Positions 1 through 64,000 of a stretch of DNA of 64,000 nt are shown here, piece after piece; positions within the stretch are counted from its first letter, which is position 1, and every line of letters starts with the position of its first letter. The notes under the pieces were generated by a model. That model was not told the origin of the DNA, did no database searches, and saw nothing but the letters and a program-made list of their open reading frames with translations. The position numbers were made by a program, and so were the translations under genes. Origin of the DNA: Zeus faber (Eukaryota > Chordata > Actinopteri > Zeiformes > Zeidae); assembly GCA_960531495.1 (NCBI GenBank), contig OY482850.1, forward strand, positions 7,338,587 through 7,402,586, written 5' to 3'.

Positions 1-867
1 ACATTTAATTTTCAGAATGCAATATATTTACAAAGACATGGGATAGGAATTGAACAACTGAGAATTATATAATACGTTTACCATTTTCAATGGGGAAAAG
101 TTGACAGTGCAGAGGTCTTTCTCAATCTTTTGCCATAATTTGTCACTGCACACATGTGACCCATTTTAAATAAAATCGAAAAAATAAATTATTAAAGCGA
201 GCTTGCAAAAATGCTGTTATGCTGTGTTATCCATTTTCATCTGATGGGGTTGCAACTAGCTGGGCTGACTAAAATTGCCTCTCTTCCTTAGTCTCCTAGA
301 TTCTCGAGTGTAGTGTAAAAGTGTAGAGATCTAGTATGGAAATGTACAACTACTTAAGCTGTTATGCATCAATTTCAGAAAGTTACAAATAAAATGTGAG
401 ATTACTATTATTCAAAACACATTTAAAAAATACTGTGATTTGTGTTTTCCATTTTCAAAAAGCAGATCTAATTCCCCCCTTTTTTTAATATATATATTTT
501 TAAACTGCTTAAAACTTGGCCCTGCTGGACTAATTAATTTGGCGCACTAATTAATTAACAAATATAATTGGTTTTCTGTAAGGAGTGTGATCATCCAAAT
601 GTTTCTATTAAGTGAAAATACAATGCAGAATAGTGGCCAAATGGAAAAAAAACATCAGCTGTCGCCCCTCTGGTGATACTATATTTGAATTACCATAAAT
701 ATCTCAATGCATACCTTTACATTCAATGACAAATTAAATTCTAAAGAATTAAGACCACATTTTTAATATTAACAAATACCCAACACAAAGCCAATATAGC
801 ACTGTCTTTTTATTTTTCACTTGGAAAAATTGTATTCTGAATATGCATTGCATTCTTCTCCTTTCAG
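1..867. other. AT-rich intron or 5' flank of RESF1
   Basis: This is non-coding, AT-rich sequence with no recognisable gene or transposon. It ends in a pyrimidine-rich stretch and an AG (866-867) that makes a good splice acceptor for the large exon that follows. It is therefore most likely the intron upstream of the main RESF1 coding exon. Any upstream 5' untranslated exons lie outside the window. Confidence 0.6.
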
Positions 868-911
868 AACTTCAATTTCACCAATAAGAAGGAAAACAAG
901 GCATAAGCAAA

Positions 912-3900
912 ATGCATATGTCCTCTTGGCTAGATGGACAGAAATACCACCAGATTGGGTCTACCTCACAGCAGTCCCAAGAAACAAGACATCTGAGTCG
1001 GACAGCTCCCTGTTCAAATGCTCTCACACAACATGCACTTGCGGTAGCAGAAGTCCCACCGCCCCCTTATAGTCAGGTTGCCCCTAGCATTGGAGCTCGC
1101 TGTCAGGCATCAAATCATCAGACCTCATCAACTCTGCAGGCACCAAGTTGGCAGAATGGTAATCACCTTCACATGTTTTCTGCACAGGAAAATGAAGCCA
1201 TACAAGCGCATGTTAATGCTCAAACAAGAAACTTTCAAATTGCCACTGAGCCAACTCTTCATCAGATGACTTCTCAGAACATGTCCATCCACAGTTCACC
1301 TAACATGATGCAACAGACTGTCAATTACCCCCTACCAAATGTAACAAACATAGCCGAAGTCCCACACCCCCGTTATCGTCAGTTCGCCCCTAGTACTGGA
1401 GCTCACGGTCATGGGCAGGCAACAAATCATCAGACCTCAACTCCTCAGCAAGCACCAAATGGGAAGAATGGTCATCACCATCACATGTATCCTGCACAGG
1501 AAAATGAAGACATACAAATGCATGTCAATCCTCAAACAAGAAATATTCTAATTGCCAATGAGCCAGCTCTTAATCAGATGAGTTCTCAAGATCTGTCCAC
1601 CCACAGTTCAACTAACATGATGCAACAGACTGTCAATTACCCCCTACAAAATGTAGCAGACCAACAGCCCCATAATGGTCATTTTGCCCCTGGTATTGGA
1701 ACTCACTGTTATGGGCAGACTTCAAATCATCAGACCTCAACTCTGCAGCAGACACCAGGCGGCAAGAAGGGTAATGACCACATGAATTCTGCATGGGAAA
1801 ATCAAGCCATTCAAATGCACGTTAATACACAAACAAACTTCCAAATTGCCAGTGAGCCAGCTTCTCATCAGACCAATTCTCACAACTTGTCAGACCAGAG
1901 CTCAACTAACACGATGCAACAGACAGTCAGATCCCTACAAACCATGGCTACAAATCTAAAGGGTGCATTAATGAAACAGTCCATTGCCAGACCATATGCC
2001 AATTTATCCCAGCAGACAAAAGTGTGTCAAGAAGGATACTGGCAGCAACAGCCATCTCCTTCTTCAGTCAAGTGTACTACACAACAGCCAAGTATGTTAA
2101 GTGGTTCATCAGTGTCGGCCAATGCACACTATGCTCATACCCACTTTCACAATGGTGATGGCTATAGAGCAGATAGCACTCAACCGACCTCTTGGACTAA
2201 CATACTAAGACAGATGTCTTCCTCGAAGTCTCTCAGAACCAACAACCATGATGATGTGCCATATTTTGTTCAGCCGGGCATGGATCCACAATTTCCAAGT
2301 GGTGCAACTTCTAGTTACACTCAGTTGAACTCACAAGGCTCACACTTTTTAAATGTAAAGGAGAGCGAACATGCCATTTATATGACTGCAGGCACTGGTC
2401 AGCATGTTGTCACCTCTTCCTTGTTACACCAAGATGGACAGGTTTTGGGAAAGCCCCCTCATGTTTTGAGCCAACCCAATGTGGGGTCCCCACCGTCATA
2501 CCAGTCTCACTGGGTCAATGATACAGGAAGGGTGTTCACAACTCAAAATGGATTTAATTTCCATAGACATGAAGAAGATGGAAGAGCCAAGAAGCAGTGG
2601 CCTTGGAAATCTAATTCTTCATCACAGTATAAGCAAAGATCTAAAAAGAGAAATTCCTCACAAATAAATGATTCCAGGGCCTCTAAAAAAACCAATGCTG
2701 AACAACCGCAAACTCCAGCTTCATCTATCAGTCGAAACAATGGTGGCAGCTACACATTGCCTGGGCATACAGGCCAGAGAGGTGTTGCTATTGTACAACC
2801 ATTGTCACAGGAAATGAGAAAAGTTGCGACCAAGAAAAGCTGTCCTGAGAAGAGTGATCATCTGTGTAAACCCACATCAACAGAGGATTGTGTTTCTAAC
2901 ACTGACAAATTCGACAAACTTTGGCCTGGAAACATTGGTGTAAGACATCTCTCGAGAGACAATCTCTCCTGTGAATCAACACCTGAGAATACACTGAATG
3001 TAAATTCGGAGCTTAACAGTGGAGGAATTTTCACAACCAGTTCAACGACCCAAACAAGGTCACATACACAGGCCATGGAAGCCCGGCTATCAAATGGAAA
3101 GCAATGTGAGGCCACCCTGACTTGTGACTCTGAGAATAGCCCAGGAGACCATGCTAATATATCAGTCATTCCATGGACATATGGCAAATTAACTTCTTTA
3201 ATTGAAGGTATGAGCAAACTTCAAATGCTGTCTAAAGATTTTCAGAAGACAAATACCGTTAGCACAGTATTAAGCATCTTTTGGGAAAATGGCCATACAA
3301 AGTTGTGCAATCTTGTCAATACTGGCTATTACAAAGATCTATTGTCTGAGGTCAAAGCTTTTTGCAACGAGTATCACACACAAGACAGTGTCATACTCAA
3401 ACAAATGTTGCATGAACCCCAGGACTTCACCCAAGAAAAGTACACTGCTCTTGAACATGATTGTGTTCATCTTGAGGTGCCTTACATGTCGTCATGGTTG
3501 AATACAAATGAGCAGCTAGATGATATTGATAAAGATTTTGGCTTTCCTTGCTCTTTGAAGTACTGCGAAAACAAGCTAAAACTGACCAGCACAGACTTTG
3601 ATGTTCCTGCCAACACACTGATAGAAATGCCAAAGGAATCAGAGTCTCACATCGACTGTGACCCTGTTATGGATGATCTCATTGAGGAAGTGGCTTCAGG
3701 TGTCCCAAACACAGTTTCACAACCCCATCTTCTTGCCGACAAAGCCCCAACAGATTCCAAAGACCCATTCTATTCCTTTGAAGTGCGGGTTTTGCCTCCA
3801 GATGTGGCTAGGATTGTCTTTGAGCAGTTGAACAGTAACATTGAAGAAGCCGAAAGGACTGACAATCAGCCAGACATGTTTGGAACAGTCTCTACAGAGA

Positions 3901-6900
3901 ATGTGTTGTCAGAAACGATGGAGGTCAACTCAACCGAGTCGAAGAAAGGGAGAGTGTTCCCGATGGAAAAGTTTTGTTGTGTCGATCAGTGGATAGAGAT
4001 GCTTTCCGAGTCAAAGGAATTCTCCCTCAAATGTCAATGTAAGAATAAGATGGAAACTAACAGTCTCACAGTGTCGGACTTGAAAGACATAAAAGAGACA
4101 GTTCAAACAGTGGAGCCCACTGAGGAAGAAAAATCCCTTGCAAATTGTGACCATGTAAAAGAGAATCTTACAGGAAACTCCACCAAAATAGGTGAAATCG
4201 TTGACCTCGGAGAAGATTCTGAGCTCATCTTCGAACAAGAAATTGTGAATATCCTTACAAACAGCGATGTTGAAATCTCCACCTTGGCCCAGGAGTTGGA
4301 AAAGTATAGTAGTAAACCAGAACTGAACCATGCATGTCTAGAAGAGAGACTGTTCTATGTTGAACAGAAACAAACAAATGACCCCTCAAATGATAAGCCT
4401 GATAAGCGTTTTAGTCCCAAGTCTACTTCAGCTGGCCAAGAGAATATAGATCAATGCCTGGCATCACCTTCCTTTGAGAAAAATAATTGCCAAAGCCCTT
4501 GCCGTAAAAAGAAACTCCATGCTAGAAGCCTTGGTAGTAAACACCAAAGTGCTGGAGCAAGAAAAAAGGGACGGCTAAATCGTAAGAACATTTTGCCGTT
4601 CTTAGTGAAGACTGAGACAAGTAAGGTGCCCATTACTTCACCTTTAGAGTCTGCCCCTGAGGCTACATCACAGACTATACATAAAGAAAAGGTTAAGGTT
4701 GCAAATCTAAAACCAATAAAACTGGCCTTATTTGGCTCCTTGTCACACAGCAAGGGTCTTTTAAATACCTGTGGTAGGCGCTATGTAACACCTGCAAACA
4801 TTTCATGTGAAGCAATAAAGCCTCCAGCAATCGTTTCTGTTCATCCCAGCTGCAACCAGAAAATTCCTACAGAAACTGTCTCCCGGCCGAAGTCTCAAAT
4901 CAAAATAAAGCTTTACCGTGAAGGGGAAAAAAGTTTTCGGTTTTCCAAAACATCGACTCAGAATTATCCATTATCTGATGGTTTTCCCATGAAGGCTGAA
5001 GATGTGGGCACCGCCAACACAGAGAAGCCCCCAGTTTTCTCCAAAAGAAGACTTTCCAAAGGAGATGGAAGATCCAAATTACCCTCTCGTTTTAGTAAGA
5101 GGAAGGCTAAAATTCGAAATGGTCTCAAAATTCATATGGAAAAATTTAATAGGGTAAGCAAGGGTGTTGCCACAAAAGAACAAGAAAATCCTTTGAAAAG
5201 TGCATATGGACCCCTGAAACCGTCTGCGATGCTTCTTCAGGAGAATGATGTTTTGACATTTACCGTGCTTCCCAATACCTTCAACTTCAAAGATGGACCC
5301 AATGGCACAAATAAAACTGGGAATTATTTATTGGGTAAGTTACACTTAACTATATTTATTTTTTTGTTTCAAGATAAATGTAAGTGAAATGAAATTTTCA
5401 TGAAGTAGAGAATTCTGAGTTCAGGTTACATTATTTATTATTTTGCTTCTCAAACTGCTTATTGTTTCCGCAAAAAGATGTTTTGAAAAAAAAAAACAGG
5501 CATGATACGTTTTAACATGTCTGTCTAAAAAACAGGTCTCCTCTCATGGTAATTTTTTTGTGTTCCAAGTATTTCTGGATTTATCAGTTACAAAAAAGTT
5601 TGAATGCTTGAAACTTAAGAAAATGCTTTGATTGGCATGTGCAATCTATTATCATGAAAATGTCCCCTAAACATTTACCAATATTTATTTAGACATGTCT
5701 GACTGTGCTGATGAAAATGACCGAAGTCCAAAGAAGACCAACACAAAGCCAAAAGGTAGGCAAAGTATAATTTTCTATTACTCAATCAATATAGTATTAT
5801 TCATCCATCCATCCACACCTGTCACCCTTAGATTATGATACTTGTTATCACAAGTATCAAGTTTCTATGAAACCTTTTTTCTTTAACTTTATTTTAAGGG
5901 CACAAACCCTTTAAGACTTAATAATAATTAGAGGTGGGACAAAATATCAATACTGGAATATATCACGATACTTCCTCTTACTCTCAAAACATGGTGGTGC
6001 GTCTGTCCTCTTTTGATAGACAAGCGAGATGCGTGCTGTGTTTGAAGCGCAATGATTGGTTTACAGTTCATTGCACTATGTTGCTGCTACTTGCGACACG
6101 CCACTATGCATCGGTTGTAACTGGCCTGAAGCCAAAAGTCTTTTCAAACGATTTCACTGTCGCAGACAAATTTCCAATGTTGGAATAAAATCGTGAGTTT
6201 TACCTCAGATGGTGCATGCCTCCGTCACATCGATCATTGGGTGTAAGGTGGTTATAAAACTCAATCCGAGCTGGTGTTTTTTTCCCGTCTTTTTCTCCTC
6301 TTGACGTTCCGATCAAATCAAAAATGTCCCGTTTGAACTGCTACGTCAAAAACATCTTGTGGTTCAACTTTCATCCAAATCGATCCACATATGCAGCAGA
6401 AACGAGTGAAAAACCGACCAAATTTGACACCAAGTATACTGGTGGTTGTGCGTCACCGACACAACGTTCGGAAACAAATGGGACGAGATGAGATTTGCAG
6501 AAAACATTTTATGACGTTGTCATAACGGAAACAAATGGGACGAGATGAGATTTGCAGAAAACATTTTATGACGTTGTCATACTATGTACCACAAATGTGC
6601 AGGTTCTGGTTCAGAATGTATATTGGCACCCTATCCAGTGTTCGGGGTAGATTCCGTCACTCTGTAGTGGTTAGACATGACAAACTAGATGTGCGTGTTT
6701 ATGTACCTTCTTACCTGGTAGATGTCTGTCGATCTGTTTGTTTGATATTTTATCTCTTTGGCCCCCATTACTTTGCCAGATTCTTGAAAAAAATGCGAAA
6801 AAATAATTTAGTCCACGAAAATTTGTGACCATGTTGAGTCCACTGGACTGCAAGTAAGTGATGCACAAGTCTTCTAGTGTATGGTAGGCATAATTCTGAA

Positions 6901-7491
6901 ACAATTTTCATGATATTGGTTACTTATTGGAATTGACAATTTTGTACATTGTTTCATCTTTCATCGAATTCTGTGAAACTGACACAATGCAGTGAATAAA
7001 TGCATAATTCCTGCTTTTTGCCTTTTTAGGGGTATTATTTTCTTCCGTTACACAGATATTGTGATGTATCGCAGATGAATTGTCTTGCCATGTAATGAGA
7101 ATCGCTCTATCGTGATGCCATTGTGGGCAACATATTGTGATAGTATCGTGAGTTATTCTGCGATTCCCACCCCTAATAATAATACAATAATTTTTAATAT
7201 GCATACATTTTGTTAAAAGATTAAGTGTTTATACTGAGCTGGATTATCAAGATTTTCAGAAGTACAGTATTTGTTTTGACTTCTATTGTCATTGCCATGT
7301 AAATTTGATTATATCCCCTTTTCTGATCATTCTGCTTGAACGACCTTCTAGGTGCATGGGCTGCAAATGGGGAAAAGGGATATTGTCCTCTGGTTGGTTT
7401 TGGGGACAATTCTCTTGCCCCGAAGACCAATTCCACCTTCCAAGAGTTTCAGAGGATCTTTATGGACAAGAGACCGTCCATCCATGGATGA
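912..7491 (+). CDS. resf1: RESF1-like retroelement silencing factor, three coding exons (912-5334, 5693-5755, 7352-7491)
   Basis: In mammals RESF1 (KIAA1551, DUF4617 family) is a large, mostly disordered nuclear protein that works with SETDB1 to silence endogenous retroviruses. The spliced product here would be 1541 residues, against about 1750 in human. Landmarks fitting the family are a cysteine patch with FCCVDQW at residues 1021-1027 followed by CQC, a VRVLPPDVARIVFEQ block near 958, a VLPNTFNF block near 1452, and a C-terminus with TFQEFQRIFMDKR. The start is set by an in-frame stop (885-887) in the same exon just after the acceptor at 866-867. The second ATG at 918 is an alternative. 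Splice phases agree: exon 1 ends with one spare base before GTAAGT (5335), the 63-bp exon 2 keeps that phase, and exon 3 joins in frame and stops at 7489-7491. The family call rests on remembered landmarks, not an alignment. Confidence 0.82.
1047..1931 (+). repeat. Three tandem ~100-residue repeats inside the RESF1 exon
   Basis: Residues about 46 to 340 of the RESF1-like protein are three imperfect copies of one roughly 306-bp unit, starting near 1047, 1353 and 1656. Each unit carries the same ordered landmarks: an APS/APG-IG or TG block, a NHQTS block, an AQENE or AWENQ block with a following HVN, and a closing MQQTV. The copies have diverged by substitutions and small indels but keep the reading frame. 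The repeat is rich in Gln, Asn, His and Ser and looks disordered. I do not know of this repeat in mammalian RESF1. Confidence 0.85.
5929..7175. mobile_element. Non-autonomous hAT-like DNA transposon in the last RESF1 intron
   Basis: A 1247-bp element begins TAGAGGTGGGA and ends with the reverse complement of TAGGGGTGGGA, giving imperfect terminal inverted repeats. It is flanked by a perfect 8-bp duplication ATAATAAT (5921-5928 and 7176-7183), the usual target size for hAT elements. That target is low-complexity, so the duplication is weaker evidence than usual. Subterminal motifs around TATCACGATAC recur inverted near the other end. No transposase frame is recognisable, so it is probably non-autonomous. 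Confidence 0.68.
6469..6582. repeat. 57-bp perfect tandem duplication inside the hAT-like element
   Basis: A 57-bp unit starting CGGAAACAAATGGGACGAG at 6469 is repeated immediately at 6526 with essentially no change. This points to a recent local duplication within the element. Confidence 0.9.
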
Positions 7492-8307
7492 ATTTCATGA
7501 CTTTGTAGAAGTTGCATTAGAGAGAACAAGTTATGATCTCAGGTTAGACTGAATTTTTTTTGTTTCCATTTCCCATGGAAATGGGGAGCTGCTTTATCTG
7601 ATTTTCACATTTCCTATCTGTTTATTTATGTTCAGATGTGGTAATATGAGTGTACTTAAAGTAACTGTTTACGTTTGTTTAAAATGAACTTACAATAACT
7701 TGACTGTCTTTCAGCTGCAGCTCACATTTATTATTCCTTTATCTTCAGTATTAACTTGTCAGAAGTTTACTCTTGGAATTCTCAGCTGTTATTTTGTCTA
7801 TTTTGACTGCTGCCCTTGAACCCTCAAAGTAATTACATCTTTTTGTTATCTTTTTTGTACACTAAATGTGGTTGAAAGTACTCTCTGCAATGTTTACATT
7901 ATGCATATACATTTTTTGCAACTTTTTATACTTTTCAATGAATATTTTTCTACTTTTTTCTACTGTTTTTCTTTTAAAATAAACATTTCACAATGAAAAA
8001 TTATGATTGCGTTCTTCTGTCTGTCGATGTCGGCTATCTAAAGTGCTGTTTGCCCCTAGTGCCAGTAGATCATGTTTTCTACCATAATATGTTTAAAAAA
8101 TATGTTTTGTGCATGGCAAGAGAAACCAGTAGGAAAAAATGGGATTTTGATCAGTTTCCTATTCAGGTTTTCTTGTTTGCGTGTCTCAGTAATGTCAGAA
8201 GTCTTACAGCATTGCTTCTGGGCCAGGGATATAGGCTGCATTATATTGTTAGGGGAAGGAGTCAAATGTGAAAATACTGGTGTCAAGGAAAGGGCAGGAA
8301 AACCCTA
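7492..8307 (+). other. Probable RESF1 3' UTR with AATAAA signal at 7978-7983
   Basis: The sequence after the RESF1 stop is T-rich and non-coding. A canonical AATAAA lies at 7978-7983, about 490 bp downstream of the stop, and could end the transcript. No other gene is visible. The stretch from about 8000 to 8300 is unassigned. Confidence 0.5.
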
Positions 8308-8516
8308 TGGGGATGGTAGCTCAGGAGGTAGAGCTGGTGGTCTAGTAATCCAAAGATTGCTGGTTTGATCCCAGGCTCCTTCTGCTAGCATGCTGTAGTG
8401 TCCTTGAGCAAGACACTTAACCCCTAATTGCTCCTGATGGCTGCGTCCGTCGGTCTTTGAACAATTGTAAGTCGCTTTGGATAAAAGCGTCTGCTAAATG
8501 TAAATGTAAATGTAAA
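8308..8516 (+). mobile_element. tRNA-derived SINE, full copy
   Basis: The head has a tRNA-like A box (TAGCTCAGGAGGTAGAGC) and B box (GGTTTGATCCCAGG), both RNA polymerase III promoter elements. The body contains TCGCTTTGGATAAAAGCGTC and the 3' end is a run of ATGTAA repeats. The same element recurs at 38674-38886 (+), 25587-25805 (-) and as a fragment at 62041-62128 (-). Confidence 0.85.
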
Positions 8517-8865
8517 AAACCAATTACTCTGCAAAACAAGCCTGGAAGAAGACAGCATTAGTTCAGTGTCCCTAAAGGATTCCCTGAAAACACAGATGCA
8601 TCCCAAAGACCACTGGACCATTTCTAAGTTATTTTGCATCTGCATCATCTTTGTGTTTATGAAGTCTGAATTAAAGTGAACAAATTACATTGTTGCAGAA
8701 ATTAAAGGGTTGCTTTAATCTATTGTTTGTCAGTCGGTGGTTTTAAATAAAGAGTAAAGTCAGACGCTGGTTTTTACTTGTACAAGGGTCAGCTCAGAAT
8801 CAGAATCAGAAATATGTTAATCCCAGGGGGAAATTACTTTTGTTGCAGCTCCAAATCGTACATTT

Positions 8866-11820
8866 TCATACATCATAATTAAGAAACATATTTATATATA
8901 AATATATATAAACATATCTATATGTTATAAACATATCTATATAGAGTGCAAAATGTACAGTTAAAAATGTGCAAAAAGAATGTGCAGAAGTGGAAGTCCT
9001 GTGTTTTGAGGTCAGATTACAGATAGGGGGTGTCTGACTGAGGGAGGCGTTGTAGAGATTGATGACCACAGGCAGGAATGATTTACTGTGGCGCACTGTG
9101 GTGCATCTGGGTAAGAGGAGTCTTCTGCTGAAGGTGCTCCTCTGCTGGGCCAGTGTGTCGTAGAGAGGGTGTGAGACATTGTCCAAGATGGACTGAAGCC
9201 TGGACAGCATCCTCCTCTCTACCACAGTCGTCAGGGTGTCCAGCTCCTCTCCTACTACATCACCGGCCCTCCTGATTAGTTTGTTTTGTCTGTTGTCTGC
9301 GACCCTCAGCCCACTGCCCCAGCATGTGACAGCGAAGAAGATCGTACTGGCCACAACAGACTCATAAAACATCCCAAGCATCGTCCGACAGATGTTAAAG
9401 GACCTCAGCCTCCGTAGGAAATAGTCGGCTTTGGCCCTTTTTGTAGACTGCATCGGTGTTTCTGGTCCAGTCCAACTTGTTATTGAAGTACACCCCCAGG
9501 TACTTGTACTCCTCCACAGTGTCCACAGGGATCCCCTGGATGGAAACAGGTGTCACTGGTGTTTTTGCCCTCCTCAGATCCACTATGAGCTCCTTTGTCT
9601 TAGTCACATTGAGCTGCAGATGGTTCAGCTCACTCCAGCTGACAAAGTTGCCCACAACAGTCCTGTATTCACTCTCATCACCCTTTTTAATACAACCAAC
9701 TATTGCTGAGTCATTGGAAAACTTATGAAGGTGGCAGGACTCAGTGCAATAGTTGAAGTCTGAGGTGAAGAGGGTGAAGAGGAAGGGAGAGAGGACAGTC
9801 CCCTGTGGGGCCCCTGTGTTGCTGACTTCCCTGTCAGACACACAGTTCTGTAGGCGTACATACTGTGGTCTGCCCGTCAGGTAATCAACAATCCAGGACA
9901 CGATAGGGGCCTCCACCTGCATTGCAGCCATCTTCTCACCCAGTAGAGCCGGACGGATGGTGTTGAAAGCACTGGAGAAATCAAAGACTCTGACGGCAAG
10001 CACTGACTCACAGTGCTTGCCGGCTTGTCCAGATGAGTGTAGACTCTGTTCAGCAGGTAGATGATGCTGTCCTCAACTCCCAGGCGGGGCTGGTAGGCGA
10101 ACTGCAGTGGATCAGTGAAAGGCCTGACCATAGGCCTTAGCTGCTCCAGGACAAGCCTCTCGAAGGTCTTCATGATGTGGCACGTCAGAGCCACCGGTCT
10201 GTAGTCCTGAGGGCCACTGGGATGCGGCGTCTTCGGCACAGGAATAAGGCAGGACGTCGTCCACAGCACAGGGACCATCTGGAGGTGCAGGCTCAGGCTG
10301 AAGACTTGGTTGAGTACTCCACACAGCTGGGGGGCACAGGCTTTAAGCACCCTGGGAAAAACACCGTCGGGGCCTGCAGCTTTGCCGGAGTGGAGTCTCG
10401 TCAGCTGTCTTCTCACCAGGTCAGGTGTGAAGGACACTGTAGAGGCGACCGTTTGGGGAGGGGGGGGTTGTCCTCAGGGTGTGAAGGACATGATGAGAGC
10501 AGGGGGGAGGGGTCGAGTAGGTGGGTGCAAATTGAGGCGGTGAGGAGCAGACAAGGGGTCTGTAAGGAGGAGGAGTAGGGGGAGATAGAGTGGCAGTACT
10601 TATTGAGCAGCGAGCAGCAGAGACTTGTGGGCGATGGGCTGCAGTATCAAACCTATTGAAAAATGGGTTCAGTTCATTGGCCCGGTCCGCACGGCCCTCC
10701 AACCCCATGCCACCAGTCTTCTGGAACCCAGTGATGGTTCTCATGCCACTCAACACATCCCTCATGTTGTTTTGCTGGAGTTTTTTCTCCAGCTTTCTCC
10801 TATAACTGGCTTTTGCCTCCTTGATTGTAAGTTTGAGTACCCCCTGCACTCTCCTCACCTCATCACGGTTGCCATCTCTGAACGCCCTCTTCTTTTCATT
10901 CAGGATGGCCTTAATGTCCTTAGTGATCCATGCTTTATTGTTGGCGTAACAGGTGACAGTCCTAGCTGGTACATTGCAGTCCACACAGAAGATGATATAG
11001 TCCGTGATGTGCTCTGTGAGCCAATCCATGTCCTCCCCGTGGGGCTCACAGAGTGCAGGCCAGTCAGTCACTTCAAAGCAGTCCTGCAGTGCCTCATAAG
11101 CCTCCTCCGACCACCTTCTCACAGTCCTTGTGGTCGTAGGCTTCCTCTTCACCAGAGGCACATAGCAGGGTTTGAGGTGAACCAGGTTGTGATCTGACCT
11201 GCCCAGAAGGGGGAGAGAAGAGATGTATGCATCCTTAATGTTAGCATACATCAGGTCCAGGGTCCTCTCCTCTCTGGTAGGACAGTTCACGTACTGTTTG
11301 AACGTCGGCAGAACTCTGTTCATGGTGACATGGTTTAAGTCTCCCGACATGATGGTGAGGACACTGGGGTGTTGAGTTTGAAGTTTAGAGATGGTGGTGT
11401 GTATGATGCTGCAGGCAGATGTTGGGTTTAAAGAGGGAGGGATGTGCAGGACAACGATGATGACATGCAGGATCTCTCTAGGCACATAGTATGGACGGAG
11501 TCCAACGGCCAGCAGTTCAGCATCCGGGCTACAGAGCTGTTCTTTAATGGTGATGTGACCAGGATTAGACCATCTGCTGTTAACTAGAACGGCAAGCCCC
11601 CCGCCTTTCCGCTTACCGCTCTCGTTTCAATCCCGGTCCGCCCGGACGGTGTGGAAGCCATCGTCAGAGCCGTTCTGGTCCGTATTGTCGCTGTGCAGCC
11701 ATGTCTCAGTGAAACACATCAGACTGCACTCCCGGTACTCTGCGTGGCTCCGCGTTAGCTCGTCCATTTTGTTGCTAAGAGACCGTACATTTCCCATAAC
11801 AACAGAGGGGAGACACGGCT
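8866..11820 (-). pseudogene. Broken LINE ORF2 (endonuclease plus reverse transcriptase)
   Basis: Four overlapping minus-strand frames together read as one ORF2. The right part (from about 11820 down to 10421) is an apurinic-type endonuclease with GNVRSLSNKMDEL near its start, SGDLNH and SDHNLVHL, followed by a linker. The middle part (10437-9877) has the RT fingers with GKAAGPDGV and PVPKTPHPSGPQDYRPVALT. The next (10003-9395) has VFDFSSAFNTI, APQGTVLSPFLFTLF and the catalytic box. That box reads FSND instead of FxDD, so one catalytic aspartate is lost (codon near 9713). Frameshifts separate the parts. Placement in the CR1-like Rex1/Babar group is from motif style, not phylogeny. Confidence 0.8.
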
Positions 11821-11845
11821 TAAATTACATTACATTACATTACAT

Positions 11846-11916
11846 TTCACTGCATATATGTATGAAAGTATGTATATGTATGTGACAAATAAAATTTTTT
11901 GAAATCTTCTCCATAA
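11846..11916 (-). repeat. Short LINE 3'-tail fragment, first of three copies
   Basis: A roughly 70-bp sequence with TTCACTGCATATATGTATGA and GTGACAAATAAA recurs inverted at 28033-28108 and 57626-57697. The ending GACAAATAAA followed by a simple repeat resembles the 3' tail of a fish LINE. No coding sequence is attached to any copy. Confidence 0.6.
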
Positions 11917-12245
11917 CCCCTTCGCGTCTCGACCCTCCACTCATCCCCCGACGTTGCTTCTCTCCTCTGCATCCTCAGATGTGCTCTCGAGCAGCTCTCT
12001 AAGCCCTAACAGTTTATTTTTTCAGGGAATATACAGTATATGGTCAGTTCGACCTCACAGATGCGTAGGGGCTCAAGATAAGGCAAACTTTATTGCAGGA
12101 ATCCAAGGATGAACACAACTGAAGAGATATGTGAAAGAATTAACCTTGTGTGCTGAAATAAAGGCATGTGACAGGCTATATGAAGTTGTGTTCATTATGT
12201 GTGTGCATAAATGTATGTGATTATAGATTTAGATATTTTGTTACA

Positions 12246-13080
12246 TTCCACCCTTTTAATCATTTAAACATAAACTATGTAAAATGTAAATACTTAATCA
12301 TGAAATGTAAAACCTAAATAGAATGCTGAAAATGAAACACAGGGAACAAAATATATTCATAAAGCACATCACAACAGAAAACGAACCAACAACCAACCTC
12401 AAAACTAAAAAAAGACAAAAAGGAACCTCAAACCAAACTAACAATAGGTAATGTAAATGTATATTAAGAATAAAGCAACAACAAAATGAAAAACAACAAA
12501 ACCACAACATCCGATGAAGACCAGAATGAAACAAACAACGAGCCTTCTAACACTGGCTTTGGATAGTAGGACTCCCCTTTTGCTGAACATTTTGTCCACA
12601 GGTTGGCAGGGATGTTAAGTGGGCAAGACAGTTCTGGTGGTTCAGTTGGTTCCATTGGGGTCAGTTGAGTTCAGTTGTGGTTATATGTGGGTTTTAGTTA
12701 ATAATCAGCGCTATTATCTTATGCCAAATGTGTGTAACTTGGAGTGGGTGGAACTCAGTGTTTTAATATCTTGCTGTGGCTATGTTGCTGTCTGCATGTG
12801 AACCATTAAATAGCGCTTGGATCAGGTTACTGGAGGAGCTGTATGTACTGAGGTCAACCCTCTCAGTCATTAAGACCCATCATTAGGTGGAGTGCCGGCA
12901 GGACACGTATGACGTCAGATCAGAAGAATGCAGGCCTCGATCAGTGCGCGCAAGATGGCTCCGAAGCAACAAGTAAACATGTAAGATAAAGAAATTAATG
13001 AAAGACACAAACTTATGAAATACTAGTAATTATGACAAAATAAAGATGCAAATATGGTACGTAAAACAACAATGTGTCAA
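12246..13080. other. Unassigned AT-rich spacer
   Basis: The first 350 bp are rich in A and C on the + strand. The remainder has no coding frame longer than about 75 codons and no recognisable repeat. I see nothing supportable here. Confidence 0.5.
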
Positions 13081-13159
13081 GTCAAACCTTATTTATAAAG
13101 AGCATTTCATACCAGGGCAACACAATGCACTTTACAAAAAAATACAATCAAAGAACATA

Positions 13160-14286
13160 CACTCACAAGCCACTTTATTAGGTACACCTGTTCAATTGCT
13201 TGTTAACACAAATAGCTAATCAGCCAATCACATTGCAGCAAGTCATTGCATTTAGGCATGTAGACATAGTATGACTGCTGAAGTTTAAACCGGGCATCAG
13301 AATGGGGAAGTGACTTTGAACGTGGCATGGTTGTTGGTGCCAGGCAGGCTGGTCTGAGTATTTCAGAAACTGCTGACCTACTGGGATTTTTACGCACAAC
13401 CATCTCTAGGGTTTACAGAGAATGGTCCGAAAAAGAGAAAATATCCAGTGAGCAAGGGTTGTGTGGATGAAAATGCCTTGTTGATGTCAGAGGAGAATGG
13501 GCAGACTGGTTCGAAACGATAGAAAGGCAACAGTAGCTCAAATAGCCACGCGTTACAACCAAGCATTGCAGAATACCATCTCTGAACGCACAACACGTTG
13601 AACCTTGAAGCAGATGGGCTACAGCAGCAGAAGACCACACCGGGTGCCACTCCTGTCAGCTAGGAACAGGAAACTGAGGCTACAATTCGCACAAGCTCAC
13701 CAAAAATGGACAATAGAAGATTGGAAAAACGTTGCCTGGTCTGATGAGTCTCGATTTCAGCTGCGACATTCAGATGGTAGGTTCAGAATTTGGCGTAAAC
13801 AACATGAAAGCATGGTGGTGGTGAAATGGTGTGGGGGATATTTTCTTGGCACACTTTGGGCCCCTTAGTACCAATTGAGCATCGTTTAAATGCCACAGCA
13901 TACCTGCGTATTGTTGCTGACCATGTCCATCCCTTTATGACCACAGTGTACCCATCTTCTGATGGCTACTTCCAGCAGGATAATGCACCATGTCACAAAG
14001 CTCAAATCATCTCAAACTGGTTTCTTGAACATGACAATAAGTTCACTGTACTCCAATGGCCTCAATCCAATAGAGCACCTTTGGGATGTGGTGGAATGGG
14101 AGATTGGCATCATGGATGTGCAGCCGACCATTCTGTAGCAACTGCGTGATGCTGTCATGTCAATGGACCAAAATCAGAGCAATGTTTCCTTGTTGAATCT
14201 ATGCCACGAAGAATTAAGGCCGTTCTGAAGGCAAAAGTGGTCCAACCCGGTATTAGCAAGGTTTACCTAATAAAGTGGCCGGTGAG
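13160..14286 (+). mobile_element. Tc1/mariner DNA transposon
   Basis: The 1.1-kb element is bounded by TA dinucleotides (13158-13159 and 14287-14288) and by inverted repeats: CACTCACAAGCCACTTTATT at the left, and AATAAAGTGGCCGGTGAG at the right. It carries a degenerate Tc1-type transposase in between. It lies inside another dispersed repeat. Confidence 0.85.
13300..14210 (+). pseudogene. Degenerate Tc1 transposase
   Basis: Fragments in several frames cover a whole Tc1 transposase. First comes a paired-type helix-turn-helix region (GMVVGARQAGLSISETA). Then come the first catalytic aspartate in WSDESRF (near 13740), the second in FQQDNAPCHKAQ (near 13975), and the expected third acidic site near 14080. 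The segment after ALQWPQSN has lost a base, so the third site is out of frame. At least two frameshifts are needed to join the parts, so it cannot make an active enzyme. Confidence 0.82.
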
Positions 14287-14574
14287 TATATGAAATGTCT
14301 GTGCAATCATAAGAACAGTCAGTGCAGAATAAGCAGATCTCACAGCATACAGAGCACACACACAAATCTCCCAACATAGAGAACACACACATACACACAG
14401 AAGTCAGTCATAGACTATAGTGAACAGCAAGGTTATTAACCTGATTTTAAAAGGGTTCAGACTGGGGGCCTCTCTCAGGTCTTCCGTCATGGTGTTCCAT
14501 TTACTTGGGCATAGATACAGAAAGCAACCTCCCCTGCTTTAGAGTTGTGTTGGAGAAATTCTCCTGCATGGTCG

Positions 14575-15125
14575 GTGAGTTTAATTTGCCCGCTACAGGA
14601 AAACAAAACTGAGAGTATTCAAGATATTTATTCTACAGAATAAAGAGAAAGATACGTTCATACTTCAAAGCAGTGTTCTGATTAGTCTACCCCTGTTACC
14701 GACGAAGAGGGCTTTATACCAAAGAGAGGTTGTGTGCCATTGGTCAGGTGTCATTTACAACACTGTGTCCCTTAATCATATCCCTGGGTGTTACCCAAAC
14801 AGTGATTTAACAGTCAAACTCTGGTCACAGATACAATCCTACTATGCCATAAAACAAACACACAATGGTCTTTTAAGCCACCCTGGGATTATCCTTATCT
14901 CCACACAAGGTAAAGTGAGGATGGAATGTGGTCTTGTTTTTCCAATACTACAATTGACATTTTATAGAACCAACAGTCTCTTCATATAAAATCTGAGAGA
15001 CTCATTAAAACCCAGAGACAATGAGTTTTAAAACTACAGTACGTAACATACAAAAGGCTATTTTCCTGTATAAAACAGTAAAACATCATTCAAATAGTTG
15101 ATCAAGTACATTTTTCTCTCATTCC
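14575..15125 (-). mobile_element. ERV LTR (family C relative), antisense
   Basis: On the minus strand it has a TATA-like TTTTATA followed by AATAGCCTTTTGTATG. Then come TTCTCTTTATTCTGTAGAAT and a closing TTTTCCTGTAG. The same ordered landmarks occur in the better-bounded LTR at 49429-50200. The U3 part (14716-15118) also matches 35298-35666. Confidence 0.6.
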
Positions 15126-15720
15126 CTCATTTTGTTCCTTCTGGAACAACACCTCAAGGAAAATGCAATAATGCTAAAATTTCATATAATTGAGGCAAAG
15201 GGATAAGAAAATTTCATATAAATTGAATACAATACAATTATACTGCAGAGAATTATACTTCAGAGAATTCTATCTTGTTGAAATCAACTGGGAAAACACA
15301 AAATTTAACGATATAAACTCATAACCAAATATCCCAGACAGAATTCAAGAATACCTCCACCTCAAATTGGCCAAATCTTGTTTCTCACATTTGACTAGAG
15401 AAAAGTAAAAGACCATTAAGGGTTTTCTACTCTATACTATGACAACGTACGTGGAAATAAACCCTGGGTCGTACACAGGGAAAATCCTGTGTGAAGCCAT
15501 TCTTTAATTCTAACTAGAAAACAAAAAAAAAAATCATGACATTGAAATAAATGAAATAAATGAAATGAAATAAACATGGAGAGATTCCACAAATACATAA
15601 TGCTATGCAGATTAAGCAATGGTCACTCAATAATTACAACAACAAAATTAATTGTGTGAACATAATACTAACACATCCTATAAGTAAAGGTAAATATAAT
15701 TAGACAAAGATCTTCACATT

Positions 15721-16142
15721 TCAACATCTCAATGTCTCAACATCTCCATCATCATCAAAAGGTGGTATTAAAACATCTAGTGGTATGGAGACAAACTGTC
15801 CCGCCATCATATTAGTAATCATCTTAGAATGATAGGTATTATACACACTAGACAGCATAAAACACATTATCACTACAGGTATCGATATTTTTATAAGCAT
15901 AGAAATCCATGGTCCCATTGCATTTCTTAAGCAAAGAAATAGTTATCTCTATCAAGAGGATTATATATTATTTTAGTCATATTGGTATAGGTTGGAAAAT
16001 TTGTAGCCCATGCTAAACATCTAGATTCTTCCCATAACGTTGATATAGGCGAGAAAAGGAATGGCGCTTGCATTGATTGAGGCATTTTAGTACATACATA
16101 ACATAAATGATCCTTACCATACTCTTCTTTAAGAAGGTTCAA
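15721..16142 (-). pseudogene. ERV envelope fragments (surface part and membrane anchor)
   Basis: Two minus-strand reading frames lie 8 bp apart. The right one (16142-15927, 71 codons) has CYVCTKMPQ and an aromatic-rich stretch of the kind seen in retroviral surface subunits. The left one (15918-15721, 65 codons) has a hydrophobic run ISIPVVIMCFML that could be a transmembrane anchor with a short acidic tail (DDDGD). Most of Env between them is missing, so this is an internally deleted fossil. The assignment rests on context (next to integrase and LTR) and hydrophobicity. It cannot produce a complete envelope protein. Confidence 0.5.
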
Positions 16143-16379
16143 ATGAATGATTCAAAAACCTCCACCACATATTTTATTGAAATTAATGTCTAGTGGAGTC
16201 AACATTTAACCATGGGTGGACTACATTATGATGAGTAGGATGATCACACAGACGTGACCAATCCTTTTCTCTTTGTGAAGACAGAGGTTAAGAGCACATA
16301 CTCCGTTGGGATCGTGGTCTCAGTTAACGTCCGATGATTCTCCGTTGGGATCGTGATCTCAGTTCACGTCCGGTGATTC

Positions 16380-17050
16380 TCCGTCGTTGTTGTATCTGGT
16401 CTGGAAGGTTGCAGAATTTTTTACCCAAGTTGGTCATTGTACCATCTTAACTGCTGCTGCGGTGGTGAGGAGGATCTAGAATGGTCCCAGGAATCTGGTG
16501 GAGTTCAAGATTTTCCTCCGGAAGTCGCGGATCATCACCAGTCACCTGGCCGTGTAGAGGTCATCCAAATGGGACGGGTAGGGCTTCTTTGACCTGGGCA
16601 CATGGACTTAAACACTTGGGTGAGAGACACACATTATGACAACATTGTTTGGTGTAGGTCAACGAATGCAAAATGGGGTACGTGGAATAATTCTATGATT
16701 TCCCAAACAGTTATGTTGATAGCTGACTACAGACTCAGTACAAAAATAAATGTATGCACGCACCGTAGTGTTACAACAGTAATATTATTACTACGTCTAA
16801 TATGTAGGAGATAATGTCCATAGAATCCCATCTACACAATCCATTAATAAATTAAAATCTAAAAATGATAAATAATAATAATCTGAAAAACTGGAAAATC
16901 TGATCACTACTGGTTTACGTGATGTAATTCATATGTGGCTTTTGTCGACAGAAGACAGACCTAACTGCGTTGGTCTCCCGGTCAGCACTTCATGGTGGGA
17001 CAGTCCTGTTACATCATGTGATCGTCCTCGCATTCCAGTCATCACTAATG
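16380..17050 (-). pseudogene. ERV integrase C-terminal fragment
   Basis: Minus-strand translation near 17030-16940 gives TGLSHHEVLTGRPTQLGL, the usual retroviral segment after the integrase core. Near 16540-16380 there is a DFRRK..NSTRFLGP..ILLTTAAAVK pattern, the SH3-like integrase C-terminal region. Stops and frameshifts separate the two. It is the upstream neighbour of the env fragments, as in a normal provirus. Confidence 0.6.
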
Positions 17051-17250
17051 GCAGGAATGAAACTCAGTGGAGCTTTCCTTTATTGGGATTAAAAACATGT
17101 CAATTATCAACAAATAATATTTTAACCGTGACAAAGCATCAACTTGATGAGTCCATCATCATGACAAATAATCTCTTGAACTTGAGGTTTCTGCATTGTT
17201 CTAAGTGCAATCATTTTATTTACTTAATTCTCTAACAATCCCTCCCTTTT

Positions 17251-17891
17251 GACAAATGGTATTTACCATATGTCAAACAAGCAAAACAATTAAAAAACTT
17301 GCAGGAGAGATACGACTCAATACATACAGTTCCAAGTGGCTCTGCCACTACAATAATTCAGTGCAGGATGCCTTTGAGTAGAGGAAAAACAAGTTTAGTG
17401 ACGAATCCTGTGTCCTCATCTATGGAGGACACAACCATCATTATGAGACAAGAGATTATGAGACGAGCAATATTAGGTACAGTGGCTTTTTTGGCTGTAT
17501 TGGCTCCTACATTTCCTACAGAGATGGAATCAAGTACATTAATGTAAACAACGCAAATAGGATTATCAAAATGGGGGGGGTTATGACATCAAAACATTAA
17601 ACAGATGTTCGGTATGTCTCATCAATCAGCTACACCACACCGTATCACACTTGCCTGTACATATTCATGCAACCAAAATAAAACAAAAAGCAGCTTACAA
17701 CGGATAGACACAAACACAACTTGTTGTACAAAGATAGACAAACACTGTTTTAAACAAAAAAATAGGTGACAGACAGACAAACCAAAACCCGCCTTTTTGT
17801 TGTACTCATGAGTTAAATCATCGTAGTTTAACTTTGTGGCAAAGCCACAACTGCTATCACTGTCAATCAATCATGTGAATCTCCATGAGAG
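17251..17891. other. Unassigned spacer left of the young provirus
   Basis: The + frame at 17299-17547 includes a hydrophobic run after an Arg-Arg pair (RRAILGTVAFLAVLAP) and is followed by a G8 tract at 17573-17580. These resemble pieces of a retroviral envelope and polypurine tract, but neither is convincing alone. The last four bases (17888-17891, AGAG) are the target duplication of the provirus. Confidence 0.3.
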
Positions 17892-18356
17892 TGAGGTGTC
17901 TGGAAGGGTTGAGGTGAATAGGTTACTGAGCTCCCAAAGCTGAGATATAGTGCGGTCATAATATTAACTATGTTAGTATTAGATTTATTGCCTCGATGTC
18001 ATACGAAGAACGAAAACAACAATGGGTCTATTGAGAGGTCCTATGGGAGAGGAATTTTGTTGATTCTTCCAGCTCGACCAGAGGAGGAAAGGTTTACATT
18101 TAGGACAGGATATAGGCTGAGCGGGCACCTATGGGTTGGAACCAGATGTGGTATGTTATCTTTGTACAGCTTTAAAAGCGAGTGCAGAGCGTCACTTGGG
18201 AGAGATTCCATCTGGCTCGGGTCTCTCCCAGGACATCCATGGCAAGTCTGGTTTGATGCTGATTTGTGTAATAAAATCATTATTTTATTCGAGTCAGTGT
18301 CAGCGGTCACTCCTTCATTCTTCAACACATCACACCCATCAAGAAACTAAACTACA
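17892..18356 (+). repeat. 5' LTR of young provirus
   Basis: It starts TGAGGTGTCTGG and ends AAACTACA, with AATAAAATC near 18268 as a likely polyadenylation signal. It matches the 3' LTR at every position except 18334 and 18343. Short reading frames in it (for example 18041-18328 on the minus strand) recur in the other LTR only because the sequences are the same. Confidence 0.95.
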
Positions 18357-18359
18357 AAG

Positions 18360-18379
18360 TGGCGTCACGAATCAGGATC
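18360..18379 (+). promoter_or_regulatory. Primer binding site (TGGCGTCACGAATCAGGATC)
   Basis: It lies three bases after the 5' LTR, where reverse transcription is primed by a host tRNA 3' end. Copy 3 has nearly the same site at 60442 and copy 2 a mutated one near 34890. I could not assign the tRNA with confidence. Confidence 0.8.
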
Positions 18380-21300
18380 TGTTGGGCCTCATCTGCCGAT
18401 GCTGCCTGCTCCAGCGAACTGCCGCTCTCAGGGTGAGTGACCTCTCACAAAATTGAGCTGTTATGTGGGCTAGGAGCAGTATGTTTTTGGCAGGGAGACT
18501 ACACTGAGATTATGCGGGGATGGAGATGATGTGTTGATGTGTGAAGTGAGTTTCCATCTAAATTGGGGTTAATTAAGATGTAAAAGACGTAAATAAGGGG
18601 AATAAGAGAATAATAAGTGAAGAAAAAGAGAATTAAGTTGAAATAGAGAATAGAGACGAGAGAAATAAAAGTTAAAGGTTAAAAGTTGAAATAGAGAATA
18701 GAGACGAGAGAAATAAAAGTTAAGAGTTGAAATAGAGAATAGAGAGGAGAGAAATAAAAGCTAAAAGTTAAAACTTGAAATAGAGAATAGGGACGAGAGA
18801 AATGAAAAATGAAGTTAAAAGTGAAAGTTAAAGGCTTAAAAGATGTTGAGAAAGTAGAAATAAAAAGTAATTGTAGAATGGCAGAACTAGTAGCCAAAAG
18901 TTATTTAAATAACCATGCAAGATAAACGAAGACAGGGCCCGTATCTCGTTAAACAGCAAGACATGTGTACATTAAATGCTGTGTGAAAGTTGGCCGAATG
19001 AAGATATAATATAGTCAAATCTAGGTAGGAAAAAACAAGAGGAAATAACCCTGGCCAGGGGAATTGACTCAAAATAAAATTATATGAATAAAGATGAAAA
19101 AGAAGAAAGTAAAGTGAAAAAAGAGATAAAAGTTAAAAGCCTAAAAGTAAGATGAAAAATATGAAAAGTGAAAAAGAGATAAAAGTTAAAAGCCTAAAGT
19201 AAGATGAAAAAGATAAAGTCAAATAAAAAGAGTTACAAGTTAAAGGCTAAAGATGAAAAATAAAGTTTGAGCTAAAGTAAGATGAAAAGGATAAAGTGAA
19301 ATAAAAACAGTTACAAGTTAAAGGCTCAAAAGATGAAAAAATAAAGTTTGTAAAGAAAAGTGAGGAAAAACAGGGCAGAACCTGCTCTGGAGAACTAGTG
19401 AACATGCATGATGAGAGAATCTGATTAAAAAGAATTTGTTAAAAGTGTGGCCAAAGTAAAATTTTAAAAGTCTGGCCAAAGTGAAAATTTTGATGAAATT
19501 AGAAAAGTATAAATGAGTCGACCTAAAACATAAAGCTAAGCGCTGTTAAAGTCTCTGGGGATTAGATGTTCTGCTGGTCAGACATACCTTTTTCTTTTTT
19601 TCTTTTTGTGTGTGTGAGTGTGAAGGTGCCACATGTGAAGAGCTTTGTGTAATGTTTTGTGTATGTGTATGTGATATAGAATATATGTGTTATTAAATAG
19701 GTATACATATGTGGTGAGCAGTTGAATAATACATAAAGAAAAACATTTCTTGCCCCTTTAGTGATAAACATATATGAGCCTGTATACGGACTTTGTAAAG
19801 TTGATAAACATATATGAGCCTTTCTTTAAGGACTTTTGATAAATATATATGAGCCTTTCTTTAAGGACTTTTGATAAATATATATGAGCCTTTTTCTCTA
19901 AGGACGTTTGATAAATATATATGAGCTTTTTTTTCCAAGGACGTTTGTGCATTTGATAAAGGATATGAACCTTTACAGGACTTTATATATTTGATAACAA
20001 ATTGAGCCTTCTGAAGGACTAGAGCCACAGTCTGCCTACACATACATGAACACATCCAGAAAAGAAAAGAAAATCTCCTGCTCTGAATTGGAAGGAGGAT
20101 TTGTGATTTGTTTGATTGGCGTGTGGGTTTTTTCTTTTTCTTTTTGTGCTTGGGGTGTGTGTGGCGGTGATTTCTGTGAATCCTGTCTGGTTAAAAGAGC
20201 AGATGGTCTTGTTGGGGTGAAGGGAGACTCTGGTTCTTGATGCAAGAAAAGAGGTTTTGTGTTTCGACTGCTGAGAGAAAACAGCTTTGATTTACGAGTG
20301 CGTGTAACTGCATTGAGCTGGGCTGTCCCTACGGGAGCCAAAACAGGATGTTCACTCGCTGACGACCAGTCCATACTGGAAGTCTTTGCTAAACATAAGA
20401 GGTGGAGCAAGGGGTGGTGCTTCACACAAGAGTGGAATTTAGTAAACTCCTCCTGACAAGAGGGGCTGGTGAGCCCCCTCTCTACTCTTTTCTCTCAGTA
20501 GTTAGAAGAAAGAATAAAAAGGATAAAATACAATTAAATAGATAAATAGAATAAAAATAATAAAATAAAATAAAAATAAATAGATAAATAGAATAAAAAT
20601 AACTAATTAAAGGTGATATCAGATTGACTAATATACTCTTTGGACTTTAAATGCATTGCATGATTAAAAGTAACCATTGCTTTATTTCAAGTGTGCGCAA
20701 AATAAAAAGCTGATAATGTATGTCACACTGAATTGTATCACAGTGTGTATAAGAATTTAGAGTGAGCCTAAGGCATTGAACTCTTCTGTTGTTCTTTTTC
20801 TTTTTTCTTTCTTCCTCTCTTTTACTATGCTGAGTGAAAGCTGGGGAAAGACAGAAAAGATGGAATGAGTCTGAACTGAATCATCCATAGGGCAGATGAC
20901 AAGACATCTGGCAGATCTTCACAGACACTGAGGCTTGCGGATGACAACGTTCTGGAATCCTGAATCCATCCAAATCAATTAAAGGCCAGTACGGTTTTAT
21001 CCACAAACTCTTTCAACAGACCTCACCTGCATTTACCTATATGCCTATAAATTTAGTTACAATAAATGTGTTTAGCTTGTTTTCACATATGGGTTTGTAG
21101 TAGTTCTTTTTCATACATTGCATTTGTAATTATTTAGTGAGAGACTTGGCAACAGACTGACCAATTAAGGCATTTGCCTAATTAATGGAGTATTATTGAT
21201 TAATTGATTGATCACATATGGAAAAGCTGATTTGATTTAAATACTGTTCGGTGAATATTGGTTTCATTATCTGGGTATGATTTATCTATGCTGTTTTGAG

Positions 21301-21526
21301 AATGAACACTGATGTAATTTTGATAATTGAACATAAATGAGGGTGATCAGATGCATCAGATGGTGAACAAGTGAATTGGCTTTCACAAGTGGGAAGCGAT
21401 TGGTCTCCTTTGGGGTTGGCAAATTCAGCTGTTGTTGGTTGAGTGTGATTACACGGTGCTTTATAAAGACATTTTTAAAATAATTCAATTTGATTTACAA
21501 TAAAAGAAAATAAGAGAGTCATTAGG
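18380..21526 (+). other. Long purine-rich retroviral leader with tandem repeats
   Basis: About 3.1 kb separate the primer site from the gag start, far longer than usual for simple retroviruses. On the coding strand it is dominated by A and G. Near-tandem units GAAATAGAGAATAGAGACGA repeat at 18635-18810, and AAGATGAAAA[A/G]GATAAAGT units repeat at 19080-19350. A stem-loop array follows at 19764-20025, and an (AATA)-rich tract at 20515-20610. No conserved reading frame is visible. Copies 2 and 3 keep recognisable versions, so the leader is a family trait. Confidence 0.8.
19764..20025 (+). repeat. Tandem array of ~39-bp stem-loop units in the leader
   Basis: About seven units follow the pattern GATAA, then ATATGAGCCTT, then a short loop, then AAGGAC and TTT. 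The CCTT and AAGG arms can pair. Variants such as CCTTCTGAAGG and CCTTTACAGG keep complementary arms while the loop changes. One unit (CCTGTATACGG) pairs only its outer CC/GG. Equivalent arrays lie at 33535-33735 (minus strand, copy 2) and 61628-61830 (copy 3). Confidence 0.8.
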
Positions 21527-22588
21527 ATGTCAAAAATGGATACTAAAATTACAAAAGTAATCACTCCTATTGATGTAGTGCAAAAGAACAATCCCCTTAT
21601 TAAAGATATTGCAAAAATATCAGGAAAATGGAGCAAGCGTTGGCCGGACATTGAACAACCATGGCCAGTTGAAGGAACTCTTAACCCGGATGTGATTAAA
21701 ACAATACAGGTGCTTGTGTCCACATATAAGGTAAATCAAAAGAAAGGCAAGAAAGGAAAGAGACGCACGGAGAAAAGACAAACAGAACTTGGCGTTCTGC
21801 AACTGTTTGCAAAGGAGGGACAGACATGGTTCGAAGCTGCAAAGGAAAAAAGAGAACAAAGTAGACAAGAAATAAAGAAAAATGAAAAGGAAACAGAAAA
21901 ATTGATGGAGAAGATTACCACGCCCTTCTCACATACAGCATCTTTACAGAAGCCCCCGCCTTATGAGAAGGAGGTGAAGTTCACTGATGTTTATCCCCAG
22001 CTCCCAGTGATTGCACAGGAGGGCAACTATCTCTTCAAAGGTGAGGATGAGCAAATAATAGAGATGGGCAAGGCTAAAACAACCATGAAGATGTACCCGA
22101 GCTCCAACAGTACAACGAAGAAGGAACAGGATCAGGAGACTCTCAGAAAAGTCAACCAAATACAGTTGGTGGATAATAAGAAGAAGAAAAAGAAACAAGC
22201 TGTGGTTATGCAGAGCCAGTCACAACTAAATCAATTACCACCACAACCACAGCAAGGACAGATTCAGGTACTACCACCTGTGGTCTTCACTGTCTCCTTT
22301 CCACAGCCAGTTTTTGACCAACCACAAACATGGAGAGGAAGAGGCCAAGGAAATTTAGGAAATGGAAGAGGAGGAAATTTCCAACAGTCTCAAGGAGCGT
22401 GTCATAATTGTGGACAACAAGGTCATTTTGTACGTGACTGCTACAGGTTCAGAGGAGGCTTCAGAGGAGGCTTCAGAGGAGGCTTCAGAGGAGGCTTCAG
22501 AGGAGGCTTCAGAGGAGGCTTCAGAGGACAACCACAGCCACCCAGGGGACCAGCGAACCCTTACAGGGGTCCGGAACCTGGTTTCTAG
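21527..22588 (+). CDS. gag: ERV gag, 353 residues, capsid-less
   Basis: This is the retroviral structural polyprotein, but short. Residues 1-130 are a basic, charged matrix-like region. PPPY at 143-146 is a late-domain motif of the kind that recruits ESCRT through NEDD4-type ligases in retroviruses. Residues 150-270 are linker with a poly-lysine run. C292, C295, H300 and C305 form one CCHC zinc knuckle of nucleocapsid. Residues 309-336 are an RGG/F array from a 12-bp tandem repeat. No capsid major homology region is visible, whereas a full Gag normally exceeds 450 residues, so capsid seems deleted. The frame ends with UAG (22586-22588), after which the same frame continues into protease. ATG 21527 is preferred because it opens the conserved block, and a second ATG follows three codons later. 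Confidence 0.85.
22448..22531 (+). repeat. 12-bp tandem repeat encoding RGGF
   Basis: TTCAGAGGAGGC is repeated perfectly six times, with a seventh altered copy, just after the zinc knuckle. It encodes Phe-Arg-Gly-Gly units, a classic RNA-binding composition. Copy 3 (about 62273-62313) has only about three units, so the array length varies between copies. Confidence 0.93.
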
Positions 22589-22660
22589 GGGTGCCCAGAA
22601 GACTCGAAAGGGAGGTGTCAGCTGGTAGTATCAGGGCCGGAGCAAGATCCAAAAATAGAG
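22586..22660 (+). promoter_or_regulatory. Candidate UAG readthrough site between gag and pro
   Basis: gag and protease are in the same frame, separated by one UAG followed by GGG UGC and with no other stop before the protease. Gammaretroviruses make Gag-Pol by suppressing a UAG in just this position, helped by a downstream pseudoknot. The G-rich segment GGGAGGTGTCAGCTGG follows here. Copy 3 keeps the UAG and the same downstream sequence (about 62855). Confidence 0.7.
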
Positions 22661-23629
22661 GTGAAAATAAATAATAAGTCATTGGAAGTAATGGCAGATT
22701 GCGGAGCAGCTTTCACCTGTGTTCGGCCTGAAGATGCTATACATCTCCCCATGTCTGACCAATTGGTACGGACAATCGGGTTTGAGGGTGTGAAACAGCT
22801 GATTCCTCTCACAAAACCAATTGAGCTCTGCTGTAGAAATCTGAAAATCACACTACCTATTTTGGTATCAGAACATACGCCCATTGCACTCTTGGGAAGA
22901 GATGCTATGTGCAAACTAAATTGCACAATACGGTGTACACCGGACGGCTGTCTGGTGGATGTGCCACCTGATGTCTACCACCAATTATTTAGCGCACCAG
23001 AGACCGAGACTTCTTCAGTATATTGGATTGGAAATCTTAGTCCAGAGCTATTAGAGCCAGCCAAGCTGTGGGAGAAGTTCATTGTGGCAAATATGCCTGA
23101 TGTTAAGCCCCCTGAGTATCCACATCACTGCACGTTGAAATATTTCAAGAAAACTGACCAATTGGATCCAGAAGAATGGTTGAGTAGTCAACCGAAGCAT
23201 GTTCAGCTGACCTCATGCTGCATAATTGTGGGACCACAAGGAGCAGCTATGAAGATAAACATCAATGAATATCTTGAGAAAGAGTTTGACATTGTGAAAA
23301 GTGTGCCACATGTGACTTTAATGGTGGCTGAAGGATTTGAGCAGAAGCAAATAGGAGAAATGATGGCAGAAGCTGAGGAAGCCGTTTTTTCACCAATAAA
23401 GGAGAATCTTGCTATCTCGATAAGTGAAGAACAGAAGTTCATGAAAATCATGATTTCAGCTCAAGGACAAGGACAACCACAAGTGATACAGATGACACAT
23501 GAGTCAATGTTCACCGCTAAATTGGACTCAGACAGCATGAGAGAGGAGATGCTGCAACAAATTCCAGAATGTTTGTGGTCACGACATAGTACGGACATCG
23601 GACTTGTGAAGTCAGCCCAGTTGAACTGA
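22589..23629 (+). CDS. pro: ERV protease plus 2H-phosphoesterase-like domain
   Basis: The frame is read through from gag. A retropepsin domain comes first, with MADCGAAFTCV at the active site (DCG where DTG or DSG is usual) and ALLGRD near its end (22890-22910). After VYWIGNL (about 23018) a second domain follows. It has PHHCTLKYF (His codon 23126-23128), a beta-rich segment with TSCCIIVGPQG, VPHVTLMVA (His codon 23309-23311), and a C-terminal KFMKIMISAQGQ strand. Two H-x-T-L motifs 61 residues apart in this order match the 2H phosphoesterase pattern. The spacing of surrounding blocks most resembles the CNPase/RICH group. In that family the histidines hydrolyse cyclic or 2'-5' phosphodiesters, but activity here is unproven. 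A 10-bp deletion relative to copy 3 shifts the frame before RT and causes the stop. Confidence 0.75.
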   Translation, partial: GCPEDSKGRCQLVVSGPEQDPKIEVKINNKSLEVMADCGAAFTCVRPEDAIHLPMSDQLVRTIGFEGVKQLIPLTKPIELCCRNLKITLPILVSEHTPIALLGRDAMCKLNCTIRCTPDGCLVDVPPDVYHQLFSAPETETSSVYWIGNLSPELLEPAKLWEKFIVANMPDVKPPEYPHHCTLKYFKKTDQLDPEEWLSSQPKHVQLTSCCIIVGPQGAAMKININEYLEKEFDIVKSVPHVTLMVAEGFEQKQIGEMMAEAEEAVFSPIKENLAISISEEQKFMKIMISAQGQGQPQVIQMTHESMFTAKLDSDSMREEMLQQIPECLWSRHSTDIGLVKSAQLN

Positions 23630-25586
23630 GACCAGGAACCAAACCTCCTTGGAAGAACCAATATCCACTAAAGGAGGAGGCAATCAAAGGGATTGAACCA
23701 CAAATTGAAGGACTGTTAAAAGCAGGTGTAGTGGAAATATGTTTGGATCCTCAGAGCAATACACCTATATTGCCTTTAAAGAAACCAGATGAGTCCTATC
23801 GCTTGGTACATGATTTAAGAGCGATAAATGAAGTGGTGCAGGATTTGCCAGCAGATGTACCAGATCCACATACCTTGTTAGCCCAAATCCCTCCAGAGGC
23901 TACACACTTCACAGTGTTGGATTTGTGTGGAGCATTTTTCAGTGTTCCACTGAGCGAAGAAAGTCAAGGATTGTTTGGATTCACATACAAAGGACAAACC
24001 TTCAAGTACAAGAGGCTCCCTCAAGGATTCAAACATAGCCCTCACATTTTCAATAAAGTATTGCAAGATGACTTGGCTGGGATTGATCAGATCTTGAAAA
24101 GTACTGTCATTCAGTATGTGGACGACATCGTCATCTGTTCACCGGATAAGGAAACATGTCATGAGGATTCAATCAAACTGTTACAGCAATTGGCAGACAA
24201 AGGTCACAAGGCCTCTCAGAAGAAGCTACAGTATTGTCAAGAAAAAGTTGTTTATTTGGGTCGAACAATAACCCATGGACACAGAAGCATCTCTGAGAGT
24301 CATTTGGAAGCCATTCGAACGGCACCAAAGCCTAGAACAGTCAGAGAGATGATGACATTTCTTGGCATTGCGGGATATTCTTCAGCCTGGGTAGAAGATT
24401 ATGCCTGCCTAACAGGGCCTTTGAGAGCCATGATAAAAGAAACTGGGAATGCTCAACTCCATTGTAACCTCACCTGGACCCAGGAAGGTCTTATGGCATT
24501 TGAAACGATCAAACAGAGGCTACAAGAAGCTCCAGCACTAGCGCTGCCAGACTACTCTAAGAACTTTTTGCTGTATGTGGCTACGTCCACTGGAGGCAAA
24601 TATGCATGTGCAGTTCTTTGTCAGCCAACAGGTACAGGGACAAGTCCTCAACCTGTGTCGTATTATTCTACTGCCTATTCAGAAGTAGAATCGGGGCTAC
24701 CACTGTGCTACAGAGCAATGGTGGGAGTTTATCTAATGTATGAGAAAGCATCATCAGTAACTATGGGTTACCCAGTGACAATTCTTACCCATCATAGTCT
24801 CAGAAATCTTTTGAACTTCGGTAAATGTACATTGACTATGTCTAGGCTAAGAGACTATCATAGGCTCTTAGAGCAGGAAGATGTCACCTTAGTAAGGTGC
24901 GTCACGGTAAATCCAGCTGATAATTTACCAACACCAGGGGATGGAGAGCCACATGATTGTATTCAGGAAGTAGAGAGATATGCAAAGCTCAGATCAGACT
25001 TGCAAGCTTTCCCACTTCATGTGTCAGATGTGGAGTATTGGACTGACGGGTCCTGCTATCGAATAGGAGACACATTGAGTGCTGGTTATGCAGTAGTCAA
25101 AGCCCAGGGAACTGAATTTGTTGTTGAGAAAGCAGAAGTAATACCACAACCTGCTTCTGCACAGCTTGCTGAGCTTGTGGGCCTGACTGAAGCTTGTCTA
25201 TTGGCCGAAGGCAAGCGAGTGACAATATATACAGATTCGGCATATGCACATAATGTGTGTCATTTATTTGGATCAGTATGGAAAAATCGAGGATTTAAGA
25301 AAACCGATGGTTCTCCGATACAGCATCATGCCCAAATAATGAAATTGTTGCATGCAATGATGAAACCAAAGGAAATAGCTGTAGCTAAGTGTGCAGCACA
25401 CAAAATAGACACGTCAAGGGTCACACAAGGTAACAAAGCGGCTGATGAGGCTGCTAAAGCAGTTACAGGAGCAAACAAAGCAGGCAAGGTTCTTCTGGTC
25501 ACTCATGAAGTGGACTTGGAAGATAAAATCACGCTCAGAGATGTGATCGCGATGCAAGAAGCGGCGTCAGCCATCGATAAACAATT
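23620..25586 (+). CDS. pol: ERV reverse transcriptase and RNase H
   Basis: The frame opens by 23620 (VELRPGTKPPW) and overlaps the protease frame by 10 bp. RT fingers carry RLVHDLRAINE, LDLCGAFFSVPL and RLPQGFKHSPHIFN. The catalytic box is YVDD (near 24116), and YLGRTIT and MMTFLGIAGY follow. A connection region leads to RNase H with the four acidic residues in WTDGS (near 25040), LAELVGL, YTDSAY and NKAADEAAK. All of these are intact, so this part could be enzymatically competent if expressed. A SINE inserted at 25587 separates it from integrase. Sequence style is gamma/epsilon-like (class I), judged from motifs only. Confidence 0.92.
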
Positions 25587-25805
25587 ATTACATTACATTA
25601 CATTTAGTCATTTAGCAGACGCTTTTATCCAAAGCGACTTACAATTATTCAAACACCGACGGACGCAGCCATCAGGAGCAATTAGGGGTTAAGTGTCTTG
25701 CTCAAGGACACTACAGCATGCTAGCAGGAGGAGCCTGGGATCGAACCAGCGACCTTTGGATTACTAGACGACCAGCTCTCCCTCCTGAGCTACCATCCCC
25801 TATGG
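25587..25805 (-). mobile_element. SINE inserted between RNase H and integrase
   Basis: This is the antisense tRNA-derived SINE, with the (TTACA)n tail at the left and the complement of the A box near 25790. It breaks the pol frame: the RNase H frame runs into it and stops at 25690-25692. It arrived either after this provirus inserted, or in its immediate progenitor. Confidence 0.9.
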
Positions 25806-26482
25806 TTGGCCCGAGGGGCCACACAAGATTCTACTGGTCTGTGGAGAAATCATGAAGGACTGATGGTAGCACCCCCTGACCTAGGTCTGATGATTCAGGA
25901 AGCACATGGGTTAGCCCATGTTGCAAGGGGGGAGGTAAGGAGAAAGATCACGAAAGAGTATGGTTTTTGGGCACCGTACTTGCTTGAGCAAATTGATTAT
26001 GTCATAGGCAGATGCACAATCTGTCTTAAAAATAACGTTCGGAGGGGTGTGTTGAGTCCACCCGGTCACATTCCAACTCCGACAGGTCCTATGCGTGAGT
26101 TGGTTGTGGATTTTGTTGACATGATAAGACCAATAGGAGGTAAAAGATACATGCTAGTCGTCGTGGATAGATTTTCACGGTGGCCTGAGGCATGTCCAAC
26201 CAAGCGTAAAGATGCTCAGTCAGTTGTCAAGCCAAGTTCTTGTGTCATGAGGTCATAAGCAGGTGGGGACTTCCAGATCGGATATCCTCAGATAATGGGA
26301 AAGAGTTCGTGGATAGAACAGTAAAATTAATTCTGCAAAAATTGGGAATTAAACAACGTTTAGGAGCTGTTTATCATCCACAAAGCCAAGGAGTTTGTGA
26401 AAAAATGAATGGTGTGCTGAAAAATGGCATTGTTAAAATCTGTCAGCATACAGGTCTGAATTGGGTAGAGGTGTGTAGTTAG
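25806..26482 (+). pseudogene. ERV integrase, frameshifted and 3'-truncated
   Basis: The N-terminal HHCC zinc domain (AHGLAHVAR then CTICLKN) is present at about 25900-26035. The catalytic triad is visible as VVDFVDM (D near 26109), SDNGKEF (D near 26293) and GVCEKMN (E near 26399). The frame shifts near 26229-26240, where an AAGCC-AAG duplication is seen. The same shift occurs in copy 2. The protein then stops at VCS (26482), missing the C-terminal DNA-binding region. Both copies share this short ending, so the deletion predates copy 1's insertion. Confidence 0.88.
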
Positions 26483-27479
26483 GAGCTAACACTACATTTA
26501 CTCAACACTATTGTTAACAAGGAAAATGCATGGACAAAGGAGGAAAAGGAAAATGTTAATCATATATTGGAATAATGTTAAAGTATAATGCAAAAGTGAA
26601 ATTATTATACTGTATTTGATGTTTGTGCAAGATACTGGCTGGTGATTCTTTCTTTCAGGACCAGTCAGAGGATGGCTGTGTCCAGAGATCCTAACAGCCT
26701 AATGGACTTGAACATTCAAACATGGACACTCGAAAATGGAGGAGGAAAATGGACGGCGGACCCTGAATGAAGACATCATGATCAGGAGTGTCGAGTGAAA
26801 TATCATTAAAAGTTGATGGTGTTAAAAAGCAACAGTTCAATACATACATATGTGTCCTGAATGTGTTTATAATATTGGAGTTTGTTTACTACAATGTAAC
26901 CTGTATTATTGATAAATATCCTGAACTCTACGCTAGATATTTTTAGCAAGACATATTACTTTGATTTGCTATTGTTTTCTTTGAGTTGTCTGTAGTAGGA
27001 TGAAGTGAATACATTGGGACCTCAGGTATTTTCTTTTTTTTGCGGTTTTTGAGGGACATTGGTGCTAGGCAGGGAAAGGTCCACTGGAAGGTCCGATGGG
27101 TCGACCAGCCTGACTTTGGACAAATTTTTTGATTTATTTCTGAGGCTCTTAATGTATGCATTTATATGTAACATCCTATACAGTAGTCTAAACCCTTCGT
27201 CTTTTTCTGTAAATTGATTTGGAGTACCTTAGGTGGTTGCCTGGGGCAGAGGGACCGTGAGAGAATTTTCCTGTCTTGATTGATTGATGGATGTTCTAAG
27301 AAATGAAGCTGCCAGATGGGTTTTTCGCTCTCACACTCCACAAATTTGCTGTATTGCTATGACTAAGCATGGTCAGAGGGGTATATTATAACCAATTGTG
27401 TTTGTTATTAAGTGATTTCTGTTAAGCCAATTAACATCGTATGTTCAATTACTCTTCTCTCTGTCTTTGTGTAGTCTCG
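26483..27479 (+). other. Non-coding 3' region of provirus where env would lie
   Basis: About 1 kb between the broken integrase and the polypurine tract holds only short frames full of stops. There is no signal peptide, cleavage site or membrane anchor of an envelope. It matches copy 2 (29512-30400, inverted), so the loss of env is a shared family feature. Confidence 0.75.
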
Positions 27480-27491
27480 AAGGGGGGAATA
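27480..27491 (+). promoter_or_regulatory. Polypurine tract (GAAGGGGGGAATA)
   Basis: A G6-containing purine run lies directly before the 3' LTR, the usual primer site for plus-strand DNA synthesis. Confidence 0.9.
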
Positions 27492-27956
27492 TGAGGTGTC
27501 TGGAAGGGTTGAGGTGAATAGGTTACTGAGCTCCCAAAGCTGAGATATAGTGCGGTCATAATATTAACTATGTTAGTATTAGATTTATTGCCTCGATGTC
27601 ATACGAAGAACGAAAACAACAATGGGTCTATTGAGAGGTCCTATGGGAGAGGAATTTTGTTGATTCTTCCAGCTCGACCAGAGGAGGAAAGGTTTACATT
27701 TAGGACAGGATATAGGCTGAGCGGGCACCTATGGGTTGGAACCAGATGTGGTATGTTATCTTTGTACAGCTTTAAAAGCGAGTGCAGAGCGTCACTTGGG
27801 AGAGATTCCATCTGGCTCGGGTCTCTCCCAGGACATCCATGGCAAGTCTGGTTTGATGCTGATTTGTGTAATAAAATCATTATTTTATTCGAGTCAGTGT
27901 CAGCGGTCACTCCTTCATTCTTCAACACATCACTCCCATCAATAAACTAAACTACA
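27492..27956 (+). repeat. 3' LTR of young provirus
   Basis: It is 465 bp, colinear with the 5' LTR at an exact 9600-bp offset, and differs at two bases near its 3' end. It is followed by the AGAG target duplication (27957-27960). Confidence 0.95.
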
Positions 27957-27983
27957 AGAGGGAAGAAGAGAAGTTGGAGTAAG

Positions 27984-28402
27984 TGAGGTGTCTTGGAATG
28001 TGTGGCGTCCCAAGATAGCCCCCATTGTATAAGATAATCAAGATTCAAGATTTTTTATTTGTCACATACATATACATACTTTCATACATATATGCAGTGA
28101 AATGTAATAAATTAATAATTACTAACAGATGGTGCCAGGGGTCCCGAGGGAGAGGGTACATCGCCAGGGGTCCTGGTGATAAGGGAGGTGGAATGTGACC
28201 TGTGACCTATGTAGGGCAACCAAATGGTCAACGTTGTCTTTGGACAAGCTTAAAAGCACACGCCCTAGTTGCATCCGGCAGAGAATACACCCGGCTCGGC
28301 TCTCTCCTGGATGACACATGGCAAGTCTAGTCTGATGCTGTTCTTTTGTAATAAACCTATTATTTTACTCAAGTCACACATCAAATTCATCAAGAAACTA
28401 CA
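27984..28402 (+). mobile_element. Solo LTR, family B, with TAAG target duplication
   Basis: It starts TGAGGTGTCTTGG and ends AAACTACA. It is flanked by TAAG on both sides (27980-27983 and 28403-28406). It matches the LTRs at 34912-35295 (inverted) and 60076-60438. It sits only 27 bp beyond the young provirus. A 76-bp LINE-tail fragment is inserted in it. Confidence 0.88.
28033..28108 (+). repeat. LINE 3'-tail fragment inside the solo LTR
   Basis: This is the second copy of the short fragment seen inverted at 11846-11916 and again at 57626-57697, here with AAGATTCAAGATTTTTTATT at its start. The related LTR at 60076 lacks it, so it is an insertion. Confidence 0.65.
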
Positions 28403-29511
28403 TAAGCAAAGCGAAAGTTGCACATGTTGATGGAGTGTTGTTGCTTGTTGTTGAGAAATTAGCTTGTTTGCTACATAGCAAGATAAAGGCTACAGCATGT
28501 AATCAACCCACTAACCACGGTACCACATTTTCGAGCATAACATGCACCAGGATGTAATTATGTCGCGTGGGCCCTGTGTAATTTTATTTGACTGTTAATA
28601 TTAGTATGAAAATTTATGCATGTTGACCTGTAACCTGAGGGTATGCTTCATGAATTATTTGGGACAGTGGGATCAATGTTTTTGCTGGTGGGTATTTTTC
28701 CATATGGTTAGGCGCTATTCAGCATGACCCAGCTGATGACAACGAGACACAGCTGTTGCCAATGGGCCAGGACAGCGGACGACAACCGATTACTTCGTAA
28801 ACGGACGGTAAATAAGAGAGGCCGATTGGAACTCAAGGAGAGTTCCCCGCGAGCTGCCAGGGGAGGACGAGTTCCCCGCGTGCCGCTGGGATCGGCTACT
28901 CGGTGTTGACACGGACGCGACGTCGGACTGTTCCGGCCCGGTTCTCTGCAGCGCGTTGACGGAGAAGACGAGTCGACGAAAGACATATGTTCTGCGATCT
29001 CAAACACTTCCTAAAGGAACGGTGACTTCGGGAAGACAGTAGCGCTTTTGTGTGAGTGGGCCGCCCCACCAATGAAACGGGAAGGCTCATACTGTGTCTG
29101 TTTGTTCTGTCAGCTACAGTGATCGATCCCCTCCTGGAATCCCAAGAGTGACGTCAGCCCTACGTGGGACTCCGGGCCACTCCCATGCCAACGTCCCGCC
29201 TGCTGTCAAAGTAGAAGTCCTGGCTGCTTGGGATCGACTCAACTTAGGGGCCCCGCAACTGGTGAACGTTCTGCCAGGTCTGCGGTGACCATTGGCGGAT
29301 CAGTAGCGATCAGTATATTATTATTCTTTTTTTAAGACATTTATATATCTTTTTCTAAATCAAATGAGAGTGTTGTCTTTATTTCCAAACCTGTGTCTCA
29401 ATACACCGCACAACCAACAGAAATGGACGCCAACCTGTGTCCCAATACACCGCACGACCGCCAGGTGGATTTATTTATTATTATCAATTTTACTTTAGTA
29501 ATGAATTTGAA
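28403..29511. other. Unclassified stretch with an unusually GC-rich block
   Basis: From about 28720 to 29300 the composition is clearly more GC-rich than its surroundings. It contains no convincing gene. At 29385-29460 a CCTGTGTC..CAATACACCGCAC unit appears twice. The block might be an LTR or LINE 5' region of another family, but I could not define ends or a target duplication. Confidence 0.4.
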
Positions 29512-30395
29512 ATAGTCGTAGCAATACAATAAATTTGTGGAGTGTGAGAGGGAAAAAACCCATCTGGCGGCTTCCTTTCTTAGTTCTTTCAACAAACAAT
29601 CAAGACAGGAAAGTTCACCAGGCAACCACCTATTGCACTCCAAATCAATTAACCGCAAAGAAGAATGGTTTACAAAACTGTACAGGATGTTACATATAAA
29701 TGCATACATTCAGAACCTCAGAAAAAAAAAAAAAATGTTGTCCAAAGTCAGGCTGGTCAACCCATCAGACCTTCCAGTGAACCTTTCCTGCCTATCATCA
29801 ATGTCCCTCAAAACCCTGCAAAAAAAAAGAAAACACCTGAGGTCCCAATATATTCATTTCACCCTGTTACAGAAAACTTCAAAGAAAACAATACTAAATC
29901 AAAGTAATATGTCTTGTAGTACAGACCTTTCATCAATAATACAGGTTACATTGTGATAAACAAACCAATATTATAAAAACCTGCATAACACATATGTATG
30001 TATTGACTGTTGCTTTTTAACACCATCAATCTTCAATGCTATTTCAATTGACACCCCTGATCATGATGTCCTCATTCAGGGTCCGTCGTCCATTTTCATC
30101 CTCCATTCTTGAATGTCCATGTTTGAGTGTTCAAGTCCATTAGGCTGTTAGGATCTGTGGACACAGCCACCCTCTGACTGGTCCTGAAAGAAAAATTCAC
30201 CAGCCAGTATCTGGCACACACATCAAATACAGTATAATAATTTCACTTTTGCATTACACTTTAACATTATTCCAATATATGATTAACATTTTCCTTTTCC
30301 CCCCTTTGTCCATGCATTTTCTCAGTTAAAAATAGACTTGAGTATATGATGGAATCAGATATTCAGAATGGATATTTCTCTACCAGTGTTAGCTC

Positions 30396-31030
30396 CTAAC
30401 TACACACCATTAATGCCAATGGAAGCACCTCTACCCAATTCAGACCTGTATGCTGACAAATTTTAACAATTCGATTTTTCAGCACACTATTCATTTTTTC
30501 ACAAACACCTTGGCTTTGCGGATGATAAACAGCATCTAGACATTGTTTAATTCCCAATTTTTCCAGAATCAATTTTACTGTTTTATCCACAAACTCTTTC
30601 CCATTATCTGAAGATATGCGATCTGGAAGTCCCCACCTGCTTATGACCTCACGACACAAGAACTTGGCTTGGCAACTGACTGAGCATCTTTACGCTTGGT
30701 TGGACATGCTTCAGTCCACCGTGAAAATCTATCCATGACGACAAACATGTATCTTTTACCTCCTACTGGTCTTATCATGTCAACAAAATCCAGAACCAAC
30801 TCACGCATGGGACCTGTCGGAGTTGGAATGTGACCGGGTGGACTCTTCACACCCCTCCGAACATTGTTTTTAAGACAGATTGTACATCAGCCTATGACAT
30901 AATCCATTTGCTCAAGCATGTACGGTGCCCAAAAACCATACTCCTTCGTGATTTTTCTCCTTACTTACCCATGTGCTTCCTGAATCATCAGACCTAGTAG
31001 GTCGGGGGGTGCTACCATCAGTCCTTCATG
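30396..31030 (-). pseudogene. Copy 2 integrase, frameshifted
   Basis: Minus-strand frames 30850-30641 and 30659-30396 carry DFVDMIRP, SDNGKEFVDK and GVCEKMN. The break between them falls at the same AAGCC-AAG position as in copy 1. The ending keeps a few more residues (LPLALM) before the same VCS stop. The region to the right reads as the decayed HHCC domain, entered directly from the 2H fragment through a deletion. Confidence 0.82.
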
Positions 31031-31160
31031 ATTTCTCCTATGTGCTTCTGCTCAAATACTTCAGCCACCATTAAAGTCATATGTGGCACACTTTTCTCAA
31101 TGTCATGCTCTTTCTCAAGATACTTATCAGTGTTTATTTTCATAGCTGCTCTTTTACTTC
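31028..31160 (-). pseudogene. Copy 2 fragment of the 2H-like domain (second motif)
   Basis: The minus-strand translation keeps AAMKINTDKYLEKEHDIEK and a VPHMTLMVAE motif, equivalent to the second His motif of copy 1. The first motif is lost in the deletion. It is fused directly to integrase sequence at about 31035, where RT has been removed. Confidence 0.7.
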
Positions 31161-31189
31161 CTCATTCTACCACCAAGAATCCTCTTCTT

Positions 31190-31245
31190 TCGGCTGCTCC
31201 CCTTAGGGGGCGGCGCAGTGCAGTATCTACCTACAATACCTCCTG
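31190..31245 (-). repeat. LINE-tail-like insertion in copy 2
   Basis: On the minus strand this reads GGGGAGCAGCCGAAAGAAG, matching the TGGGAGAAGCCAAAAGAAG at 45990-46012 near another ERV. Both resemble the shared 3' end of a fish LINE. No coding part is attached. Confidence 0.45.
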
Positions 31246-31354
31246 TTCTGCACATCTATAAACCTTCTCTTTGGCCTTCTTCTCCTCATTCTTCTTATCC
31301 ACCACCTGTATTTGGTTGAGTTTTCTGAGAGTCTCCCGGTCCTGTTCCTTCTGG

Positions 31355-32081
31355 TCATGCTACTTTTTCCTCCGCTTTAGCCAACATCCGTCTGACTGTT
31401 GGGTCGTATCCTCCAATAGGTTTGTCCGAGTCACTCACACTCTCTTCTCCTATTTCCAGGCTTCTGACTTGTTGTCTGCTTCCCAAACGGTTCCTTGTCT
31501 TGGTACTGTTGGAGCTCGGATACATCTTTATGGTTGTTGTAGCTTTGCCCATCTCTATTATTTGCTCATCCTCATCTTTGAAGAGATAGTTGCCCTCCTG
31601 TGTCATCACTGGGAGCTGGGGAAAAACATCAGTGAACTTCACCTCCTTCTCATAAGGAGGGGGGCTTCTTTACAGATGCTGTATGTGAGAAGTGTGCGGT
31701 AATATTCTCCATTAATTTTTCTGCTTCCTTTTCATTTTTCTTTATTTCTTGTCTACTTTGTTCTCATTTTTCTTTTGCAGCTTCGAACCATGTCTGCCCC
31801 TCCTTTACGAACAGCTGCAGAATGCCAAGTTCTGTTTGTCTTTTCTCGGTGCGTCTCTTTCCTCTTTTTCCTTTCTTTTGATTTACTTTATATGTGGACA
31901 CAAGCACCTGCCTTGTTTTAATCACATCCCGGTTAAGAGTTCCTTCAGCTGGCCATGGTTGTTCAACATCAGGCCACCGCTTGCTCAATTTTCCTGATAT
32001 TTTTACAATATCTTTAATAAGGGGATAATTTTCTCTCACTACATCAATAGGAGTGATTACTTTTGTAATTATTGTATCCAT
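31355..32081 (-). pseudogene. Copy 2 gag N-terminal fragment
   Basis: The minus-strand frames from 32081 match copy 1 Gag through matrix and the proline-rich linker (KFTDVFPQLP). A segment of roughly 40 residues (with IGEESVSDSDKPIGGY) follows that copy 1 lacks, so copy 1 carries an extra internal deletion. Stops interrupt the frame near 31764 and 31355. Nucleocapsid is absent. Confidence 0.8.
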
Positions 32082-33868
32082 TTATTTTATTGTAAATCAA
32101 ATTGATTGATTTAAAAATTATTTATAAAGCACCGTGTAATCACACTCAACCAAAAACAACTGAATTTACCAACCCCAAAGGAGACCAATAGCTTCCATCT
32201 CATGAAAGCAACTTCACTTGTTCATCATCTGATGCATCTGATCATACTCATTTATCTTAATTTATCAAAATGTCCATCAATGTTCACTCTCAAAACAGCC
32301 TCAAACAAGGTAATCCATACTCAGATAATGAAACCAATATTCACAGCACTCAACCGTATTTAAATCAAATCAGCTTTTCCGCATGTGATCAATCAAATCA
32401 ATAATACTCCATTAATTAGGTAAATGCCTTGATTAGGCAGTCCGTTGCCAAGTCTTTTACTAAATAATTGCAAACGCAATATAAGAAAAAGAACTACTGT
32501 AAGCCTATATGTGAAAACAAGCAATCATGTAGGTTATAACTAGATGTACACACATATAGGTAAATGCAGGTGTCTATTGAAAAGAGTTTGTGGATAAACC
32601 GCACTGGCCTGATTCACGGGATTCAGAATTTCTATGCGTTGTCATCCGCAAGCTCCCGGTGTCTGTGAAGAACTGCCAGATGTCTTGTCATCTGCCCCTT
32701 GGATGATCCAATTCAGACTTATTCCAGTTTCTCTGTCTTTCCCCCAGCTCTCACTCAGAAAAGTAAAAGAGAGGGAGAAAGAAAAAACAAAAATAACAAC
32801 ACAAGAGTTCAGTGTCTTAAGACCACTCTAAATTCTTATACATACTATAATACAATTCAATGAGACATACATTATCAGCTTTTTTACTTCTCGTGCATTT
32901 GAAATAAAGCAATGTTTACTTTTATTCATACGACTCATTTAAATCTAAAGAGTATATTAGTAATTTTATTTTATTTCTATTTATTTTATTTTATTTTATT
33001 TGAATATTAATTAATTAATTTATTTCCTTTTATAATACTAAGAAAGAAGAGAGAGAGGAGGGGGCTTCTTCTCCGCCCCTCTTGTCAGGGGGAGGGGACT
33101 AGGTTCCACTCTGTATGAAGCACCACTCCTTGCTCCACCTCTTAAATTTAGGCACAACTTCCAGTTTGCGCTGGTCGTCAGCGAGCGAACATCCTGTTTT
33201 AGCTCCCCGTCGGAACAGCCCAGCCCAATGCAGTTACGCACAGTCATAAATCAAAGCTGGTTCCTTTCACTCAGCAGCCGAAACACAAAACCTCTTCTCT
33301 TGCATCAAAAACACAGCTTTTCCTTCTATTTCAACAAGACTATCTGCTCTTTTAACCAACAGGACTCACAGCAAGCACTGTCACACACACTCCAAGCACA
33401 AAAAGACAAAGAAAAAACCCAGACATCGATCAAACAATCCACAAATCCTACCCATAATTCAGAGCAGGAGATTTTCTTTTCTTTTCTGAATGTGTACATG
33501 CATGTGTAGGCAGACTGTTTCTGGTGATTCTAGTCCTTCTCTCAAGAAGGCTCATTTTGTTATCAAATATATAAAGTCCTGTGAAGGTTCATATCCTTTA
33601 TCAAATGTACAAAACGTCCTTGAAAGAAAAAGGCTCAAATATATTTATTAAACGTCCTTAAAGAAAGGCTCATATATATTTATCAACTTTACAAAGTACG
33701 TAAACAGGCTCATATATATTTATCACTAAAGGGGCAAGAAATGTTTCTCTTTATGTATGATTCAACTGCTCACCACATATGTATACCTATTTAATAACCC
33801 ATGTATTCTATAAATCATTTATACATACACGAACAATACACAAATCTCTTCACACATCTTTAGCCGTG

Positions 33869-33872
<4 letters not shown>

Positions 33873-33914
<42 letters not shown>
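33873..33914. repeat. (CA)n microsatellite
   Basis: A pure dinucleotide run in the copy 2 leader. Copy 3 has the complementary (GT)n run at the equivalent place (about 61405-61480), so the microsatellite belongs to this retroviral leader. Confidence 0.95.
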
Positions 33915-33917
<3 letters not shown>

Positions 33918-34911
33918 CACACTCACACACCCAAAGGAAAAAGACTGATTCTCTGATTCTCTGATTTTCCAAAAACTTCAACAGCGCTTAGCTTTATACT
34001 TTAACGTTGACTCATTTATACTTTTCTAATTTCATCAAGATTTTCACTTTGGCCAGACTTTTACATTTTCACTTTGGCCAAACTTTTAACAAATTATCTT
34101 TTTAATCAGATTCTTTCAGCATGCATGTTCAATGTGGACTCATTCTCCTAGGCTGGTTCAGCCCTGCTTTTCCACATTTTTTTAAGCCTTTAACTTGTAA
34201 CTCTTTTTACTTCACTTTTCATCTTTTTCATCTTACTTTAGGCTTTTAACTTTTATCTCTTTTTCGCTTTACTTTCATCTTTTTCATCTTCATTCATATC
34301 ATTTTATATTTAGTCAATTCCCCTTCCAGGGTTATTTCCTCTTTGTTTTTCCTACCTAGATTTGACTATATTATATTTTCATACGGCCAACTTTCACACA
34401 GCATTTAATGTACACTTGTCTTAGTGTTTAAGGAGATACGGGCCCTGTCTTCATTATTCTTGCGTGGTTATTTAAATAACTTTTGGCTACTAGTTCTTCC
34501 ATTCTACAATTACTTTTTACTTAAACTTTCTCCACATCTTTAAGCCTTTAACTTTTACTTTTAACTTCATCTTTTATTTCTCTCGTCCTCATTCTCTATT
34601 TCAACTTATTTCTCTTTTTCTTCGTTTATTATTCTCTTATTCCCCTTATTTACGTCTTTTACAACTTAATAAACCACAATTTTGACAGAAACTCACTTCA
34701 CACATAAATACATCATCTCCATCTTCGCACAATCTGCTCTTGTCAGTGCAGCCTATCTGCACAAAACACTACCGCTTCAAGAACCACACACAGCTCAATT
34801 TTGTGAGGAAACACTCACCCTGAGGTTTTTAAAGTGGTATTTCGCTGGAGCGGGCAGCATCGGCAGGTGAGGCCCAACAGATCCTGTTTGTGACGTCAAT
34901 TTGTAGTTTCT

Positions 34912-35295
34912 TGATGAATTTGATGTGTTGATGAAGAAGGAGTGACCGCTGACGCTGAATTTAGTAAAACAATAGATGTATTACAAAAGAACAGCATCAG
35001 ACCAGACTTGGACACGGACATTTAGGAGAGAACCGAGCCGGATGGATTCTTTGCCGAATGAAACTCGGCGAGTCTTTTATGCTCGCCCAAAGAAAACGTT
35101 GACCATTTGGTTCCCCTACAAAGACAATATTGCCCATTTGGTTCCCCTACATAGGTCACAAGTCACATTCCCCCTCCCTTATCACCGGGACCCCTGGTGA
35201 TGTGCTCTCTCTCTCGGGACCCCTGGTACCGTCTCTTAGTAATTATCTTATACGATGGGACTGTCTTGGGACGCCACACATTCCAAGACACCTCA
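34912..35295 (-). repeat. 5' LTR (family B) of copy 2, antisense
   Basis: It ends CACCTCA at 35295 and begins TGTAGTTTC at 34912 on the + strand, so it reads TGAGGTG to ACTACA on the minus strand. The primer site just left of it is mutated from TGGCGTCAC to TGACGTCAC. Confidence 0.85.
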
Positions 35296-35666
35296 ATACC
35301 AAAGACAGGCTGTGTGCCATTAGTCAGGTGTCATTTACAAAACTCTGACCCTCAATCATATCCCTGGGTGTTACCCCCAAGCAAATGATTTAACAGTCAA
35401 ACTCCAGTCACAGATACAATCCTACTATGCCCTGGAGTTATCCTTATCTCCACTCAAGGTTACGTGAGGATGGAATGTGGTCTGGTTTTTCCAATACTAC
35501 AATTGACATTTTTTAGAAAGTCCAGTCTCTTCATATAAACTTGGAGAGACTCATTAAAACCCAGAGGCAATGAGTTTTAAAACTACGTAACATACAAAAG
35601 GCTATTGTCCTTTATAAAACGTATAAGACATCATTCAAATAGTTGATCATGTGCATTTTTCTCTCA
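35296..35666 (-). repeat. U3 part of a family C-like LTR
   Basis: It matches 14716-15118 with small indels, including GTGTGCCATTAGTCAGGTGTC and CCCTGGGTGTTACCC. It abuts the copy 2 LTR exactly, so copy 2 seems to have inserted into this older LTR. Confidence 0.7.
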
Positions 35667-35689
35667 CAGTTGGTACGTGATATAGTTAA

Positions 35690-36500
35690 AAGACCACTGC
35701 CTATGGACCTGAGAGTTCTTACTGGTTCATGTATAATGAGCATTTATTCAATATATTGAGGTGCAAGACTATTTATAGCTTTATATACAATACAATATAC
35801 AAATATATACTGAATATTAAAATCAATCCTAGTTTAACAAGGAGCCAGTGTAGAGATCTAATAACAGGTGTGATGTGTTCAAACCTTTTTTGTCCCAATG
35901 AGAATGCGTGCAGTCACATTTTGGATTAACTGTAGTCACCGCACAGCTGATTTCAGGAGGCCATTACAGTAGTCCAATCTACTCGTTATGAATGCATGGA
36001 TACATTTTTTAGAGTCTGCTTTTGACAGGAAACCTCTTAATTTTGAGATGTTTTTTAGATAGTAGTACTGATTTTGTGATTGATATGGCTCTTAAAATTT
36101 AGATCTAATTTAAAATTTAAAATTTAGATTTCTGGCTTAATTCTTGCTCTCCAGAGACAGAGAACTAAGATGAGTTGCAATTTTCTGTCTCTGAGCATTT
36201 GCACCAAAGATGAGAAATGTGGTGTAGTGTCATTATTTTCTAATATTGCTACAGCCGATGACGGTACATGTTTAGGCAGACAAAGGAGTTGTTGTTGTTG
36301 TTGTTTGAGCCGAGTTGACGAGAAATTTTAATTTGTGACTTTAAATATGTTCCTTAAGGGTTGGGAACTCGACAACGACATTCTAATACATGGGCGTGTG
36401 TATTTAGTCATCACTTTTATCTTTTTATTTTTTTATTTTTTCATCACTTTTATCATCGCGTCTAATGTGTGTGGGTTCTATCACAATATTCACATTTGTG
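35690..36500. repeat. Dispersed repeat fragment plus spacer
   Basis: 35745-36060 contains AACAAGGAGCCAGTGTAGAG and CATTACAGTAGTCCAATCTA, phrases typical of a repeat common in teleost genomes. It may be another part of the repeat at 13082-14570. After 36100 I see only a (GTT)n run near 36290 and AT-rich sequence. Confidence 0.4.
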
Positions 36501-36507
36501 TGTGTAT

Positions 36508-37825
36508 GGGTACACCGCGTTCTAATTATTAGGCAAATTGGATTTAAGTGTCATAAACATTTAATTTTTTGTTTTTCAATTAAACTCATGGATGGTATTG
36601 TGTCTCAGGGCTCTCTGGATCACTGAAATCAATCTCAGACACCTGTGATAATTAGTTTGCCAGGTGAGGCCAATTAAAGGAAAACTACTTAAGAAGGACA
36701 TTCCACATTATTAAGCAGGCCACAGGTTTCAAGCAATATGGGAAAGAAAAGGATGTCTCTGCTGCCGAAGAGCGTCAAATAGTGCAATGCCTTGGACAAG
36801 GTATGAAAACATTAGATATTTCACATAAACTTAAGCATGATCATCGTACTGTGAAGAGATTTGTGGCTGATTCAGAGCACAGACGGGTTTGTGCAGATAA
36901 AGGCATAATGAGGAAGGTTTCTGCCAGACAAATTCATTGGATTTAGAGACCAGCTGCTAAAATGTCATTACAAAGAGCAGGTATTTGAAGCTGCTGTTGC
37001 CTCTGGAGTCCCGCCAGCCTCAAGGTGTCGCATCCTCCAGAGGCTTGCAGTTGTGCATAAACCTACTATTCGGCCACCCCTAACCAATGCTCACAAGCAG
37101 AAACGGTTGCAGTGGGCCCAGAAATACATGAAGACTAATTTTCAAACGGTCTTGTTTACTGATGAGTGCCATACAATCCTGGATGGTCCAGATGGATGGA
37201 GTATAGATGGTTGGTGGATGGCCACCATGTCCCAACAAGGCTGCAACGTCAGCAAGGAGGTGGCGGAGTCATGTTTTGGGCCGGAATCATGGGGAGAGAG
37301 CTGGTAGGGCCCTTTAGGGTCCCTCAAGGTGTGAAAATGACCTCGGCAAAGTATATAGAATTTCTGACTGACCACTTTCTTCCATGGTACCATCTTCCAT
37401 CTTCATGCATGACAATGCACCATCTAATGCTGCAAAGAATACCTCTGTGTCATTGGCTGCTATGGGCATAAAAGGAGAGAAACTCATGGTGTGGCCCCCA
37501 TCCTCCCCTGACCTCAACCCTATGGAGAACCTTCGGAGCATCCTCAGGCCAAAGATCTATGAGGGTGGGAAGCAGTTTGCATCAAAACAGCAGCTCTGGA
37601 AGGCTATTTTGACATCCTGCAAAGAAATTCAAGCAGAAACTCTCCAAAAACTCACATGTTAACATATAACTTGGCCTAAGATGTTAAGATGTTTTTGATT
37701 GAAATAGCTTTTGATTTCCATAAATATGACCTCCTAATGCTGCAAATTCAACAAATGACCATTTTCAGTTCTTTACAACCGATAAAATGTTTTAAAACTC
37801 TGTTTGTGCATAATACCGCATTTTG
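36508..37825 (+). mobile_element. Second Tc1/mariner family element
   Basis: The left end has a TIR-like ACCGCGTTCTAATTATTAGG, and the right end near 37815 has GCATAATACCGC. The right inverted repeat is weak, so the ends are approximate. A degenerate transposase fills the middle. It cuts off the antisense Gag of the next element. Confidence 0.65.
36740..37662 (+). pseudogene. Degenerate Tc1/mariner transposase
   Basis: Frames together give a helix-turn-helix region (EERQIVQCLGQGMKTLDIS near 36770), then LFTDECHTI (first catalytic Asp, near 37160), then FMHDNAPSNAA (second Asp, near 37410) and SPDLNPMENL (third acidic site, near 37515). Stops at about 36945 and 36988 and at least two frameshifts disable it. 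The motif spacing fits a DDE Tc1-type enzyme, of a different subfamily from the one at 13160. Confidence 0.78.
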
Positions 37826-37849
37826 AGTTTTTATTTTTTAGGTGTTTTG

Positions 37850-38513
37850 CTGAGGCCGTGATGGACCTTTGCTGACCTTGAGTGATGGCCTGAGCGAGCA
37901 TGGTCATCTTCGTCTGGGACTCACATTGTTTCTTTTGATCTTGTCTGTGGCTTTTGTCCCTTTGGTGTATCTCGTAGGTGTGTTCAGCATGGAGTATGGT
38001 GTTGGCGAAGGTTGCAGTCTTCCAGTTGGCAACGAGCGTTTCAACATGTCGACGAGTGGTAACACCAGTCCATTGATGAATGCGGACCGTAGATAAGTCT
38101 CATATGGTGTCTGGTGGAGGTTCTTTTCTTGCCGTCTTTAGGTGGGTGGAGTGGAGGTGGAGGTAGCCGTATCTGCGGTGTGGCGGCTCCTTACGGGGCA
38201 TCGTCGTTGTGGCTGTTGAGGACAACCACTGGTATGTCTGGGTTGAGGATGTTAGGCTCATCGTTAAGGACGAGGTTGGGGGGATGTGGAGGTTGACGCC
38301 ATATGGGAGGATGGTAGTCCAGGTCCAGATCCAGGGGAGTTCCAGCCGGTAACATAGGATACAAAGAATCATAGGTGGTAGTGCTGATGGTTTCTGCTTT
38401 CCTTGTCCCGTTTCCTCTCCGTGGTTCTTATTCTTTTCCTTTTCATATACTTATAACTTCCTTTGATTCTCTAAGTTGTTGATCCTTCTGTGGCGCTTTA
38501 CTATTATTGGCAC
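37850..38513 (-). pseudogene. ERV Gag N-terminal fragment with myristoylation-type start
   Basis: On the minus strand a start near 38513 gives MGANNSKAPQ, a Gly-2 N-terminus suited to myristoylation of retroviral matrix. Downstream, split by stops, are proline-rich stretches such as LPPPPLHPPKDGK. The fragment ends where the Tc1 element begins. It belongs to the provirus whose 5' LTR and primer site lie to the right (39018-39445). Confidence 0.6.
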
Positions 38514-38673
38514 CCATCCTGGTTGTCACTGGGGATTTCTCTTGTACATATTCTTTTTAATTTTATTCACTTCCCCCTCGATCTTTAATGTAGAGCTTTG
38601 CAAAAGTCTTAATAGAGAGCACTAGATTCTATTTTACGTATCTTTCACCGATCTTAATAGTTGGTATGGTATG

Positions 38674-38886
38674 CGGGGATGGTAGCTCAGGCGGTAGAGC
38701 TGGTGGTCTAGTGATCTAAAGGTTGCTGGTTCGATCCCAGGCTCCTCCTGCTAGCATGCTGTAGTGTCCTTGAGCAAGACACTTAACCCCCAATTGCTCC
38801 TGATGGCTGCGTCCGTCGGTGTTTGAACAATTGTAAGTCGCTTTGGATAAAAGCGTCTGCTAAATGACTAAATGTAATGTAATGTA
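38674..38886 (+). mobile_element. tRNA-derived SINE, full copy
   Basis: A box TAGCTCAGGCGGTAGAGC and B box GGTTCGATCCCAGG are clear, and the tail is (ATGTA)n. It is inserted in the leader of the antisense family D provirus. Its B box is closer to the tRNA consensus than the copy at 8308. Confidence 0.9.
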
Positions 38887-39017
38887 GTTATTCTAGACCA
38901 AACATGCCTCCAGGTTTCTTCTAAACCTTGGATTTGGAGGCTGCACCCTGGAGTCCTCCAAACGAATGTTTTGGTTTATGCCGGCTCTGCCTTTGATGGT
39001 CCCCCTGGACACAGCTC

Positions 39018-39445
39018 GATCCCTTTTTTGACGCCAGATAATATTACAGAAATTAAAGGGTCGCTTTAATCAGCAGTTTGTCAGTTGGTGATTTTAAATA
39101 AAGAGGCAGACAGACGCTGGTTTTTACTTGTAAAAGGGTCGAATCAGAGATGTGCTCTCGAGCAGCTCTCTGAGTCAAACAGTTATTTTTCAGGGAGTCG
39201 GAGAATATATGGTTAGTTCGACTTCACAGATGCGTAGGCACTCAAGATAAGGCAAACTTTATAGCGGGAAGATAAGGCGAACTTTATGACAGGAATCCAA
39301 GGGCGAACAGAACCAAGGTGTATGAAAGAATTAACCCTGTGTGCTGAAATAAATGTATGTGCCTGAGGCTATATGAGGTTGTGTTTTTCATGATGTGTGT
39401 GCATATATGTTTATGTGATTACATAGATTTAGATATATTGTTACA
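39018..39445 (-). mobile_element. Family D 5' LTR with primer site, antisense
   Basis: The LTR (about 39039-39445) matches the split LTR at 8691-12245. On the minus strand it is followed by TGGCGTCAAAAAAGGGATC (39036-39018), a primer site sharing its first eight bases with that of the young provirus family. This fixes the orientation and shows the Gag fragment belongs to it. Confidence 0.72.
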
Positions 39446-39847
39446 AAATAAGTTCTTAATTGAATTAACATTAATTATGTAGGTGTTTCTATGGAAATTT
39501 ATCAAACTTTCCTCACTGTATGATGTAAAATGGTGAGGTCACACAATTCTAGTTTAATGTGTTGATTCGTGGCCACACTGCAATCTAGTGACCAATGGAT
39601 ATAATTCTCTGTAACTGCTAAGATTGCAATGTAATTTATGTTTTGTAATCATACTATGGATGATAACCTGATGCAATGTATTAGTAGTGTTAGAAAGTTG
39701 TTAGTTGTTGTTATAATAGTTAGTAATTAGAAGGCATATTAAAAGTTGATAAGTCACACATGTAATGTTACTGATAGAATGGTTTTAATGGTCATGAATG
39801 TCAGAATCATTTGTGTTTTTATTTTATTTTATATGTATATATGTATA
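39446..39847. other. Unassigned AT-rich spacer
   Basis: About 400 bp with no repeat or coding signal I can recognise. Confidence 0.5.
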
Positions 39848-40240
39848 TACACTGATCGGCCACAACATTAAAATCACCACTAATAACCACAGCTCTTACC
39901 TGTCGAGGCCAGCGTTTCTATTATCCAGTAATTGCCGGATGAAAGGTGTAAGTCTGACATATTTAATTCTCTCCGGTCATAATGTCTGGTGAAAATAATT
40001 CCCTCCAAGCACAATTTCAATAAGAGCTGGGTGGATAATTTGGATAAAAAATTCCACTGATCTGTTCATTTCCTCGCTCGGCAAGTTGCAATGGAAGGCC
40101 ACTCAGTTTGGATGATCTAAAGCTGATCTGAAAGCTTCACCTCTGACCAATAACGTCTATCGATATAGAACTAAGTCCCGCCCCCTCCCTCGTGGACAGT
40201 TTACTCTTGTAAACACACACAGAGCGGGGACAGAGCCACA

Positions 40241-40415
40241 GTGTCTATGAGCAGAAGCAGAAAGATGATGTGTTGTTGGGACACACATAGATGGCCTTCT
40301 TTTGGGATATTCAAGGTCCCGCCGAAAGCAGACGGTATATATTCATTGTGTAAAATATGTCGACGAGACATACCCACGAAGATGGACAAAATGTCACAAA
40401 ATGTATTACTTATTT
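40241..40415 (+). pseudogene. Possible BED-type zinc finger fragment
   Basis: A + strand frame reads HRWPSFGIFKVPPKADG, followed by SLCKICRRDIPTK. An aromatic-rich start followed by a CxxC pair resembles the first half of a BED finger, found at the N-terminus of hAT transposases. The His/Cys second half is not visible and the frame stops soon after. The call is tentative. Confidence 0.3.
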
Positions 40416-41328
40416 AGACTTACTTGTCATATTTATTTTGTTCTTGATTTGATCAAAATGTTATTTTTGTGAAATTATTTTATTTCAGGTAGTAATATCC
40501 ATAAGTTTTATTTAGTTATATTTAAAATAGTGTTAACTGACAGGACTTATATTATTTTATTATTAAATAAAAAATATAATATATATATATACCATATAAA
40601 TATTATATATATATACTGTATAGCCTGCTTATCAATTGTTTTTAAGCTCAATAAACACAGATAAGATTTGAACGGATCTCTCCCATTTAGCTGGGAAATT
40701 GAAATCTTCCAGGACATGTTGACTGGCACCAATTTTTTCCTACAGAAACTCTGGTCCAGGCATAGACTCCACAAGAACTCTGAAGGTGTCCTGTAGTATC
40801 TGGCACTAAGACATTAGCAGCAGATCTTTTAAGTCCAGTAAGTTTGGAGGTGGGGCCCCCATAGATGAGGCTTTTATTCTAGCACATCCCACAGATGCTC
40901 GATTTGATCTGACCCTAATCCTGGCCATCCACATGATATAGAAGAAAATGTGATTCATCAGGCCAGGCAACCTTCTTCCATTGCTCCATGGAGCAGTTCT
41001 GAAGCTCATGTGTCCATTGTAGACATTTTCGGGGGTGGACAGGGGTCAGCATGGGCATTCTGACTGGTCTGCAGCTATACCCCATAGGCACCAAGCTGCA
41101 ATGCACTGTGTTCCTACACCTTACTATCATAGCCAGCATTAACTTTTTTTAGCCATTTCTGCTACAGTAGTTCTTCTGTGGGATCAGACCAGACGGGCTA
41201 GCCTTCACAGCCCCAGGCGCATCAATGAGCCGGTTCACCGGTTGTCCTTTCTTGGACCACTTTTGCTATGTACTAACCACTGCATACCAGGAACATCCCA
41301 ACTAGCCATCACAATTTGGCCCTTGTCA

Positions 41329-41385
41329 AATTTGCATAGATCCTTTTGCTTGTCCTCCAAACAAGCAAAAGGATCTATGCAAATT
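41329..41385. repeat. Perfect 25-bp inverted repeat with 7-base loop
   Basis: The arm starting AATTTGCATAGATCC (41329-41353) is followed by a 7-base loop and its exact reverse complement (41361-41385). It lies inside the Tc1-like element. Confidence 0.95.
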
Positions 41386-42361
41386 GCTTTCAACTTCAAC
41401 TGTTCACTTGCTGCCCATATATCTCACCCCTTGACAATTGCCATCAGAACAAGATGATCAATTCACCTGTCAGTAGTTTAATGTTGCGGATATGGCAGAA
41501 ATTTACAATATGTTCAAAGAAAATATAATTATTATGTTCTATACATTTTAAGAAAGTATAATTATCTTGCCTATATGGTATATGAATGAAATAATTGTGG
41601 AAAAAACACTGAGTCAACAAAGCGTGACTCTCACCTATGTATATAAACCTTAGACATTTTGTGCCACCAAAAGTGGCATAAAGTTCTCTCAGGACTCTCA
41701 CTCTCATGACCAACCAAAAACAAAAGAACAATTGTGTACATTTCACAGAGGAAAAAGATAAATGTGAGCAAACAAGGTAATGAATGCATGGGATGATATG
41801 ACAACATATAGAAGATAGATCCACAGAGTAGAAGATAAGGTGTAACCTCAGATAAGAATAGCAGCTCTCCTGCAGATCAGCTCAGGCCTTTGTATTACTT
41901 CTTTAAAGTTCTAATAAAAGTATTTTTGAAGTTAATTTCCCGGTTTCCTGATCCTTCTTTTAGTTTGTTAAATGTCGTTTTGCCACCACATACAACAGGA
42001 TTGAAGAAAAGGGACCAACGCTGCTGCTGAAACGCAGGTCAGAGTCCGGCACGGGTCACACAAAACAGAGTGGCCATTCATTTGAGAAAGGTAAGCCACT
42101 TTCTGAGAAAGACAGTTGTTGTATTTTCTGTTTAACCTGAACTATCTCACCCACACATCGACCACCACCTGAGTGGCTGGAATTTCCACGACAGGTACAA
42201 ATTAGAGGAAAGGTACTATAAAGGACTGTATGGGTAGGTCCCTAAGATTTTGCCTCAGAGAAGGGTCTCTTGAGGGTCTGAATGGTTAGGGTAAGTTGTA
42301 CTTCTGAGATACCGTTTTAAGGCGATAGGTTTTGTTAAAGATGTGCTTCGTTAAAAGTGAG

Positions 42362-42412
42362 TTTTTGTTCTGAGATAATACCCCTAATAGGGGCAGTATC
42401 TCAGAACAAAAA
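42362..42412. repeat. 51-nt hairpin with nested inner palindrome
   Basis: Perfect 16-bp arms TTTTTGTTCTGAGATA (42362-42377) and its complement (42397-42412) enclose an inner CCCC-TAATA-GGGG hairpin (42381-42393). It lies in the ERV leader. Confidence 0.95.
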
Positions 42413-42489
42413 GGGATGGCTTGGTCAGAGGAACAAAAGAGTGATGGCTTGGTCAGAGGAAAACTGAAGTCTGTGATACTGCGTTATAG

Positions 42490-42790
42490 AGAGAAGGTCT
42501 GTGGGGCAGTTTCTCCTACCACACGCCACCCAAGTGGCATTTTCAGGGCCCTCCACCACAGAGACACTGACAACGATGGGTTGTAGACATCAGTTTATTG
42601 TAGAGAGGAGGCTTGGTGGTATTAGCCAGGAGCAGATAGAACATGTCATGACAGGATATCAGGGTATCCTGAGTGAGTGTGAAGACGGGGGTTTTAACCT
42701 GTTGCAGTCAGTCAGATCCAGGTTAGGTGTGGCTGCTCAAACCATCCCATCTCCACTCCACTGTCTGCTTGGACAGATTGATAGCCCTGC
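42490..42790 (-). repeat. Family E repeat (LTR-like), copy 1
   Basis: About 300 bp shared with 49035-49325 (-), 52833-53130 (+) and 54930-55210 (-). Conserved phrases are CAGTTTATTGTAGAGAG (complement carries an AATAAA-type signal), GGAGCAGATNGAACAT and CAGGTGTGGCTGCT. The polyadenylation-like signal suggests a short LTR, but no internal genes or target duplications were found. Confidence 0.55.
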
Positions 42791-42849
42791 TTGGATAGAT
42801 CGATACCACCTCAAGAAAGTGCACTTCTAGATGGTCTGCCTGAGTAGAA

Positions 42850-43045
42850 CTGAACTGTGTGGATACCGCTTAGCAAGAAAAGCTTGCCATGGTTTGAACG
42901 GGTAGAGTTTTTTATTAGGAAATAAACTCTGCAGATACCGCTTTGCACATTTGCTAATGTGTGGAGGGGTAGACTATCAAATTAGGAAATAAACTCTGTG
43001 GATACCGCTTGGCTAGTCTATCTTATTATGGTCTGAATGGGTAGA
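42850..43045 (+). repeat. Three ~65-bp tandem units in ERV leader
   Basis: The phrase AACTCTG(C/T)(A/G)GATACCGCTT occurs near 42930 and 42995, and a shorter version near 42862. Each is followed by a GGGTAGA phrase. This is another repeat-bearing retroviral leader. Confidence 0.75.
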
Positions 43046-43509
43046 GTAAAAAAATGATAAATTAATGAAATTGTTGAGAGTAGGAGCTTAGGGCAAGTGC
43101 CAAGAGCAACAGATAGAAGAATAAAAAATATAGACAGATATTATTAAGACAAACTAGACACTTAGAATAAACTGAAAAATAGAGTAAACTAGGAACGGGT
43201 TATGAAGATATTCTAGGAAGAATAAAAACTGAAGTAATTAAGTAATTGAATAATTTAACATTATCTGTTGCAATTAATAAAAATAAGAAAACGAAGGGTC
43301 TATATTAATTTAATAAATAGATAATGGAAGGTTAGGCTACGGAATAGTTTATTTCGTAGGGGAGGGATTTTCAGAGGGGAGTAGCCCAAGTAGAACCATG
43401 GTTAGACAGAGGTGAAGAGAGGAACTAAAAAAGGAGGGAGAGGAGTAACATAACAATACACCCAAAAGGCAGCGAAATAGAGAAAAACAACAGTTAAGGC
43501 AAGCACAAA

Positions 43510-44763
43510 ATGGCCAAAAGAACGTTTGATACAGCAGTGTGTGAGGAGATGGAAGTAATGATAAAAAATCACAAGGTGTTTATACAAAATCGGAAGAAAA
43601 CTGTAGAAAAAAAGGAAAGAGAAAGGATAGTACTAGCCATTTTCAAAAAGGAAGGAGAACAATGGAGGCAGAGAGAAAGTGTAACAAGGGAACACCCATA
43701 CACATAGATTGTTACAAAGAAATTAGGAAAGAGATACAGCAGTGGAGTAATGACAGTGATAAGGGGAAGAGAAGAGAAGATAATCACACCACACTATAAC
43801 ACATGCATACACACACACACACACACACATAATTTTGGATGGTGGCTGGTGAAATTTGGCCTCTGCATTTGACCCATCCTGGCTTGTCCTACCTCCAGGG
43901 GGGCAGCCAGGAGCAGTGGGCAGCATTCAACAATGCGCCCGGGAACCTGGTTCAGTGCAATGCACTGTGCCACCATACTACATGGGGACACACCAGGGAT
44001 GAGGAAAGCGATAATGACATTTTGAGAACAGGGAATTGCCCTGAAAAACTGATAAAAGTAAAGAGAGGGTTAGAAGAAGAGGGAAGATGTAATGAAAGAA
44101 AAAGGTTAGGAAGAACTAAGAGAAGAGAAAGAGAGGAATGTAGTCAAGAGAGAGAGAGAGACAGAGCAGAGAGAAAGGGAGGGGGCCGGCCCAGAGAAGA
44201 GGGAGGCATACTAGGCCAAAGCCCCCTAGCACAAGAGCTGATCGAAGCAGTTGAAACAAGGAGATCTAAAAGAGAGGGAGGGGCAACAAAGAGTTATGCA
44301 GAACTTTACCCTAGTAAGTAAGTAAGTAAGTTGTAAGTTGTAAGTAAGTTGTAAGTTCAGTACGTCCAATGGGGATCGCAGGACTTAGTAGGAGGGGTTA
44401 GTATCTAGACCCCCTAACATAAACTATGGAGGATCGAAGTCGATCAAGATATTTGAGGAACATACAGTGTGAAAGTTAATAGCTGTGGAGGACCTGGAAG
44501 CTTTGTTGGCCAGAGTGTTAGGGACATCCAAGATGGAGAGCATACTGGAAAATGGAGATTTGGGCTGGCTGCTGGACAAAGCCCTGGATGGGACTACATT
44601 TGACACATACAGGCCAACCACCTGGGGTGCACTCAGAAGCAAATTCCCAACCCGTATGCACAACAAGAGCCTGAAAGGCCACACGATCGGCGACACAGAC
44701 AATCCTGCGTCCTATCTACAGAAACAATTCAACAGGCCCCACCTCAGGCATTTTCTCCTCTAG
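43510..44763 (+). pseudogene. Gag fragments of the degraded ERV
   Basis: 43510-43707 encodes a 65-residue basic matrix-like start (MAKRTFDTAVCEEMEV) with ERIVLAIFKKEGEQW, like copy 1 matrix. A microsatellite and an unrelated dispersed repeat (43826-43965) interrupt it. Highly charged Arg/Glu sequence follows to 44321, then a frame to 44763 with ESILENGDLGWLLDKAL and NPASYLQKQFNR. The last part might be capsid, which copy 1 lacks. Multiple stops make it non-functional. Confidence 0.55.
43826..43965 (-). repeat. Teleost dispersed repeat, inverted relative to 56250-56475
   Basis: On the + strand it reads TTGACCCATCCTGGCTTGTC and GGAGCAGTGGGCAGCATTC, matching the reverse complement of 56270-56395. 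It lies beside an (AC)n run. It has no coding function. Confidence 0.7.
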
Positions 44764-44919
44764 CACAACAGCCTCAGAGCCAAAGGTCACCTGCCCCACC
44801 TGTTGTCAATGTACACACACAGAATAGTGGGAATCCAAATGATGGGTACAGACGATATAGGGCAAGGACAGTCTAGATATGCTCAGCAGCAGGGACCCGC
44901 TAGCCAGCGCAGAAGGTCT

Positions 44920-45890
44920 ATGGAGTATTGGGAATGCAATCAGGAAGGTCAACCCAGAAGAGATTGTTCGATTACCAGATCTATTGTCATCACCCATGAG
45001 GCAGAACAAGAGATGTTTGTGGATGGATCTTGCTACAAAGATCATTTGGAAAACCATGTAGGGTTTACAGTAGTGAGACAGAACCCAGACAAAACGTTTG
45101 CTGTTATTCAAAATTCTCATTGTAAACAGCCACGCTCAGCACAGTTGGCTGAGTTGAGAGCTGAGCTGCCTGTCGAGAAGGAACAGGAAAAACAGTAAAT
45201 ATATACACAGATTCTGCATATTTACATGGTGTATGTCATTTGTTTGAAGTAGTATGGAACATTAGACAGTCTAAGAAAACAGATATAATATAATGCATAA
45301 TGCATTGTGATCAGATTGTGCAATTAATGTCGACATTGCTGCTGTCTAGACAAGTGGCAATGATCAAATGTCAGGCACACAGGAAAGGTAATGATTATGT
45401 TATAAAGGGTAACAATGCTGCAGATGAGGCTGCCAAAGTAGCCTCAAATAGTAGTAGGGCAGTCTAGGCAATATTGACCATGCCTGAGGCTGCGCCTATG
45501 GAAGAAGATGTTGTCCACATGCAGGAAAAAGCCGCAGTTTATGAGCAAAACATGTGGATAAGTTATGGAGAACCCATGATGGGATGTTGTTGGCGCCAAC
45601 AACATGGATAGGTTTGCTTATCACTAATGTGCATGGTTTTGACCATTGCGTAAGCGGGGGAGGTAGTGAGAAAAATCAGAAAAGGTTTTTGGTCACCATT
45701 CTTGCAAACAAAGGTTGATAATAAACTATGCATGTGAGGTATGTGCAAAAAACAACTTGAGAAAAACATCCACTACCCCATTAGGAAACATTCCTACACC
45801 TGAGGGACCATTCAGACACCTGGTCTTAGTTTAGATATATGCCACAACCTATAGAGGAAACAAAACATGCAAAGCTGTACTTAAATAACA
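44920..45890 (+). pseudogene. NC remnant joined to RNase H and integrase start
   Basis: YWECNQEGQPRRDC (about 44932) is a zinc knuckle with its His replaced. It runs in frame within about 20 residues into RNase H: MFVDGSCYKDH, SAQLAELRAEL, then after a frameshift IYTDSAYLHGVCHLFE and NNAADEAAK. Further right, VRKIRKGFWSPFLQ (45665) and nearby Cys residues are an integrase zinc-domain remnant. Protease and RT are therefore deleted precisely between NC and RNase H. Confidence 0.7.
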
Positions 45891-45944
45891 GGCTACTGCT
45901 TATAACCATGTTTATTAGTTAATGTGTGTTACTATGTTAGGAAG

Positions 45945-46320
45945 ATGCGCAGAACCGAAGGTATTGAAGGCAGATGATCCGCTTTGGTGACCCCTAATGG
46001 GAGAAGCCAAAAGAAGAAGAAAAAGAAGAGGACTATAGTAACTGTTATGATAATCACGATTAATGTAAAATATTGTTTCCATTTAAATTTGATACACATT
46101 TCTATATAATCAAAATGTTTGTATGTCTATATTATATATTTTTGTAATCACATATGTTTTAATAGATACCAATTCAGGGGTAAGAAATGATTATAAGGTA
46201 GAGCACATTTGGTAATCTTTTCTTGCTTCAGGCGAGACACAGGTTGAACGCCCTGAAAACAATCAGGTTGAAAGTCCTGATATGAGAATAGGAGTAAGGA
46301 GTCCATGGTTATGGACCCTT
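45945..46320. other. LINE-tail-like sequence plus AT-rich spacer
   Basis: 45970-46025 has TGGGAGAAGCCAAAAGAAGA, similar to the insertion in copy 2. The remainder to 46320 is AT-rich with no recognised feature. Confidence 0.45.
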
Positions 46321-46327
46321 CGTGTGA

Positions 46328-47150
46328 TCACAGAGGGTCCTTGCCACTTTGTGAGTATTCAGAGCTGGACGTAGGGAGCAACACTAACAGCTTGTCCCCC
46401 AGTGAAAATTGTCTGAGTCGGGCCCCTCTTTCATATAAACGGCGCTGACGATCCCGGGTCTGGAACAAATTCTCCCATGATAATAGCCCCAGCGCATGTA
46501 GCTTTGCTGGCAGGTCCATAACATACTGAAATTTATTCCTCGTGGTGATTGGCCCTTCCTCACAGTTTTCCTTAATTAGGTATAGCACCCCCCCGGGGCC
46601 TCCTGCTTAAGAGGAGTTCAAAGGGAGACAATCCTGAGGAACCACCTGCACCGCAAACAACAGCGATTCCAACCACTTATCCCAATTATGGCTATCATCC
46701 TGCACTAACTTACAAACCATGCTCTTCAGCATCGTATTGAACCGCTCCACCAGGTCATCGATCTTGGGGAGCTTGTTAAGTTCCTGAAGTGTACTTGACA
46801 TAAAGGAAGTCCTCTGGTCGGTCAGGATTTCCTTTGGAAATGCCACGCTTTTGTCCATCATACTATGCAGGGGCACTGCCTCGGGATACCGGGTTGCGTA
46901 ATCTACTAGGACTAACACAAAATAGTACCCGCGAGTTCTGCGGTCTTACGGCCCGATGATATCCATGCGGAGTCTTTTGAACGAGGCCTCAACAAGGGGG
47001 AGGGGCCTCAATGGTACAGTTGGTGTGGCCAGAGGGTTGACTAATTGCCACTCGGGACATGCAGCGCACCACTTACGTCTTATGTCCGAGGTGACCTGCC
47101 TTTGGGTTATGGTGAGCCACCTGGAAAAGCATTTCCCGGCGGCTTTTTGA
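46328..47150 (-). pseudogene. Ty3/Gypsy retrotransposon integrase fragment
   Basis: On the minus strand an LVLVDYATRYPEAVPL segment (core domain, near 46900) is followed by ILTDQRTSFMS (second catalytic Asp), then DLVERFNTMLKSMV (third acidic site) and NWDKWLESLLFAV. Downstream come DLPAKLHALG and a LGDKLLVLLPTSSS region. To the right, a CxxC zinc segment is visible near 47060. This is characteristic of vertebrate Gypsy elements rather than ERVs. Frameshifts near 46600 and 46930 disable it, and RT and LTRs are not present nearby. Confidence 0.8.
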
Positions 47151-47279
47151 AATCAACAACATTTATTATTACATTACAACATTATTTATTATATAAGGAG
47201 AGGGTTATTTCCTCTCCTTACTGTGTGTTACGGCTCACTCAATATAACCTGTCTCTAATCACAGGGAAATATGGGTGAG

Positions 47280-48780
47280 TGAGTGTGGCATCTGGACACT
47301 AGAATATGGCATTTATTTGAACTACCTACTCAAAGGCCACGCATAGGGTACTATCCAGCGACTGCTCTAGCAGAATATCTTCTGGGGTGGCGATCAATGG
47401 GACCAGGGAAGCCCCCTACGGGGCCTCCTCTGGCCCCGACCCCGCAGCAACCACTAACATCCCCTTAGTGTTGTGCATGCTGCACAACACTCATATTTCC
47501 CTACTGACCGTGGGCGCAACCCCCTAGCCTCAGCTATTACAGTGGGTCCCGAAAATGGACTGGTTGCATTTGCAAGGTGATTTTATGGATCCACCTTGGG
47601 CTGATAATAATGGCGAGTATCAGACCCCAGTACAACTCCTACTGCATTGAATGGAAGAACAATTTACCCCTCCGATGCACTGGGAAAAGATCCGTTCCTG
47701 AAAACAGTGACCTGTTCAGAATGGTAGTCCTGCACCGATTTCCTCCTATGCCTGGAGGGTGTCTATGCTATTCACAGCAGGCTTACCCGTCCTCCAGTGG
47801 GCATCCGGGGCAATCACCCAGAGTAGAGTATGACACTGGCCATATTGATCCTGTTCTCACACACGCTATACATGTGGAGAAGCAAGAAAATACGGTGACC
47901 GCTGACAGAATGATCGACAGCGAAAGGCCAGTGACAATCTTCTCCAGACCCAACTCCAGATGGCCCAGCTCAAACTCAACCAGATGCAGGGCTACACAAG
48001 AGGTCACGGGCATGGCCAAGACAGACGTCGTGGCAACAACCGCCATAACCCTGGCAATAGGGATGGACAACGGAATGATGGTAGATACTACAGCTGCAGA
48101 AAGACTAGACATTTTGCCCAAGACTGTCCCAATCCACGAAAACCAAGATGTGATGAGGAGAAGGCAATAACAATTAGTGGGATTTGCGTGGTCCACCTAA
48201 GGGCGTAACAGTCCAGCGCCCAGCAGAGGAGCAGCCGTGCAGGGAGACGACCAACAAGATTTATAGATTGGCGGGCAGAGCGTCACACCATTGGGTAATA
48301 TGAACAATTCACGCTTACTCACCATGCTAAACCTTTCCCCACACCAAATAATTATTTTTCCAAACTATGATCCTTTTATTGTTGTCCCATGAACAGCTAT
48401 GACAAAATGCCGACAACCACTTTAACTGTTAATGGTCAAAAAGTTTCCCTTTTTTTAGACTCTGGCATGGCACATTCTGTGCTCATGCGAAAACACATAT
48501 TCAGCGCCCCTGAGAATGAGTAGTGAGTAGTCATGCTATAGTCACTATAAGAGCAGGAGGGGTGGAAACCAGAGATCTTTTTACAAAGCCCCTGCCTGCG
48601 GAGGATGTCAGAGACGAAGAAAATGCCTCAGGGGCTTCCCGACTTCTCTGTGATTTATTTATTTGCTCTGATGTGTGCCCTGTTAACCTGTTGGTCAGGG
48701 ATGTCATGTGTGCATTAGGAATCTCTATCCTCTATGATCATGATGGTGTTAAGAGTAGTCAGGAATGAGGTTGAGTTAAT
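47280..48780 (+). pseudogene. ERV gag end and protease of another lineage
   Basis: Frames between 47280 and 48210 give proline-rich Gag (GPGKPPTGPPLAPTPQQP) and a nucleocapsid with GHGHGQDRRRGNNRHN. A zinc-knuckle remnant YYSCRKTRHFAQDC follows, with His lost before Phe. From 48400 the frame KVSLFLDSGMAHSVLM is a retropepsin active site with the normal DSG. A few residues after it, stops appear. This protease differs from copy 1's DCG. Together with the PPT and LTR at 49417-50200 it forms a gutted + strand provirus. Confidence 0.65.
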
Positions 48781-49034
48781 ATCCACACCAACTCCCGATA
48801 TGCATTCGGTGTTCATGACTTTGGTGGAGGAGCTAGCTGCAAACGGTTACACATTGTGGTTGCTTTGGCTGCTTCTTCCCGGTCCTCCTCCGGACCCTTG
48901 AGCACTACTGCTGCCAGTTGGGAGAGGGTTGGTATTTGGGCCGCCTGTTGACCCGCTGGTGGCTCCAGGGTGTCTTTGGACGGTCGCTCTGTGTCCCTTC
49001 CCCATTACGGACAGTCCCTGAACAGGTGCCAATG

Positions 49035-49325
49035 TGGCAGCCATCTGCCGCACACCACCCAAGTGGGACCTCTGTCACAGAGACACAGAAGACGATGGGT
49101 TGTAGATACCAGTTTATTGTAGAGAGGAGGCTAGGTGAAATTAGCCAGGAGCAGATCGAACATATACTGACAGGGCTCCTATCCTGAGTGAGTGTATGGA
49201 TGGCAGTTTTACCTGCTGCTCATTAGACCAACCAAAGAGCAACAGGTACGCAGCCACTCTGACCCCCTAGATCACCTAGATTCAAGTCAGGTGTGGCTGC
49301 TCAACCAGACCATCCCCACACTACA
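49035..49325 (-). repeat. Family E repeat, copy 2
   Basis: Shares TGTAGATACCAGTTTATTGT, GCCAGGAGCAGAT and GTCAGGTGTGGCTGCTCAA with the copies at 42490, 52833 and 54930. It lies between the protease remnant and the polypurine tract of the surrounding ERV, so it is probably an insertion in it. Confidence 0.6.
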
Positions 49326-49416
49326 CGCACTTTGGTCTACTAACCCTTCTTCCCTTTGATGTTATTGAAATTGGACTTTTGGTAATGCATCCATGTGTGA
49401 GACTCTAGTAAGTCCC

Positions 49417-50200
49417 AAAGGGGGGAAATGTAAGATAAAGTACTCCAAAATGGCTATAAAGCCACATAATGCATGCTTTACAATTTTTAAGTATGTACCA
49501 CTCCCAGTGACCCGATGTTCTCAAAGTGAACCGTGTAATAAGAGCTAACCCATGACTTCAGTGGCATTGTACCAGAAAGGGAGGATTTGAAGGCACCAGA
49601 TGTTTCCTCTTTTCTCTGCATATCTATTATGCCTCATAAATATTCTTGACTGCCCCCCTTCCTGTGTTTGGGAGGCAGAACGCAACTAATGTATATTCAA
49701 GCCCTATATAGAAGTGTGTTTTCTCCTTGTCCCTCAGAGATCAGTGCAGAGACTTGTTTGAAGCTGTTGTATTGCTCGATGCTTACAATCATCTAAGATA
49801 AACTTAGGCTAAGGACTAAAGTTGTTGTGCTTTTTTATTCACCTCTTGGGTACTGATTGGTGTGCTGTGGAAATTTCCTCAACACATTTTTTCTGGTTGC
49901 ATTTGCCCTGCCAATAGGAACTCTGGAGTGACCTCAGCCAATGGTGTTTCAGCATGTGTTCCGTGTTGTATTTTGTGAGAGAAAATGCAGATGATTTATG
50001 CTTTGAATGATGTTTCATATGTCTTATATAAGACAATAGCCTTTCAATGACACTACCCGTCACGGTATAAAGCTCTCTTCTGCAGAAGCAAGGGCAGAGG
50101 TCACAGCCATTCACTGCTTTTAAAGTGTATCTGTGTATTTCTCTTTACTCTGCAGAATAAAGTATGCTAATATACTTTCAGTTTGTTTCCTGTAGTGACA
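49417..50200 (+). mobile_element. Polypurine tract and 3' LTR (family C)
   Basis: AAAGGGGGGAAA (49417-49428) is directly followed by TGTAAGATAAAG, the LTR start at 49429. The LTR is about 772 bp and ends TAGTGACA at 50200. It has TATATAAGACAATAG near 50027, a likely promoter TATA, and GAATAAAG near 50156 as a polyadenylation signal. It is the 3' end of the + strand ERV to its left, and its promoter to U5 half resembles 14575-15100. Confidence 0.75.
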
Positions 50201-52590
50201 CAGGGTTTGCCTCAACGACCACGCAGTGAGAATTCTCCAACAATTTGATGATCGAGGAAGGGACTCTCTGCTGGGCGCACTGTCCTCAGTGCACCATGGG
50301 CGAGGGACCATGGACTTACGTCTGGACCAATCACCTTGCACTTAAGTCATTGAAGGTTTCTCTTGTGCCGCTTAGTCCCTGCCCTGGAGTAGGAGCTAAG
50401 AAAGTCCCCCAAGAACGGCGTTCTGAGAACTATGAACGTTCCTAGTTCCTGCAGTGCAGACACAAAAAAAGCAACGGTTCCTCCTAAAGTTCTTGGAAGT
50501 ATGAAAAAGTTCCTGCTGTATGGTTATATAAACCTCAACTCAAGGTCACACCGGTGTGAGAGTGGTGGTCTTGCCACTCTGTATAATCATGACTTTTCCC
50601 AGTGGGCCCACGTGTTTATGTATTAAATTGTATTTAATACACGGTAACATTTGTCGCATTGAGAATTCTTCATTGAGGATTATATTTTTCTTCAATAGTT
50701 ACCTATAATCGTAATTTATAACCATACAAATAAATTATCCTGTTTTATGCTGTTCTTAAGTGTGGGGGGTGGAGTAAGAATGAGACGTACATGATGTGGC
50801 GTGGGATGCATGCAGATTTTTTTGGTTTGGTTCAATTAGGAAACTTTAGAAAATCAATACATCTCAAATAAAAATACACTGTTTTTTTATTTTTTATTTA
50901 GAGAGGGGGCAGGCAACTTGTAAAGACAGAAAACCAGACAGCTATTTAAAAACCAGCCCAAATTTTATGTACACACATAATGCTATTTTTTCTTGCCCAA
51001 CCCGCCCAATGCTATTTTTTTCCAGCCCAATGTGATCAAAAGAAGCCCAATTTGGTGAAACTGCTAAAACTGGCAACACTGAATAAAGTAATTCTGATTC
51101 TGAAACCTATGGGAGAATGTAGTCCGGCAGTAAAATCCAGTCGTCACGGAAACACATGTAAACATACAAGGGGAATTCCCCATACAGTACGGACATCACA
51201 ACTCTCGCCCTATAAAGCCGAGTTTGGAGGAGCTTCCTATGAGTTTACGCCAAAGAAGAAGAAGGCGGCACATACATATACATACATACACACTCACACG
51301 TAAGTACACACAAACATGGCCACTTATGAACACTTTGAAAGCATGTAGTGTGTTTAGTGCATCAGTAATGCTATCCAACACCATGTGCACCATGTTCTAA
51401 TCAGCAGTGGGCAGTGTTTTATATTATATATATCATATATTATTATATATATATTATATTATAAGGCCCGCTCGCAAACAAAAGCATCACTCAAATTGAC
51501 CCATATAAAACTACATTATAGAACTAGGACCCGTTTACCATTATCCTCTGTCTATCTGATGTATGATGAACAGCTCCTAATTTTTTTTTACTGAATCAAC
51601 TTGATGAAAGCGACAGCTATAAATAAAGAAACCAACTTGTGAATTTCCTTTTGCGAAATATAAAGGAGATTACACTGTTTCCGTTTTCATGACAGTCAAA
51701 TATCTACAATATGCGGAAATATATAAACGTTCCATTCTATTCCCTTGAGTTCATGATGCTCCAGCAATCAATGCGGAACCCCACAAACAGATTAATTATT
51801 TATTCATTAATTCCCCTCACACTCACATTTGCAGTTAGTTTTCTAGAATGTTTAGTTTTCTAAGAGAAACTTCTTAATGTCATTATGTAATTTTTAAGTT
51901 TTTAAGTTTAAATTTGAATCAGTTGACACCTTAAGATGAATAGAATAACATAAATAAAAAAATAGCAGAATACCACATTCATTATTTTATTTGGACAAAT
52001 AAAAAAAGTCTACTTTTAACAGGCTTGAATAGACAGCACGCAAACATACCAAGGATGTATGTTTGCGTGTTAATATCAATAACAGCCTCCTCGCTAAGTT
52101 ACACCCTGATAGCCATGAGTAGCACTCGATACACTGGAAATGATGCTCAGATATTTCCGTGGTGTAATGCAAGGCTTTTCTTTGTAAGTTTGCCTTGAAA
52201 AAAGTGTTGCAAGTCAATCTGACACAATATTACTGTCATCAACTTCAACAATAGTGGCTGCAATTTTCACGACTCACTCCTACAACAGCTAAACGCGGGA
52301 GCATGGGAATGTATCATTCCAGCCACTACAATCCCCAATCCACAGTACCCAAGGACCTTCTAGCTACCCCGGAGGGTGCAACACTATTTTTTATTTATCG
52401 TCTCCTCAAAATGTGATTTTTTAATCAAGTTTTTACCCCAAATTTCTGTCCTAGTAGATTGAACAACAAGGGCCTTCCTTGATCTTGATTTGGCGGGCCC
52501 TGCAGCAGTAGGCGTTCACCTGAGGATAGTTTTCTACCTGACAACCAATGAAAAATTTGGATAAGGTCGTTTTGTCTAATAATTCCCATA
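50201..52590. other. Gene-free AT-rich stretch
   Basis: No coding frame here looks real. 50340-50530 contains several AGTTCCT/AGGAAC-type phrases that may be a non-autonomous DNA element. 51081-51100 (AATAAAGTAATTCTGATTCT) looks like a LINE tail. A perfect 13-bp hairpin lies at 52037-52069. The rest holds nothing I can name. Confidence 0.45.
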
Positions 52591-52591
52591 T

Positions 52592-54160
52592 ACACTGATT
52601 AGCCACAACATTAAAACCACCAAGAGGTGAAGTGAATAACATTGGTCATCTCATTACAATGGCACCTGTCAAGGGGTGGGATATATTAGGCAGCAAGTGA
52701 ACAGTCAGTTCTTGAAGTTGATGGGTTGGAAGCAGGAAAAATGGGGGCAAGCATAAGGATCCTAGTGACTTTAACAAGGGCCAAATCGTGATGCTAGAGG
52801 ACTAGGTCAGAGCATCTCAAATGGTAAGTGTGGTCTGGGAATTGTCTGAGTTGAGCAGCCACACCTGACATGGATCTAGGTGATAGGGATCAGAGTGACT
52901 GCCTACTTGTTGCTCATTGGTTGGTCTAACGAGCAGCAGGTAAAGCTGCCATCCCCACACACCCTCAGGATAGGGCCCCCTGTCATTACATATGTCTATC
53001 TGCTCCTGGCTATTTCCAACTGGCCAACTCTCTACAATAAACTGGTGTTTACATTCCACCATCTACTGTGTCTGTGCCGGAGGGCCCAGAAAACGCCACT
53101 TGGCCGGTGCGTGGTAGGAGCAACTGCCACAGCGGGTCTTGTGGGGTGTTCTTGTTGTGAAGTTGTTAGTACCTACCAAAAGTGGTCCAAGGAAGGACAA
53201 GCGGTGAACCGGCAACAGGGTCATGGGCGCATGGCTCATTGACAGGGTCATCGGCACAACACTCATTGAAGCGCGTGGGGAGCGAAGGCTAGCCCGTCTG
53301 GTCCGATCCCACAGAAGAGCTACTGTAGCATAAATTGTTGAAAAAGTTCATGCTGGTTATGATAGAAATGTGTCAGAACACAGTGAATTGCAGTTTGCTG
53401 CTTATGTGGCTGCATAGCTGCAGACCGATCAGAGTGCCCATGTTGATCCCTGTCCACAGCTGAAAGCACCTACAATGGGCACATGAGTGTCAGAACTGGA
53501 CCATGGAGCAATGGAAGAAGGTGGCCTGGTCTTGATGAATCACATTTTCTTTTATATGTGTGCAATGTTTACCTGGCGCACCAGCAGAATGGAGTATCCA
53601 TGCTGCTGGTGCGCACACCCCACGGAGCCCGGTGGGGAGCATGGGGTTCTCCGCTGTGCTCCCTACAGAGCAATCCCCACACTCAAAACATTTTATGGTC
53701 CCCCATGCAGGAAAAAAGTCAATAACTTCTGATTTTGAAATCCAAATGGGATTTGAAATGATCGAATAATACATGGATATTCCTGTGTATCTATATAGTG
53801 TCGGTAAAGGGCCGAAATTTGCGGGTCGACCCGGGTGTTGTGTGTCTATGAGAGCCGATCCAAGTTGGAGCCGATAAAAACCGGTGTCTATTGCAAAGTC
53901 ATTTGACCTGGGACTCAAATCCTGGGTTTTACCTTTCGCAGTGGTGACCAATGCCAGATGTTAGCGGGTGATACTGGGTTTTTGGAGCAGTAGGAAAGGG
54001 GTATTACAGGACTTAAAGGATCTGCTGCTAACAATTTGGTGGCAGCTACCACAGGACACCTTCAGTGGTCTTATGGAGTCCATGCCTCGATCGGTCAGTG
54101 CTTGGGGGGGCCTACACAATATTAGCCAGCTGGTTTTAAAATTGTGGCTGATTAATATAC
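52592..54160 (+). mobile_element. Tc1-like element with two insertions
   Basis: The left end CACTGATTAGCCACAACATT and the right end near 54125-54155 (complement of TATTAATCAGCCACAATTTT) are inverted repeats. The transposase region (53140-53550 and 53955-54120) is decayed but matches the antisense copy at 40780-41300. Family E (52833-53130) is inserted near the left. Unrelated sequence (about 53557-53955) interrupts the transposase. Confidence 0.7.
52833..53130 (+). repeat. Family E repeat, copy 3, inside Tc1
   Basis: The orientation is opposite to the other three copies, with ACAATAAACTGG on the + strand at 53033-53044. It ends near CAACTGCCACA before the Tc1 sequence resumes. Confidence 0.6.
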
Positions 54161-54442
54161 ATAGCATAACAACAAGAACAAAGTACAGACAACATATTGA
54201 TCTCACAACTTAAATGTTTTTAAATAGGTATTTAATATTTTTTTTAATTTAATTTTTTCACTTATGTACTTCAGTGCCTTCTCCCAGAAGGCCCTGAGGG
54301 CCCACCACTTGTATTTTAAGATAATCAACATTTATTCAGATTAAATTGTATTATGAAAAGTGTATCCCATAAAGTAACACAGTTGGCCAATCAAGCATTT
54401 GAATGTAAAACACATTGAGACTGTCTTGTTCCTATTTCACAG

Positions 54443-54787
54443 GCACCTCAAGGGATGTCAACCTTTGAAGACCCACAGAGAGTCAGTGATCAAGTTGGGA
54501 AGTGTGCTATTCCTGGAAACCCTGTTTTCTCCTGTGGGCAAATTCCATCAATTAACACACTGCCAGTGTCGTTGATGAAAGCCAAGCATCCCCTGTACAA
54601 GACGACCTCGAGTGTCTATGGTGCTCGCCCTCTGACATCTGAATGTATGACATCTACCTACCACCCGCTGTCAGAGAAATTCTCCAGAGATCTAGGGATC
54701 TGTGGCATGTATAGTGATACCTCACTCAATACAGCTCTAGCCAGAAGCCGGGTATTTGACTATCCTAACTTGCAGCATACTCTCTGA
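54443..54787 (+). CDS. pierce2: PIERCE2-like ciliary microtubule inner protein (ATG at 54455)
   Basis: PIERCE1 and PIERCE2 are small proteins that bind inside the doublet microtubules of motile cilia and help dock outer dynein arms. This 110-residue frame has GNPVFSCG early (residues 27-34), then LYKTTSSVYGARPL, YHPLSEKFSRDLG, CGMYSDTSLNT and a closing FDYPNLQHTL. This order of short blocks matches the PIERCE family, and GNPVFSC favours PIERCE2 (C15orf65). Length is close to the human protein. A splice acceptor (TTCCTATTTCACAG, ending 54442) precedes the exon, so at least one upstream exon exists and might add residues. It has no stops and reads like a live gene among decayed transposons. Its expression would be expected in ciliated cells and testis. 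Confidence 0.82.
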   Translation, partial: APQGMSTFEDPQRVSDQVGKCAIPGNPVFSCGQIPSINTLPVSLMKAKHPLYKTTSSVYGARPLTSECMTSTYHPLSEKFSRDLGICGMYSDTSLNTALARSRVFDYPNLQHTL

Positions 54788-54866
54788 ACTAATTCAAAAA
54801 GTAAAAACTGGCAGCATGAGCAAGAAACTTTGTTTCATTTTGTGATTAAAAAAAAATCTAATTATT

Positions 54867-54903
54867 AAACAATTATTTTCAACTCTGTTGAAAATAATTG
54901 TTT
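54867..54903. repeat. Perfect 17-bp hairpin just after PIERCE2
   Basis: AAACAATTATTTTCAAC, loop TCT, then the exact reverse complement. With one mismatch the stem extends to about 23 bp. It begins about 80 bp after the stop and so probably lies in the 3' UTR or at its end. Confidence 0.9.
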
Positions 54904-54929
54904 GATAATTTGATTTTGTTCCATCTGTC

Positions 54930-55210
54930 ACATGCCACCTGAGTTGCATTTTCAGGGCCTTCCGACTCAGACACAGGTCGAGATGTTGCAAACACACCAG
55001 TTTATTGTAGAGAGTGGGCAAGATGTAACACGCCGGGAGCAGATGGACATGTCATGACAGAGGCTCGCCCTGGGTGTGTGTGTGGGGCTGGGTGATTTAC
55101 CTGTCGCTCGTTGATTGCTCCGATGACTAACAGGCGTACAGCCACCTATGATCCTGGGCCTAATTACCTAGACCCAAGACAGGTGTGGCTGCTTAAACCA
55201 CCCCACCTCA
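54930..55210 (-). repeat. Family E repeat, copy 4
   Basis: Shares ACCAGTTTATTGTAGAGAG, GGAGCAGATGGACATGTCA and ACAGGTGTGGCTGCTTAAAC with the other copies. It is the most diverged of the four. Confidence 0.55.
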
Positions 55211-56080
55211 ACACCGCAATATTCTTTTCCTAAATTGCTCTAAGATGGTGGGAGTCAAACTGACTAAAGGGGAATTCCTAGTAAAATTGTGCCGGCCCTG
55301 TATGTGCAGTTTTCATGACGACCAGATGTTTTGGCCACATTCTATTCTTTCTAGCCTAGGAATCAAACAAATCTGTGAGCTCATGTTTCATTTGCTTGTA
55401 TGTCTGGCCACCATCCAATTAAAACAAATTCTCAGGAACCTGTCCTTGCCAGCGTCGAGGAAAAACTGCAGTAGGGAGACCTCGAACAGAACCAGTCTCC
55501 CGGAAGACGCCTATCTGTCTATCACTGGTTGATTTGAAAGGGATAAGAGTTCATTATTCATCAGAACACAGAACATAAATTTTTTTTCTCATTAGTTAAT
55601 ACAACATAGTGTTATCACAATAAAAATAATGATCATCAAAACAAAAATAATGCCAAATGTATGCTGTTCATTTTTGCTAAAAATAAATGAACAAGCTGTG
55701 TATATCAAAGGTTTGGTCTTATGCTCCTGCAAAGGTGACCCACATACCTTGTGGGGGTTAAGTTTACTTTGTTTTTTTCATGAGTAATTGATGAGTGAGC
55801 TTGAAAACAAGGTTTCACTTGTAGGAATCAACCAACTATTTTGGAAGCTATGACTCATTAAAGATTAATTACATTTAAGATTAAGGTTTTGACAGACAGA
55901 AGTTTTGACAAATAAGCCTTTAAAGTTTAAGAAGCATTTCCAGACTTTTGCAGCACAAAACACACATTTAGAAACACAATTAGTGCTTCAAACAGTTACA
56001 TTTTGATTGTGCTTTTCTCCTTAAATTAGATAATGTTTCATGTGTTTTTCTGAAATAATAAATAATAATAATGAAGAATA
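55211..56080. other. Unassigned spacer right of PIERCE2
   Basis: One 95-codon frame (55245-55532) has no recognisable motif and I do not consider it a gene. The rest is AT-rich and repeat-poor. Confidence 0.45.
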
Positions 56081-56475
56081 AATCCAGGACCTTCTTGCGC
56101 CTGGGGCGCTGTTGGCACCGTGCTCCGACAGGTTAACTCCCAAATAGGAGCCTTTCTGTGTGGTGTTTGCATGTTCTCCCCGTGCTCACATGGGGTTTCC
56201 TCCACCTAACGTCAGTAAGGACCCCCACCAAAAACATGCACACATCATCGTCTGACCAGCGATGGACACTTATCACCAGGTCCCCGGGCGCGTCCACGAA
56301 TGCTGCCCACTGCTCCTGGCTGTGCCCCCGGAGGAAGGACAAGCCAGGATGGGTTAAATGCAGAGGCCTCATTTCACCGGTCACCATCCAAAGCATGTGT
56401 ATGTGTGTGTGTGCGTGCATGTGTTGTAGTGTGGTATGCTGTGTGACGATTAAAGATTGTTCTTTCTTTCGTTCT
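56081..56475 (+). repeat. Teleost dispersed repeat
   Basis: Contains GTTTGCATGTTCTCCCCGTG and GGATGGGTTAAATGCAGAGG, phrases very common in fish genomes. It ends in a (GT)n run, then GACGATTAAAGATTGTTC. The inner part matches 43826-43965 inverted. The class (LINE tail or SINE) is uncertain. Confidence 0.6.
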
Positions 56476-57394
56476 TTCTAAATAATTTGAATCATTAATT
56501 TTTAAAAATGTTGGAAAATGCATAATTCAAGGTAATCCTTTAATTTTAAGTTAATTATTTTTTTTAATTGTAAGTTCATGCTCACTAAACTATAATGATC
56601 ACTCTATTATTCTGTAACTTCTAAACATTCCCATTTTCTGCATTTTTTGTTTTATAACAATGATTGTTTTAAGAAATTGGCACTTTTCAGGTTGCACACA
56701 CGAAAAACGGTATAACTCACCAGCCTTCTCCCAGCCATTTGCATTCTGGAAATTTCTGTTTCCTGGGAGCGCATTAAGAGTTTCTGCCATCCTCTTCCCG
56801 TAATTCATAATAACATGGAGATCATATGTTTTCACGGAGAAGTGACATTTCTTCCTTCTGGTGGTTATCTGTGTTTCTTTAAAACATTGTTTAAGTAAGT
56901 GACGTCAGCTTTTCTTCGTGTCCTGAGTTAGTGCAACATTTTTTACCACCCGAAGAAGACCCGATGTAGTCCGGGTTAATTTATAACCTTATTTGATCAA
57001 AACGGTTTCAGATTCTGACTTTACTTTACATACACAATGATGATCTTGATCTGCATGTTTGCATCAAAGGGTAAGATCACCGTTTGCTCTGTTTTGCAGT
57101 GGGTGAGTGACTTTTTTTCTGTGAAATGCTGATGGATCATGTAGCCTTGACATTTTAACATTTATCTTACATTTAGAAATCAAATCAAACTCAAAAAGAG
57201 AACAACCCCAGGAACATAAATTTGCTAAAATCTAATTTTCAACCGAGAATAGAATTTGCGATGTTCTTGCCGTCAACAATAAAGCACTGTGAAATGATTT
57301 GCACGTGGAGGGTCACATATTTATATGCTCTGTGAATTCTACTGCTTCCCTGGTGCAGCTGTTATGATTTGTGGTCAGTTAAACAATGGGTTCC
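56476..57394. other. Unassigned AT-rich spacer
   Basis: No convincing coding frame, repeat or LTR landmark. The phrase CACCCGAAGAAGACCCGATG near 56947 resembles short retroelement tails but is not enough to classify. Confidence 0.4.
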
Positions 57395-57625
57395 AGCTAC
57401 CTGGTGGTAATCTCTCTGACCAACACTTTGGCCACAGCACCTGCATCTGCTTTAGAAGTGGGAAGGCTTCAACCCATTTCGAAAAAACATGTAAATAATT
57501 ACCAAACAATATTTCTTGCCTTCACACAATGTTCGCTCAATAAAGTCCATTTGCAAGTGAGCAACAGGTTCATCTGGTGGTGGGTGTGCGCTGAATGGCA
57601 TCTGCAGTCCTCTGCCAATATTATG
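57395..57625 (-). pseudogene. ERV integrase core fragment
   Basis: On the minus strand the frame reads PPPDEPVAHLQMDFIER and then GKKYCLVIIYMF, the start of a retroviral integrase core with the first catalytic Asp in MDF. A frameshift follows, then WVEAFP and AGAVAKVLVREI in another frame. It is a short, isolated fossil of a lineage different from copy 1, whose equivalent motif is VVDFVDM. Confidence 0.7.
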
Positions 57626-57697
57626 TTCAAGATTCAAGATTCAAGAGGTTTATTCGTCACATATATATACATACTTTCATACATATATCCAGTGAAA
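57626..57697 (+). repeat. LINE 3'-tail fragment, third copy
   Basis: AAGATTCAAGAGGTTTATTC followed by the CACATATATATACATACTTT block also seen at 28033-28108. It directly abuts the integrase fossil. Confidence 0.6.
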
Positions 57698-57998
57698 TGT
57701 CAATGTTATGTGTCGCACAAACTAAACATTCAGTAGTTTGAGAAACCTTTAGTAAACCAATATCCGTTGTTGGGTCTTTGGAGGGAGGGGATAAAGAGAC
57801 TTTTTTAGGGGGGCCTTTAAAGGTTAATGTTATCTGGGAACATCTATTAACAGTTTAAATTACCTCCTTTATAAAAATTAAAACTTAGGTTTATCTGGAA
57901 GGACAGAAAGAATGAAGATGTAAAGATACAGTGGTGTATATGTATTAATATGTATTTTTCTTGAAATATATGAGCATAGAATGCTCAGATGGGGGAAT

Positions 57999-58335
57999 TG
58001 TAGTGTAAAAAAAATCCTGTCTCAGGAATGCACTATAATGTAGGGGGGGCTCCTCTTAGAACAATGCTGACCTGGGCAGCTGACCTGGACAACTGGAGCG
58101 GTGTCATATTTTAGTGTATGAGTGTATGAGCCTTTCCTACCAAATATTTGCTGTCCAAAAAAAATGCGTGTAAACTGATCCTTGCACTAAAATATATAAA
58201 AACCCAGACTGAGATGGGGAACCTCACACCCAGCTGGAAAGTTACATGAGGGCTGTGAGTCCTCCTGCAGGTTTGAATAAAACCCAGAAAGACATAATCC
58301 CATCTGTGAGTCCTTAATAATACAAATTGCCTACA
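57999..58335 (+). mobile_element. LTR with upstream polypurine tract
   Basis: GATGGGGGAAT precedes TGTAGTGTAAAA at 57999. Inside are ATATATAAAAACCC (TATA, near 58192) and GAATAAAACCC (polyadenylation signal, near 58274). It ends near ATTGCCTACA at 58335. This fits a 337-bp 3' LTR of a + strand ERV whose genes are not recognisable upstream. Confidence 0.6.
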
Positions 58336-58584
58336 CACCAGGGTTGTGCCAATCACAACTGTTTATCAAATATGGGCTGGGTTTTGTCAAGATGACGATA
58401 CAGAGGAGTGCTGTTGAGCTTTTGCTGATAAGAAAGATGGGTTTGTCATTTATCCAACAGGATTTGATAAAAGTTTAATTTACCAACTGACCCACTGGTC
58501 GCCATTTTTCTATCGTTCAGTGCTACATCACACGTTCCGTTGCTCTGAGAGACATTTTGGATTGTGCCCGTGTGGGAAAATAAC

Positions 58585-58990
58585 TGTTAAGCCCATGGCC
58601 TCCCAGCACCACTAGAGGCCGCTCTGACCCCATCCGCTGCTCCTCCCTTTAGACAATTTCACACACCAATTTCACACACTCTCCTCGACCAAGCCTGTCC
58701 ATCCCTCTCCATCCAGCCCGGCTGCCCGTCTCTCCACCCGGATCCTGGACCCCTCCTGCCCGGTCATCATCCCTGCCTTGCCATGCTCCATCCCTACCCA
58801 ACTGGATCCCTCCGGCCATCGGACCCCTCCTGCCCGGTCATCATCCCTGCCTTGCCCTGCTCCATTCCTACCCGACCGGATCCCTCCGTCCATCTCCACG
58901 GTGTTGTCTAATAAACATCTTTTGTCTAACACCCTGTCTGCCTCCCATCTCTGACGTGCGTTTGGGTCCCTCCTAGCTCTGGTCCTAACA
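58585..58990 (+). mobile_element. Solo LTR with 5-bp target duplication ATAAC
   Basis: It starts TGTTAAGCCC and ends GGTCCTAACA, flanked by ATAAC at 58580-58584 and 58991-58995. Composition is C-rich, with CTAATAAACATC near 58910 as the polyadenylation signal. Inside, a 74-bp unit beginning GGACCCCTCCTGCCC is tandemly duplicated (58747 and 58821). A 5-bp duplication and this style suggest a Gypsy-type LTR. Confidence 0.82.
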
Positions 58991-58995
58991 ATAAC

Positions 58996-60075
58996 ATAGT
59001 CATTAGAAGGACACACAGGCCTGAAAGAGTCAATAAAGGGCACTTTGCAATATATTTTTGTTCTGGTAAGGATGAACTAAGAGGTAATGGTGTCAGAGAG
59101 AAATCACTAGGAGACACCCAGCCAATCAGAGCCCCAGTGGAGAGGGAGGAACAGTGAAATGGGAACTGCTAGAGTAAAGATCAGTAAACAATGATATCTA
59201 AGGAACAGTTAAATGAGAATGGCTAAGTAAAGATTAGTAAACAATGGTATCTTGGAAGCAGCGGAAATGGAACTGCTGAAGCAGAAGGCGGGACAGGAGG
59301 TTATGTTAACTCCACCATGGGTTGAGATAACATCAAGCAAAAATACGGGTGCTCTGAAACTTTCAGTGTGAGTGTGCTCCATGGACCAGCTCAATTTATT
59401 GTAACTTGTATTAAGGCTCAGCAAATCTATATCATATTGAACTCTGTTTGCTTTGTGTTATTATTGAACAACTGATGAGAAGTTAACAGTGTGTGGAAAA
59501 GATCTGAAGACATCTGGCCAAGCTGAAGCTTTTCTATCACACCTGTTGAGAGCACCCCTTGGAAATCAAAAATAAACGGAGAGCTTCTAGACTAATATGA
59601 ATTTGGGAATTGGTCTGGCAATTCCAGGCTATATATTTTCCCCATAGAAAGTGGAATATTTCGTAAGCCATTGGCCAAAGCCTTCCACAAAGTTAGAGCA
59701 CACCTGTCGAGATCGAGCCAGTAATTTATATATATTTTGTGTGTATGTGGCTTTAAAACATGGAGTACAACAGTACTTTTTTACTATAATAATCTCTTCT
59801 TGTTTCAACATTCCCCTTTTCGCTTGAATGAAAAAAAATGCATTTTCGATTTGTATATTGTTGTATATATGTTGAGTGGCAGCCTGTTACAACAGCTGCT
59901 CACTTATGTGCTTGTTTTAACTTTTTAAGTCTTTCGTGCTATTCTTTTAGTACTTTCTTACGTATTATTATTTCCTAAACACTGTTTTGCACTATGGAGG
60001 CCAAAATTGTGGGTTTTGCGATGGTCCTTCTTTTTTTAACTTTGTTGACTATTGTGTCTGAAGACCCCGTCGTAG
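58996..60075. other. Spacer with possible decayed LTR
   Basis: 59150-59270 has two similar units with GTAAAGAT(C/T)AGTAAACAATG. 59355-59420 has an LTR-like phrase ending TTATTGTAACTTGTATTAAG. Neither is bounded. The rest has no recognised feature. Confidence 0.35.
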
Positions 60076-60438
60076 TGAAGTGTGTGGACTGTTTAGCATC
60101 CCAAGAAAGACCCCATTGTATAATATAATTACTAACAGACGGTGCCAGGGGTCTCAAGAGAGAGAGCCCATTGCCAGGGGCCCCTGTGATAAGGGAGGTG
60201 GAATTTGAACTGTGACCCATAGATTGGAATCAGATGGGCAACGTTGTCTCTGGACAAGCATAAAAGCACACTCCCTAGTTCCATCCGGCAGAGAATACTT
60301 TGTTCTCTCCCGGACGAACCATGGCAAGTCTGGTCTGATGCTGTTCTTTTGTAATAAACCTATTATTTTAATCAAGTCAGCGTCAGCGGTCACTCCTTCT
60401 TCATTAACAAACATCATCAAAATCATCAAGAAACTTCA
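60076..60438 (+). repeat. 5' LTR (family B) of copy 3
   Basis: It starts TGAAGTGTGTGG and ends AAACTTCA, three bases before the primer site. It aligns with 27984-28402 minus that copy's LINE-tail insertion, and with 34912-35295 inverted. GTAATAAACC near 60350 is the likely polyadenylation signal. Confidence 0.85.
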
Positions 60439-61401
60439 AATTGGCGTCACAAACCAGGATCTGTTGGGCCTCACCTGCCAATGCTGCCCGCTCCAGCGAA
60501 TTACCACTTTAATACCTCAGGGTGAGTGTTCTCTCACAAATTGAGCTGTGTATGGTTTTGTGCAGATAGGCTGCACTGACAAGAGCAGATTGTGCGGAGA
60601 TGAGAGATGATGTGTTGATGTGTGAAGTGAGTTTCCGTCTAAATTGGGGTTTATTAAGTTGTAAAAGACGTAAATAAGGGAAATAAGAGAATAATAAATG
60701 AAGAAAAAGAGAAATAGAGAATAGAGACAAGAGAAATAAGAAATAAGTTAAGTTAATTAAGTTGAAGTAAAAAGTAAATGTAGAATGGCAGAACTAGTAG
60801 CCAAAAGTTATTTAAATAACCATGCAAGATTAATGAAGATAGGGCCCGTATCTTCTCAACGGTAAGACATGTGTACATTAAATGCTGTGTGAAAGTTGGC
60901 TGTATGATAATATAGTATAGTCGAATCTGTGTAAGAAAAACAAAGTGTAAATAACCCTGGCCAGGGGAATTGGCTAAATATAAAATTACATTAATGAAGA
61001 TGAAAAAGATGAAAAGTGAAAAAGAGATAAAAGTTAAAAGCCTAAATTAAGATGAAAAAGATGAAAAGTGAAAAAGAGATAAAAGTTAAAAGCCTAAAGT
61101 AAGATGAAAAAGATGAAAAGTGAAGTAAAAAGACTTACAAGCTAAAGGCTTAAAAGATGAAAAAAAAAGTTTGAGAAAAAATGGGGAAAAGCAGGGCTGA
61201 ACCAGCCAAGGAGAATGAGTGTACATTGAACATGCATGCTGAAAGAATCTGATTAAAAAGATAATTTGTTAAAGGTCTGGCCAAAGTGAAAATTTTGATG
61301 AAATTAGAAAAGTATAAATGAGTCGACGTTAAAATATAAAGTTAAGCGCTGTTGAAGTCTTTGGAGGATCAGACTACTGCTGGACAGACATGTCTTTTTC
61401 C

Positions 61402-61416
61402 TTTTTGTGTGTGAGT

Positions 61417-61481
<65 letters not shown>
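61402..61481. repeat. (GT)n microsatellite
   Basis: An imperfect dinucleotide run in the copy 3 leader, the counterpart of the (CA)n in inverted copy 2. Confidence 0.95.
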
Positions 61482-62040
61482 CCGTGGCTAAAGATGTGTG
61501 AAGAGTTTTATGTATTGTTTGTGTATATGTATAATTGATTTATAAAATATATCTGTTATTAAATAGGTATACATATGTGGTGAGCAGTTGAATAATAAAT
61601 AAAGAGAAAAATGTATTGCCCCTTTAGTGATAAATATATATGAGCCTGTTTATGGACTTTGTAACGTTGATAATAAAGATTATGAGCCTTTCTTTAAGGA
61701 CGTTTGATAAATATGTATGAGCCTTTTTCGTTCAAGGACCTTTGTACATTTGATTAAGGATATGAACCTTTACAGGACTTTATATATTTGCTAACAAAAT
61801 GAGCCTTCTGAAGGACTAAAAGCCACAGTCTGCCTACACATGCATGTACACATTCAGAAAAGAAAAGCTCCTGCTCTGAATTGTAAGTAGGATTTGTGAA
61901 TTGTTTGATTAGTGTGTGGGTTTTTTCTTTGTCTTTATATGCTTGGTGTGTGTGTGACAGTGCTTGCTGGGAGTCCTGTCTGGTTAAAAGAGCAGATAGT
62001 CTTGTTGAAATAGAAACAAGCTGTGGTTATGCAGAGCCAG

Positions 62041-62128
62041 TCACAACCAATTACATTACATTTAGCAGACGCTTTTATCCAAAGCGACTTACAATTATTC
62101 AAACACAGCCATCAGGAGCATGCTAGCA
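62041..62128 (-). mobile_element. SINE 3' fragment inside gag of copy 3
   Basis: TTACATTTAGCAGACGCTTT to CAGCCATCAGGAGCATGCTA matches the 3' half of the SINE in antisense. It is internally deleted and interrupts the linker before nucleocapsid. Confidence 0.8.
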
Positions 62129-62140
62129 GCCAGTTTTTGA

Positions 62141-62858
62141 TCAACCACACATATGGAGGGGAGGAGGTCAAGGAAATTTAGGAAGAGGTAGAGGAGGACA
62201 TTTCGAACAGTCTCAAGGAGCGTGTTATAATTGTGGGCAACTAGGCCACTTTGTGCGTGACTGTTACAGGTCCAGAGGAGGCTTCAGAGGAGGCTTCAGA
62301 GGAGGTTTCAGAGGACAATGTATAGGCAAAATCCTACTTTCCCCATTTCTATGATAACATGTTATTCAAACACTATCTTCACAGCACACATTCCAAGCGA
62401 GTACTCCCCATTCCCTGTTGTCATAAGCAACGGGACACCTGTGACCCACATTTGCGGACATACAGAGGCCCACAGTCTAAAGCGATGACCTCGAAGCCCT
62501 GAGGGGCATAAGCAGTTTGTCACTTGGACGGGGCAGTATATCAGACAGATAGGGCGAGTACGTCGTAAAGATACGCTCCAGACTTAGTGTCTTCGGTGTT
62601 ACATGTCACACCACATATATACGCCTGCTATTCCTTCCATCCAGCAGGTCAGGGTGAGCTCGACCACAGGCTGCGTCCTGCCATTTGCTCTCTCCCTCTC
62701 CTCTATTTGCAAAGACTAAAACTCTGTTTCTCTAAAATAAATATACGCAACAACGAATTTGTTCACAATCCTTTATTACAGATTTTGCCACGACAACAAC
62801 GACAGCCACCCAGTGGACTGGCGAACCCTTACAGGGGTCCGGAACCTAGTTACTAGGG
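62141..62858 (+). pseudogene. Copy 3 nucleocapsid, interrupted by a solo LTR
   Basis: A zinc knuckle [14 protein letters not shown] is followed by about three RGGF units. A 477-bp LTR then splits the frame at 62319. After it, the proline-rich end ([10 protein letters not shown]) and the UAG resume at about 62800-62858. Confidence 0.8.
62319..62795 (+). mobile_element. Solo LTR nested in copy 3, ACAA target duplication
   Basis: It starts TGTATAGGCAAAATC and ends GATTTTGCCACGACA, so its ends are imperfect inverted repeats. ACAA flanks it (62315-62318 and 62796-62799). Removing it restores continuity with copy 1. It contains AAAATAAATATACG near 62735. Confidence 0.85.
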
Positions 62859-63900
62859 GTGCCCAGAAAACTCAAAAGGGAGGTGTCAGCTGGTAGTATC
62901 AGGGCCGGAGCAAGATCCTAAAATAGAGGTGAAAATAAATGATAAACCATTGAAATAAAAATGGCAGATGCTAAACATCTCCCCATGTCTGACCAATTGG
63001 TACAGACAATCAGGTTTGAGGGTGTGAGACAGCTGATTCCTCTCACAAAACCAACTGAGCTCTGCTATAAAAATTGGAAAATTACACTACCCATATTGGT
63101 GTCAGAACATACGCCCATTGCACTCTTGGGAAGAGATGCTATGTGCAAACTAAATTGTACAATACGGTGTACACCGGACGGCTAATCTGGTGGATGTGCC
63201 ACCTAATGTCGACCACCAATTATTTATGGCACCAGAGACCAAGACTTCTCAGTATATTGGATTGGAAATCTTAGTCCAGAGCTATTAGAGCCGGCCAAGA
63301 GGTGGGAGAAGTTCATTGTGGCAAATATGCCTGATGCTAAGCCTCCTGAATACCCACATCATTGCACACTTAAATATTTTAAGAAAGCTGGCCAATTGGT
63401 TCCGGGGGAGTGGTTGAGTAATCAACCCAAGCATGTTCAGCTGAACACGTGCTGCATAATTGTGGGACCACAAGGAGAAGCTATGAAGATAAACACTGAT
63501 GATTATCTTGATAAAGAGCATGACATTGAGAAAAGTGTGCCACATGTGACTTTAATGGTGGCTGAAGGATTTGAGCAGAAGCATATGGGAGAAATAATGG
63601 CAGAAGCTGAGGAAGCCCAATAAAGGAGAATCTTGCTATCTGGATGAGTGAAGAACAGAAGTTCATAAAAATCATAATCTCAGCTCAAGGACAAGGACAA
63701 CCACAAGTGGTACAGATATCACATGAGTTAATGCTCAGCACTAAATTGGACTCAGTCAGCATGAGAGAGGAGATGTAACAAATTCCAGAATGTTTGTGGT
63801 CACGACATAGTACTGACATCGGACTTGTGAAGACAGCTGAACTGGTGAGAGTTGAACTGCGACCAGGAACCAAACCTCCTTGGAAGAACTAGTACCCACT
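62859..63900 (+). pseudogene. Copy 3 protease remnant and 2H-like domain
   Basis: The protease active-site segment (equivalent to copy 1 22700-22735) is deleted, while the ALLGRDAMCKLN end remains. A frameshift at about 63182 follows. The 2H-like domain is then open at 63318-63623 with both PHHCTLKYF and VPHVTLMVA retained at the same 61-residue spacing. It stops shortly after. The sequence then leads in another frame toward RT (GTKPPWKN near 63860). Confidence 0.8.
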
Positions 63901-64000
63901 AAAGGAGGAGGCAATCAAAGGAATTGAACCACAAATTGAAGGACTGTTTAAAGCAGGTGTAGTGGAAATATGTTCGGATCCTCAGAGTAATACGCCTATA

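What the first reader, a model, noticed from the sequence alone, without database searches (positions are those of the whole stretch)
23015..23500. Retrovirus with a CNPase/2H-phosphoesterase-like domain between protease and RT
Seen: after the protease, the same frame has HCTL and HVTL motifs 61 residues apart, a YWIGNL block before them, a beta-type TSCCIIVGP stretch between, and a KFMKIMISA strand after. Known: 2H phosphoesterases use two HxT motifs. The vertebrate CNPase/RICH group has this order of blocks. In coronaviruses and rotaviruses a 2H enzyme cleaves 2-5A and blunts OAS/RNase L, and some retroviruses carry dUTPase in this pol position. Inference: an ancestor of this ERV captured a host 2H gene, perhaps for RNA repair or dampening of antiviral signalling.
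Basis: partly seen in the sequence, partly recalled or inferred. Interest (0 to 1): 0.9.

Follow-up and report, generated by a model that had tools for sequence, protein, structure and literature searches.

The report
Fish retrovirus carrying a 2H-phosphoesterase-like domain
An old retrovirus embedded in what is probably a fish genome carries, inside its polymerase gene, a piece that looks like a borrowed animal RNA-processing or signal-cutting enzyme; such borrowings were already reported in fish retroviruses, but what this one does is not known.

Summary
ORF 22589-23629 encodes a retroviral protease followed in frame by a domain (23015-23494) with HCTL and HVTL 61 residues apart. It lies in a 10.07-kb provirus whose LTRs differ at 2 of 465 positions, with a 4-bp target duplication. 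The domain is a protein family: 48 database proteins were listed, from teleosts and a stingray among the named ones. Of 33 aligned rows covering both motifs (window included), 31 keep both histidines and 29 the full H-x-T/S pair. Its divergence tracks that of the adjoining protease (Mantel r 0.91), so it is an old part of pol. Family profiles resemble CNPase with both motifs in register, more than bacterial LigT. AlphaFold failed (pLDDT about 32), so the fold is not shown, and the CNPase signal rests largely on the first motif. A review (PMC4977317) says epsilon-like fish ERVs sometimes encode a CNPase, citing Basta et al. 2009, not held. I file it as a new member of a known kind. Function is untested; my guess is a 2',3'-cyclic or 2'-5'-linked nucleotide, with cGAMP likelier than 2-5A in teleosts.

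The parts
17892..18356 (+). 5' LTR, TG...CA, 465 bp, preceded by target-site copy AGAG
18360..18377 (+). probable primer-binding site, tRNA not identified
   Evidence: sequence just inside the 5' LTR; assignment is inference
21494..22588 (+). gag-like ORF with one CCHC knuckle, ended by TAG; residues 39-148 of the related gag protein P0020 (capsid-like, label recalled) find no match in the provirus
   Evidence: zf-CCHC E 1e-4; TAG
22640..22930 (+). retroviral aspartic protease, in the gag frame after the TAG
   Evidence: RVP E 1.9e-7
23015..23494 (+). 2H/CNPase-like domain
23126..23137 (+). first motif H-C-T-L
23309..23320 (+). second motif H-V-T-L
23590..25692 (+). RT and RNase H ORF, in a different frame from the protease-2H ORF in this copy
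   Evidence: best PDB sequence match 4hkq, E 2.9e-115
25583..25807 (+). SINE-like insertion at the end of RNase H / start of integrase, 94-95% identical to two other places in the window
   Evidence: the copy at 38675 is read as tRNA-like by ARAGORN; the label SINE is inference
25848..26482 (+). integrase pieces in two frames (approximate start)
   Evidence: rve E 3e-6 and 1.6e-7, both just under Pfam's cut-off
27492..27956 (+). 3' LTR, followed by target-site copy AGAG
63249..63739 (+). 2H domain of a second, decayed provirus (copy C) running off the window end; 10 bp fewer than copy A near 63617
31021..31161 (-). remnant of the 2H domain in a third, inverted, decayed copy (copy B)

Best explanation
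A lineage of fish class-I-like retroviruses holds a 2H-superfamily, CNPase-like phosphoesterase domain as a fixed part of pol between protease and RT. It is most likely released from Gag-Pol by the viral protease (or stays on the RT N-terminus), is packaged in the core, and hydrolyses a small 2',3'-cyclic or 2'-5'-linked nucleotide through its two histidines. Shown: the domain, its place, its conserved histidines, its co-divergence with protease, and profile similarity to CNPase. Inferred: fold, catalysis, release, packaging. Guessed: the substrate; 2',3'-cGAMP made upon sensing of retroviral cDNA, or 2',3'-cyclic-phosphate RNA ends, seem likelier than 2-5A. The first two rivals below are sub-cases that differ in substrate.
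For: In-frame PR-2H with both motifs. Relatives with PR-2H-RT order, a stingray protein among them. Both histidines in 31 of 33 rows covering both; H-x-T/S twice in 29 of 33. PDB profile search: 23 of 25 listed sequences are CNPase or goldfish RICH, best of these E 0.026. hhalign of 44 of the 47 rows against 119 CNPases: score 45.3, P 1.7e-6, both motifs in register; 40.2 without insert columns, against at most 26.7 in 200 column shuffles; 38.4 against 9 fish and coelacanth CNPases alone. Single members weakly match LigT_PEase (6 of 17, best E 0.0029) and 2_5_RNA_ligase2 (5 of 17, best 0.0017). PR and 2H distances correlate, r 0.91, 0 of 2000 permutations as high. Copies A and C: dN/dS 0.47 over 165 codons, Fisher P 0.023. 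Viral LigT-like PDEs cleave cGAMP or 2-5A (PMC11410667, PMC8406329, passages).
Against: No confident structure (mean pLDDT 31.8 and 32.1). No relevant Pfam or PDB sequence hit for the window domain itself, and Pfam's CNPase model is not among the 11 families that matched any of the 17 members. The top row is a WRKY protein (E 0.02). Masking the first motif drops the hhalign score to 19.6 and masking both to 16.8, inside the shuffle range, so the likeness rests largely on the HCT region. Motif spacing is 61, against an average of 80 given for the superfamily (PMC8406329). P0034 has N and P0037 T at the first histidine; P0031 lost the first motif Thr and P0006 both. dN/dS against remnant B is 0.76 over 47 codons, not different from 1 (P 0.56).
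Confidence: 0.72

Rival explanations
1. 2H domain that degrades 2-5A and blunts OAS/RNase L, as coronavirus NS2 and rotavirus VP3 do.
For: Viral 2H enzymes of that kind are characterised (PMC8406329, passages; PMC10835031, passages).
Against: PMC2852836 (passage) says OAS genes are not found in some teleost genomes. Of the families compared, the domain aligns best to CNPase, whereas nidovirus and rotavirus 2-5A enzymes are linked to AKAP7 (PMC10835031); no AKAP7 profile was compared here.
Confidence: 0.07
2. 2H domain that works on RNA ends: it opens 2',3'-cyclic phosphates left on viral or primer RNA by host ribonucleases, helping repair or reverse transcription.
For: CNPase and LigT act on 2',3'-cyclic nucleotides (PMC5283653, passages); the position next to RT would place the activity at the site of reverse transcription (inference).
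Against: No ligase or kinase partner among the 13 provirus stretches scanned against Pfam (5, two of them overlapping; 8; one search lists 88 stop-to-stop ORFs in all); no assay.
Confidence: 0.25
3. A domain descended from a 2H enzyme that has lost catalysis and serves as a spacer or RNA-binding N-terminal extension of RT.
For: 4 of 33 rows lost motif residues; loops of LigT are proposed to bind RNA (PMC5283653, abstract and passages).
Against: The motif residues are among the most conserved columns (second His 41 of 41, first His 36 of 38), which a mere spacer does not explain.
Confidence: 0.15
4. Not a 2H enzyme: a retrovirus-specific domain in which two HxT tetrads arose by chance or convergence.
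For: No confident fold; CNPase signal falls within the shuffle range when motif 1 is masked.
Against: Both motifs, their order and the strand block between align to CNPase (one search aligns the first motif and that block only); 0 of 200 shuffled profiles reach the score; weak matches to four other 2H-type Pfam models.
Confidence: 0.12

Closest known systems
CNPase-bearing epsilon-like teleost ERVs (Basta et al. 2009, J Virol 83:10152; known here only from one sentence in PMC4977317)
   Same: Fish ERVs with a CNPase-like coding part.
   Different: The review calls it an additional ORF; here it is an in-frame domain between PR and RT. I could not read the 2009 paper, so it may describe exactly this arrangement.
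Vertebrate CNPase / goldfish RICH catalytic domain (PF05881)
   Same: Both HxT motifs in register, and the strand block between them, TPKT in CNPase against GPQG here.
   Different: Motif spacing 61 against about 79 in mouse CNPase (recalled, not counted in a call), no P-loop kinase domain found next to it, Pfam CNPase model not matched, 23% identity over 87 columns.
Bacterial LigT/ThpR
   Same: First strand and first motif align (hhalign score 23.4).
   Different: Weaker than to CNPase (45.3 and 40.2), and the score lies within the range of the CNPase shuffles; second motif not aligned. Only enterobacterial sequences were sampled.
Viral LigT-like PDEs of coronaviruses, rotaviruses and avian poxviruses
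   Same: Virus-carried two-histidine phosphoesterases (PMC10835031, PMC8406329, PMC11410667; passages).
   Different: The main texts of these three papers hold no word beginning 'retrovir' or 'CNPase'. Nidovirus and rotavirus PDEs are linked there to AKAP7.

Membership tests
2H phosphoesterase superfamily | two H-phi-S/T-phi motifs, about 80 residues apart on average (PMC8406329) | tested here: met
   HCTL and HVTL, 61 apart, shorter than the average; H-x-T/S twice in 29 of 33 rows covering both
2H phosphoesterase superfamily | bilobal 2H fold | tested here: inconclusive
   AlphaFold mean pLDDT 31.8 and 32.1; no fold search was made on such models
2H phosphoesterase superfamily | sequence-profile relation to a known member | tested here: met
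   hhalign to CNPase P 1.7e-6, above all 200 column shuffles; lost when motif 1 is masked
2H phosphoesterase superfamily | hydrolysis of 2',3'-cyclic or 2'-5' phosphodiesters | not testable with these tools
   needs assay
CNPase family PF05881 | match to the Pfam CNPase model | tested here: not met
   not among the 11 families listed for the 17 members at E up to 10, though the filters drop most matches above about 0.1; therefore called CNPase-like, not CNPase
CNPase family PF05881 | helix alpha7 lining the active site (PMC5283653) | tested here: inconclusive
   no usable model
Class I (gamma/epsilon-like) retrovirus | gammaretroviral-type RT | tested here: met
   best PDB sequence match 4hkq, RT/RNase H p80, 389 bits (that it is a gammaretroviral enzyme is recalled); Pr125Pol (foamy, recalled) 150 bits, HIV-2 RT 83, Ty3 81-86 (Ty3 named there for 7q5b only)
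Class I (gamma/epsilon-like) retrovirus | gag and pro in one frame parted by a stop, 4-bp target duplication (features recalled) | tested here: met
   TAG at 22586-22588; AGAG on both sides
Epsilon-like fish ERV | phylogenetic place of RT among epsilon-like viruses | not tested
   no reference tree built

The most novel reading that the evidence does not exclude
A whole lineage of fish retroviruses, reaching cartilaginous fish, has carried an active CNPase-derived 2H enzyme within Gag-Pol since early in its history; packaged beside RT, it destroys 2',3'-cGAMP (or another 2'-5'-linked signal) where viral cDNA is made and sensed. That would be a retroviral immune-evasion enzyme of a kind that none of the papers listed by my ten searches was seen to report.
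Probability: 0.12. Interest if true: 0.88.

Novelty: new member of a known kind. Interest (0 to 1): 0.5.

Why it matters
Few retroviruses are known to keep an extra enzyme in pol (recalled; dUTPase is the usual example). If this domain is an active 2H enzyme, it would add retroviruses to the virus groups that use this fold against host nucleotide signals or on RNA, and it gives a concrete substrate question (cGAMP, cyclic-phosphate RNA or 2-5A) in hosts of which some lack OAS genes (PMC2852836). Even as an inactive relic, its co-divergence with protease makes it a marker of a fish retrovirus lineage.

Tried and rejected
Structure: the window domain alone (result) and the alignment A2 (result) both gave mean pLDDT about 32; I made no fold search on them. 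Direct searches: Pfam and PDB sequences with the window domain alone found nothing relevant (Glycos_transf_1 at E 0.074 I take as chance). The window's own genome: the genome search did not complete in eight tries. Chance origin of the two motifs was set aside because relatives keep them. Programmed frameshift between 2H and RT was rejected because relatives such as P0004, P0006, P0012, P0022 and P0025 read on in one frame; these are database protein predictions. dN/dS: the script stopped at the integrase comparison after a gapped match was dropped, so integrase and gag values were not obtained; one search stopped before its second part, and its first value (0.33 over 123 codons of 2H) is a subset of the 0.47 over 165 codons.

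Full report
What is there. The ORF 22589-23629 on the + strand begins just after a TAG that ends a gag-like ORF in the same frame. Its first part is a retroviral aspartic protease (Pfam RVP E 1.9e-7). RT and RNase H follow at 23590-25692 (RVT_1 E 5.8e-29, RNase_H E 3.9e-21) in another frame; integrase pieces follow (rve E 3e-6 and 1.6e-7, both just under Pfam's cut-off).

The element. In this report copy A is this provirus, B the inverted copy and C the copy at the window's right end. The two LTRs of copy A, 17892-18356 and 27492-27956, have 465 bp, differ at 2 positions and are flanked by AGAG on both sides, so this insertion is young. The best PDB sequence match of the RT is 4hkq, RT/RNase H p80 (E 2.9e-115, 389 bits), gammaretroviral by recall; foamy-type Pr125Pol (recalled) scores 150 bits and HIV-2 RT 83. 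Copy A is defective: the frame breaks near 23620, a SINE-like element sits at 25583-25807, integrase is in two frames, and residues 39-148 of the related gag protein P0020 find no match in the provirus at E 1e-3. The three + strand ORF pieces after integrase that I scanned (26600-26767, 26782-26943, 27053-27214) match no Pfam family; the other pieces there were not scanned, so absence of env is not shown. Copy C runs on the + strand from about 60.1 kb to the window end, with a 2H domain at 63249-63739 that has 10 bp fewer than copy A's; copy B lies between about 29.5 and 35.2 kb with a 2H remnant at 31021-31161.

A conserved family. Named sources are teleosts (Micropterus, Scophthalmus, Dicentrarchus, Scortum, Mugil, Phyllopteryx, Austrofundulus, Prochilodus, Metynnis, Takifugu, Fundulus, Periophthalmus; teleost by recall) and the stingray Hypanus sabinus, a chondrichthyan. 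P0004, P0006 and P0012 and P0025 read protease, 2H and RT in one frame; P0022 too, though its RT lacks a part. The stingray protein P0031 has protease, the domain and, by eye, the start of RT. In the iterated alignment, 47 rows (the window and 46 of the 48 proteins; P0033 and P0036 dropped out) were aligned. Of these, 33 cover both motifs; 31 keep both histidines and 29 keep H-x-T/S twice. The exceptions are P0006 (both Thr lost), P0031 (first Thr lost), P0034 (Asn for the first His) and P0037 (Thr for the first His, stretch poorly aligned). ERV copies decay, so single losses are expected.

Age and constraint. For the 23 sequences with enough of both (of 31 with a protease and 47 with a 2H row), protease and 2H distances correlate strongly (Mantel r 0.91, 253 pairs, 0 of 2000 permutations as high). 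The simplest reading is one old acquisition and joint descent, not repeated capture; I built no tree. Between copies A and C, dN/dS is 0.47 for 2H (165 codons, Fisher P 0.023), 0.49 for protease (122 codons, P 0.051) and 0.34 for the start of RT (56 codons, P 0.037); between A and remnant B it is 0.76 for 47 codons of 2H (P 0.56). So in A against C, 2H is held about as firmly as its neighbours. These copies have also decayed since insertion.

Is it 2H? The alignment of 17 domains against PDB sequences listed 25, of which 23 are CNPase or goldfish RICH (best of these E 0.026); the first row is a WRKY protein at 0.02 and one is a dehydroquinate dehydratase at 1.1. The CNPase matches there cover the first motif and the following strand block, not the second motif. 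Scanned one by one, members weakly match LigT_PEase (6 of 17), 2_5_RNA_ligase2 (5 of 17), tRNA_lig_CPD (1) and 2H-SAK (1); the CNPase model is not among the 11 families listed. Profile against profile, 44 of the 47 rows (3 too short dropped) align to 119 CNPases with both motifs in register (score 45.3, P 1.7e-6, 87 columns, 23% identity). Without insert columns the score is 40.2; 200 column shuffles reach at most 26.7; the reversed profile gives 13.0; 9 fish and coelacanth CNPases alone give 38.4. The 11 distant members alone give 42.5 and the 33 near ones 35.1. Masking the second motif leaves 37.6, masking the first leaves 19.6, masking both 16.8. The likeness therefore rests mainly on the HCT region. 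Against enterobacterial LigT (55 sequences) the score is 23.4, with first strand and first motif aligned; CNPase against LigT, which share the 2H fold (PMC5283653), scores only 17.2 and out of register. LigT sampling was narrow, its scores had no shuffles of their own, and no AKAP7 profile was compared. AlphaFold failed twice. I put the 2H assignment at about 0.85 and CNPase as nearest known family at about 0.7, by judgement.

How it may work. If the fold is 2H, the two histidines would act on a 2',3'-cyclic or 2'-5' phosphodiester, as described for LigT and CNPase (PMC5283653, passages) and for viral 2',5'-PEs (PMC8406329, passages). Lying between protease and RT, the domain would be made as Gag-Pol and carried in the particle (inference from retroviral biology). 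Substrate: the 2-5A idea is less attractive because a held paper says OAS genes are not found in some teleost genomes (PMC2852836, passage). LigT-like enzymes of avian poxviruses cleave 2',3'-cGAMP (PMC11410667, passages), and retroviral cDNA is a known trigger of cGAS (recalled). RNA-end processing is the other serious option. None of this was tested.

What is known. [quoted passage not shown] 2009. That paper is not held, so I do not know whether its CNPase lies between protease and RT. In ten paper searches, of open-licence papers only and with lists cut short in some (20 of 1,488, 15 of 115), I saw no other report in the titles and abstract starts; of the papers that cite Basta et al. (8) I looked for CNPase in five and found it only in PMC4977317. 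Three papers on viral 2H enzymes, PMC10835031, PMC8406329 and PMC11410667, hold no word beginning 'retrovir' in their main texts. I therefore file this as a new member of a known kind. The parts I did not see described are the fixed place in pol, the retained histidines across distant members, the reach to a stingray and the co-divergence with protease; they may be partly in the 2009 paper.

Noticed in passing
22118-22119, and 31352-31498 (-): The gag-like ORF of copy A has no counterpart of residues 39-148 of P0020 or 206-469 of P0024 (capsid-like by recall). The inverted copy B seems to lack the same part, with about 145 bp more kept at the junction, which suggests a gag-deleted, possibly trans-mobilised subfamily.
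   Followed up: partly
25583-25807, 8301-8515, 38675-38892: Three copies, 94-95% alike, of a SINE-like element; the one at 38675 is read as a tRNA-Thr gene by ARAGORN.
   Followed up: partly
44398-44724, 45563-45652, 16317-16538: Weak matches (30-43% identity) to parts of fish ERV proteins P0020, P0019 and P0011, so further, more distant retroelements may lie in the window.
   Followed up: no
22697-22705: The protease active site reads D-C-G here and in P0021, while the other relatives that I read with this site intact have D-S-G or D-T-G.
   Followed up: no
   Followed up: no
18357-21493: A long stretch of 3.1 kb between 5' LTR and the gag-like ORF, with an array of 41-48-bp repeats at 18588-18855. 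Of three ORF pieces scanned, two match no Pfam family and one only CX9C at E 0.011, under the cut-off.
   Followed up: partly
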